Shown here piece after piece: positions 1 through 64,000 of a stretch of 64,000 bases of DNA; within the stretch, counting starts at the first letter, position 1; every line of letters begins with the position of its first letter. The position numbers were made by a program, and so were the translations under genes. Source of the stretch: Antedon mediterranea (taxonomy: Eukaryota > Echinodermata > Crinoidea > Comatulida > Antedonidae); assembly GCF_964355755.1 (NCBI RefSeq), contig NC_092671.1, positions 12,938,501 to 13,002,500 of the forward strand, read 5' to 3'. The notes beneath the pieces were generated by a model that was not told where the DNA came from, made no database searches, and saw only the letters and a program-made list of their open reading frames with translations.

Positions 1-1160
1 ACTGCAGGGGGTCAAACTGGGCTAATCCAGGATGTTGGGAAGTTGGCCCAACATGATCACCTTCCAAAAGTTTGAAGAACTGAACCTACCTCTTGCTTTC
101 AACTCTTCTAGAACTCTGTAAACTCCATCTAAAGGCAGCTTCCCTATCATAATGTTTAAGTAAAACACTAAATAAAAGTTAACTAGAGTCTATGTTCTGA
201 TGATTATGATGATTTGGACAATGATGTCGATAATGATATGTGTTCAATTTTACTTCTGCCGTATTAACTCAAAAGGATACTGTTAATTTGTGAATTTGAG
301 AATGGAGGATTTGTTGATGACTCTTTCACATCTAGTTGAAATATTTTATTTTGTTGAGAAAACAACAAGACCAAGTCACACCAGCCTTCAATTTGTTTTT
401 TCTGCGTTTCAAGATTAGGTTGAATTCTGTGATAACATAATAATATGGAAATAAATGATGATGTAAAATATTAACATTCACTAAAAAATAATAAATAAGA
501 TAGGAAAACCATTTAATACTAGGCCTAATAATTAATAAATAAATATCATCTCAACTCAATCATGAATTTTTAATTCTAAAAGCCATTACCATTATGAATA
601 ACAATACATATAAATAAAATAATAACTATAACATTAACTAGAATCAAGCCTATCAAGCCTAGACTGTAGTGTTAAGCCCAACGTACGTCGTCTGCAGCAC
701 TCACATGGAACGAAACGTCCCTCTCACTCTCCTCTCAGCCAGCCTGGCTGCTGGAGAAAGTGGTTTCTGTCATCTGACGCTCTAGTAGTAGGCCTACTAG
801 AAGAACTGGAATTGTTTGCAGTTCTTATATTATAATAAACAATTTAATTGATAATTTAATATACAAATATAACAAGACAATTTATGGTTACAGGAGAAAG
901 TAAATAATTATCAATTAGGTTATCCTTACGTGAAAAAAGGAGGAAAATTGTACTGCCAAGGCCACTCCAAATTACCCATTTTGTCTGCTTATACTGAACA
1001 TGCGCATATCGTCGGTCGCATATTGTGTGTGTGTGTGACGTACGTGTGTGGTGACGTGTGTGTCGGGGGGGGGGGGTGGGGGGAGGGAGCACACACGATG
1101 TTAATTATATTATTTAAATAAACAACAAATACAAATAAACATGAATAAATAAATATTGTT
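1..1160. other. Non-coding AT-rich left edge
   Basis: No exon with recognisable protein similarity is visible on either strand. The stretch is AT-rich with scattered AGGCCTA words. Near 1020-1090 there is a GT-rich run followed by a long G tract, which is simple sequence. Short open frames across that tract read as low-complexity Pro/His/Thr or Gly runs and are not supported as genes. Confidence 0.6.
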
Positions 1161-1310
1161 GAAAGTTACCGGGAGAATAATTGTTCGCCAATTGTTGTAA
1201 GGTCATTATTTATAAATACAGTATTAGTAATTACTTATAACCGGAAGTCATTCGGTAATTATTTATAAATAATGACCTTTAACAATTATCATAATTATTC
1301 CGGTAACTTC
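1161..1310. repeat. Hairpin (inverted repeat), MITE-like
   Basis: The arm at about 1161-1218 is the approximate reverse complement of 1261-1310. Both carry AAGGTCATTATTTATAAAT or its complement at the inner side and GAAGTTACCGG or its complement at the outer side, around a loop of about 40 bases. The right arm has a few small gaps. No target-site duplication was identified, so its class is unassigned. Confidence 0.7.
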
Positions 1311-1319
1311 CGTGACCCC

Positions 1320-1812
1320 ATATTTTTAGATCGACCCGATCGTCTCTCTAGAACCCGGTCGTGTGTCGTGAATCGACCTGATCCCCGGTCGTCTCTGTGT
1401 CGGTAACCTCTCTGTCGAGTCCCACGTCTGGCTGGCCTGGGTAGGCCTTTATTTCTTTCGTGGTAAATATACCTTTCTTATATAGGCTTAGCTAGGACAA
1501 GACCTAGGCTAGGCCTAGTTGATAATAAATAATATAATCATGTGACTCTTTTAGGCCTAGGCCTAGGCCTAGGCCTATCTTTTTTCAAAAAAAGACAAAA
1601 GCAAAAGATTATGCTAGGCTAGGCCTACTAGGCTAGGCCTAGCCTAGACCGGTTATCAGACGATCAGGACCACGGACGATCGGGCCCACTTCAAGACGAT
1701 CGTGACCAAATCGTGAGACGATCGGGCCCATCAAGGGTGAAAGACGATCGGGCCCAGAGACGATCGGACCCAGACGATCGGGCCCAACAACAAACAAGAC
1801 GATCGGGCCCAA
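1320..1812. repeat. Cluster of GACGATCGGGCCC-type repeats in two orientations
   Basis: Between about 1666 and 1812 the word GACGATCGGGCCCA, or close variants, occurs about eight times with irregular spacing. Between about 1328 and 1400 the complementary word (GACCCGATCGTCTC, CCCGGTCGTCTC) appears in the opposite orientation. The region between holds AGGCCT concatemers (about 1550-1578). The words are GC-rich and partly palindromic (CGATCG, GGGCCC) in otherwise AT-rich DNA. The whole may be one element with inverted subterminal repeats; no open frame across it resembles a protein. Confidence 0.6.
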
Positions 1813-2173
1813 AACATTCTCGGGAAAATAAATAAATACGCGAATACTAACAACACAATAATAACAATCAAAATCAATCACATTTTATTCATAAATCGAG
1901 AGTATGGGTAAGAAATTCTTAAAACCAGTAGGCCTAGTGTTAATTATGGGAAAATTATGATAAATCAGAAAAAATCTAATTAACCTTTTAATTAAAATCT
2001 TACTACTTAAGCCTCTAGCCACCACGCATAATTAATTACTTAACTAGGTTAGGCTTGGTAGGCTAGCTAGCTTTTCATTCAGACTCTTCTCTGGCAGGCC
2101 TAGGTAGTAGGCTAGGCCTGGAGTACTACACTACGCCTAGGGCCTATATATCTACTACAACCTATGGCCTGGA

Positions 2174-3070
2174 CGCGATTTTTTTTTTCGTACATAAGTT
2201 GGGGACCCCTCATGAAACGTCACAAAATATGCATGAATAATTCATCAGTTAAATTTGTTGTTCCGTGTGCACCCAAGCGTATAGCAACAAGAAGTGATTA
2301 CACGCACAACTAAACTGCGATACGATTCTTTCTGTACAGTAGGCCTAGGATTCTAGGTCAATTCACGTGATTGCCTTCGCGCACTCTTCTTCACACACAC
2401 CACTATGCAAAATGTGTCGAGGCTAATCGACAGCTAGGCAAGACATTAAACTAAGTAGTAATTGGAGATAGCCCAAAGAAAGCTTAGACCCACAAGAATA
2501 AAAAATGTGTATAATTTGTGTAGGCCTACTGTAATTTTTTAATTCTGCTATTTTATTATCAAACAATATGCATGTACTCAAAGAAACTTTAAAAATGCGC
2601 GTATATGTACACATGAGATGGGAAGATTAGACCCACGAGAATAAAAAATGTATTTTTGTGTAATGTTTATTGTTTAATTTTGATGACTTGTTACTCGGAC
2701 TGTGTCATAACTAACACACACACACCTCACACACACCATGGAGTAAACTCCATGCACACACCCACACTACTAGAATAGAAATGGGTTTAGAGACTAATAA
2801 TTAGGCCTAATAGTATTAATAGAAACTATAGTTTTAACACGTAATTCTTTAGTAATAAATTATATTAAAAACACCATCTTTTATGAAATCCCACGCGGCA
2901 ACCACAGCGGAGATTAGGCCTAGAATCGTACCGCACTTGTGTAATCACTTCTTGTTGCTATACGCTTGGGTGCACACGGAACAAGAAAATTTAACTGATG
3001 AATTATTCATGTTTATTTTGTGACGTTTCATGAGGGGGTCCCCAACTTATGTACGAAAAAAAAAATCGCG
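2174..3070. mobile_element. Foldback DNA transposon (non-autonomous), about 0.9 kb
   Basis: The terminal inverted repeats are about 135 bases long. CGCGATT opens the element at 2174 and AATCGCG closes it at 3070; from both ends one reads the oligo-T tract, then CGTACATAAGTTGGGGACC and onward to the word GCACACGGAAC or its complement. The flanks carry GCCTGGA at 2167-2173 and 3071-3077, a 7-base target-site duplication (8 if the shared G is counted). The centre is AT-rich with CA runs and an internal diverged duplication around TTAGACCCACRAGAATAAAA (about 2485 and 2626). No transposase is present. It sits about 0.4 kb upstream of the UBE2F start codon. Confidence 0.85.
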
Positions 3071-3490
3071 GCCTGGACCCTAGGTAGAATTTCCCTGGCT
3101 CCTCAAACTTTTTACTAATAAAAATTGTAAGTATTTTGCATCACGTTTGAAATAGGTCGCTAGGCCTAGTTGACGATAAAGTTTAAAGTCAACTTTGGTA
3201 TTTTTCCGAATGCCTAACATACTTTTATTAGCTAGATAATTATCATAGCTAGAAAAAAAACAATATATACTTTATAATCAAAAGTGTTTATCGCGACTGA
3301 TGCACGCAACCAATGCACACAACCTATATTTCATGGATCACCAGCTCCTTTACAATCACCTACTTCTGAAATGGCAGTTTTTTAGTAGTGATTTTTGAAT
3401 ACGATACTTAGTAATGTATATAGTAATACTGCTTTGATTTGAGATTGTTGCGATTTTTTTACAGCAATTCTATAGGCACATTGCAATAAA

Positions 3491-5273
3491 ATGATAACCT
3501 TGTCTAAAAAATTACGAGAAGAAGCTGCTAAAAAGAAGGGTGCACCACCGTTACCTGGTAGCAAAACTCAACGAGCTTCCATACGAGATAAGCTACTAGC
3601 AAAAGAAGTGCCAGAGATGAAAGAAAATTTACCAGGTGAGAAATCTTTTATGACAAAATGACTTTTCATTGACTTACACACACAAAATACGTGAACTTGG
3701 TGAAATCTCGGGAGGAAAGAATAGGGCAATACACGCGCGCGCAGTAAGAACTCGGAACAAAAACACAGACATCTTGTTGGTGTGTTTTTCTTCCAAGATT
3801 TCACAAGGGACCTCTGTGAAATCTTTGGAGATTTATTTTCCACAAAATTATCTTCACACTATGCAAACCTGGTAATACAACTTAGGTAAGGGTAACTATT
3901 AGTTTCACTGTTGAATTTTGTCATTCTTTAGCATCTTGTGAAGTGGAATTTGATAATGTTGATACTTTGCATCGCTTTAAGTTGACAGTTTGTCCAGAAG
4001 AAGGATATTGGAAAGAAGGGCGATTTAAATTTTATATTGATGTACCAGAGGAATATAACATTGTGGTAAGGTATTTCATTATTATTTCCAGTTTATACAG
4101 TATGTTGCATGTTGAATCAGATCTATGTGTTGATAGAGATAAGGATTTCACACTTTATTGTTTATTGTTTTGGTTGCAAAAAAGATAGTTGTGATTGAAC
4201 ATTTTTAGGTGTTTTTTTTTAGCCACCAAAAGTTAAATGTTTAACAAGGCTTTGGCATCCTAATATTACAGAAGATGATGGAAGTATATGTTTAAGGTAA
4301 GAATATTTATTTTAATGAATATCTATCTGTCTATAGAATTTTATAATGCAATTTAATTTTAATATATTGGTATTTTTGTATACTGATATATTTCTGCAAT
4401 TTTCATTTATGGTGATTTTTTATTGAATATCTTTTTACTATTTTTGTAATATTACATACAATTTGGCTCCAATAATAATAACAATAAATACTATTGCTAT
4501 AAATATAAAAAAATTATTAATAATAGTAGTAATAATAATAAAGTGAAGCTTGATTGAACTAAAATACGATTTTAGGAAATGTTTACAATAAAAGTAAACA
4601 ATTACAAAATGACAATGAATCATTTTATTTGTTAATTCTAATGTAGACTCCTGGAGGCATGCCCAAAAGCATCAAAGAGTGCTATTATGATCTTAAAAAG
4701 GATATACAGTAATACTTATGGTTTTAATTTGTTTATGTGTAGTATTGTTTATTTTTAGCTTGTTGAGAGAACATTCAGTTGATGGTACAGGTTGGGCACC
4801 AACAAGAAGGCTTAAAGATGTTGTCTGGGGTCTTAGTTCACTTTTTTTAGTAAGATTTTTTAACAATGTATATTTTTCTGTGGAATCGTGTATCAAAAAA
4901 CAACATATGATGGCTAAGAATAAGATTTAAAAATTACATAATGTTAATACAAATATTTGAGTAGAAATTGCTCAAGGATGTAAAACATCAAATTATGAGC
5001 CTCCACAAATCAGTTTCAATCACGGACAAATTATTCATAGCATTCCAAATGTTTAAAATTCCCTTTCAAGCATCATTGAAACATTCTTCTGAAAGGTCGC
5101 ATAATTATTGACTGTAAAATAATTTTTAAGAAGGAAATTATTATATTTTCTTTCAGGACTTGGTTGATTTTGATGATCCTTTGAATAGTATAGCTGCAGA
5201 TCTTTATCTTCGGGACAAGAAAGCTTTTGAAGGAAAAGTGCTTGATTACGTAGAACGTTATGCAAAAAGCTGA
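3491..5273 (+). CDS. UBE2F: NEDD8-conjugating enzyme UBE2F
   Basis: E2 enzyme that takes NEDD8 from the UBA3/NAE1 E1 and passes it to cullins (CUL5 with RBX2 in vertebrates). Exons: 3491-3635, 3932-4065, 4223-4296, 4759-4849, 5157-5273, all with GT/AG introns; total 561 nt, 186 aa (human 185). The N-terminus [17 protein letters not shown] matches the E1-docking tail of UBE2F. The UBC fold follows from about residue 50, with [16 protein letters not shown], then catalytic Cys116 in GSICLS, and [16 protein letters not shown], the signature separating UBE2F from UBE2M. The C-terminus ends YVERYAKS. The start is the family-typical Met. An AATAAA at 5612 is a candidate poly(A) signal. The gene is tail-to-tail with the PGRP gene. 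No disabling change is seen. Confidence 0.97.
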
Positions 5274-6892
5274 AAAATTTCGATAATGTTGACTATTTTT
5301 ATAAAGTAGAAGGGCTCAAACGATTATTTGAACCCACTAAAAGAAATGAGTTGCATTTCTACACAGAATACAACAATTTGTCCAAAATATCTAGATGCTG
5401 CTTGCCATTAAATGAAAGCTCACCACTCTATAATACTGCCATTCATTAATGATGTGCTGAATCATGTATAGCAACACCGACATTGAATTGAATGAAATTC
5501 CAGTAAAGAACTTGTGTGTGTGATTGCTATTGAATGACAAGAAAACAAACTACGGTGCAATAGTTTTTATGGTATTTTCATCCTTCCAAACTGTTCTTTT
5601 TTTTATCCAAAAATAAACAACCCAAGATATTTAGCTATGTGATCACAACTGGCTTTTTTTGTTTGGCCATCTGTGTGGTGTTTGCTGCTCTACATCGTAA
5701 TAAATAAGCACAATAAAAATATAAAGTAAAACTCTTTCTGTAGAAATTGACATATTATTAGCAAATAATGTTTAATATTAAGGCACCAGAAAGAAAAACT
5801 ATAAATATTTTATAAATTTATTGAAATCCAAGAATGAAACCAAATCAACATTTTGAATATTATATATGCAAAATACAGTTTCTGGCTATATTCCCTGAAG
5901 CTATAAAGTGAAACTTCTCAGAAATATTTGTAAAAATGTAGACAGATTTAGAAACAATGTTATGTAATTACAACATTTGCTTTGTGAAATTGTTTAAAGA
6001 AACAAAATAGATATTTAATATATAGCCAGCCATTGTGTAAGGTATTTGTGCCTACAAGATTTTAAATTGATCAAAATTGACAAAACACACCATAAGAGTG
6101 ATTTACCATTACAGCTAAACATTGTTTATTTCATTCCAATATTTTTTTAAGTTGATATTACGAATGCTGACTTTTTTTAGTCTAACAAAATTATTGTATG
6201 ATATATTGTAAAATTTCTTTGGATTGAATATGGAATTATGTAAATGTGAAAATATGCATGTTCTACGTTAATTTGTTCACATTTTAGAACTTGTTTGACA
6301 ACATTGTATTTTTAAAAAGGCCATTTTATATCTGTTCAATAGCTGGCGATGTTATCACTGTGGATTGAAAACTAGATTACTTCTGACCAATCACATGCCA
6401 GCAAACTAGATTCACGTATGGCATTAATAGTCGTCTCAAAGAAATTTCATATTAATTTAATAGTACTGCTACATCAGCTGAACAACTAATAAAATTATGA
6501 TATTTTTTGTTTAGAAGGAATGTTTTACTTGTTATAATTTAGTATGTTCTTTTGTTTGATAGTGAGGCCACTGTTAGTACACCCATAGTTTTCAAATTTA
6601 TTAAGGTTTATTTAACTGTACAATATTAGGTAAATTATTCTGATTAAATTAAAGATTCTAAACCCTATTAAATTGACTTAAATCTACCATACTTATATTT
6701 ATCACCATGATCAAAATTTAAAATGACAAATATAGGTTATAACTAAGTTTGGCATCAAATGACCATAAATGGCCACATTTATTACTATGTAATTGTTATA
6801 TTTCTGGCCAATCTGTGTGGATATAATCTATAATATGCAGGTGTAATACTTGAAGATTTTATGCAAGCGACATCAATGTGCTATTGTACATT
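5274..6892. other. Convergent intergenic region and 3' UTRs of UBE2F (+) and PGRP (-)
   Basis: No further exon was found. The interval should contain both 3' UTRs. Candidate poly(A) signals are AATAAA at 5612-5617 on the plus strand and its complement TTTATT at 6778-6783 for the minus-strand PGRP, about 110 bases past its stop. The rest is AT-rich without obvious repeats. Confidence 0.5.
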
Positions 6893-9809
6893 CTACGGCT
6901 TTGGTGGGAAATGATCTCCAGGTTTCTGAAAAAAAAGAAGAAAATTGTAGAATACAGTTGAATTTTAAAAATTAATTTTTTCATCAATTTCACTACACGG
7001 CTCAGGAGAAATTTAGTATTAGTACCGAACTTTTCTGCAACTAACCAAAACTTTTACAATTTGAATGATGTTTGTTATGTTTTCTAATGGATCATTTATC
7101 GATGTAATTATACATACCCAGTGTGGCCATGTCTGTATGTATTTGAACAGGGCATCACCAGGGCATTCAGTTCCATTGCGTGCCTGACGATGTCCATACA
7201 ATATATAATCTGGTTCCAATACGCCACTGTTAAAAATTAAAAGCGATAATTAAAACAAAAATAAATACAGTAGTAAAAAAGTATAATAGATACAGTATAA
7301 CCGTTCCTTTGGGACACCTATCATGGCCATACCTTGCTCTGAATGAACAAGTGCAATACCTATACAGTATACACTTTGTTTGGTCCAGAAGGTTAATAAG
7401 GTTCTACATAAAATTAATACATCTAAATCCTAATTATGTTTCTTTGTTCTAAAGTTATGTATAGAGATATAAGATCTGTAAACATACATAAACATTGGAA
7501 AATAATAAAAATTTAAATTTAAAAACTTTTAGAGACGTTGCATATTTATTGATCATTTTATGAACTTACTTAAGCAATGCACAACCAATAAGACTCTCTA
7601 CTGCTGCTATCGCTGCCTGATTTGGTAATTTTGATGTGTAGTCACCCATAATAGAAATACCTAAAAAGGAAACATAATTATTATATATCTTTAAATGTTA
7701 ACCTAAACAAACCATCCATTTTTTAAACAAAAAGCTTTACAAATAAATGTGTCAGTCCAATGTATTAAAATTAGCATTTACTATTTAAACGTTTTTTTAT
7801 TTGGAATGAAGGAAGCAAATTGATGTGAATAAAACAAAAATTGAACATGTTCCAAAGTATGAATCGTAGTCTTTTCTTACCAATAGATTTATCATTATAC
7901 CAGGGTGCGTGTGCTCCAACAGTTGTCCAATTTCGACCTTCATAGACAAGGCCATCTTCACCTACTAAGTAGCTATATCCTATATCCCACCAACCCCGAT
8001 CATCCATATGAAAATCCTGAAATTTACAAAGCCAGACATTTAAGTAAATTGTTATCCCGAGTTATCCTAAAAAATGAATTGAAATTAGTTGGAAAAACCC
8101 ATTACGAGTGAAACGGCAAGTCTCACTCGCTACATGGTTCTGGTGGAGTCTTCTGGGATAAGGACTATAAACTTTAGATCCAGTGTATACATCTAACCCA
8201 GGTGCACTAAAGAGCATAGTACATCTTTTGAGACAAGTAGGGGTTACCCCGATGTACTAAGTACACACACAGCCACTGTCACTCACAGCCACTGTGCCCT
8301 CTGGGAGGCCAGTCTTTGACTGAAGAGGTCACCCAGTATAAATAAACAATAAGTAACAAGTATAGTGTTGCAATATCAAATGTGAGAAATCACAAACCTG
8401 TATCTTGCGCATTTCTTTACAGCAATCATCAAAATTAAAGCATTCGTCCATATATGTGTGATGAAGGATTACGAAAGACACAGGTGTTTTCATCTCTTGC
8501 CTTTCTTTTGGAGGTCTTGCTTTCCAGTCTTCTCTTGAAACAATGTTCGGGCATACATTCGATTTTATCACTTGTATAATAAAAAAAACAGAAAATAATA
8601 TAAATGTAGTATTAAAATTAAACAAACTTAATTCATTTAGAGTTTTGACTATTCTATACCACAATCATTATATTAAAAAGAGCTGTATGGCCAAATCAAA
8701 AAATAGTTTAATATTTCTGCATTATATTAAATCTTTGTTAAAAATATAAAACACTTAAGTCTTGTCCTTATAATAGTACACTCTGGATGGAAATATTGTG
8801 GCAATTATGTACTTACTTTTTCCAAATTCATGTCCCATATTCTGTAAATCAACCTTGGTCTTCTCCATATTTTGACGGAATACATCCATCTAAAAAAAAG
8901 GATGATTTATGTTTGTTGTTAACAGTGTGCCAATTGACATACTTAAAATGTATATCTATATAATGTATTTGATGCACCAATGCTGAATATAGCAAATAGT
9001 GATTTTTATCAGTTTTATTGTGAAGCTTAATACAGTAGAACTCCTATTTCAGGAAACCCAACAAAGTGTCCCTTTAATACGGTTGTCTCCTGAATAGGCC
9101 ATAGTGTTAAGACATATTTCTCTCGTTTATTTCACAAAGAGAGTGTCCCTTGAATAGGTGTCACAAGGGGTTCTACTCTACATACAATGTAATAATGTAA
9201 ACATTATCAAAAGGCTATGTTTCTCAGGTAGGCAACAATAAACATGAAAACTTACTCGTTCCTCATAAATGTAGATTTGCACAATCAATATCAATGAAGC
9301 TATGCCCAGAAAGACGATGAATGCCAGCAATGAAAACATAGCACACGTACGTTTGTGACTCATCTTTGATTTGTAGTCCATCTAAAAACAATAGAAAAGG
9401 CTGAAGGTATTCAGTTGTACCATGGTGAATTTATCCATGTGTTTACAAAGTATTTATTAAACAAACAACTTATTCTGGTTTATTGCACTATGAGATAGCG
9501 CTCTGCTTTGTTGACAAAACTATTTTTATAAATCTGGACATTCCATTGATTACCTAAAACTGCAACTTAACATTTATTCAAGCTATACAGGTTTAATATT
9601 AGCAAAAGTAATTAAGCTAGATTTATTTCACATTGGTGGTCAACAAGAATAGCTCAACCCCCTGAAGACAAGAAACAAGAAGGAAAACGTGCACAGTATA
9701 CATCCATGGTGAAATTAAACTTCCCATTCTAAAAAACGTCTCATTAATATGGTGCAACTTAAGCAGATTGTGAAAAAATACTCACCGAAGAATAAGATAT
9801 TTTCTCCAT
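6893..9809 (-). CDS. PGRP: Transmembrane peptidoglycan recognition protein (predicted N-acetylmuramoyl-L-alanine amidase)
   Basis: Eight exons: 9809-9786, 9381-9256, 8889-8817, 8570-8398, 8016-7881, 7660-7570, 7226-7118, 6925-6893; total 765 nt, 254 aa. The order is a short cytosolic tail with basic residues, one membrane segment at about residues 22-47 ([20 protein letters not shown]) with no cleavable-signal pattern, a stalk of about 30 residues, then the PGRP/amidase_2 domain (about 80-244). It shows [14 protein letters not shown] (His111/112), [20 protein letters not shown] (Tyr146), [11 protein letters not shown] (His220) and TECPG (Thr227, Cys229). These are the zinc ligands and tyrosine of amidase-active PGRPs, so peptidoglycan cleavage is predicted, with the domain outside the cell or in a vesicle lumen. 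The start is the first Met, in an eight-codon exon with a clean GTGAGT donor. A second Met opens exon 2 and could serve if exon 1 is not used. Confidence 0.94.
8130..8275 (+). repeat. 5'-truncated SINE copy in a PGRP intron
   Basis: From CATGGTTCTGGTGG through GGATAAGGACTATAAAC, CCAGTGTATACATCT and GTAGGGGTTACCCCGATGTA this matches the body of the tRNA-headed SINE at about 42045-42412. The tRNA-like head is missing here. The copy lies between coding exons 4 and 5 of the PGRP gene, opposite to its transcription. Confidence 0.75.
9031..9180. mobile_element. Short mariner-like MITE in a PGRP intron
   Basis: TA CAGTAGAACTCCTATT at 9031 and GGGGTTCTACTC TA ending at 9180 form short terminal inverted repeats flanked by TA. 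The inside repeats words such as GTGTCCCTT and GAATAGG. Similar CAGTAGAACTCCTAT or CAGTAGATCCCCTATTA starts occur at about 54288 and 60112, indicating a dispersed family. No coding capacity. The Tc1/mariner assignment rests only on the TA flank and the short repeats. Confidence 0.6.
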
Positions 9810-10029
9810 GATTGCTATTCAGTGTAATGCACAGCAGTTTCTGTTATGTATGCACAGTGCTGAGTAGTAGGAGGAAGTACAGTACATAAACGTTGTTGTG
9901 TCTAAGGGAATTCCCCTTTTGTCATAAATAATATGTTTCTTCCTTGTATTTTACAATGAAACTAGTCATGCATACAATATAAACTTTCATTCCTGGAGTG
10001 AACTATCATTGACAGAAAGTATTGAAAAA

Positions 10030-10498
10030 AGGATATAATACCTCTGTATAACTTTCAGTTCCAGCTCAGAATCAGTAATTGTTTGGCGGAAATAATTACA
10101 CAGTACTGTACTGTATGTTTATTTCAGTCTTGAAGATTCTTTTATTCTTTTATAAAACATTTTCTTATTGTAAATAACTTTGACTACTCTACTAAGTGAA
10201 CAATTTTTGGTATAATATATCTTATTTTACTTATGGTACAGTAAGTAAAATTATGGTATTCAAAAATTATAATGATAAGGATATAATACCTCTGTAGAAC
10301 TTTCAGTTCCCACTCAGAATCGGTAAACTGTTTGGCGGAAAGAATTGCACAGTATGTTTATTTCAACATTCAAAATTCTTTTATTCTTTTGTAAAACATG
10401 ATATTATTGTATTTAAACATAATTTTGACTACTCTACTAAGTAAACAATTTTTGGTATAATGTATCTTATTTTAGTTATGATACAGTAAGTACAATTA
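10030..10498. repeat. Tandem duplication, about 230 bases, over the MAN2C1 3' end
   Basis: Copy A (about 10030-10256) and copy B (about 10277-10498) share GGATATAATACCTCTGTA, TTTGGCGGAAA, ATTCTTTTATTCTTTT, TTGACTACTCTACTAAGT and AACAATTTTTGGTATAAT in the same order. Copy B ends at the MAN2C1 stop codon, so the duplication covers its 3' UTR. Each copy has the complement of AATAAA (TTTATT at 10118 and at 10357), giving duplicated candidate poly(A) signals. Confidence 0.85.
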
Positions 10499-13400
10499 AA
10501 TTAAATCAAAACTTAAGATAAGGCTGATAATCTGGAATGGGTTTAGATGAAGTTGAATGGTACCATTGTTGATATCCATTGTTTCCGTGGGTTTTAATTC
10601 CTCCAAAATATTGCATCTGCAATAAATAGTACATGCATATAAAGTAAGGTAAGTTCATAATTGTACTTCTATTCTAATTCCTGGAAACGTTTGCTAATTT
10701 GTTCCTAGAAAATGTTTTGATTAATTCCTTAATTGTTCTTGCAGTCAAATTTGCATATAAGATAAGATGATATTTATTGGTCCATCATAAAAGGAAATTG
10801 ATTTTGGCATACATACATATAAATACAAATAGGTTGATGGCCTATATACAAATAAAGTCTCCCTGTGAGGAGAGTTGAACATTGACAAAAAAAAATTATA
10901 ATGTATTAGGCAGCTTGGTTAAAAAAGCAATTTAATTACTAACACAATTAAAGAGTCCTTAAAAATGAATTTGTTTACATACTTCATCCATACTTGAGAT
11001 CTGAATATACTCTGAATCAATTTACCTGATAGCATGCTGGAATGGTAAACTGGTTATTAAAAATCCGGTTGAGTGGCCACCATAAGCTTCGTATAACCGA
11101 ACAACCAATGCATCATCTCGATCTTCAGCCTGTATGTAACATACAATAAACATAAAATAATTTTAAATAAATTGTTTGCCCCGCCTTACCTTTTATATTG
11201 ATAATTAGAATTTGAAAAAGCATTATCTGGAAAATGATTTATCAAAATGTTGAGGCTCTAACAGCTGTTTAATTAGTGGGCTGGTTACTCTTATTTATAT
11301 ATTAACATTCATTTACAAGACAGTTAGCAAAGAACTTAAACAATGTCTTAATTACCTTTTTAATTGTATCCAGAATGATCGCAGGATTGGACACTTTGAA
11401 ATAAGACATAATTTTTGCACCAAGAGTGGGTGATTTGACAGCCATGACTTGAAGAGGGTTGTTGAAATCATAAGCAGCTTGTACTACTCTAGCTTCTTGA
11501 AAGGTTCCTGAAGAAAATAAATCACAATTAATTATAACAAGATCTAATTACTTTTAAATTAAAACAAACAATAATGAATACCATCATTTATAAAATTAAT
11601 GAGATAACTTTACAACCCAACAAAGTGTTCCCCAAAGGAGATTCTGTTATATCCTTACCTGTATGTGGTAGAACCGAGTAGTTGAAATGATGTGTTCCCA
11701 TATCTGCATTTGCATCCGGGCTTTTAGAAGATCTCAATCTGTTAAATTAAAACTTATTCTTGTTATAGAAATTAAAATTAAACTTTAAAGATACAAATTA
11801 TACTAAAGCAAACAATACTTTTGATATTCATATTTAATAGTATAAAAATATACTTACAGAGACATGCTGAGAACATTGTCTTTGGCTGAAAACCCATACT
11901 TGCAATCATTCAACAATGAAACTCCAAACCCAAATTCAGACATATCTGCCCATTTGTGACCAACAACCTATAATATAAAATCACATAAATAACCATGTGC
12001 CAATTTCACTAAGACGGCTGGCCACTATCATCTGCATTTGTTTTATCACTGCCATCACTTGATTTTCCTCTCTGCCTTTCTCCTGCTCATGTAGCCTTCA
12101 ACGATGATGTAATAAATATTACTAATATAAAATTATTAAACTGAAAGGTCAATTAACCAAATTCTGGTACGAAAGTTATTTGTACTCTTTAACACAGAGA
12201 ATCTATTGAATACAGTAATACAATAATGTGCACTATCAATCCTATAAAAAAAATTAGTAATACTGTACAACAAAGCAAAGTAGACACACCTCATATTTTG
12301 CCCAATCCCATGACGTGTTGCCATGAGTCGGCCTCTGCAGATGCCCAAACTGGATCTCATAAGTAGCATTCAATGTGCGAACATCTAACGGAAATTCTAC
12401 TTTAAGTAACTTATGACTTTCATGCCATTCAACCTAAAAAACAGATTTAAAGACAAATTGTATTTTAAGAAACTTACAGTATAATAAACATCGATCATTT
12501 AATAATAATGATAACTACTGATTGGAAGTCTTCCATAGAAATTCCATAGTAAGCTAAAGCTTGGTCTACACTATCAAACTTTATGTGACAAAAACATGTT
12601 ATGCGCCCCTATATGGACATGTCATATCATCACTACGATATTTGGGCATATCGCTACGATATTTGGGCACATCACACTTTTTTGTCATACACTTTGATAG
12701 TGTAGAACAAAAAAAATTATTTAAAAAAAATAAATAAAAAATTACTTGTGTGTTAAACACCAGATTGTGTGCACAAGCATCTAGCACAATGTCTTGCTTA
12801 ATCCAACTCTTTTCACTTATTGCCAGTTTATATGAAACTGCACATCTTAAACCACAATCTTCAGTTATTGAAGTCTGTGCTTTAATATTTGTTATTGGTG
12901 ATCTGAAATAAACAATAATAATAATAATTTGATTTGACTAAGACAACATAGCACAAGAAAGATCTTATTTTCAATTTAGATTATTGTTATATATAATTTC
13001 AAAAAATATGCCCATGCCTCATTCTATTGGTAACTTGCAATCCAGTCCTTACACTGAATGATAGCTACAGGCATGCTTTATGGTATTTTAATACAGCAGG
13101 TTATTACATTGTATTTTTCATTTCCATATCAGTGATTGACTATGTTGGTCTGAATTACCTGGTTTCCATGTGATAATCCATCACATCCCATGCATCCCAA
13201 TATAAAGGAACATCATCAAATAAAACAAACTGGTTGCCATAAAAAGCTTCACTGGCATCTTCCTTAAAAGCATTTCTAAAAAACGGTTTAAACACATAAA
13301 ATAAATAAATAAAAACAATAATTCACATTGGAGAGCAAAAGCAGAGAGGAAAAGGGAGATTTGTCCAGAATGAAGTATTAAATATAATATATATCTGTAT

Positions 13401-16400
13401 TAACTATAAAATAATAAAAACACTGTGAAATTTGTCAATGTACCGGCCAGTTCGCTTGTGTAGTAGTTTACAGACCCTTCCTGTCCTGTCTATGTAAGCA
13501 GTTAACAATCCATTATCCATAATTGCAAATTCGTCTTCAATCTTGACAGTGCAGGGAATTGGTTTGTCTTCAGGACTTTGCAAAATACTGTAACCCATAG
13601 ATGGTACCTCAACTAAGGCTAAAGATTGAATGTATAAAATATTGTAAAGTTCTGTTAAAACAGAAACTTGTAAATTAAGTTATAACTTATTGATAATAAG
13701 AAGTAAAATTTAGTATCCCTTTTATTAACCACTCTATCTAATAAAGAAGAATAACCATGTTTTAAGACCTAAGATAAAACCTTACCAAGTGTTTCTCCAC
13801 AGCTATTTAAAGCAGTTTTAATATCTGTCTTCTGTTTCTTGTTCTTTGGTTGAGTTGATTTAAATATATCACCTGATATCGTCACAACTTCTGACCTATC
13901 CCAACAATGTGTGTTGATTAGGAATATTTCATTCTCCCCCTATATTGCAAGAGACAAGATACTAATAACATATATATCCAAAAAATTGACCAGAGTGCCG
14001 TAAATACATCAAATGATAAATCTTAAAATTACGCACATTAAAACTTAAGATAAAAATTACAAGCATTTTAAAATTTATGATAAAAATGATAAAGATTAAA
14101 ATTTAACATCATTATTGATCCTAGGACCCAAAAAACACCAGTCAGTGGAATGATCAGTCTTGTTGCATCGGTGAAGACTTCAAGCCACTACGGCGGGAGT
14201 CATGCTTATCATTATTATTATTATTCTTAAGATACTCAGGAGCGGATCATAGCAATTTCACTAATAGGGAGCTTTTGATTTGAGAGAACCTACAGTACCT
14301 AGGTCAGTTTTATCGATTGTGTGTGTCGGGCGTCTTCTGGACCTAGAAACTTTCAAAACTGAGTTAGAAAACATGTCACAATATCCCTGTATGCGCACAG
14401 TGTATTAACATAACATACTTTGGTCATTGGAAATCAAAGGCTCTCTATTGATAGATTTAAAAAGACAAGATACTACGACTGGAATACTTCTGGAAAACAA
14501 CTAGAGATATATATTCAGCATTTATTGCTACTTATCTCAAAACCTACTTCATTATCTTTGTGTTGAGTTATAGCTTTGATTCCTAACTGCAACAGGTTGC
14601 TCCCTTCTGTTTCAATTTCATCATACAATTTCAAGGCATCTTGAACAACCTATTCAAACATATAAAATAATTATTTACTGAAGTGAAGGAAAACAAATAG
14701 GCAAGGAAGAATGAAAACTACGTGGCTAAATAAGAGGATGGAATATATTCTACTAATGGCTGACTACAACTGGGAGACCTAAAGCTAGGAAAGGTATTGC
14801 TGAAAATAATGTAGGTACAGTATTCATTTATTTATTTTAATATTTGTGCAACATGTTGTAATGTAATGTAATTACTTCATATACTAACCAATTCAATGCA
14901 GCTACCTGGTAAAACATCATGGAACTGATTTATTAACAGTTTCTTCCACATAGTATCAAGTTGCATGCTGGGATATTTGATGTCATTCACAGCAACCAAC
15001 ATTGAATATATAAATTCAATGTTGTGCATCATGAATTCTAGTCTTCTGTTTTTCCTTTTTAACTACAAAAAAATTTGAGATTTTGAGTACAATATGACAA
15101 ATTTCATCAAAAAGATTAGATAATGATAGTAAAGCATTTAGCCAAAATAATATGACAAGCATACCATTGCTTGTGTGGTAAATGTCCCTTGGTGTAATTC
15201 CAGATAAAGCTCTCCAATCCAGCGACAAAGATTGCTAGATTCTTTTTCAATGACATCAAAAAACTGATCAGGAGTAGACTGTGATATTCTAATAAAAAGT
15301 ATAGGTAACGATAATTATCATAATTTTTGGAGATGGTGGTATGTTAGGGCGTGGCCTTATGAGGTTGTGGTTGGTGGATTAGTCCATTATTGAAAAGCTC
15401 TCTGCCAAAAGGAAACAGGCAATTTTTGGTTTATCCAGATAAGCTAAGCATGAAAAGTCCTTGTAAACAGTAGTAGTTTAAGTTTGCAAATAGAAGTACA
15501 CAAAAATAAATCCCAAGAAAACTTACTTTGGAATTCTATCCACATCCTTCAGTCGGTCTAGTCTTTCTAACATATCTTCTCTAAAAATGATAATTTAATA
15601 GATAAACACATACTGTACATACACTACAAACAAGTATCCATATACAATTTATAAAAATAGAAATCATACATACGTTGGTCCTCCTCCTCCATCTCCAAAA
15701 CCAAAAAGCAAAACTGTGTTCCTAGTTCGTCCCTTGTCTTTTAGCTTACCAACACTATTAAGTACCTGAAAAAAAAAGAATTTTATGTTAGTCCTTTTGT
15801 TAATGTAGTTTGTGACCAGGTTTTTGGACCAAGAAGAATGTCCAGGTTTTCAAGTCTGCAATGGTGAAATATGGCCAATGGAATGTATTACTTTATAATG
15901 CTAATTAAACCCTCTAAAACTACATCCCATTAATTTCATAGCACCACATGTATATTCATATTAAAGTCAATTTAATCTTCATCTTCTTCAATAATGAATA
16001 CAAATTATCACCCCAATTTTAAACGCATTGAATATTACACAAATCAGTGATTATAAAGTAATTTCATGTTTCCAGATTGGATAGATTATCTTGTATGACA
16101 GAGGAACATTAAAACATCTTTGAAAAGGTACTTACATCTGCAGCTGTTGCCGATGTCCCATAAGAATCAGCTGGTGGAAAATGAGTTAAACATTTAGTTC
16201 CATCAATTCCTTGCCACCAAAAAGTATGATGCTATAAAAATGTTAGATTTATAACATTTAATATATTTATGATTTATTACTGTATATACTGCACCTGTAC
16301 TTTATAAACCAATACACTATCATTGTTATATAATTCATGTAAATCAAATAATGAATTTAAAAAATACATTTTGACCGTACATGGGTAATAAATGGGTAGT

Positions 16401-19400
16401 AAAATAATAGAAACAAGCCATTAGGCTTTACAAAAGTTTTTTTTTGTGTTAAATCAATATGCTGATGCTACAATAATCAGTATGCAAAAACTATTCACAA
16501 AGCATCTGATAATACAGTCAATTTAAATATTAAAGTGTCTAACTTATAAGCACATAAATATAGAATACCGGAAATGTATTTATGAGACCCCAGCTAAGCT
16601 TCTGCGTGAGGAATCTTTGAATGCCAGCACTGCTCATTATCTGTGGCAATTGAGCAGAATATCCAAATGTATCAGGAAGCCAGAACTGAAAAGATAAAAC
16701 AATTAAACTTGTATAGATAAGTTATCTTTCCCAGACCATCCTAAAAAAATCAAAGTTTTAACATGTATTCTTTTCAAAACTTTAAAAAATGTACTACAAC
16801 TTAGAAGGAAATTTCCCTAAGTAATTAATAATTTAAATACAAAGATGTTCAATACCTCTTTACACTTTATGCCAAATTCCTTCTGAAAAAAGCGCTGTCC
16901 GTAAATAAACTGCCTCACAAATGCCTCACCACTGGGTAGGTTGCCATCCATCTCTACCCAGGTTCCTCCAACAGGAATAAATCTGCCATCATCAACAAAC
17001 TTTGAAATACGTTGATAGAGTTCTGGATAGGAGTCTTTCACCCATTCGTACTGCTGGGCCTACAGAAAATACCATATTGACTATATCAATGAAAATGTGG
17101 TAACATTGTAGAGGGATCGCGACACCAAAAATGTAGTGGGATAGTTTTTGTTTTAAATAACTATTACATTTAAAACTTGTTACCAATCATGGCCAGCCCA
17201 ATGTTGTCCAAATATGTGATGCTCGCTTAATACATTTATATCATAAGGCAACCAGCAACAAACCTGAGAACAAACAAATTTGTAATCTGGGTAACTGTCC
17301 ATCAATTGAATAGTCGATGCCCAACTTCTGGCACATTTCCGTTTTGTTTCATCATACTGCCACAACCATGCTTTTAAAAAAAAGAAATAAATTGAAAGGA
17401 TGACATTTTTAAAAAAGTTCAAAATTATAAATAAGTTATGCAAAACAATGGTGTATATTATGTACCTGTATCAATATGGGCATGCCCCATAGCATGTACA
17501 GTAAGCTGGGAGTCACCATTATGCTGATTGAAGAATTCTGAAGACAGACTACGTGCTTTACTGTAACCAGTTGATTCATGACTACAAGACAAGTTGACCA
17601 TCTCATTGGCAGTATAAAGAGCTTGGTATTTCCTTGGGGTGTCCTCTGGAAGTTCCTAAAATATCAGGTTCTATTGTTAAATTGGAATTATGCATTGACA
17701 ATTGTTAATAAAACAGAATTTTGTCTGGTGATTTAACATAGGGTTTAAACTAACTTACCAAAAGGAATTGCCAAAAATTATTTTAATAACTTTATACAAA
17801 GCTATTGACAATTGGACCTCTTCAGTTTCTGAAAGAGGATAATGTAGTAGGTACTATTTTGCGGTGCAGTTGGTTGAAAATTCTATTCTTCTGGATATAA
17901 TGTACCATGGAACATGACTAAACTAAGACACTGAATTTTATATTAACATGTTATTATTGAAATATTTTGAGAGTTGATGGTATCATAGACCAAATAAATA
18001 ATGAAATGAAATGAAATTATCTTAATTATACACAAAGTCATTCTCTTTTCAATTCATGAATTTATATGCAACACATAACTACTGTATTAACTTACTTTAG
18101 CAATACATAGAAGGATGTCTAAATCTTGAATTAGATGGTAAACTTGTCGATTAAAAATAGCAATTTGACATGTAGATAAAGTAAACATCTTGTCAGGTTT
18201 TGGTGGCCCTATAAAATGGTCTCCTGCACCAGACATTGAATTGCATGCCATTTCGATGTGAAATGTATGACTACAATAAAAGAACATCTCAAATATTCAT
18301 TAACTTAATATAAAGCCTGTTATTTTAATCTTTATTTAGTGGAGTTGTAGCTTGGTGGTTAGCTGCTTGACTACCGATTGCAAGGTGCTGGGTTCAAATC
18401 ACCCAAAGACTTTGTGTAGAAGAACATGTTTGCAATCTCTGAGGACAGTTAATGAACTCACTTTCTAGTATATCTATTATTGGCAATCTGTCTAAAATAA
18501 GAATATTTAATAATAGAATATTATAATAAATATACTGAGTTACCTTAATTGGTCCTCCCTGAGTTGTTTTGATATTATAAAATCATTTCTATCATTGTTA
18601 AAGCCTTTTAGAGCAACACCATTTTTCCAAATCTGTACAACATACAATATAGGTATTGTGAAGTGTTATTACCCAACTGAAAAATATCATCTAGTGGCTA
18701 AAGTGACTTTTTTTTAGAATAATGATTTGGTAAAATAAAACAATTATTATTACTTTCACTCCAAGAGATTTAATTTAATGTACACATATTACCAGTTTGT
18801 GGTCCATGGGCTTTTGTATTTTTATTGTATTGTTTTATAATATGTTATGAGCATTGTATCTGTACATGTACAATTACGAAATAAAGAAAAATGAATTAAA
18901 TGATTATTACTTTTTTCCGTCAATGCTACTTTGCAAATATATAAGGACTGTGAGTTGTTGAAAAATGTTACCCTCAGTAATGTTTGTGCCACACCAAAAT
19001 TAGATTATTAAGCCCTCCAGCAAAAATCTATACGTACCATAGCTTCTGAATTTGAATTCCAAACCAGGTGAACTTCTTTTCCTATCCATTCTGTAGGAAT
19101 ATTTATACAAATTAAAAACCAATGTGTTGCCCATCTACAGAAATAAAAATGATATATACTATTATTATTGTGGTACTGAAGATATAGAAAACAATAGACA
19201 TATTTTAATTAACATATCAGATACTTACGTTGGTCCAAATGACTGTCCTATTGTTGCTCTCTTGTATTCGAGACCAATAGCTGTTTCATATGAGATTCGT
19301 CCAGTCTGTCCAGAAGTGCTTATGTCATCCACTGATTGCCTTTCTCCATATAACCTTTTTAAAAAAAATTCTAAAACATGATCACAAATTTTACAGGCAT

Positions 19401-19605
19401 AATTATTCATTGTGGAAGCCACAAAATACTTTCCAGAAAATAAATGGTATTACAAATATCAACAAATAAATATTGCATTGATATATTTATATGCTACGTA
19501 CCGACCATATAAATTGACATCTGTAAAATAAGTATTTGATATAAATTTCTCAATCCGTTCAAATGTAGTTCGCCAATTCTTGTTTGTAACTGGTAATGAA
19601 TCCAT
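10496..19605 (-). CDS. MAN2C1: Cytosolic alpha-mannosidase, GH38 family (MAN2C1)
   Basis: Hydrolyses alpha-mannose residues from free oligosaccharides in the cytosol. 25 exons: 19605-19502, 19354-19229, 19134-19038, 18632-18544, 18270-18096, 17655-17466, 17370-17264, 17059-16856, 16685-16569, 16231-16136, 15765-15674, 15580-15527, 15288-15165, 15062-14889, 14649-14548, 13939-13786, 13618-13444, 13275-13159, 12902-12746, 12433-12290, 11967-11858, 11738-11659, 11507-11356, 11129-11026, 10616-10496. Total 3165 nt, 1054 aa (human 1040). All junctions are GT/AG and keep frame. No signal peptide is seen, as expected. Metal site and catalysis: GHAHIDTAWLW (His257, Asp259), nucleophile Asp369 in [10 protein letters not shown], His573 in NQFHDV. 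Other family blocks: [59 protein letters not shown]. The start [21 protein letters not shown] aligns with the human N-terminus. It appears intact. Confidence 0.97.
18341..18480 (+). repeat. tRNA-derived SINE (short) in a MAN2C1 intron
   Basis: A box-A-like TAGCTTGGTGGTTAGCTG is followed about 35 bases later by a box-B-like GGGTTCAAATC. This is the spacing of a tRNA-derived RNA polymerase III promoter, but the acceptor stem does not fold, so it is a retroposon rather than a tRNA gene. An AT-rich tail follows. It lies in the intron between coding exons 4 and 5 of MAN2C1, antisense to that gene. Confidence 0.6.
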
Positions 19606-21149
19606 TGTCAAAATAAATAAGAAATATTTCTTACTAAAAACGCTGCTCGTTGACGTAACAGTTTTAAAGATATATTGTCCCCCTGAAAAATATTTTTTGT
19701 TATTTTATTGTCACATAATAGTTATTCTGTTGCCTTATTTAAAAAATTGCTCAAAACTCATTTTTTCGACCACTAACATGCCCAGCGCCTTTGATTTTGT
19801 ACCTCGGTCTTTGAATTGACGCTTTATAAATATTGATATAATAATAATAATAATGATAATTATTTACCTGAAATAAAATGTAATTTAAAGCAAAAAAATC
19901 TTAAATTGTCTGTCAGACAATGGTTTTTGGGTTATAATTAAACGTTTCTTTTCTGTTAAATTTATACAGGAAATTATTTTTTTGTTACAGAAGTGAATAA
20001 CTTTTTGTATTTGATACTTTCATACTTTGATATGTCATAATTGTGCAAAATAAAAACTACTGAATCTGTAAAAGATGATGTCTAAATAATATTACTTTAT
20101 TATACTAAACAGACTCAATTTCTGTCACTTTAGTTTATTTTATTGCTAATGTCAAGTCTGTGGGTCACTTCATCAAGCCTAGCTGATGCTTGAAGTGTCA
20201 ACAAATTATGTCCTATTACAACCAAAAACTAGATTGACAGTCAATGGGACTCATTGTAAATACCAGAAATAATGTTTTGATTATTAGACAGTGAATTATT
20301 ATAATACTGGCCAATGTTGACAGACTCTCTTTTTCCAGCCGTGCTTTGGGGTTTGTAATTTTAGCATGACCCGTGATAGTTTACAAAGTACCAAAAACGT
20401 CGGCCTCTAGAACTATAACTGCTGCTTGCTTTAGCTTCTGAATGAGTAGTCCTCTTGGGACGTACCTGGCTAAAGCAGCACCTTGAAAAAAATGCGACTA
20501 AAAAAAAATTGCAAAAAGATAGTTGTCTACTCCTTGCTCACTTAATGATTCACAATGTGCAAAATATAGATATATAAAAGACACACTTAGACTATGAGTA
20601 CGGTATTCTGTTGGTCGGTGTCAAGAAGTAGAATGACATTCTGACATCTGATTGATTGTGGAGTGAAATATTAATATTAAGTTTTTAGCTTTTCAGAATT
20701 GTATCTTTCATTTGTTTGTATGTAAAGAAATTTAAACTATCTATTAGGCCCCTACCTAGTAATTGTATCTTGGAACCTGTATAACATATTAAAAATTGTG
20801 TGGAAGTACAACTATAATTATTAATTAAGTACATCCCCATCTCCACCCCAAATCCCCCCCCCCCCTCCCCTTGCTGGCTAATAATATTAATAATATTAAT
20901 AATAAAGTTAGTGTGTGAAGCGAAGCCGCCTATAAAATGTAAATCTCCTCATACAAATAAAACTATTTAATAAAACTATTAAGGCGGCCACTATTAACTA
21001 GGGCTGATAGGCTCTAATATACATGTAGGCTAGTGCATATACAATGAAATGCGAAAATAAACAACACCGATAAACAACAAGGTGCTAACCAACAAGTAAC
21101 CAACACTAACCCCAGCTCCGGATCCTCTCTCCACTGAGCTATATTTCCT
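19606..21149. other. MAN2C1 upstream region
   Basis: No further exon is recognised. The interval holds the presumed MAN2C1 promoter and 5' UTR at its left, a small imperfect hairpin at about 20165-20200 (CACTTCATCAAGC with GCTTGAAGTG), a C tract at about 20856 and an (AAT)n run near 20880. Confidence 0.45.
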
Positions 21150-21514
21150 ATACCATCCTGGCTAGTTGAGAATTCTCAACTATTTTATGTTTTTTACTAC
21201 CTTTCTGGAAAATGATATAATCCAAATTGTATTAATACTACAAGTAGTAAACATTTAGAAACACTAGCATACCTTCACTAATTTTAGTTGTTTGTAGTTT
21301 AAGACAATCTTAGTGATATTTAAATGAAAACAATACGATAAAAACTATTGTGTCTGTATTTTACAAGACTATGACTTCCGTATAACGTGCATTGTGGGTA
21401 CTTCAATTTTTATAGAAAAGCTAGGGAATCCTAATTTAGTAGGCAGCATATGGGGGCGGGGCAACCAAACTTGCTTATCAAATCAAAGTACAGTAAAGCA
21501 AAGGATAGAATTAA

Positions 21515-22650
21515 TGTACGATCCAGTTTACCACTGTTCTCAACTATAGTCATTTTAGTATACTTGAGCACAGTGATAAAGAATAGGATAAACTTAACAA
21601 TATACAACAAATAACATTAATGTACGATCCCGTTTAACACTGTTCTCAACTATAGTCATTTTGGTATACTTGAGAACAGTGATAAAGAATAGGATAAACT
21701 TAACATTATACAACAAATAACATTAATGTACGATCCCGTTTAAAACTGTTCTCAACTATAGTCATTTTGGTATACTTGAGCACAGTGATAAAGAATAGGA
21801 TAAACTTAACAATATACAACAAATAACATTAATGTACGATCCCGTTTAACACTGTTCTCAACTATAGTCATTTTGGTATACTTGAGAACAGTGATAAAGA
21901 ATAGGATAAACTTAACATTATACAACAAATAACATTAATGTACGATCCCGTTTAAAACTGTTCTCAACTATAGTCATTTTGGTATACTTGAGCACAGTGA
22001 TAAAGAATAGGATAAACTTAATAATATACAACAAATAGCATTAATGTACGATCCCGTTTAACACTGTTCTCAACTATAGTCATTTTGGTATACTTGAGCA
22101 CAGTGATAAAGAATAGGATAAACTTAATAATATACAACAAATAACATTAATGTAGGCCTATGATCCCGTTTAACACTGTTCTCAACTATAGTCATTTTGG
22201 TATACTTGAGCACAGTGATAAAGAATAGGATAAACTTAATAATATACAACAAATAACATTAATGTACGATCCAGTTTAACACTGTTCTCAACTATAGTCA
22301 TTTTGGTATACTTGAGCACAGTGATAAAGAATAGGATAAACTTAATAATATACAACAAATAACATTAATGTATGATCCCGTTTAACACTGTTCTCGACTA
22401 TAGTCATTTTGGTATACTTGAGCACAGTGATAAAGAATAGGATAAACTTAACAATATACAACAAATAACATTAATGTACGATCCCGTTTAACACTGTTCT
22501 CGACTATAGTCATTTTGGTATACTTGAGCACAGTGATAAAGAATAGGATAAACTTCGAATAAACAGCAAATAACATTAATGTACGATGCCGTTTAATACT
22601 GTTTTAAACTATAGTCATTTGAGTATAATTAATCACAGATAAAGAATAAG
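21515..22650 (+). repeat. 106-bp satellite array, left arm (about 11 copies)
   Basis: Units start at TGTACGAT-type words at 21515, 21621, 21727, 21833, 21939, 22045, 22151, 22263, 22369, 22475 and 22580: period 106, one unit longer by 6 bases because of a GGCCTA insertion at about 22155. Each unit contains CACTGTTCTCAA and TTGAGCACAGTG as inverted arms around a 20-base loop with TATAGTCATTTTGGTATA. The last unit (from 22580) is the most diverged. Confidence 0.95.
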
Positions 22651-22739
22651 ATCAACTTTAATACTATTTATTAAATAAAAAAAACTAATTCTATATTAAC
22701 ACATATTATTTACATATACTTTCACTGCTGATTTCTAGT

Positions 22740-22930
22740 ATAAACAGGCCATAGGCCTATACATGGCTGCAGTCGCGTGCTCAAATTTGAGTTGGTGTTT
22801 ACCGACCGACCGACATAGTGAGCTGTAGAGTCGCGTTTGCACGCTACTAAAAAGTTCACAAAAACCGTAGGACGGGCACAGGGGAGTTTGTTCGAAACTC
22901 CAACTCCTCCCCTGGCTATGCGTTTAGATT
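22740..22930. repeat. GC-richer dispersed-repeat-like segment in the foldback centre
   Basis: A segment of higher GC than its surroundings contains GTTTACCGACCGACCGACAT, AGTGAGCTGTAGAGTCGCG and a short hairpin in which GGGGAGTTTGTTCGAAACTCC closes on itself around TTCGAA. It is not tandem with the neighbouring arrays. It looks like a separate inserted or captured repeat; its class is unknown. Confidence 0.4.
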
Positions 22931-23049
22931 TGTCATGCCTCCTTTACAAACCAAGATTATTAGAATACTATTAGGAGGATCAAACACAATTCTTGTTTCC
23001 AGATTTCATTGACATTACAGGTATGAAGTCTATCAATATACAGTAGCGC

Positions 23050-24330
23050 TTAATACAATACTTGTTGAGGCCATATCCATCTATACATTTTAGTGTTATT
23101 CCACTTTAAAAAAGTCGATTTATATCAATACGATATAACAATAGAATTTATTGCAACTTGTCCATGTCGTATTCATCTACAAATAAAGTGTCTATTACCG
23201 TACTTTTAAAAATCTATTTATATCAATACCTATCAACGTATGTACGTGTGCATATTATATATACAAAAATATATACATCAACATAAATGTCATATCATTT
23301 ACAGTCATTAGTGTTATTTCACTTTTAATATTAGTAAATCCAAAGGCAAAATACTGAAATAATAACAATGCTGTGGTCTCAATGGAGATACAAAAAAAGA
23401 AGCGAAAAGCTAAATCAAAACGATAAAGTTAGAAAAGTTAGCAGAGTTTTCGGGCAACACTAGCCCTTCATCATTGCAAGTGAGGGTACTTGTACAAGAT
23501 AGTGTTATTTAACGTTTAGTCGATTTATATCAATACACTCATCAACATAATATGTACGTGCAATTCACGTCTACAATCAATAGTGTTAATTCCACTTTTA
23601 AAAGTCGATTTATATCAATATACTCATCAACATATGTACGTGTCCACGTCATATTCATCTATAAAATATTAGTGTTATTTCACTTTTAAAAGTCGATTTA
23701 TCAATATACTCATCAATAAATATACTTGTCCACGTCATATTCATCTACAATCAATAGTGTTATTTCACTTTTAAAAGTCGATTTATATCAATATACTCAT
23801 CAACATTATGTACCGTACGTGTCCACGTCATGTTCATCTACAAATATTAGTGTTATTTCACTTTTAAAAGTCGATTTATATCAATATACTCATCAACATA
23901 TGTAAATCGTGTCCAAGTCATATTCATCTACAAATATTAGTGTTAATTTGACTTTTAAAAGTCGATTTATATCAATATACTAATCAATATATGTACGTGT
24001 CCACGTCATATTCATTTACAAATCAGTGTTATTTCACTTTTCGAAGTCAATTATATCAATATAGGCCTACTCATCAACATATGTACGTGCAATTCACGTC
24101 ATATTCATATATGATCAATAGTGTACAACTAATAGTGTTATTTCACTTTTCAAAGTCGATTTATATAAATATACTACTCATCAACATAATGTACGTGCAA
24201 TTCACGTCATATTTATCTACAATCATTTGTGTTAATTCCACTTTTAAAAGTCAATTTATATCAATTACTTATGAACATATATGTACGTGTCTGCGTCATT
24301 CATCTACAAATATTATAGTGTTATTATGTT
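23050..24330 (+). repeat. Second tandem repeat (about 80-110 bp) between the satellite arms
   Basis: The phrase TTAGTGTTATTTCACTTTT then AAAGTCGATTTATATCAATA and ACTCATCAACATATGTACGT recurs at least ten times with variable spacing, most regularly from 23540 to 24330. Copies differ by small indels, so this array is older or less homogenised than the flanking 106-bp satellite. The unit is unrelated in sequence to the 106-bp unit. At about 23345-23510 it is interrupted by unrelated sequence including GGGCAACACTAGCCCTTCAT. Confidence 0.8.
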
Positions 24331-27300
24331 TTTCATATTATCACTGTGCTCAAGTATATGAAAATGACTATAGTTGAGAACAGTGTTAAACAGGATCGTG
24401 TACATTAATGTTATTTGTTGTATATTGTGCTCAAGTATACCAAAATGACTATAGTTGAGAACAGTGTTAAACTGGATCGTACATTTTTGTTGTATATTGT
24501 TAAGTTTATCCTATTCTTTATCACTGTGCTCAAGCATACCAAAATGACTATAGTTGAGAACAGTGTTAAACGGGATCGTACATTGATGTTATTTGTTGTA
24601 TATTGTTAAGTTTATCCTATTCTTTATCACTGTGCTCAAGTATACCAAAATGACTATAGTTGAGAACAGTGTTAAACGGGATCGTACATTGATGTTATTT
24701 GTTGTATATTGTTAAGTTTATCCTATTCTTTATCACTGTGCTCAAGTATACCAAAATGACTATAGTCGAGAACAGTGTTAAACGGGATCATACATTAATG
24801 TTATTTGTTGTATATTGTTAAGTTTATCCTATTCTTTATCACTGTGCTCAAGTATACCAAAATGGCTATAGTTGAGAACAGTGTTAAACTGGATCGTACA
24901 TTTTTGTGGTATATTGTTAAGTTTATCCTATTCTTTATCACTGTGCTCAAGTATACCAAAATGACTATAGTCGAGAACAGTGTTAAACGGGATCGTACAT
25001 TAATGTTATTTGTTGTATATTGTTAAGTTTATCCTATTCTTTATCACTGTGCTCAAGTATACCAAAATGACTTTAGTTGAGAACAGTGTTAAACGGGATC
25101 GTACATTAATGTTTTTTGTTGTATATTGTTAAGTTTATCCTATTCTTTATCACTGTGCTCAAGTATACCAAAATGACTATAGTGTTGAGAACAGTGTTAA
25201 ACTGGATCGTACATTTTTGTTGTATATTGTTAAGTTTATCCTATTCTTTATCACTGTGCTCAAGTATACCAAAATGACTATAGTCGAGAACAGTGTTAAA
25301 CGGGATCGTACATTAATGTTATTTGTTGTATATTGTTAAGTTTATCCTATTCTTTATCACTGTGCTCAAGTATACCAAAATGACTATAGTTGAGAACAGT
25401 GTTAAACGGGAACGTACATTAATGTTTTTTGTTGTATATTGTTAAGTTTATCCTATTCTTTATCACTGTGCTCAAGTATACCAAAATGACTATAGTTGAG
25501 AACAGTGTTAAACTGGATCGTACATTTTTGTTGTATATTGTTAAGTTTATCCTATTCTTTATCACTGTGCTCAAGTATACCAAAATGACTATAGTCGAGA
25601 ACAGTGTTAAACGGGATCATACATTAATGTTATTTGTTGTATATTGTTAAGTTTATCCTATTCTTTATCACTGTGCTCAAGTATACCAAAATGACTATAG
25701 TTGAGAACAGTGTTAAACGGGATCGTACATTAATGTTTTTTGTTGTATATTGTTAAGTTTATCCTATTCTTTATCACTGTGCTCAAGTATACCAAAATGA
25801 CTATAGTGTTGAGAACAGTGTTAAACTGGATCGTACATTTTTGTTGTATATTGTTAAGTTTATCCTATTCTTTATCACTGTGCTCAAGTATACCAAAATG
25901 ACTATAGTCGAGAACAGTGTTAAACGGGATCGTACATTAATGTTATTTGTTGTATATTGTTAAGTTTATCCTATTCTTTATCACTGTGCTCAAGTATACC
26001 AAAATGACTATAGTTGAGAACAGTGTTAAACGGGAACGTACATTAATGTTTTTTGTTGTATATTGTTAAGTTTATCCTATTCTTTATCACTGTGCTCAAG
26101 TATACCAAAATGACTATAGTTGAGAACAGTGTTAAACTGGATCGTACATTTTTGTTGTATATTGTTAAGTTTATCCTATTCTTTATCACTGTGCTCAAGT
26201 ATACCAAAATGACTATAGTCGGGAACAGTGTTAAACGGGATCATACATTAATGTTATTTGTTGTATATTGTTAAGTTTATCCTATTCTTTATCACTGTGC
26301 TCAAGTATACCAAAATGATAGTCGAGAACAGTGTTAAACGGGATCATACATTAATGTTATTTGTTGTATATTGTTAAGTTTATCCTATTCTTTATCACTG
26401 TGCTCAAGTATACCAAAATGACTATAGTTGAGAACAGTGTTAAACTGGATCGTACATTTTTGTTGTATATTGTTAAGTTTATCCTATTCTTTATCACTGT
26501 GCTCAAGTATACCAAAATGATAGTCGAGAACAGTGTTAAACGGGATCATACATTAATGTTATTTGTTGTATATTGTTAAGTTTATCCTATTCTTTATCAC
26601 TGTGCTCAAGTATACCAAAATGACTATAGTCGAGAACAGTGTTAAACGGGATCATACATTAATGTTATTTGTTGTATATTGTTAAGTTTATCCTATTCTT
26701 TATCACTGTGCTCAAGTATACCAAAATGACTATAGTCGAGAACAGTGTTAAACGGGATCGTACATTAATGTTATTTGTTGTATATTGTTAAGTTTATCCT
26801 ATTCTTTATCACTGTGCTCAAGTATACCAAAATGACTAAAGTTGAGAACAGTGTTTAACGGGATCATACATTAATGTTATTTGTTGTATATTGTTAAGTT
26901 TATCCTATTCTTTATCACTGTGCTCAAGTATACCAAAATGATAGTCGAGAACAGTGTTAAACAGGATCATACATTAATGTTATTTGTTGTATATTGTTAA
27001 GTTTATCCTATTCTTTATCACTGTGCTCAAGTATACCAAAATGACTATAGTTGAGAACAGTGTTAAACTGGATCGTACATTTTTGTTGTATATTGTTAAG
27101 TTTATCCTATTCTTTATCACTGTGCTCAAGTATACCAAAATGACTATAGTCGAGAACAGTGTTAAACGGGATCGTACATTAATGTTATTTGTTGTATATT
27201 GTTAAGTTTATCCTATTCTTTATCAATGTGCTCAAGTATACCAAAATGACTATAGTCGAGAACAGTGTTAAACGGGATCATACATTAATGTTATTGTTGT

Positions 27301-28065
27301 ATATTGTTAAGTTTATCCTATTCTTTATCACTGTGCTCAAGTATACCAAAATGACTATAGTTGAGAACAGTGTTAAACGGGATCATACATTAATGTTATT
27401 TGTTGTATATTGTTAAGTTTATCCTATTCTTTATCACTGTGCTCATATATACCAAAATGATAGTCGAGAACAGTGTTAAACGGGATCATACATTAATGTT
27501 ATTTGTTGTATATTGTTAAGTTTATCCTATTCTTTATCACTGTGCTCAAGTATACCAAAATGACTATAGTTGAGAACAGTGTTAAACAGGATCGTACATT
27601 GATGTTATTTGTTGTATATTCGTAAGTTTATCCTATTCTTTATCACTGTGCTCAAGTATACCAAAATGACTATAGTTGAGAACAGTGTTAGACGGGATCA
27701 TACATTAATGTTATTTGTTGTATATTGTTAAGTTTATCCTATTCTTTATCACTGTGCTCTAGTACTGTATACCAAACTGACTATAGTTGAGAACAGTGTT
27801 AAACGGGATCGTACATTGTTGTTGTATATTGTTAAGTTTATCCTATTCTTTATCACTGTGCTCAAGTACACCAAAATGGCTATAGTTGAGAACAGTGTTA
27901 AACGGGATCGTACATTAATGTTATTTGTTGTATATTGTTAAGTTTATCCTATTCTTTATCACTGTGCTCAAGTATACCAAAATGACTATAGTTGAGAACA
28001 GTGTTAAACTACATCGTACAGTAATGTTATTTGTTGTATATTGTTAAGTGTATTCTTTATTCTTA
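24330..28065 (-). repeat. 106-bp satellite array, right arm (about 35 copies), inverted
   Basis: Same unit as the left arm but reverse-complemented (CAAGTATACCAAAATGACTA then GTTGAGAACAGTG). Several unit variants exist: short units where ACATTTTTGTTGTATATTG replaces the ACATTAATGTTATTTGTTG version, units missing four bases in AAAATGATAGTCGAG, and GTTGAG versus GTCGAG versions. The order of variants repeats every 624 bp from about 24805 to 26270, a higher-order repeat. Open frames of about 73 codons recur in it, but they are translated satellite, not genes. Confidence 0.95.
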
Positions 28066-28375
28066 TTAATTGTACTAAATTATTAAAAGAAACAGTAGTA
28101 AGCATAACATTTCCCCACTCCTACATTAGCATGGTAGGACATTGTAAGTCGCAGGTGGCTCAACTTTATTACTGCAATGGGATGGACATGGTCCTACTAC
28201 CACCTTACCATCCAATAGGATTCCAGTAAATTTCCTTTACTACCAATCATAATTCAGTAATTAAATGACCCTTTAAGTTAACAAGGAAATCAGCCTATCC
28301 CATTATACCGGTAGGCTTCGTCGTACAGGCGTACTGCGGTAATAGTTGAGAATTCTCAACCAGCCAATTTGGTAT

Positions 28376-28900
28376 ATTTTATATACCTGCTCCACTTCGT
28401 GCCTGGTCCGTGTGGTACTTACCTATCTCCCGGTCGTTGGTTAAGTAATGTAAAATAGCGCCTTCTATATACGACGTATAATATAATTTCACGCTTCGGT
28501 GGTTTCTACAATAACAAACCATGCCAAGTTAAAAAAAATACTATTAGGCCTACTAATTATTTGATTAAAAACCAAGGTTGTTGTTAGATTGCCTTGAAAA
28601 TCGAAACGATAAAAAAGCGTTAATTCAACAATATTATTTTGATTATGCAAATTTGATTATGTAAATGTTGCTGCTTATAGATGAACATCTTATTTTTATA
28701 TTAAAACAATTGGTTTTATTCATTTTTCTTGTACTGATGAAGGGCTAGATGCTCTACAAATTGCTCTGGCTGTTTTACTTTTGTTTTGTTCCATTGAGAT
28801 CCAATCACTGATACCCACAGGCCTTAGGTCCTACATTGTTTGCTATTAATGTTATGATAATATATATATATATATTTTTTTTTAATCAAATATAAAATAT
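28376..28900. other. Non-coding sequence right of the foldback element
   Basis: No exon is seen. At about 28731-28800 the text TACTGATGAAGGGCTAGATG resembles, in inverse orientation, the GGGCAACACTAGCCCTTCAT segment inside the foldback centre (about 23450), suggesting a dispersed repeat. A short AT dinucleotide run precedes 28880. Confidence 0.4.
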
Positions 28901-29290
28901 ACCGTGTTTATCGAATATAGGCCTACGCCCCGCTTTGAATAAACGCTTCGTAAGCGTCTCTGGGTTTTTATTTATTTCCTCAAATAAACGCCCCGCGAAA
29001 TGCATATTATGCACAATATTGTATTACAACACATTTCTATTTGTAGAAAAATTCATTAATTGACATGACCTACAATTTACCAAGCATTTTGATAAAATGT
29101 TTAGGCCTACTGTATTTTATCGTTTCTCGATATTAATTGTTTTGTATTTTTTTCATATAAGGAGGTATTTATTTGATTATACAAGTTACCATATTAAATC
29201 CCAAAAAATAAACGCCTCTTCCGAATAAACGCCTGCCCTCGATAATAAACTAAAAAAGCATCCTGAACAATAAACGCCCCGGTGCCCTTT
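28900..29290. repeat. Repeat rich in AATAAACGCC words
   Basis: AATAAACGC-type words occur about six times: AATAAACGCTTCG near 28938, AATAAACGCCCCG near 28984 and 29273, AATAAACGCCTCTTCCG near 29207, and AATAAACGCCTGCCC near 29224. The left edge carries CCGTGTTTATCGAATA. The spacing is irregular, with AT-rich DNA between two clusters. It looks like a dispersed non-coding repeat; no terminal repeats were identified. Confidence 0.55.
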
Positions 29291-32009
29291 AGATGCAATT
29301 GTACGAATAACTGTCAGTGTAGATAATGCAAACAGTCTGTAAACAATGCATTTAGGCCTACTTGGACAGAACTGTAAATCCAGCCATTGAATCCCCAGGT
29401 CACTGGTTCAAATCCATTTCCTTGAAGATGGGTTTTAATTAGCTTTATTCAGTTTTAAATAAATACAGGCTAAAATAAAAACATTAGGTCCCCTAACTTT
29501 GATTTATTCTCTGTTCGGGAATTATTTCTGTTTAAAAATAGGTAAAAAAAGAAAATAATAGTTATGTCTTAAATTATTCATTGAGACTCCAATTAAGTGT
29601 ACGATATATCCAAATAAAATATATAGATGAATAAATGCTGAATCAAGGAGCGACTAATCCAGGCTGAAGCTCTAACTCCCACTGGTGCTGCTATCATACG
29701 TCATACAATTCTAGTGATCGCATGCATAAAGGGAGTCTTTCATTGCAGTGTAATATTATTAAGGCACACGTAGATAGATAATGAATCAGATAATTTGATA
29801 ATAAATTATTAATAGATTGATAGTAGCGATACTATATTAATAATACTCAACGTTCGTTTCGTATAGCTTGCAGCGCCGACTAAATGACGTATCACTGACG
29901 TCATAAACAAGACGACTTCCTAAATGAGCAGGTACAAACTTCTTGTTAAGATGAATATAATAATTCTAAAAATAGGCAACATGTCCCGTGTGTTTATTTT
30001 TCTAGAATTATAACCTTTTCCGCTAGCATGTTTTCAATCATTTTCGTGTATCATAATCTGATTAATTATAGTACCTAAATACAGAAGGAAGGCGTGGTCT
30101 CTAAATATAGAGGTCATCTTTTTGCGAATACGACTGTTTACGTATTGATCTAATAGGGGTGGGACGGTATCTCCAGCACTTGGTGTCCGTAACGGCAGAG
30201 ACAATCTTCCTATTTTGATCATTGTTTTAAAAGAAATACAGTTTGGTTAGTTCTACCACTGATTAGGTATTTATGTGTTTCTCTTCTCTTTTTCCAATTC
30301 TCCACATTGGCGATGCTGAAAATTATAGGCCTACTACTTTCGACAATGCCCTTAAATATCGCTGCTTCCATAAACTAAAGCAACCGCCACCGGATTTGGA
30401 TGCGAGTTGACGGCAGTTTAAAAAACAGAATTTGTAATATTCCTTCCATCTATCCCGCCCTCCGTCACCCATCCAGTATGAGTGATGACTCATTGCACAA
30501 TTCAAGTTTAAAATGATGTTACCAACCAATAGGAAATCACGCATCCTCGACATGAATCAGATTGTCATTATCATCGTCTTATACCAGGTAGGTGTTCGAT
30601 ATCATTAACGCCTAATTACCTACACAACAAGTAGGCCTTTTTATTATTATTATTATATTATACATTATTTTGCATTTGTTACTAAATTGGGCACTGTTCT
30701 TAAGTTTTTTTGTATATTTTGTTATGTATTCGTTTTGTTTTATTTTGGTTGCACCAGTGTGCCACTGTAAAAAAGTGATGACCGTAAATAAATTAATAAC
30801 CAATAATTAGTATTGGTTCATACTCATTCGGTACGTCATCATAGAGCTGTAATTCAACCACCGTATAACAAAAAAAAACAACAACAACATTACAATAACA
30901 TGCACAAAATTACAATCTTTTTCTTTTTTACTTTAAAATGAACAATAGGGGCCTACGTTCTTTCTCAGGCCCATTAATCCGTGCCCATACCATAGTCGAA
31001 TGATTGGCTTAGTTAATAAGCGGCCTTTGAACACCTTTTTATTTCATTTCTCTCATAAGAACTTGATAAAAACATATATATTAGACCTGGATGACTTGGT
31101 CCGCATTATTGCATTAGGGATGGCTTTTTAAAATAATAACGATTGAAAGTACTGAATACTATAATACTGAATACTGAATAGCTTTATTTGTCCATTATCA
31201 TATAAAATAATAATAGAAATTCTTCTTAAAGATTGGCAATTATATATTAGTACAATTAAAAATAGATAGATATATATATAAAATATAATCAAACATCAAA
31301 AAATAGAATACACAAACATTATTGCACAAAAACTTAAGTTTAAAAAGTAGATTTTTGGAAGTAAGTTAAAATACGATAAAAATCATAAACCGCTTAAAAA
31401 GTTGTAGTTTACGAGCGCTAAAGGTTACTTTTACATTTTGCATGGACCTATACGCATTAATTAACGAATTATGTAATAATTAAATTTATATAAATAAATG
31501 TATGTTTGCATGATCGGTGAAACTGGTTGCGTAAGACTAGTAGTAGTTAAAAATACAGTTTATACCTCAATTGAGGGCGCAACTGTGTGACGTCAAGTTT
31601 ATTTAGACAGCTCCATTAATTTATTGTGACCAAAAAAAAGTAACACAACTTTTTTAATTCATTATTATTAATACAAATTTAAACAAAACAAACAGATTTT
31701 ATTATAAAAAAGTTTATAAACATTCTAGCAATTGCATAATATATATGAGTGAAGCAAATTTAATAGAAATATGTACTTAAATATGATTTGATTTCCCTAC
31801 AGATAATGGAAATGTTCATATGACGGCGACCGGCCATTTCTGAAATTCTGACATTGCTCGTCGACCTTTGGGGAAGTTCGCGTCAAAATATCTCAGGAAT
31901 TTTTGCGAATTTTTTTGCAAATGTTTTGCTGTCCGTAAAACTATTGTGGTTTTTTAATCATGAGGATACGATTGTGATGTACGAATTTATTTGAAAATGT
32001 ATATTGTGT
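29290..32009. other. Non-coding region upstream of CACNB
   Basis: No exon with family similarity was found. A box-B-like GGTTCAAATCC at about 29404 suggests a SINE fragment. Short open frames on the minus strand at 30034-30222 and 30323-30553 have no recognisable domain and no supporting splice partners. The right part, about 31800-32009, is presumably promoter and 5' UTR of the first CACNB exon. Confidence 0.4.
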
Positions 32010-32042
32010 TGACAATTAAGTTACGTGAAACACAGGCAAATA

Positions 32043-32159
32043 ATGACAGCCTATTCATCTAACTCAAGCCTTCGAGGGCTGGAAGTGGGCCCCGGGAATG
32101 GAATGGTAGGAAGTGAGCTAAACCAACCTCCTCCTCTAGTTAATCACACTGATCATCAA
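32043..32159 (+). CDS. CACNB: CACNB alternative first coding exon A
   Basis: Encodes 39 residues beginning [20 protein letters not shown] and ending NHTDHQ, followed by a GTGAGT donor at 32160 in phase 0. The start is the first Met after an in-frame TGA at 32010. Joined to 48971-49060 it gives an acidic-poor, Ser/Gly/Pro-rich leader and then the Lys-rich [20 protein letters not shown] segment, as in long-form vertebrate beta N-termini. No close paralogue of the exon A peptide itself is recognised; its assignment rests on phase, donor, strand and the downstream exons. Confidence 0.7.
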
Positions 32160-35100
32160 GTGAGTTTTGTAGTTCTGTTTGTGCATATTAGTTCATTGTA
32201 CATGTTATCTAAATGTGATAATATATGTGTGGGCAGCAGTCTGCTTATTTTCTGAATAGAATAGGCCTAATTAAGCCATAGGAATTTAATCGATAATTAA
32301 ATGACTCTTTTCTTCAAACGATGTTCGATCACAACAACAGATCGGTCAGAAGGTCTAGGCCTAGGCCTACTTAGACGCTTAGACTTGTGTGTAAATGAAA
32401 TAGGCCTAAACTAGCCCAGGCCTAGGGTTTGCCCTTCAATTAACGTGGCTTGGTAATAATGTGTCCTGATTTATATATTTTTTTTATCTAAATGCAATTC
32501 ACTCCTCATCCATAATTGTTTAGTCATTTATCATATCTGTATAATATTTAATTAATCATTCATTTTCCAGAGAGAATTTATGTTGTGTTTGTAAAACACA
32601 TTAAATTCCCTGTCATGATGTATTGCAATACAAAGTTATTAATAATTAAATATAGGCCCCTAGGCCTAGTTAGAATTTAATATTTCAACATTAATTTAAT
32701 TATGATATTTAGGAAGCATTTATGTGTACAGTGTAATTCTTTTTTGTGTTATCAAAGAGTTTTAATTATATATCATCAAGTGAAGCATCCAAAATGATTT
32801 CCATCATCTTGTTGTTGACTGTAAGTAATGGATCTGAGGTCACCCCTTCACCTATATAACAGGGATATCCCCTACTCTTTCGAGTGCAAACAAGCCAGAT
32901 GTGTTCTACTACCAGAACTACCATCGGTTAATCACTGTCTTGACACTGATGCCTGTGGTTTGCACCATCATGCTTTAACAGGTCACCCACTCGACTTTAT
33001 TAAAAGCATGGATTACGCCAGGTTTAAAAATGGATAGAGATACTGTAAGGAATCTGAAAATCAAAACCTTAGTTTGTTGCCAGTCATAAGATAGCTTTAA
33101 CCTAACCTTCACACCCATCATCTAGTTTAATTCACTATTGTATGCTGACTGAATATACCAACGTTATTTGTATTAAGGGCAGACTCAAACTAGTTAGGCC
33201 TGCTTAGATAGTTTTATTTTTAATTGAATATATTGTGACATCATTTGAACATATATTTTATGTAATTTGCATAATATAAATTAATAAATTATTATTATTA
33301 TTACTTTGAACATTCCACCCTTGAAGCTCAAGCCATGTATGCACAGTCAGGGCATCATTTATAAGGAGCGCCTGCGCGACCGCGCTCCTCCGCGCTCCTC
33401 AACAGGCTTCGAGGAGAGCAATTTATCGCGCTCCTTAATTTTCAAAATAGAGCCTAGCTTTTGACAGTGTTGATTTTTCTGTCAAGAGGCCTAAAAACAC
33501 GTGGATTTTTAAAAGTTAAAACCAATCTAGGCCTAGGCTAATAGTATATAAGGTAAGTTATAAAGCTACAAGCCTAATGGCAGTCCCTCGTTTTTAAGGA
33601 TCGCGAGCGCGATCGCAATCAACAACCTTCGAAAAGGAGAGCAATTCATCGCGCTCCATCTCACAGTACAGTGCGAGGTACCAACAAAGGGGATTCCCCT
33701 GCCTGCGCGCATTCAAGGGCGAGTTTACTTCATCGCCTCATAGTGCAACCAGTACGGTGTCATAGAAACACCTCCTTTACAGGAAGATCATGTCCCAACC
33801 AATAATTTTTCCCTTTATGTTTTTATGGAACGAGTTAATAAAATATATTTAATTTTAAAAGGAAACATTAATATAGTAGGCCTAAATATAATGTTTATTA
33901 TTTAAAAAAGCTTAGCTGCTGGTTGCTTTAATTATGTCATTTTGAAGATGGATTATTTCTTCGAAAGTTCTAACCAATATGTGTGACGTCAGCATCTTCT
34001 AGAAGCTCTCTCAGCCCTCCCCTATTGTGCGTGTGCCCATGTGTGACACATGTAAACACGATCAAATATCTTTCTTAATTATTTTAAAATGACACTTTGT
34101 AACTTATTATAAATATTTTAATGGCTGTTGCATGTTAGAATTGTATAATTTATGAATTGCAGGTAAATACTTTTCAGGTTTTCTGTCTGATTTCTAGGCC
34201 AACAAGCTAGGCTAGAAAAGCTAGTCTAATAAAGGCATAGTTGGCCAGGACAGGATTCTCCAGGCTCCTGAAACCCAATCTACCCAGGCAGGCCATAAAA
34301 AAAAAATTGGCTTGAGTTTTTTGTACTGTAGAATAATACGATCCCCACGGAAAATATTGTGTGTAAAGGTGGGTGTGGGGGATTTTAGGGGAGAGGTACA
34401 GACAGTATACATTTGTTGTGCCCGGCAGGGGGGGGGGGGGGGGGTATCCCCTGTCGGGCAAAAAAATGTGTACGATTTAAAATTTTTGCAAGGAGAGCGA
34501 ATTGCTCTCCTCGGTGATTTGAGGAGAGCGATTTGTTGCTCTCCTGGGTTTTGCATACGTGATGCCCTGCACAGTAGTGCTGTGATCATGTACTCCTTTG
34601 CCAATCAAATGTAAATTATTTTAAAATAATGGTTATTAATATTAAATAACATTTTAACAATATAAATATAGTCAAATGTGAAAGTGTTTAACATATTGTA
34701 AGCAAAACATTGTATTACAGTAGTACCAAACGTATTCACTTATGAGGAGGAATTACATTTTTCTAACATATCTAATTACTAATTAGACCAACTGGGAAAA
34801 CAATGGTATGACGATTAGATCGTGGACCTATAAAGGTACATGATTATTAGATTATTAGTTTATATACTGCTACTGTGCACGAATGACAATGTTTGTAAAC
34901 AAGGACTGAAGGGATAATGAGTAAATTCTTCTTAGAATATTATTTTTGGTTTTATAATTTTCTTAAAAATCTAGAACTGTATTGCTTTCATTAATACTTT
35001 AAAGAAATATTTTTTAATTTGTTTTAAATTACAATGTTAAACCTTGTTGGTAAAGATTTCAGTTTAGTACCTGTAGTACGGTATTACAATGTATTTTCTA

Positions 35101-38100
35101 ACAATGTTAATTTTGTCAATAAACAATCATATGACATTGACAAGTATCATCATTTTTCCTTTCTTAATTTCAAACAATATTTTTATATTCAAATGGGTTT
35201 CTTAAAAGATGTTAATATTGGGGGAAAAATACTGCCAATTACATTAGTATTACAAAACATAACTAATTGTTGCATGAGTGTCACCCTATCCAGTTCACAT
35301 TGTTTTTTAAATGTTGCTAAAACTATATTTTGCTCTACTCATAAAAACAATCATTACTTTTTTTTACATCTACAGTAGAGAATGGGTTTTCATACAGTTT
35401 TCTAGATGACTGAAGGTCAATTCAATGGCCAGATTTGTTTTTTTGTGTATTTTATTGTTCAAAATAAATCTGCTATAAAATTCAAGTAAAAATCAAATAA
35501 ATTGGGTATTATTATTCAAAAGCTAGATTTTTTATTTATTTTGTTTCTTTATTGTTAAGCAATAGCCACACCATTTTATACACTGTTGTATGAACAGTAC
35601 AGTATATATTTTGAAAAAAAGCATTTACAAATGGATTATTCCTTTTGTATTTACTTCAATTAAATCAGACCAATCTACAGTATTTAATTTTTTTTTTGAA
35701 TAAAAAATAAGGTAGAATTCATTGTATATGTATTGTGAATTCTAGTCATTATAAAAAAGGTTTTAATTGCGTGTAATATTAATATCTTGTAGTTATTTAA
35801 AGTATGAAAACATCATACTTTAAAAAAATAGTATTAAATCCTGTACTGTGCCCCATTGTACTGTATCTTAGATCGGTCTATCATAATAGGCTAGTTAGTT
35901 TTAGTTAGTATTAATTTTTTATTCAACACGCCATGAAAGGCACCTTATCGTTGCTATATGAAGTACCCTCATGAATATTTTTGAATAATTTCTGAAATTG
36001 ATTTAATATAACCAAGTAAAATCATTCAGCATAGCCATTAATAAACAATTGTGCATGTATGATCGGTTAACAAATCTGAAATTCAAATATCTATAATTTC
36101 ATTTATCGAACAAAAATTATATTAGCATACATGGTGGTATTGAACACTAGTGAGTATTTGTAGTTAATTTTATTAAACAAAAAACAGGACATTTTCGTTA
36201 TATAACTACAAAAGTATACCAAATTAAAAATGTGAACCATACTATGCTTTATTGCAAGATTACTCATGTATAGGCTGACATAATAATGTACATATTTATG
36301 TTTTATAAAACTTATCGATACTGTATTCCTTTCTTGATCCCAATCAAAGTCAAGCCAGGTCTATAAAATATTTTGTTTTTTCTTTCATAAAATCTTCTAA
36401 ACTTGGTATATTTGGTGCCATATTTGTTAAAAAGCAACAAAACAAAATGTGAATAAATAGGACCATAAAAAGTGTAATAACTAAAATTATATTCAAAACT
36501 GTTGTTAATATGATGTGTTATGGATTCCATAGTTACTATCTGAGTAAGAAGTTTGAACATTGACTTTCTGTAATTAGCTCTCGTCATGAATGAACATTTA
36601 ATTAATATAAACGGTTAAGTTATTGAATTGATGTACAATATCTAATTACAAGACAAAAGTACAACTGTTCTTCAATTATGACAAAACCTATGGGTTGTCT
36701 CAATCATTTGATTCAAATTTACACTGTGGGGTACTGAAGATAGATTTGCTCTATACTGGTAGTTATAAAACAGATATAGAACTATTATGTAGAACCTACT
36801 AATGTTTTTTTATTTTTAATTTATAATGTAAACTTATTGTTTGGCACTGTCCATCAGAAAAAGAAGATGCTTGGAGTTAATAATTACTAGGACTTTAAAA
36901 CAAAAAAGATAGTTCTAGGTTCTAGTGTATTAGATTTATTTGTCTTTCTTTACTTTGCTTGTCTCATTCTGACTACTACTATAACTTTCAGCCCTCCAGA
37001 CACAAGATGACTAATATTACAAAAGACATAGAGTATGTTTCCAGTATAATGGGACTAATTAACATTACAAAATATGCCTATCTTGTTGTATAGAATATTT
37101 ATATGGCTTTGCCCAACTAACTGAACTCTCAATTAACAAGAATGTCAGACCTTTACTTCATTGCCCCAATTAATTAATTGTACCTTATACTCCTCAATCA
37201 ATTGTACCTTCTTCCCCTTCTCCCTTCATTGCACCATCTTTCACCCATTTCACCTCAATTAACTGTACCTTGTTCTCTCTTCTCAATTAATTGTACTCCT
37301 TCTTATCTCTTCTCCGGTATTTCTGAGTCAAGGTCAAGGGCCTTCCTTCTTATCCCCAATTCATTGTACCTACTTCCTCATTGTACCTTCATAGAATATT
37401 TATATGGCTTGGCCCAACTTAACTCTCAATTAACAAGAGTGTCACACCTTACTTCCCTGTCCCAATTAATTAATTGTACCTTATTCCCCTCAATCAATTG
37501 TACCTTCTTCCCCTCAATCAATTGTACCTTCTTCCCCTTCTCCCTGTTTTACCTCACTTTATTACACCAACTTTCTCCCTTTTCACCTCAACAGTTGTAC
37601 CTCCTTCTCCCTTCTTTACCTCAATTAATTTGATCTACTTCACCTCAATCAATTGTACCTTCTTCCCCTCAATCAATTGTACCTTCTTCCCCTTCTCCCT
37701 GTTTTACCTCACTTCATTACACCAGCTTTCTTCCTTTTTACCTCAATTAGTTGTACCTCCTTCTCCCTTCTTTACCTCAATTAATTTGATCTACTTCACC
37801 TCAATTAATTGTATCTTCTTCCCATTCCTCCTTTCCTCATTTAATTGTACCTCTGCCCCTTCCTTCTCTTCAATTAATTTGACTTTCTTCCTTCTCCCTT
37901 CTTCACCTCAAATCATTGTTTTCCCTTCCCTCTTCACCAATCAATTGTACCTTCTTTCTCCTGGCTTCACCTTAATTCATTGTACCTTTTTCCTACTTCT
38001 CCCTCCTTCACCTCAAATCATTGTACCTCCTTCCTCCTTCACCAATTCATTGTATTCTTTCTCCGTTCTTCACCTTAATTCATTGTACCTCCTTCCTACT

Positions 38101-41100
38101 TCTCCCCTTCTTCACCTAAAATCATTGTACATTATCTTTTCCACCTCAATTAATTGTACATTCTTCCTTCTCCCCAATTCATTAGCCATCCTTCTTCCTC
38201 TTTACCCCAATTCATTGTACCCCCTTCTCCCTACTTCACCTTAATTCATTGCACCTCTTTTCCCCAATTAATTGTACATTCATTCCATTCCTTAATAATA
38301 ATAATAATAAACAGTATTTATATAGCGCCTAATGGATCACTGACCCCTCTAGGTGCTTTACATAGGACCTTAACTAATGGTAATAAACTATCCCCCGCCG
38401 GACACCATTCCGGTATTTCTTAGTCGAGGTTTCGGGGATGGAGACAATCAATAATGTGAAAAAAAAAAAATGTAACAAAGCTTAACTATGCTTAACTAAG
38501 GTAAAACTATCCCCCGCCGGACACCATCCCGGTATTTCTGAGTCAAGGTCAAGGGCCTTCCTTCTTATCCCCAATTCATTGTACCTACTTCTTCTTCCTT
38601 CTCCCTCCTTTACTTCAAATCATTATACCTCTTCTCTCCAATTAATTGTACCTTCAATTCTTCCTATTCCTTCCTCCTTCTCCCCAATTCATTGTACTTT
38701 CTTCTCCCTTCTTCATCTTAATTCATTGTACCTTTTTTCCTCCCCCTTTCACCTCAATTCATTTTACCTTCGTTTGCCTTCTTTCTTCACCTTAATTCAT
38801 TGCCATCTTTGCACTTCATGCTTTAGAACCTGTAAGTGCAGAAACCCCACATGACTGCATTTTATTACAGAATGTTATCATGAAAGAATATTTAATTATT
38901 ATTGTCTGACATAATTTATTACAAATATTTCAAATTTATTCATGTTTTATCTCAATACTTGAAATTGATTGTAAGCATTTAGAATAACAATACAGGACTT
39001 TATTATAAACAGTGAAACAATAATATAGTACCATCTTTTTTTACCTTTTTAGGCCCAACTCTATAAATAATTTCAACCAGTCTAGAGATTATTCGTTTTC
39101 TGGTAACATACAATTATGATTATTGAGGCTGTCATTTTGTTAAATGAAGTCTATCGGCAAATGTAATTCCAGAAATAACATAAGAAATTAGATTAGGTAT
39201 TTCAGTAGTGTAATTATCATTACCTAGTTAAGCTGAGCCTTTATTCATAACAAAATCCATCTTCTTATGCATTCATGATGATACACCTATTAAAGTGACT
39301 CAATTTCAACTTTAACCTTTGCAGGTGAGGATAAAGAGAGTGTTTAAATTCACAGAGTTGAGGCCAGAACCATTCCCTTTTACTGGATATAATAATAATA
39401 ATATTAATTTTTAGGTTTAACAATATCACTTTATAATTTACTACAAACCTTGTTACCATTTGCATTTTTAAATTAAAATAATCAATTTAAAATTAAACAA
39501 ACTCACATAGATTATAAAGATCATACAGAATTTCTTTACTAAGGAAAATTACTAGCTAAATTATATCGTAAGAATAACTATACAAAACAGTCATATTGTG
39601 CATAAAATTGTCATTTGTTGTTAGTTTTTGATTAAGAATACAGTAGGATATTAATTACCAAAACATCTATGGCGTTTTCTTTCATCTGTGTTATAGTTAT
39701 ACGCAAGTAAGGTTTGTATTGTGGCCAAGAAAACTAAATATTACCCATTTTATGATCACAAAGATTGTTTTTATCAATACTTTATAGATTAAATTTTAAT
39801 CATATTAGAAATTAGAATGTCTTCTATGCCTCAATGTACTGTGCAATATTTATTTTTCGTTCTATAATTTTGTAATCTATGTTTATAACAGAAAACCATG
39901 GTAAAGAAAAAAGTGCTCAGTTTAAAGTACATTTCTCCTATCTCTTCACTTGATTACTATCTTCATTTCTGTGAAAATATTAAATGGGGTTGAAATTAAT
40001 TACTTAAACTGTGTAATTCATTACTTTATTAATATTAGTTAATTTGACTTCAATTTACATCCAACTTCCAACAGCTGAGAGCCTTACAAAACAGAATAGG
40101 CCTACATAACACAATACATTAAGAACCACCTCCCCTCCCTGCCCAGTGCCAAAAAAAATAAAATCTAAACCAATTTTTAATCATCTCAAAAATGTTTACT
40201 TTAATACAATTGGTTGAAATTAATAATTATTAATATTGTATTTTATTACTTGTTATATTATTAGTATTTTTAAAAATTCACATCTAACAGAAGAGCCTAA
40301 TACACGACAGTTGACACAATACAGTAAATAAGAAAACACATTCTTAAACTAAAAACTGTCTTAATTAAATGTCTCTTTCTTTCTGTCATGCTTTCCCCTT
40401 CCTTGGTCACTCTTTTGATATACAATCATCTATCTATACGGTAGAAATTATTCTTAGCAATAGACTCCTTGTATTGTTGGAATATTGGATTTTGAGCATT
40501 GTGATTACTGACCCGGAACACTCTTTAGCTTGCTTCATTTAGAATTCCATCAGCACAGTAAACACACAGCATCGATGACAGAATAGCTTTTCACACATTA
40601 CATTTTTCATATGATAGACATCGGCCATCATTTTATATTTTTCTCAACTATATTCTATATTTATTAAGATAGCTATGTTGTTTTTAGTATTTTTAGTTAA
40701 TCAGGTTAAAAAGAAAAAACATAATTTAAATACATTACATACATAAATACATATTTTATCCTTTTTATTTGAAAATTTGACCATGGTTTTTCCACACTGT
40801 CTCATATTTTAGTCATAAAAATGCAAGCTCCCTTGAGGTTCGTGGCGGGATTTCACAGCTTGCTGTAATTGGGTAAAATAAACTGATCAATATCTAGTTT
40901 GTATTAATATTCCAGTTATTAATTAATAATAATCATTGGTCATTCTTTTATTAAACTATTTAACATTATTCAGTTACTATATTTTTTTTTATAGGAATCC
41001 TGACTAAATACTGGGTTTGATACTTGGCTGTAACAGTTAAAAACACATTCCCGTTTTGTTCATTTGACTACTAGGATAATATTATTAATTCGCTTAAATC

Positions 41101-44100
41101 AATTAGTATGACTAGAATAATCAAGGAGAGGTGGTGCTAAATATTTGGAGAAGCGGCCGTTTGAGAACATCCAAGAGGTTCCAAAGTCTGTACTGACTAT
41201 TCTGATCAAAAATTGCAAAAGCCAAAATTTACCATACATTCCATGCTGACCCTTCTTATAACACTGACCCTTCTTATAACACTGTCCCTTCCTACAAAAC
41301 GTATCGTATCGTAAATAGACATTGTCCTTGCCTGCTGTAGTAATGTTTTAAATATACACTGTCCCTTCCCACTATATGTCCCTTCATACTTAACATTTGC
41401 CCATATGTCTCCCGGTGTGATGATCTTGTAGGCGCTGCACTGCTGGTTGCCGTGGGTCTGTTGAGGGCCTAATCTGAATTTCCTCAGTTTCCAGTTAAAG
41501 CTTGAGGACTAGAATAATATATTTAAAATTTAACAATTTTACAGCTGTTGATTCCTATAATAAAAGTGTCCCTTCTATTCTACTGCAGTGATGCTTTAAA
41601 TAGACATTTTCCCTTCCTACTGAACACTGTCCTTTCTACTACTGTATATGTCCCTTCCAGAGAGTTGTAATCAGCCAAAGGCTAGAGGGCGTACTCCAGA
41701 CTGAAAAGTGATTCCAACAGGAGGGGGTGGGTGGGGGGGACCAACAAGATGGCAGCCGTAAATATGTTCAAAAACATTATTTAATATAAAAAATAATAAT
41801 CTAGAATATAATACATTAAGACTACATAAATTACAACACATATTCTTGTATGCACAGTGAAGTTTTTATAAAATTAAATATGTTGTTAATCATAATGGAA
41901 TAAAATAATTACATGGTAATTTTTAGCAATTTTTTGTATACGAGGATCATATAGAATGCATTCATGTTCATACGCTCAAGACGATGATTGCATATCTAAG
42001 GGAGAGAATGTGAAAAATACCTCTCACGCTGAGTGAGTCACAGTGAGTAAGTGTGGCCGAGCGGTTAAGACAGTCGAACCGTAATCCATAGCCATAACAT
42101 CGCTCCATGGTTCTGGTGGTAGAACAAGTCTTCTCGGATAAGGACTATAAACCGTAGGTCCAGTGTACATCTGGCTCATGTGCACTTTAAAGTACCTAGT
42201 ACATCTTTCGAGACGAGTAGGGGGTTACCCCGGTGTACTAGTTCATACATACACACTGTCGTGGACAGATGTAATGGCGCCATAGTTGGCTGCCGATGAC
42301 ACGATGTGACCCTTAGGGGAGAAGAATGTTGTCCACATCGCCTTTCATCACTAATTGTTGCTGGAATTGGCGCTTTACAAATTTGTATATTATTATTATA
42401 TTATACGGTCAACACAGGCGTAGTAGTGCGTGACTGCGTAGGGCATATCTGATTGGTCGATTGCAGTCACCATCTTGTTGGTTCCCTCTCCATGTAGAAT
42501 CATTTTTTGAACTGCGATAACATTGCAGTTTGCTATCTAGCTATTGGCTATATAAAATCATTGGTCCCTTCATACTTGATATTTCCCCTTACTAACTGTT
42601 TTTTCCAATGATTCCACGTCTTGTAGAGATGTTCTCATTAATTAATCAAAATCCTTCAAATGATCTAAAACTAATTTAAATGCCTTTTTGATCTGAATTA
42701 GTACATTATCTCTCCAAAAATGTACTTCCATCGCGAAACCAGTCATAACATTCAATTCGCGGCAAAAGTACAAAACAGGTGGTGCTGTTGTATTTAAAAA
42801 AAAATGTTTTCCAAACGCAAAAGAATTTTTTTTTTCATACACGAAAAAAATTCACGCCATGTAACCCACAATCGTCCAATCAAATGACAGGAATTTATTT
42901 GGGTGTTATATAATATGATGTAGAAACCTCCCTACTTTACAGTTAGTACTGTTTTTAATACACTGTCTTCACTTTTCTCTTACTACAAATTGTTGATTCC
43001 TACAACAGACACATGCCCCTAGTATTAATCTTTTCTTCTAAACTTAGCTAAGCTTGTCCTATGACCAACCTACTCTACAGTATGTTATTAAATGTCTTGA
43101 TTCTATGTAAATTCAGTTGGAGGAATTTTATATAAAAAAATAGATACTATGAATAATTAATTAATTGTTAATGTCAAATTTTCAAGGTTGAATGAATATG
43201 AATGTATGAATTAATCAAGGGATAAATGACTACAGGCAGGATATATAAAGTATTACAGATACTGTAGATTCATGGATAGAAAATTTCATAAGATAAATAA
43301 CTGTAGTAAGTATCGATGTATATTTTCATTATGCATGAATTAATTATGGATAGTATGACTTTAGGCCTTTTGAAAAACCTCCTCGCAAGGGTTATTCTAC
43401 AATTTTATCGGAATGATTTTCTGTCCATTTTAACATGATTTCTTGAATCTGATTTAAGACTAATTGATTCAGAATTAATTACAATTTTATGAAAAAGAAC
43501 AACTTTAAAACAAATGGTTTGTCTGGATTTTTTGATCTCGAAAAACTAAATCTACTGTTTAGCGGTCTAATATTAATAATTGAACTCATGTGTACATGAT
43601 ATGTATTTGAATATAATGTAACCAGGCTGTGAACTTCACAGAGCACAAATCTATCAAAGTACATTATTAATGATTATTTACAAACAGGTAATTATTTATT
43701 GCGAGCTATTGCTGTGTAAACTGTCTTGCTTTAGTCTCTCTCAAACCACTGCATTAATAGTCTTGTTTTGAAATTGACAACAGAGGAAATTATAGATACT
43801 GTCATTGTCACAAAGAAGTGCTTTTGCTGGTATCCTGGTTTTAATACAAACGTGAAAACCTACAAGGTGCACTTGGTTTTCTATAATTAAATTACAGGTT
43901 ATGATGCTACTACTAGTGTACAGAAGTATGCACTGTATAGTACATGAACTCTGAAACAATTATATACAGTATAAATGTAAATCATGAAACCAAAGTCATT
44001 ATCAGTAAGACTATGAATGAATAATAACAACACAGCACCATACAGATGACATGCTTTATGTACAATGTTCAATGTTTTTTTGCACGCACACACGATACTA

Positions 44101-47100
44101 CAAGGTCAAGGTTATATATACCATTGCTACTTGTATGTAGTGTTTGGTTGTTATCTCGTTGGCTTACTGTTATGTAGGCTTACGCACAGTTCCAAGTTGA
44201 TGTTCGATGTTTTTTGCGCGCGCACACGATACTACAAGGTCAAGGTTATATATACCATTGCTATTTGTATGTAGTGTTTGGTTGTTAACTCGTTGGCTTA
44301 CTGTTATGTAGGCTTACGCACAGTTCCAAGTTGATGTTCGATGTTTTTTGCGCGCGCGCACACGATACTACAAGGTCAAGGCTATATATACCATTGCTAC
44401 TTATGGTTGGTTGTTAACTCGTTGGCTTACTGTTATGTACGTATAGTTCCAAGTCGATGTTCGATTCAAAATTTTTTGCGCACGATACTACAAAGTCAAG
44501 GTCATATCTATTGCTACTTTTAGTGTTTTGTTGTTAACTCGTTGGCTTACTGTTATGATTGTATGTATAGTTCCAAGTCGATGTTCGATTCAAAATTTTT
44601 GGCGCACGATACTACAAAGTCAAGGTCATATCTATTGCTACTTTTAGTGTTTTGTTGTTAACTCGTTGGCTTACTGTTATGTACGTATAGTTCCAAGTCG
44701 ATGTTCGATTCAAAATTTTTTGCGCACAATACTACAAAGTCAAGGTCATATCTATTGCTACTTTTAGTGTTTTGTTGTTAACTCGTTGACTTACTGTTAT
44801 GTACGTATAGGTCTAAGTCGATGTCGAAAGCCAACGAATTAACAACCACACAAGCAACAATGATATAATATTGCCTTGACCTTGAAGTATCGTGCACCCG
44901 CGCAGGAAATAACAAATATCATCTTGAACTATTACGTACATTAAACCAACGAGTTAACAATGCAAAGCGTGCACGAGCAGCAAATGGTAATAATCCAACG
45001 ACCCTAACAGACGTATCGTAAATACACAAGTTTTGAAACAACTCAATATAATCATGATATAATGTATTAAGTCGATCAAAATTGTTTGGAGTCTAGCACT
45101 AAATTTGATTTTGTTTTTTACATTTGTGGGCATTATTATATTTGTGGGTGATGGTTGTTTTCACATTTGTGGGCGCTGTTTATTACATTTGTTGGTGATG
45201 CGTTTTCACCTTTGTGGTTGTTTTCACATTTGTGGGTGATGCGTTTTCACCTTTGTGGGCGTTTTCACATTTGTGGGTGATACGTTTTCACATTTGTGGG
45301 CGTTTTCACATTTGTGGGCGTTTTCACATTTGTGGGTGATACGTTTTCACATTTGTGGTCTTTTTCACATTTGTGGGCGTTTTCACATTTGTGGTCGTTT
45401 TCACATTTGTGGATGATACATTTTCACATTTGTGGGCGTTTCACATTTGTGGGCTTTTTCACATTTGTGGGTGATACGTTTTCACATTTGTGGGCGTTTT
45501 CACATTTGTGGGTTCAACACCCCTTCTAACCTAGCAGCAGCTTGCCTTATTTGTATGGAGTGTGGAATGCCTTTAATGATAGTTCTGTATGTTTATTTTT
45601 CTTTCATCTCTTTTTTTTGTCAACTTCCAGGAAAAGTCTGCATACTCCTGATGTCTAAATATGTTCATTGCATAATTAAATTTCATTCAGATATACGTAA
45701 AATCCGTTCCCTGTAAAGGAATCTCTCATTCACAGTTCAGTGATCATGGGTTGTAGCTTTAATTAATATTAATTTTATGTTCAGGCTCCAGTACTACTTA
45801 CATAATATCATAAATAATGTTGAGTGAGGCACCAGTATAAATTAGTACAAAATTAATCAATGGACATTGCATGTAAACTTAAATATTTAATTTTTTTTTA
45901 AATTAAATTTTAAACTGATTGCCTTTATACTTCAAAATGACTTTTTAAGAATTAAGGTACTGTAGACAACCATTTAATATCATTTTCCAAGAGGCCAAAG
46001 TAAACTCTAAGCATACTGAGTGTATGATATGAACAATGTGGTACATGCTGAACAGACAAGGCAAATTATTAAATTTCTGTCAAGATAAAATAAGAAATAT
46101 ATTGTCTTTGTACAAAAACAATCCCACTGTATTCCTTAACTAGCTACAAAAATTTGCCTGTTTCCATATAGAAACAAATAAAAAAGGCGGAAATTTCTTA
46201 CAGAACACATTGTTCACAAATCCCAACATACCATCATCATGTCTTACACAGAGTTACTTCATAAAATTAGTTTTCTATGGCAAAACAAATACTAATGTGC
46301 AGTATATTTGCTGTAAATTTGTGAAAATCTGGTATTTGGTACATAGTCTTTTTTATCGTATTTATAAACATGTGTTGACATTGTGAATTTGTTCCCACTG
46401 GTTATTTACGTTTATAATGAAGAAGGTTAATTTGATACTCATTTGTCATTTGTCAATTTAATATCTAGAAACAGTAGTCAGCTGTTTATACTGTACATTA
46501 GCTATTCTATTTATAGCTCATGACATAATTAATTAAACACATCAAAGGCAGAAATTAATATTTGTAATATTACACTTGGGATACAGTATGGTAAGGTTTG
46601 TTTCTAGATAGCTAATTTATTTGCTATTTATTTGATTATTTCACCATTTACCCATTGAACATCTTTCTATCTATATTCTGAAATTGAACAGAATACTAGA
46701 CAAAAGAAATCACTATTATTACAGTATACTGTAGCTTATCATTAAATCAAATGTATTTTGTACTAATGAGTTGACTCCCTAAAAATCCATGTACATGCAA
46801 AACCCAAGTACTTTACAAATCGTACCATGACATTTTGTGTTCAAAAGGAGAGATTATGTTTTAGGTGAAGTACATTACTGAATAATGTGGTCATTGAAAT
46901 ATAGTAGAATTCCTATTAAGGAGATAACTTTAATTAATTGAACACTACACTAGTATATATTTACTGTAGACTTCAGAAGTACACGTAGACATGATTTTAC
47001 CCATGACGCATTAACAATGACTGATACTTCAGCTTCTTCTGTACTTACAAGTTTTTTTTTTTATACCCGAGTAGATTATAATGATGTTTAAAAAGAAACT

Positions 47101-50100
47101 GGTAGGCTTTTAAAATTTATTGGCAAATACTTTACGATTATTGTTGATACTGAGTGGGATCTTCCTAGAGCTTTTCTGTGATTCAGTTTACTATTAAAAT
47201 CAAGTCAAGGCAAGTCAACAAAACCTATCCATGATACTTATATTGGCATTACTAAACTTTGTAATTTAAAAATGTTATTAAAGTAATTGACAAAAATATT
47301 AACTATCTCAATAAAAAAAAATTAAGAAGAATAAAAAATTTGTTATTGTAGTACAGTTATGGTAGAAACCCTGCATTGGGTTATCCGCATATCTCTCCAG
47401 TTGCACCTCCTACAGCTGCTACTGTACTTTTTCTGGATATTTCCCTTTCTTGCATTTCAAATTCAGAATCGGTATTGCAAAATTAGTCTTTATTAATTAG
47501 TGTCTTAATATGTTTCAATCTTACAAATGATGGATGTTTGCTTGCTTGTAATATTTTGTCTACATTATTCCTAGGAAGCTTTACCCATGTTGAATTCTTA
47601 AAATAACAATAATCATGCTAAGAAGAATAGTTCTGAAATGGGCAGAGGAAGGATTCTACTTAAAAATAACTGCTATATTCCTAAGCTTGTATAATTATTG
47701 ATTTGAATTTGTCTTGGTTTAGTTAACATACAGGTTTTGAGTAGTACATGCATATTAGTTAGTGATTGCTAGAGGCTGGACAAGGACTTGCATGCTTTAT
47801 ATGTATAAAAAAGAAATATGATTATCCAAAAATGGACAACCGTTGGGCCAACTTAAATTAAAAATATAGTAATATATAAAAATATTTCCTGGGCATGGTT
47901 AAAATTATAGCCCAAGGTGATCCGGAGACTATATTATATCCGAGACGAAGTTGAAGGATATAGCGTGTCTCCAGATCACAGAGGGCTATATTTTTTACCG
48001 TGCCTCGATAAAAGCCCAGTAAATATTTTTTATATACCGTACCACGCAGTTCGGTTGCAGGCTAGACCAAAGCGAATGCAAAACAATTGGAACTTGTTTG
48101 GAGTAGGCCTAGCTAGTGCAGTGAGTGACACAGTTTTCTGCGAAGACGCAAACATCAACAAAAGGCCTGAATTTGATAATTTGTTACGTCTAAATATGCA
48201 ATAAATATTCATATACTGTACTTTATTTGTTCATATTTTAAATGGCCGCTAAACATACTAAATCCATCGTAGGCTAGTGCAGCTACGCAATCGTTGCATA
48301 GCGCATGTGGATCTGATTGTGTATATTGAGATAAGATATGGAAACAGATATACGTAGTTTAGCCAGTCTATATTTCGAGGGCATGGCAATAACTGTAGAC
48401 CGGCGATCAGATGCCGTAAATTGAAAGGTGCCGGTATATAATAATAATATTAAATATATAATTATAATGGGTCTTATTATTTTTTTTAATTATTAAAACA
48501 TATTTAGGCAGGATAAAATAATTCAGAAAAGAAGATCACAAAATTTCTGTTTTTCAATGGTCTTTACTTGCTATAAAATTATAGTACTGCTAAAGTTGGT
48601 TATGAATTCAGTTTTTTTGTGTAGCCATTAAGTAAAATAAACCTTCGTACTTCCCGACAAGGAAACTATTCTACGCCTCTGAAATACAGTATATCAATGC
48701 ATATTTTTAATAATTAATGAGATTTCTCATCACACCAATAAATTCTTAAGTGTTATACTGCCCTCTATAGTCAGGATAGCTAAATAAAACTAGACAATTT
48801 TAATTCCTTATATTTATTACAATACAAGTAAATGGATACAATTTAAATGATTACAATATAGTACTTGTCTTTAAAGAAAATATATTATAATTTTTATTTT
48901 TATTATGTGTTAGCTATGCAACCTGTACATCTTCACTTATATAACAATATACTTTGATCTTTTGTTTTAGTCTGGAAAAGTTGGCAAAAAGAAGCATAGA
49001 ATGAAGCCATCGAATGGTAGTTTTTCAGACACAAGTTCCAATAGTTTTATTATTCGGCAGGTAAGTTTTGTTTTATTATCCACAAACACTAATTTAAGAA
49101 TATTTTTTTTATATTTAGCCTGATTTGAATTTGAGAGGAAAGAGAGAGAGAGAGAGGAATAAGGTAGGATTGTGAGACAAGGAATGAACAAAACTATTTT
49201 GGCCATTTATCTTTGAAACTGATTAACAATGAGCACAATAATAAGTGACAGAGCTACAGTTGTTTTCGTGACTATAAGATTTGGATCTAAATGTGTATTG
49301 TCTGAGCAATATTGTATACTCTCTACACAATTTTGGCAATCATTATACTTAAACTTTCTTTGTTTGTATTGTTAAGAAAAAAGTACCCAAAAATGTTTAA
49401 AAGACATGCTTCAAAAAACTCTTTCTGTTTCAAGGATAATAAATATTATATAACTAACAATAACATCTGAGCTATAATAAATAGAATATGAAATAGACAT
49501 GAAAGAACCTTTTTATAGCATTTTGATTCCAACTTCCAACCTGCCTTTAAACAGTTTATTTTTAAAAGTTTACAATTTACATATTATGTCAAGGCAACAA
49601 GGATTTGAAGTACTGTAGTAAGTTATTTTATGGGCATTTAATGATGTCCCAAAACCAGGAATACCAAAATAACAGATTTTCTGAAGCCTGCAAGAATTTT
49701 GGACCATTTAAGAATGTTGTTTTCTGACAATTTTCAGGAGTTTGAGGGAGTGAAATTTGGAATAGAGTGGATTTAAAATATTACCTAATTATCACCCTTT
49801 TCTGATCATCTATGTGTAGGTACAAGTCCTTGTAGGATTAATCAATTGATTCTCAGTAATTCACACATTTCCATAAGAATGTTATACTACAGAAGAAGAC
49901 TCAAACACTATGATTAAAATATTTCTTTATCATTGTTACTTTGAGTTTAACTCCTGATTATTGGCAGTCATCAAAGAATGCAATATTCAATAGATATTAT
50001 TATTAATATTGACCACTTTACAATAGTTTAATCGGCAAAACAGGAGAGGGCTCCCTCCTTTGGGACCGGCCATCTAATTAGAGTTGTCAGCTGTAAGTGT

Positions 50101-53100
50101 TAGCAGCCTTGGAGCTTTGGGCCTGGTTAACACCTTATCTCCCATTGCCCATCTTATTTGTAGCAGTAAGCCATATTCGTGCGGTTAAATCTTACTTATA
50201 AATACCATTTTACGGTTTTAACTATTTTTTTGATGGGCTTTTGGGAGAGGATGCTACCAAGTTTGATCAGGTCAGAATGCGAAAAAAGCAAAATGAGGTA
50301 AAGATTATTATTACAGTTGTTGGTATCTTTGGATTAATTAGTTTTGATATGATGAACTTGGCTTGGCATTAATTAGTGTTAGATATTTTGTTAAATTATA
50401 ATACTGTAGGTTGGTTTAAAACTTATTACAGTAGAGTAATTTTTTAATTTTAAGTTTAAACACATGAAACAAAACATTGTCAGTGTACAGCCCAATACAC
50501 CATCAGAAACTGATACAGTATAAAGTAAGTCTGTTTGCAGTTTCAGGAACATTTCCGCCTTCGCCACTGCCATATAGGCAAATGCTGCACAATACAACAT
50601 TATTGCTATACCAAATTCAGATTGATACAGTGTATGAAATCAAAATCTTTTTTAAATGTTCCCAGACTAGTTTTTTATATCAATCAATATCATATCAGTT
50701 ATTAAGATTAATACCATTTTATTTCTGGTTGCCATAAAAAGATTATTCTTATTTTACATTATTGCAATTTGTGGCCCCTGAAAAAAATGATGTCTAATGT
50801 ATGTGATTGTGAACAAGCAACAGTATTAAGCAATTGATATTTTGTGTTCACTTTGGTTTATTCTAAAAATAAACCAGCTTATCATTAAATTCAGGTCATG
50901 AAAAAATATAGATCAATAAACATCAGAGGGGGTATGGTTATTAACAGTAATATCTGAACTATTCAATGTTGTATCATATTCAACAATTGTTTGCATTGTG
51001 TTGTAAATATAGTGCTAATCTATATTCTATCAGTTTTGTGTTTGATCATCATTACAGATTGTACTATTTAATGGTTTTAAATGTACGGTATGCATTTGTT
51101 ATCATAAAATTACAATTTTATCTAATTCAGAAAGTACAGTAATAAATTATGTTGACACTGTTATTGCCCTTAATCAATTTAACAATTTATTAATATTTAT
51201 TCACTGCTGGCATCCACAAATTCACTTAGTGTCATTTAAAGCATAGAACCATTTCCCACAAACTATTCGAGGTTTTATAGGCGTTCAAGTCTATGTTAAA
51301 TTGCACATGTAAATATTAATTTTGTCATGTAGCGATATTATTATTAGATATTTAATGCAGTATGCATCATGTAATGTTCTATTTGATTTTTAACTGTTTC
51401 TTTTACTTGCATACATAGGTGTGTTAAAATTTGTCAACTTTTACATTAATCAGTTTTATTACCTGCATAATTATGAAAGACTATTATTATCTATGTATTG
51501 TACAGAATTAAAAAAAGTCTGAACCCTTTGCAATAATGGAATGCTCGGTAACAATGCTTGAAATGGTTATTACAAGGTTGTCTCTGCTAACACAGAAAAG
51601 GTGATCAAATCCATACAGAGGTGAAGTAATGCCTGACAGAGACCAATGAATTTGCTACCATACAGGTGTGAAAGAGTGTAAAGTAAATTTGCATAACAAC
51701 AACCCTGTCCGCTGTCAAATGAATTTTGCAACATCCCCCACAATAACAGAATCATTAACTTCAGCGTACATGGAATTTTAAGCAACTGCATCTGTCAGAA
51801 TCATGGTTTGGTTTGAAGATGTTTTTACCGCCCTTGAAGATGCCTTGGTTCCGGGAGGTGGAAATAAACCGCCTCCCAAAAAACCGGAGAAAAAGAAAGA
51901 ACAAAAAAAAGAGAAGGAATCTAGTATTTTTAGCACTTTCATCGGCGACGATAAAACAGATGGGAAATCGTCAGGTACCAGTAGCAGTTTTTTTGATATT
52001 CATAAAATGGCAAGCACCACACTAGGTCTTGGAACGGATGAACCTAAACCAGAAGAAGGCCCAACACCTGCTAAGAAAGCAGCTAAGCCAGCGCCGAAAC
52101 AAGCACCAAAGAAAAAGACCCCAGTGAAGAAGCCCTCTCCTATGCCAAGCCCAAGAAGTGATGGTGAACGAATATTTGAAATCACCCGTTTAGCCGTTCA
52201 TGCTCAAAAGCAGAAAGAAGCCGAATTAAAAGAGAGTTTAAGGAATGAATTAAAGATGTTAGAACATAAAGGAAGCGTAGATTCTGATAAGGACTCTGGT
52301 GTAGATGTTGGGATACATGTACCTCCAAGGAAACTAGCTCTACCTCTACCTGAACCTCTTGCTACCAGTGCTGTGAGTTTATTATTACCTTTCTATTTTT
52401 GGTTTTCATCAATATCTTTTTTGGGGTCTTTTTCTTGATATCAATTTATTATTTTTATTTTAAATAATTGATTTTGTCGTGAAATTGGCATTACATTTGA
52501 GAAAGTTTTTAAATATTTAGTAAGTTGTACACATTACATTATGTGCTGGTTGTGGAATCCTAATTTAATAAAAAGTGCTGTGCTATCATTTGGTTCACTA
52601 TATTATCTTAATCAAATTAAACTTATTTATATATTTTAAACTATTTTTTTTATATGCTTTTTTTGTATTAAATTTTATGTGTAGTTCTGACTGAATTTGT
52701 CTATTTTTGGTCCATCATTTTTATTTTTTAATGTTTCAATTTTTGTATTACAATATTTTCAGACTTCTTCAGACGTCTGATTTTTCTAAATGTCTTTATA
52801 TTACTGTACCTGAATAAATAAATAATTTATATAGGAAATGTTTTAAATATTTAAATTTATTTAAATATTTTTACTTGGTTGTTGGTTTAGGTTAAGTGAA
52901 TACAGTACCTTTATTTAGATACATAAAATTAATATTTTTTATAGACAAATATTTATTTTTATTTTTTAAAATATATTTTATATGTTTTTAAAACATTAAT
53001 TTCGTATGGTTAAAGGGTATTTTTAACATCATATTTATTGATATTGTTTACCGCTGTTGTTATTATTTTTATGTTTAAGTGTATTAAATAATTTAATAAT

Positions 53101-56100
53101 AGTTTTCATTGCAAGACTTTTAATACGCTCTACTACAGAACATTTATCATCACTTTTGCTGTAGGTAGGTTACATTTTTATTTTCGCATTGAAATACTTA
53201 GAATTAAGTATTGTCTAATAATTGATTGAATAATATCAGTTCAAAAGTTTAAGTAATATCATACAGTATACTCCTATAGAGGATCAGTTACTGCTCTATT
53301 CATGGAAAATAATAAAATAAAATTCATTTGAAATTAAGGTTAGTAAATAGTAGTAGGAAACTTAACAACTCCCTGCTTTAAGTAACCCTGTAACTTGTAC
53401 TTTATTCTTATTGCTTATTAAAAGTAATTAAACTTTAAATACTAGTTGAAAAGTTTAAATGATATCGTCATAGTAGACACAATGACATCAGTTTTCATGG
53501 AAAATAATAAAATAAAATTCATTTGAAATCAAGCTTAGTACATTAGAAAGCTTTACAAATTTAGTAAGTGATCCTGTGATAAAAATAGTAATTAAACTGA
53601 ATTTTGACCATTTTTGGAAAGTACGATTACTGAAATTCAAAAAGATTATTATGGGTGTGATATATCCAGAGCAAATTAAAAAAAAATTGAAAAGTGGATG
53701 GATCCATGAAATTATGAACTTTTATTTTTGACATACTATTATTAATATTATGTGTTAGTGCTTCCCTGGATTTGTCACCTTATACACATTGAATAAACTA
53801 ATATATTTATCACATTTACTAATAATAATCATTATTTTATATATTTCCATCTTTTTTAATTTGGTGTTATTGTTATTTAGTGTAAAGTTACAAGTAAGCA
53901 AATTGTTAAAACTACAGTATGGGATACTAAACGTGCCGGTCATCGTGTGCAGTTAAATTCTCTTTAATTAACATAACAATGAATTATTGATATTAAAGTA
54001 AAGCTCGATCAATAATACAATGTAAAACGTTATGAAGAATTTCCATAGGCTGGACAAATTGAATTTATTGATGATTCATTATTTTTTATACCAAACAAAA
54101 ATTGTTCAGATTTAAATGTCATCTGTATACTGTTACACTACAGATGAATTAAAAGAATAATTTATTCAATTTATAATTAATTCAATAAATTGTGATTCAA
54201 GCCGAAGGATGATTAAAATGTTATATTTGTTCCTTACTAAACAATTTTTTGCTATAATGGTGAACAAATAAAGTTGACATACAGTACAGTAGATCCCCTA
54301 TTATGAGGACACTTCCGAGACTCAACAATTGTCCCATTAATAGGGTTATCCCCTTAATTATGGTTGGTTGTAGCATTATAACATATTAAACTTGTTTCAC
54401 AGAAAGTTTCCCCTGAATAGAGGTGTCCCAAAGAAAAGATGTGTCGACAGTACACAAGAATAGCTTTCACTTTGTTTACTGCAGTGAGCTGTAAGCCGAA
54501 GGCTAGAGGGCGTACTCTAGACTGAAAAGTGATTCCAACAGGAGGGGAACCAACAAGATGGCAGCCGTAAATGTATTCAAAAACATTATTTAATATAAAA
54601 AATAATAATCTAATATAATACATTAAGACCACATACATTACAACACATATTCTTGCCAAAGCACAGTGAAGTTTTTATAATCTAGCATTTTTTGTACAAC
54701 GAGGATCATATAGAATGCTTTTGCCTTTATACGCTTAACACGCTGCATTTCGTATCGTTCTGATGCAGGTAGGCTCAACACAGGCGTAGCAGTGCGTACA
54801 GCATAGGGCATATCTGATTGGTCAATTGCAGCCGCCATCTTGTTGGTTCCCTCTCCATGGAGAATAACTTTTGAACTGCGATAACATTAAAGGATTGCCA
54901 TCCAGCCTTCGGCTATTACAGATCACTGGTTTACTGTAAACAAAATTGACATTCAGCTCTTCAAATTATCACAATTTGCAGGGAATGTGCTTTAAAATAT
55001 TTATTTTGTTTGAAGTAAGGTAATGTAGAGAACAGTAAACTTTTCATCATAACATTACTTGGTTTATGACCCTCTCCTCTCCCATTTTTTAAACAAACAT
55101 TTTTTGGGTTTGTTAATTGTTTTACATTTGTATAATAATATTCACATTCGCTTTCTCTTTCATTCAGTGCTGTGTACTGTAAGAAGACAAATACTGCCCT
55201 CTCTTATTTTTAGATCTTGCTCTCCTCCAACTGGGGCAACAAAATGTTTAATAAGAGAATTAGGGAAATTTGTCATGTCATAATAGTTAATAACTGAATA
55301 TGGAATATTTCAATGTTGACTATATATTAATATTTAACATAATTTTAATTGATTGAATACATTTTGCTTTTAAGTTCCACTTCTGCTAAAGTTTTAAGTT
55401 TAGAAAAAAAAAACACATTTTAAAATAAAAATTGTATTTATGGTTTTGAGAGAATATTTAATAATTTAATTATTTTATAATTAATATTTAATAAATTTAA
55501 TAATTTAACAGAACAAAAATCTGACATGAAAACAATTGCACTAACAATATAGCAAAACTACTATCATACATGGCTATAGACCACACTAACAAAACATTTT
55601 TACCAAATTTAATTCTAAAATCGAAAAATTAAATCACAAAGTATATTTGCATTTCTTTTGTAATAAAGTATTTTTAATACAAAACCATTTAAATTAATTT
55701 ATCGTCTCATTAAAATATTAATCACTAAAATTTAGGTGACTCAACATTTGTAGGTGCGGCAGTTGACATTATTAAATATTTTTTTGCATCAGCGACTGGA
55801 TAGCAGACTTTAAATTTTGCTTGTAATTTTAAACTTATAATCACCTTAAACCTTTAAACTTTATTTTTATGAATATTAATGTTTATTAAATTTACTGAGT
55901 TTTAATCTGTATTGTTATTTTTATATAACAATATTTATTTTTTATTATTATTATTATTATTATTGTTATTATTATTATTATTATTTAGAGTCTCAATCCA
56001 ATCAAGTTTTAATCACACCTTAAAAGCCCCCAAACGGGTATGATAATGGTGGGAGGATATCCGCATATTAAGCAGGACATTGCTGGTTCAAATCTCGGTT

Positions 56101-59100
56101 CCGGTGGCTGTTTCATTCTCGCAGATTCCTCATTTTCACAGATTCCTCATTTTCACTATTTATAAATTATTTTCCATCCCGGTCTAGAGTTTCTCCATGC
56201 CTGTGAATTAATATTTATTTATTAATTACTGTTTCAATTTTTCAATATCAAAGAAAATATTTAAATATAATTTTACTGAAAATTCATAATATTTCTGAAT
56301 AATTATTATTAGAAATGTATGAGTAGAATAATTAATTAATTCATTTATACTGTAAACCACTAGTACATAAACAGTTTCTTGGGAAAATTTAAATATTAGA
56401 AATTTCATAATTATTTTACAATGATGAATATTATAAATTATACAAAATAGCCTTGCTGATCATTTCTACTTACGGTAGCTTCATATTAACAATATTACAG
56501 TAATTAGGTAATTTTAATTATTATATTTAACGAGAAAGAAAGAGATGGCATGTATATTCATTATTCATAACTGATTGGTATTATGCATTCTGCATACATA
56601 TGCTTGTTATGAGAGTGCTCACCCTTTTTCATAGTAGTTATATGTAGAAAAAATATTCAAGCATATTAAGCTAGCTGAAACCAATATGTCTCGCATAAAT
56701 AATGGTATCTTCCATTCTGTATTCGGGTAGATCAATTTTGTAGAAAACACAATTTAATTATGTACTGTAAGAATTAAAGAAAGCATTACTTTTTGTTATT
56801 CTAATGTAAATTGCAATTTATTTGCGATTATTTTTTTATATATATTTGTAGTATACTTTGTGGTTAAATGATTATCCAATAGATTTTATTAAGATAATGG
56901 TAGAGTCCAATGGATAGGTAGTTAATCAGTATCAGTTAGCGTTGATCTTGGAGCAACAGCAGCATCCTAGGCTAAGATCTTCCCTTGAGATTCTCGTCAC
57001 AATAGCGTTCACATAGTGGAATGATACCTTTTACGTACCCCTGAGTAATATTCAGCATAGATGTGTAGCGGCAAGCGGGCTATCTGACTGTGTACAATAT
57101 TTATCATATCTGAAACTGGTAAAAGTAAACGGACTAGCCGAAGACTCCACCTAATTTGTTGTCACCATGACGCTGTCCAAATTATTGATGTGCCTGAGTA
57201 GTGTTTGCTCATATCTAGAAGCATAGCAATAGCGGAGCCATGATTACTCTTGAATGAACGTATTGACGTATATCAACGGATCAGCAATCACCTTTGGAAT
57301 AACTTACTGACTATATTAAGAAGACAGGGGAAAAAAACAAGTGGAAAGATTGACTTTTGTATTTTATATCAAGATTTAAAATTTTTACTGAGGATATAAC
57401 ATCTCATGGAGAGAATTTTTTTATGACTTGGTCTGGTTTGACGTGTAGGGGTCCATCATGACTTGGACTCGGAAAGAACCGACTCGAGGATCTTACGCCT
57501 CTATCAACCAATTTGATCCTGACATCCCAATATCAACAGATGAGGTAAAATGCAACAACGTGTATTATTATATTATATTATAGAGATACTGTATTTAAAC
57601 ATGTTGAGTAGACTTAATTTTATTTTTAATTGTAAATAAGTAATTTTATATTTAAATTAATTACTTTTTCAATGTTCAATACTTAATATTTTCTGTTAAA
57701 ATATCCATAATAATTATTACCAAAATAGAGAATATATAATGTCATATTAAATGAAAGAAACATTAAAAATCCTTGGGATATTATCAGATTATAATAATAT
57801 TGATTTTAAAAGTCATTATCATATAAAGGGAAAATTTGTTATACTGCTTATTCACTACTCTACAAATTTGTTATTTATGAATTACTATGAAGGTACCGTA
57901 GCCTCAGTTTAGTGAGGGTATGTCGTATTTGATTATGTTTCATTTAGCTACTGATTTAATGTCATAAATATATTAATATTCACATTATTATGGAGTACTT
58001 ATTGCCACCTCTTTTTCTACTCAATGTATCATCAGAGCTTACGTTTACATGCACCTAGATCATTCTACAGTAGGCATTTACACATGCTCAGAATTTAATA
58101 CAAAAAATTGCAAATATAGCTATTGTAGTAACTACCCCAAAATTGATATCAGTATATACAGTTCATGCATGTATGTTTTTAAAATCATGAACATTTGAAC
58201 TTTTCTGTAAATCTGTTTATTTCAGATACCTTACAATCCACAATTAGTAGATAGATAACTTTGAACCTAATGAATTATTTAAGCAGTTTTCCTTCAGCAT
58301 ACAATAGCAAACCCAAGTAGGGGCTATTTCTAGGGGTGTTTCCATTTTGTCAACATCCTCTTTATAAATTCAGAATTTAATTATGCTAGCTAATTTTTGT
58401 CAATGTTAAAAAACAACCTTTAATAAACCATTAGATTTATGTTTAATTGTATAAATTTATGATAATTGACATCTCATCATATTGTCTTCACTATAAATCA
58501 TTTTTTATCTACTACAAATGAAACATTTATTCAGAAGCCTTAAAACAATAATATAATTTTAAAAATTAAATGTATTATTTTCTGGTAATTAATACAACAG
58601 TACCATTTTTATTATTCTCATGAATATATAATCATTTACAGGCATTAGAAGTACTGTACTGTCTTTTGATTGTTGATTAAAAGGAAAGACTCCCAAGCTA
58701 ACATACATTATTATATTTACAAGCTACACTTAATACAACATCAGTTTACTACGTCTGCATCCTATAACAAAATGCTAATTAAAGCTTACATTCAAGATAT
58801 TTACATAGAATTATTATAATGAGTCCTGCAAAAGATCTTAAAATGCCATAATAATTATCATGTAATTCATGTGATCGATAAACGGTTTGAAATAACAGTT
58901 GTAATAATTATTGTTTTAATGAATGAAATATTGTAATAATTTTAATTCAATTATTCTTATTATCAGCCGGCATTATTAGGTGATATGATAATTATAAAAT
59001 AACAAATTTGTTTTATGTTTACATGGCAACTGCAGTGGTAGTGATTTTGGGTAGGATCTTAAATATATTTTTAAAACTTAAAAGAGAAAATAAACAAATA

Positions 59101-59123
59101 ACAGGTTAACATCTTAAATGTCG

Positions 59124-59163
<40 letters not shown>

Positions 59164-61745
59164 AAATTCTTTTTTGATTTGACAAATCACCTGGTGGACA
59201 GGCATAGCATACTGGTTTCGCCTTCTCGCCAGCATGGCGTAACTGATAATATCCCTGTTACACTTGTAGATCATATTTTACAATATGTTTGATTCTACAA
59301 CATTTAACACTTACTAAAACTACACTTAATACTAAAACAATATAATTTATGTCGTCACAAATAAAACAATTACTGGAACATTTATCTGAAACAACACTAA
59401 AAATATAAACAAAAATGAAATAATTTATTAATAATAAATTAATACTACTGATAATTTACAGTATTCAAATTTCACATGATGTTATAAATTTAATTAATTC
59501 AAGCAAATGCAATGAATAAAATGCATTAAAAAATGTACAATCATGGATATTCAAAAACTGTTTTTTCTGTAGCCATGTTCGTATAAATTTGTACAGTTTA
59601 AAAGCCAGCTACTAGAACATTTGACAAGCTGAGAGTTTTTTTAATATTTGCTGCATGTGTCTTCACAATATGCTAAATATAGTTTACATACATTTTCGTT
59701 TGATATGTAATAATAGATCAAATTTCATAGGTGATGTATTGTTTATTTGATTCAGATGACAGCGTAATAAAACCGTCAATATTTCAAGACATCACTATGA
59801 TGTATTTGAATGATTCTGCTTATTCCATTAAGTATACCTATTTGTTTCCCCAATGATGACTGGTTTTATTCCGAGAAGTAATTTATTCTACATTTTGGAA
59901 GTTCAGGTTTTTTAATATTTCCACAATCTTTAAAAAAAATGTTTATATTCATTTTAAAAAATGTTCAAATTAATTGCTTAAATATCATCCTTTTTTTTTT
60001 TTTGATAATGATTTTTGATGAGTTATTCAGAAAAGGCACAGTGATGATGGTTTGTTGTTAGCTTTTCTGTGGACAAGGGAGCTCAGAGTAGTAACTTGTA
60101 CAATAGCCTAGTACAGTAGAACTCCTATAGGATATTGCTATCCAGGGACACACCTATTTAAGAAACACCCTTTCCTATTGAATAAATGAAGGGGAAATAT
60201 AAGGTTACTGCAGGGAGTAACAACTCCCTGGTTACTGTATGTGGTCCTTCCATTTGAGACCTTGTCTCAGTGATCTGTAAAATCAAATTTATTTAGCCAT
60301 GGAGGCCCAGATAAACTCATGGTTGTTCTTCACTGCGGCCATATACAATATATACAATTTAAGAACAATATGCGTACAATTTAAGAACAGTATGTACAGT
60401 CAATATAATATAAAAAAAGTGTTGGTTTTTGTAATAAATAATTATAAGGTTGTGGATGAATGAATGGCAGCACTAAGATCATTCCATTTAAGTGTATCTT
60501 TATGCACAAGGCTACATTTTTATATAATTTGTTGGTAATTGAAAAAATATATACTAGTACTACTACTATACTAAACTATATACTGGAAATGATTAATATT
60601 ATTGTATACACAATTTGATAATCTCCAAGCTTTCCAATAATATACATTTATTTTAATACTAATTGTCAATAAAAAGATATACTATATTAACCACACTAAA
60701 CATTACTTTTAATGGTAGGAGAGGACAATTTATATTTAGTCTGTTATAATATAACAACCCTGTCATTTAAACAAATCCATATAATATAATGGGATACTGT
60801 CAACTAAAGTTAGGAAACCTGTATATTTATGTTTAATAGTAATACGAAAAAATCTTGTTGATTCTATTCAACAAAATATCAAAAAACTCAAAATAATGTT
60901 GATGCTATCATTTTAATTATTTCAATCTTTCTATTTAAGTATTTTATCTTTGTTTTGGAATATTTATATTTTTATTTTGTGTTCAGTAAGAATAATCCAA
61001 TAACCTTGCATCAGTCTGATGGATATCTGCCAGCCAGTACAATTTAAGACTTAATAAAAATGAATGTAAATTATAGTTCTTAAAAACTGTTTAAAAGAAC
61101 AAACCACACCTTAGAATGTTATATATACAGATGATGTATCCAGAGAGTAATGTGTGTCATTGTCAATAGTGCATTCTTGAACATGGGTATATTGTCCATG
61201 TAGAAAGAAAACTTCCACCATCCTCCCATGTTGTACATAGGACATTATTAAAGCCATGTTGTACATAGGCCATGTTACATTTAAAATTGGTAGTAGTTTG
61301 GCAATGTTGCACCTTAATAAGCCATGTTGTACATTATAGGCTGTGTTGTGCATAAGCCAATCTGGACACGAGTTATGTTTCACTAATTATGTTGCCAAGA
61401 GGTTGTGTTAGTACTTAAGCATGTTGGACACGCCTTAAACATGTTGCCAATAGGCTGTGTCATCACACTTCAGTCATGTTGGACATGGTCTATGTTTCCT
61501 TTACAACATATTACCACAATGGATTGTGTTGTACTTGATAGTCATTCTACACATAGGCTGTGCTTTATTTGGTAACTCATTGGTGACCAATCATTATACT
61601 TTTGTTTTCATCTTTTTGACAGGGCTCCGAGGACTCCAACTATGGTGGTAGGCCATCAGATTCTGATTTGTCATTGGATGAGGACAAAGAAGCAGTTAGA
61701 CGAGAATCCCAGAGACAAGCCCTCTCACAACTAGAAAAAGCAAGG
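32043..61745 (+). CDS. CACNB: Voltage-gated calcium channel beta subunit, 5' part of gene (partial)
   Basis: Cytosolic auxiliary subunit that binds the alpha-interaction domain of Cav1/Cav2 channels and controls their trafficking and gating. Visible coding exons: 32043-32159, 48971-49060 and 61623-61745, with alternative first exons 51803-52372 and 57458-57544. All are phase 0 with GT donors and AG acceptors. Diagnostic blocks: [13 protein letters not shown] at the end of 48971-49060 (vertebrate SDTTSNSFVRQ-like), then [20 protein letters not shown] and ALSQLEKAR in 61623-61745, matching the conserved stretch just before the SH3 domain ([20 protein letters not shown]). The main path seen codes 39+30+41 residues. 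The SH3, HOOK and guanylate-kinase domains are not in the window and must lie past 64 kb. Vertebrate CACNB genes also vary their N-termini by alternative promoters. The first intron is 16.8 kb. Confidence 0.92.
33348..34569. mobile_element. hAT-like non-autonomous DNA transposon, about 1.2 kb
   Basis: The element starts CAGGGCATCATTTATAAGGA (33348) and ends TGATGCCCTG (34569), with terminal inverted repeats CAGGGCATCA. CACAGT lies directly outside both ends (33342-33347, 34570-34575), a 6-base target-site duplication. Subterminal words GGAGAGCAATT, GCGCTCCT and GCTCTCC recur in both orientations near both ends. A G tract at about 34428-34443 is internal. No transposase frame is recognisable. 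It lies in the first CACNB intron. The CAGGG start suggests the hAT superfamily, although hAT duplications are usually 8 bases. Confidence 0.75.
34576..37090. other. CACNB intron sequence, no feature
   Basis: AT-rich intron sequence on both strands, without exon-like blocks, clear tandem repeats or terminal repeats that I can support. Open frames at 35034-35378 (+) and 36312-36587 (-) are low-complexity and lack any domain. Confidence 0.4.
37092..38850 (+). repeat. Pyrimidine-rich minisatellite with CAATTAATTGTACC core
   Basis: A degenerate unit of about 25-45 bases, core TCAATTAATTGTACCTTCTT plus C/T-rich filler, recurs some 40 times. The plus strand is strongly pyrimidine-biased. Longer internal duplications exist: ATAGAATATTTATATGGCTT at about 37093 and 37393, TTTCTGAGTCAAGGTCAAGG at about 37319 and 38535, and CTATCCCCCGCCGGACACCA twice near 38390 and 38508. 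A different repeat interrupts at about 38296-38510. The 256-codon open frame at 37474-38244 is only this repeat read through. Confidence 0.85.
38296..38400 (-). repeat. SINE/LINE 3' tail fragment inside the minisatellite
   Basis: Read on the minus strand, this gives GTAAAGCACCTAGAGGGGTC followed by GGCGCTATATAAATACTG and an (ATT)n tail. This is the arrangement of a retroposon 3' end (GCGCTATATAAAT plus a simple-repeat tail) common in animal genomes. Only a fragment is present and no pol III promoter is visible. Confidence 0.5.
38860..41640. other. CACNB intron sequence
   Basis: No exon candidate. The right part (about 41240-41650) holds many loosely spaced GTCCCTTC or CCCTTCYTA words, a weak tandem-like pattern that also provides the insertion site of the next transposon. 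The rest is AT-rich sequence without visible structure. Confidence 0.4.
41658..42563. mobile_element. hAT-like MITE copy 1, interrupted by a SINE
   Basis: Same family as 54482-54928. The left end is CAGAGAGTTGTAATCAGCCA and the right end GGCTATATAAAATCATTG. The flanks are an exact 8-base duplication GTCCCTTC (41650-41657, 42564-42571). Shared inner words include GGCTAGAGGGCGTACTC, ACCAACAAGATGGCAGCC, CGAGGATCATATAGAATGC, CAACACAGGCGTAG and ATCTTGTTGGTTCCCTCTCC. Compared with copy 2 it carries an inserted SINE at about 42045-42412 and a smaller extra segment near 41875-41930. The CCAACAAGATGGC and GCCATCTTGTTGG blocks are internal inverted repeats. Confidence 0.88.
42045..42412 (+). repeat. 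tRNA-headed SINE nested in the MITE
   Basis: The head GTGTGGCCGAGCGGTTAAGA matches the box A region of class II (Leu/Ser-type) tRNAs, and CATGGTTCTGGTGG stands at the box B position. The body includes GGATAAGGACTATAAACCG and GGGGTTACCCCGGTGTACTA. The 3' end GGCGCTTTACAAATTTGTAT plus (ATT)n is a typical LINE-mobilised tail. A second, head-truncated copy lies at 8130-8275. Being inside the MITE, this copy inserted after it. Confidence 0.82.
42572..44060. other. CACNB intron sequence, no feature
   Basis: AT-rich intron sequence with no exon-like block or clear repeat. Short minus-strand open frames here (for example 43479-43664 and 43741-43959) have no recognisable domain. Confidence 0.4.
44062..44950 (+). 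repeat. Minisatellite of about 115-140 bp, with inverted last copy
   Basis: About six direct units share GATGTTCGAT, a TTTTTTGCGCGCACACGATA-like block, CTACAARGTCAAGGT, ATTGCTACTT, GTTAACTCGTTGGCTTACTG and CAGTTCCAAGT. Later units are shorter and lose the alternating CG tract. From about 44829 to 44905 the same words appear reverse-complemented (AAAGCCAACGAATTAACAAC, TTGCCTTGACCTTGAAGTAT), so the array ends in an inverted copy. Confidence 0.88.
45110..45515 (+). repeat. Short minisatellite, TTTTCACATTTGTGGGCG unit
   Basis: A unit of about 17-18 bases (ACATTTGTGGGCGTTTTC) alternates with a longer version containing GGGTGATACG; some 22 copies in total. Open frames over it (45296-45529) read as repeated Phe-Thr-Phe-Val-Gly or His-Leu-Trp and are not genes. 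Confidence 0.93.
45516..47900. other. CACNB intron sequence, no feature
   Basis: AT-rich sequence without exon candidates or terminal-repeat elements that I can support. A TAGTAGAATTCCTATTAAGG word at about 46902 is weakly reminiscent of the CAGTAGAACTCC MITE family seen at 9031. Confidence 0.35.
47906..47990. repeat. Imperfect hairpin with 35-base arms
   Basis: TATAGCCCAAGGTGATCCGG through CTATATTATATCC (47906-47941) pairs with GGATATAGCGTGTCTCCAGA through GAGGGCTATA (47956-47990) with a few mismatches, around a loop of about 14 bases. It is GC-richer than its surroundings. It could be a MITE core or a transcribed hairpin; no pol III boxes were found. An open frame of 95 codons that covers it (47917-48204) has no domain. 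Confidence 0.6.
48971..49060 (+). CDS. CACNB: CACNB exon 2 of the long N-terminal form
   Basis: Thirty codons, phase 0 at both ends: acceptor TTTTGTTTTAG before 48971, donor GTAAGT at 49061. The peptide begins [20 protein letters not shown] and ends [10 protein letters not shown]. The Lys/Arg cluster followed by a Ser/Thr-rich stretch and the S-F-[IV]-x-R-Q ending is the pattern of vertebrate beta1/beta4 sequence just before GSADSY. This junction in vertebrates is also an exon boundary. Confidence 0.92.
49061..51802. other. CACNB intron and region upstream of alternative exon B
   Basis: No additional coding exon was recognised. A short (AG)n run lies at about 49139-49157. The last few hundred bases before 51803 may hold the promoter and 5' UTR of exon B; an in-frame stop TAA at 51779 precedes its Met. 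No TATA box is claimed. Confidence 0.4.
51803..52372 (+). CDS. CACNB: CACNB alternative first coding exon B, Lys/Pro-rich 190-residue N-terminus
   Basis: Single exon of 570 nt (190 codons), preceded in frame by TAA at 51779 and followed by GTGAGT at 52373, phase 0. The order is an amphipathic start [20 protein letters not shown], a Lys/Pro/Glu tract (about 22-40), a Ser-rich part with FDIHKMAS, an Ala/Lys/Pro tract (about 85-120), a helix-prone stretch [20 protein letters not shown], then a Ser/Asp patch ([11 protein letters not shown]) and a Pro/Leu end. Codon use and lack of stops look coding; frame and phase fit the 61623 exon. No match to a named N-terminal domain is recognised. It could instead begin a nested gene whose other exons I cannot see, but none is visible before 61623. 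Confidence 0.75.
52373..54473. repeat. CACNB intron with an about 205-bp tandem duplication
   Basis: Mostly AT-rich intron sequence. At about 53239-53430 and 53444-53625 two diverged copies share AAAAGTTTAA, TCATGGAAAATAATAAAATA, AAATTCATTTGAAATYAAG and AGTAATTAAACT in the same order. No exon is recognised. Near 54288-54450 words such as CAGTAGATCCCCTATTATGA and CCCTGAATAGAGGTGTCCC mark another copy of the family seen at 9031-9180. Confidence 0.55.
54482..54928. mobile_element. hAT-like MITE copy 2 (complete), 447 bp
   Basis: The left end is CAGTGAGCTGTAAGCCGAAG and the complement of the right end reads CAGTGATCTGTAATAGCCGA, so the terminal inverted repeats are about 25 bases with one short gap. 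The flanks are an exact 8-base duplication GTTTACTG (54474-54481, 54929-54936), as expected for hAT transposition. It contains inverted CCAACAAGATGGCAGCC and GCCGCCATCTTGTTGG blocks. No coding capacity. The same family is at 41658-42563. Confidence 0.92.
54937..56019. other. CACNB intron sequence
   Basis: AT-rich intron sequence without exon-like blocks. An (ATT)n microsatellite occupies about 55940-55987, just before the SINE-like segment. Confidence 0.4.
56030..56180 (+). repeat. tRNA-like SINE remnant
   Basis: GGTATGATAATGGTGGGAGG is in the place of a degenerate box A, and GCTGGTTCAAATCTCGGTTC carries a good box B. After the tRNA-like part CAGATTCCTCATTTTCA is duplicated in tandem (about 56119-56155). 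No target-site duplication was found. Called a SINE remnant because the head does not fold as a functional tRNA. Confidence 0.5.
57458..57544 (+). CDS. CACNB: CACNB alternative first coding exon C (short N-terminus)
   Basis: Twenty-nine codons beginning [20 protein letters not shown] and ending IPISTDE, followed by a GTAAAA donor at 57545 in phase 0. An in-frame TAG at 57446 lies 12 bases before the Met, so this is a complete 5' coding end. Joining to 61623 would give a short N-terminus directly before [16 protein letters not shown], the same architecture as short vertebrate beta2 N-terminal variants. The upstream 400 bases are less AT-rich than average and may be its 5' UTR and promoter. Confidence 0.72.
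57545..61622. other. CACNB intron before the common exon
   Basis: No exon is recognised. A (CAT)n run lies at about 59123-59164. At about 60112-60170 CAGTAGAACTCCTATAGGAT marks another member or fragment of the 9031 MITE family. A degenerate minisatellite precedes the exon (listed separately). Confidence 0.45.
61180..61560 (+). repeat. Degenerate minisatellite with CATGTTGTACATAGGC core
   Basis: The words CATGTTGTACATAGG, CATGTTGGACA and CATGTTGCCAATAGGCTGTG recur about a dozen times at irregular spacing, ending about 60 bases before the acceptor of the common CACNB exon at 61623. The unit is AT/GT-rich and highly diverged. Confidence 0.6.
61623..61745 (+). CDS. CACNB: CACNB common exon (pre-SH3 conserved segment)
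   Basis: Forty-one codons, phase 0 at both ends: acceptor TTTTTGACAG, donor GTGGGT at 61746. The peptide opens [20 protein letters not shown] and ends LSQLEKAR, corresponding to the invariant [20 protein letters not shown] and alpha-helical A-x-x-Q-L-E-x-A-[KR] segment of Cav beta subunits, immediately before the KPVAFAVRTN start of the SH3 domain. All upstream alternatives in this window can splice here in frame. No downstream exon is found up to position 64000. Confidence 0.95.
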
Positions 61746-62795
61746 GTGGGTAAAATACTTAGGGTAACTGTGTCTGTCTAGTACAGTGTTTTCTTTCAGG
61801 TCATGTCGATGTTGTGGAAATGAATGTTTACAGAGTTATCAATGGTAAGGTAGCAGCAAGCAAGTGAACAAGTATTTACCTATATAATTCTGCAGCCAAA
61901 ATACTAAATTGATGATTATGATTGTATTCACTGATTATATTAAGAGTTTATTTTTAAGCACAATTTAATTTTACCATCAAGTTTTCCTTTGTAAATTTCC
62001 TACTACAGTACATTAAAAATGCATGGCATGTCTTTAGTAGCTAATTTAAGAACTTTTTGTTGATTTTTTAAGTAATAATATTGCACTCAAATACGGCCCT
62101 GAGCATTGATAAATCATTGCATGCCATTTAATAAACCAAATCCTGATACCCAAAAATCTAAATCTTTCCATAATTTCTAAACATTATTCAGACGCTTCAA
62201 GTTCTTCGCAGCGTATGCATTTATTTTACATTAATGAATAACATAACATTTTCAATTTTACTAGTTGGAATTGTGAACTATTGACATGCTAAACCCATCA
62301 ACATAATATACTCAGAAGCAGCAGCAGAAGCATACTCGTATTATAGTGAGGCACGTCAGAGAAACATATTGATTTTCCTATTAGTCTTATCATCCGCTTT
62401 AAAAGCATAATATAAGTATCATGTTTATGAATGATGCTTAGTTAGCGCTCTACAGGCAAAGACATTTACTGTCAGGGTTTTTGTCGCAATTCATGCTTTT
62501 TTACATAATTTTCTCATTTCGTTTGATTATAGTCTTTATTTGAATCTGAAATCCATACAATTATTCTAGTGATTTTGTGTAAGAAAGTAAATTCAATATG
62601 ACATGAAATGACTGAATGTGCAACTCCTGCATATTTTAGGCTGCTGGGATTATGTCTATAATATCTAGATATTTTATACTTCATTATACTTATAATTCAT
62701 TCAGTCAATATTTTATTTCGGCATTACATATAAATTACCAAAATTTTAAGAAAAAAAAGTTTGAGTGACAATATGACACACTCTCATCTCGGGAT
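61746..62795. other. CACNB intron sequence, no feature
   Basis: No exon resembling the SH3 start and no clear repeat were found in this stretch; AT-rich intron sequence. Confidence 0.45.
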
Positions 62796-62804
62796 ACTAG
62801 TCCA

Positions 62805-63120
62805 GTGGAGCACTGTGGCGCAAGGATTAGAGCATTGGACTTGCAATCAAGAGGTTGTCGGTTCAAGCCCCGGCTCGGTCACTGCAGTGTTGAGTCCTTG
62901 AGCAAGATTCTTTATCCACATTGTTCCTCCCCACCCAGGTGATAGAAATAGGTACCGGTATGTAAAAAGTACTGGGAAGGTAAGTCAGACTCGTTTGTGC
63001 GGGAGGAGTGGCGTACCCCCTACAAACATACACACTTAGTGGAGTTTGGCCCAAACGCTAAGGAAATGTAGATGGGCACCACGGCCGTTAGCATTAGCTT
63101 AGGTTTCGACTTTACCTTTT
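62805..63120 (+). repeat. Full-length tRNA-derived SINE with target-site duplication
   Basis: Box A-like TGGCGCAAGGATTAGAGCAT and box B-like GGTTCAAGCCCCGG lie about 33 bases apart in a tRNA-like head, then a body of about 240 bases containing CCACATTGTTCCTCCCCACC and GGTACCGGTATG, and a TTTACCTTTT end. The direct repeat TACTAGTCCA flanks it (62795-62804, 63120-63129; the first T may belong to the tail). It lies in an intron of CACNB in the sense orientation. Confidence 0.88.
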
Positions 63121-63129
63121 ACTAGTCCA

Positions 63130-64000
63130 TCTGGAGAGAATCTTTGACTCTTACAATCATTGTATACCAATGTTGAGATTAATATTTTCACTTTCATTAA
63201 GTCTACAAACCATGTATCAATTTTCTTTAAAATTCATAGTATCTATTAATTATATTCATTTTCATATCAATTTTTTTCAAATAGGGTCATTGCAGCCAAA
63301 GCTGAATTACAAGGATATTAACATATTCTAAATATAAAAATTTGTATAAAAGTATAAAACCAATGGTAATTATATATAAAAGGATAAAATTCATTTGTTA
63401 AATATCAGAACTGGAAAACAATTTATAAAATTCTCGGTAACTAAACAACATTAAGTTTCAACACATTTGAAAAAAAATCAATGCATTTTTAAAAAGGGTT
63501 TTAAAAGAATGAATTGGATAGAAATTTAATGCATGGTCTATTCAATATATAGTCACTCGGTATATTATTTTCCAAGTAAATTTTCTCCAAAGGCATTAAA
63601 TATGTACTATAATGACTCTTCGATAAAAAGACTAATAGTGATAAATAACAAACAAGAAAATCATAAGTCTATTATGGTTGAAGTTAATGCTAATAATAAA
63701 TTACATGAGTACATCAGAGCATCTTTAATATTTAAATAAAGTGTTGGAGACCTTCCGGTTGAATAATGTATTCAGCTTACTAGGGTGAATAATATTGATC
63801 TTTATTCTCGATGCAATTATTGAGTTTCATTGTCTTAGCTTTTTCGATCTATAACAAGCCTTTCACATGGATTTCGATAAACATCAATTGACAGTTCACT
63901 AAGTACATACCATTACTGTTTAACGACCTTCTAAATATGACTTGCATGTGAATTAATTTTATATTTGGAAAGTCTTTCTATTGGAATAATTTATAAGAGT
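63130..64000. other. Right edge, CACNB intron, no feature
   Basis: AT-rich sequence with no exon candidate. A 68-codon open frame at 63533-63739 has no domain and no evident splice context. Confidence 0.4.

Follow-up and report, generated by a model that had tools for sequence, protein, structure and literature searches.

The window, that is, the whole stretch of 64,000 nucleotides of Antedon mediterranea DNA that was analysed, holds a complete transposable element of a family that we call A, composed of the following parts.

21129..21135, unstranded: left target-site duplication, CTCCACT
21136..28389, plus strand: whole family A element, 7254 bp, with the same boundaries in 12 other copies read whole
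21136..21184, plus strand: left tip, terminal inverted repeat of the GAGC.../TCC type
21165..21180, unstranded: palindrome GTTGAGAATTCTCAAC, exact, in the left tip
21185..21509, plus strand: left sub-terminal segment, single copy
21510..22658, plus strand: left arm, 106-bp unit in 10.8 copies (Tandem Repeats Finder)
22659..24339, plus strand: centre
23500..24325, plus strand: repeats of about 85-93 bp within the centre
24340..28053, minus strand: right arm, the left arm's 106-bp unit in opposite orientation, about 35 copies
28054..28340, plus strand: right sub-terminal segment, single copy, different from that on the left
28341..28389, minus strand: right tip, terminal inverted repeat of the CAGG.../AAT type
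28345..28360, unstranded: palindrome GTTGAGAATTCTCAAC, exact, in the right tip
28390..28396, unstranded: right target-site duplication, CTCCACT

An earlier note on this DNA had counted the 106-bp unit about 11 times forward and about 35 times reversed, in good agreement with Tandem Repeats Finder, which places the right array, in the reverse-complemented unit, at 24426-28053 with 34.9 copies. The right arm of this copy also has a higher-order period of 311 bp (three units), and the inverted-repeat pairs of the window are 95-98% complementary among the 25 longest. The tips resemble each other over about 49 bp, with differences, and the match between the sub-terminal segments (about 370 bp on the left, about 306 bp on the right) is confined to the tip (blastn). 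In 11 of the other 12 whole-read A copies, the left segment and its tip are 96-99% alike across about 372 bp; in the remaining copy (L022) this stretch is cut to 154 bp. Across the genome the left segment is matched at 97-100% at least 42 times, the best 40 candidates having been scored. The palindromic core that had been described in both ends is present and exact in each; judged from the window alone, the pair is only suggestive, as GTTGAGAATTCTCAAC with up to three mismatches is found twice against 0.41 expected, and two matches are also reached in 5 of 100 shuffles. The longest stop-free frame in the centre of the window copy is 141 aa. This centre is matched wholly or partly in ten of the 12 other whole-read copies (longest match 84-98% identical), and no match to it was found in the two shortest.

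For the matched termini, the genome-wide count of the end pattern was decisive. A 31-base pattern of the family A end has 55 + 54 matches in the 354-Mb genome, compared with 0 + 0 for the reversed-pattern control; the earlier note was right about the matching ends and about their presence at many loci, but had placed each end 14 bp too far inward. Among the 100 ends listed there are at least 45 family A pairs, each of which, by reading, joins one TCC-type and one AAT-type end when single-base variants are allowed. The opposed arrays that it predicted at many loci were found in 13 of 13 A copies read whole, always with the plus arm on the left and the minus arm on the right, and even the shortest copy (2.7 kb) has both. 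Counting only units that span most of the consensus, the arms of these copies range from about 4 to 32 units on the left and from about 4 to 63 on the right. Three further places stand outside the 13: L025-L026, which has 7 kb of foreign DNA within its left arm and was entered in the duplication count only; L027, a diverged part; and L028, whose right end is absent from the fetched 8 kb, which include a run of N. A search with the unit, which the earlier note had proposed, gave 226 exact matches genome-wide, and no unlinked array was seen among the 100 of them listed, every one being located within an A end or next to one. Three candidate free arrays were rejected: C8:17691240 adjoins a diverged right end, and for both C2:11864859 and C2:11910857 there is a right end, 89% identical, at a distance of about 1 kb.

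The short duplications that had also been predicted are present as exact 7-bp repeats at 31 of the 37 A pairs checked (10/13 whole copies, 17/20 further pairs and 4/4 more pairs), the matching heptamer being missing at the other 6. In family B, described below, they were found in 13/13 copies (10/10 further pairs and 3/3 fully read), and for one B copy a paralogous empty site holds the 7 bp once. No duplication of 8 bp or more was matched among 30 further pairs (20 A and 10 B). The 37 target heptamers tallied are diverse, without a strong motif. Family A is a non-coding transposon present in dozens of genome copies, and with its inverted tandem-repeat arms and a target-site duplication at matched termini it belongs to the foldback type; the earlier reading, a foldback element with a single satellite arrayed in opposite directions as its two arms, is supported.

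Family B has tips related to those of A and opposed arrays of a 101-bp unit that is about 75% like the A unit, again with the plus arm on the left and the minus arm on the right (3/3 copies); outside the arrays, A and B have only a 27-bp tip segment in common (blastn). A further tip pattern turned up family B together with a third type, C. The four places of type C that were read (a nested copy in L009-L010, and L034, L035 and L036) share their surroundings, with AGGGGG/CCCCCT ends at a TTAA site seen in two of them, and type C looks like a relic carried within the AGGGGG/CCCCCT-ended element. Another tip pattern led to ten places, of which one is a diverged A end and three belong to type C. 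The remaining six, read as 2.5-3 kb pieces, comprise what reads as a short two-tipped piece (L045), three places where a single tip was found and two local palindromes, and no A or B array was seen in them, although 26 bp of L045 match unit B. L044, in the same genome, is a separate element of the FB and TU sort, with 10-bp repeats and an apparent 9-bp duplication.

The relation of the arms to each other and to the tips was examined at the level of consensus and of single units. In the copies sampled, the consensuses of the left and right arms are identical within A and within B, whereas the A and B consensuses differ at 40 of 109 columns, and no column groups by side (L027 was omitted from this comparison). 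The description of one array as the exact reverse complement of the other holds for the consensuses and is slightly too strong for single units, which in A are on average about 5-6% apart in the copies sampled. As identity within a family is combined with divergence between families, the opposed arms, judged by their sequences, evolve together, a concerted outcome that these copies demonstrate. Single copies do not as a rule show recent conversion, because a copy's own arms share a longer exact stretch than its left arm does with the right arms of other copies in only 3 of 14 copies, and in one of these three the difference is a single base. Part of the A tip, including a half-palindrome, recurs in gapped form within unit A: the alignment with the right tip scores 32 and that with the left tip 22, and neither score was attained in any of 300 shuffles. 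The corresponding match in family B is not beyond chance (reached by 38 and 32 of 300 shuffles).

One alternative, which we think possible but doubtful, is that the arms are a passenger satellite without a role, that is, a tip-derived or captured repeat that was expanded by unequal exchange and is tolerated by an element with short tips. The wide differences in arm length among copies and the chance-level match of the B unit to its own tips are in keeping with this. On the other hand, homologous, like-oriented arms are kept in two families that otherwise share only the tip segment, both arms are retained in all 13 whole A copies, down to the shortest, and the A tip motif is present in the A unit.

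No transposase was recognised in the A or B copies read, as judged from the stop-free frames listed. P-type genes exist in the genome (13 matches to PF12017 and 12 to PF21788); when these places were compared by eye, as candidates for an autonomous partner, with the listed A pairs and with the B pairs among the first 100 places (contigs 1-3), none was inside such a pair. Loose scans of 12 P-type loci read in all or part (5 + 4 + 3) gave only scattered matches to the A or B tips at up to 3-4 mismatches, some of them uninspected. The superfamily assignment thus rests on the length of the duplication. Exact 7-bp duplications flank the P-superfamily copies L118, L119 and L030, of which L030 and L118 have Pfam matches to P-transposase domains; L031 has 6 of 7 positions, and no duplication was seen at L033. 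Because two P-superfamily families in this genome also make 7-bp duplications, our best guess is that a P-type transposase acting in trans moves families A and B. L040 and L041 are near-identical copies, each carrying a P-like frame of 617 aa. Their 99.5% likeness extends across about 6.5 kb and reaches, or nearly reaches, the end of the fetched pieces, so that it does not mark their right end.

A non-P transposase, for instance of Dada or of a group not yet described, might instead move the same element with the same arms, although we consider this rather unlikely. The tips differ in those P elements whose tips were found, and Dada duplications are 6 or 7 bp long according to excerpts of PMC8869645. 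The same excerpts have many Dada families inserting into multicopy small RNA genes, in contrast to the lack of a strong motif in the heptamers here, and the 7-bp duplications made by two P families in the genome also count against this reading.

Long inverted arrays are error-prone to assemble, and Helentrons insert between T and T without target duplication. A Helentron-type non-autonomous element carrying a satellite, as in oysters, whose elements also scatter satellite-like arrays (PMC7492417, in part), is very improbable, as it is already contradicted by the 7-bp duplications, and inverted tips at both ends and opposed arrays are likewise not the Helentron pattern. Chance juxtaposition or misassembly of one satellite inserted twice, for all the difficulty of such arrays, can practically be dismissed given the same order in 13/13 whole-read copies at different target duplications, the duplications at 27 of 30 further end pairs and the paralogous empty site of one B copy.

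Taken jointly, the observations are probably best explained by a non-autonomous foldback cut-and-paste DNA transposon served by a P-type transposase, with arms that are candidate binding sites and are kept alike. The short tips would be recognised by a transposase produced elsewhere, which is most likely a member of the P superfamily, and the element inserts with the 7-bp target duplication that is seen. Because the 106-bp unit holds the gapped, half-palindromic copy of part of the tip, the arms probably offer, as in Galileo, additional sites for the transposase to bind; in the copies read, the units of both arms have the same orientation with respect to the end closest to them. The opposed arms expand and contract freely and stay alike within a lineage; the mirrored arrays may undergo conversion or inversion with each other, or one arm may be renewed from its counterpart. 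More tentatively, the mirrored arms could be a self-renewing array of candidate transposase-binding sites, the end motif of each lineage having been copied into its own satellite, and pairing or conversion between the two arrays holding the arm consensuses identical as the lineages diverge; if so, the foldback geometry itself would maintain the recognition signal of the ends.

Why foldback elements carry repeat arms is a long-standing question. Here two related families, sharing only tip sequence and arms as far as compared, are present in dozens of copies with arms of about 4 to 63 units, a natural series for asking whether the arms aid transposition, and they show clearly how arrays facing one another can evolve in concert. 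They also bear on the origin of dispersed satellites: in the sample examined, the A satellite was confined to the transposon and its immediate surroundings.

The FB elements of Drosophila and the TU elements of sea urchin have tandem-repeat arms in inverted orientation, with shorter repeats and 8-10-bp duplications; the arm build is alike, and the repeats and duplications differ from those of family A. They had been named as precedents, which holds loosely, but Galileo and Tetris are closer, as far as extracts of PMC3688188 and PMC4079207 describe them.

Galileo, a foldback-like member of the P superfamily in Drosophila, has mostly 7-bp duplications, as here; the tandem repeats in some of its arms hold secondary transposase-binding sites, a role that is proposed here for the arms by analogy; and it too has copies without transposase and some mismatched 7-bp flanks (parts of PMC3688188, PMC3573991 and PMC4168063). 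In D. willistoni most Galileo target-site duplications are 7 bp (PMC4168063, in part). In contrast to Galileo, no preference for GTANTAC was seen in the 37 heptamers tallied. Galileo arms are long inverted repeats, whereas in the present element the stretch that separates tip from array is not the same on the left and on the right, and Galileo units number two or three (D. mojavensis group F) or up to 9 (one D. willistoni copy), compared with up to 63 here.

Tetris, a foldback element of Drosophila virilis, has arms of tandem repeats of about 220 bp, in which a 37-bp stretch is about 80% like part of the outer flanking domain, and for it, too, no complete transposase source was found, according to sections of PMC4079207. 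The unit-to-tip match reported here is evidence of a like kind. The same sections give Tetris duplications of 8-10 bp, against 7 bp here, and an outer domain that can reach 866 bp within the inverted repeat; no such long flanking domain was found on both sides of the present element, whose sub-terminal segments match within the tip only (blastn). Tetris repeats stood alone in 39 of 69 repeat-bearing contigs, and fibre-FISH saw no repeat-only array (PMC4079207, in part), whereas in Antedon all 100 listed unit matches are in or beside a family A end.

The earlier note described opposed arrays of a 106-bp unit around a centre of about 1.7 kb, enclosed by palindromic ends, and all of these were found where it placed them. 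Comparison with other copies moved the element ends 14 bp further out. The window features are as follows.

21136-28389: family A element, boundaries from comparison with other copies
44079-44824: tandem repeat with a 120-bp unit, outside the family A element
45115-45513: tandem repeat with an 18/41-bp unit, outside the family A element

The heptamer CTCCACT lies on either side of the element, which belongs to a foldback family (family A) with a TCC-type left tip and an AAT-type right tip. When the A end pattern was searched at up to three mismatches in the genome (354,431,138 bases, 18 contigs), 55 forward and 54 reverse matches were found, and none with the reversed pattern as control. Among the 100 end matches listed, 90 make 45 inward-facing pairs, which delimit elements 2.7 to 18.6 kb long (median 7.1 kb); each of the 45 pairs combines one TCC-type with one AAT-type end, as read from the match list with single-base variants allowed. 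The other 10 had no partner among those listed, and further end searches supplied one for some of them.

Twelve whole A copies were fetched in addition to the window copy. All 13 follow the order left end, + array, centre, - array, right end, apart from the two shortest, in which nothing matches the window centre; the arms hold about 4-32 units on the left and about 4-63 on the right, and some copies carry additional insertions. One such nested insertion accounts for the length of the 18.6-kb copy. The left ends of the 12 other copies (one cut to 154 bp) are 96-99% identical to that of the window copy and the right ends 97-98%, which suggests from sequence likeness that the family is young. 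The longest stop-free frame is 141 aa in the window copy and 226 aa among all 13, the latter within the insertion nested in the 18.6-kb copy; no transposase was recognised when the frames of A copies were inspected visually rather than scanned with Pfam.

Of the 13 whole A copies, 10 are flanked by exact 7-bp duplications, as are 17 of 20 further pairs and 4 of 4 more pairs with fetched flanks, 31 of 37 in total. In family B, a second family with related tips and opposed arrays of a 101-bp unit (unit B), such duplications flank all three copies read and 10/10 further pairs. No match of at least 8 bp occurred in the 30 further pairs (20 A, 10 B). Right heptamers dealt at random matched on average 0.8 of 20 times for A and 0.9 of 10 for B (maximum 5), about the level given by drawing the true partner. 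The 37 heptamers tallied, 27 from further A and B pairs and 10 from whole A copies, have no strong shared motif.

Some copies are close neighbours: two A copies lie end to end with CAATCGA three times (G000:C1:15786460-15799030), two are separated by about 11 bp (G000:C7:4704810-4716378), and an A and a B copy are about 17 bp apart (G000:C2:14548477-14564130). Insertion next to an existing element end may be favoured. The tips of a right and a left A end (G000:C3:536286-536594 and 633734-634105) point towards one another with about 97 kb of other DNA between them. Their flanks differ, and the layout may reflect a rearrangement between copies.

A 70-base stretch of unit A has 125 + 101 exact matches in the genome. 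Of 100 matches listed, 92 fall between paired A ends, 6 adjoin a single A end on contig 3, and the remaining 2 are about 1 kb away from a right end with 89% identity; no unlinked array was found among these 100 of 226, the exact query missing diverged units. In the sample listed, the satellite is confined to the family A element.

Family B was found within the 18.6-kb A copy (L009-L010): a repeated element occupies a TTAA site there and itself holds a second foldback element. The tips of this nested B copy are CAGGTATATAAACTATACC and GAGCTATATATCC. A related-tip pattern gave 209 + 180 matches (control, 0); the 100 listed comprise, judged by their letters, B ends, relics of a third tip type (C), which are common, and one diverged A end. 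The surroundings of C recur in L034, L035 and L036, and in two of these four places the AGGGGG...CCCCCT ends of the repeated element were seen in a TTAA site; this element thus seems to carry C as a small relic, with a tip of the A/B group and the palindrome GGTCGAGTCGACC. For the nested B copy, L034 contains a paralogous empty site, against which the B flanks score 442 when joined with a single heptamer and 429 with both; the junction is ungapped, two mismatches fall within the heptamer, and a single base is gapped slightly further upstream. The three B copies read have opposed 101-bp arrays around a centre of several kb, and no frame in them was recognised as a transposase. In L037 and L038, 15-bp minisatellites in opposed orientation (GATGAAAATTGCGTC with its reverse complement) also occur within the B centre itself. 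When the A left end, centre and right end were compared with the three B copies by blastn (E 0.001), the only match was 27 bp of tip sequence in the right end; unit A is about 70-77% identical to individual units from the nested B copy across 60-78 bases.

Within each family the left and right arms have the same consensus sequence (472 units for A, 101 for B), whereas the A and B consensus sequences differ in 40 of 109 columns, gaps counted; no column groups by side. Separate inverted duplications in A and in B would also produce this result and may account for it. Arms evolving together by family is what we observe: among 476 A units, a single column differs between left and right arms by more than 25% in frequency, and the mean distance is 0.0535 within an arm, 0.0560 to the other arm of the same copy, 0.0588 to the same arm of other copies and 0.0602 to their other arm. 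A copy's own left-right exact match exceeds all matches of its left arm to other right arms in only 3 of 14 copies, once by a single base; exchange between arms thus either predates most of the present copies or happens rarely in any one copy.

Tips were aligned to units and scored against 300 dinucleotide shuffles. The alignment of the right A tip to unit A spans 27 bases with a single gap of 2 bases and scores 32, and that of the left A tip scores 22; no shuffle reached either score. Nothing beyond chance was seen for A tips with unit B (30 and 24 shuffles), B tips with unit B (38 and 32), B tips with unit A (19 and 83), or the C tip with either unit (200 and 226). By eye, the nine bases after the shared ACCAAA..TG block agree in 9/9 within A, 8/9 within B and 5/9 across families, a possible family-specific agreement and a lead only.

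P-type genes are present in the genome. One P element, about 5.55 kb long (L118, L119 and L120 on G000 contigs C1, C8 and C3; 99.0-99.5% alike), with tips CTGAGACAACAATC, has exact 7-bp duplications in both copies with both ends read (L118, L119) and a 794-aa frame, open in all three copies, matching P-type RNase H and GTP-binding domains. On the opposite strand it has another frame, about 330 aa long, for which L118 gives no Pfam match. A second P family has a duplication that is exact over 7 bp in L030 and 6/7 in L031, and none in L033; L030 gives THAP and P-transposase matches. Two further copies (L040 and L041, contigs C3 and C6), 99.5% alike across about 6.5 kb, up to or near the end of the fetched pieces, have three frames: one P-like (617 aa), one of 342 aa and one of about 140 aa that contains cysteine. 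The duplication length of A and B agrees with the P superfamily, and their tip sequences tie neither to any P element read; we therefore regard both as probably moved by a P-type transposase and avoid calling them P elements.

Family A is a real non-autonomous transposon family with mirrored satellite arms, probably young, and a new form of foldback element. The strongest new findings are that, in the sample, its satellite is confined to the element, and that opposed arms are identical family by family. Its left and right sub-terminal segments match by blastn in the tip alone, in contrast to classical long inverted repeats. A separate foldback element in L044 (G000:C5:30455700-30458770, about 617-1713 of the reverse complement) is of the classical FB build: its opposed arrays consist of a 10-bp repeat (ACCGAAAACA), and inspection by eye indicates a duplication of 9 bp, GTAATACTG. 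A word search of the accessible open-licence literature, by terms and not by sequence, found no pair of families with co-diverged arms. In the part of the literature available, the closest known systems to family A are Galileo, a Drosophila foldback of the P superfamily, and Tetris of Drosophila virilis; by analogy, A and B probably work like Galileo.
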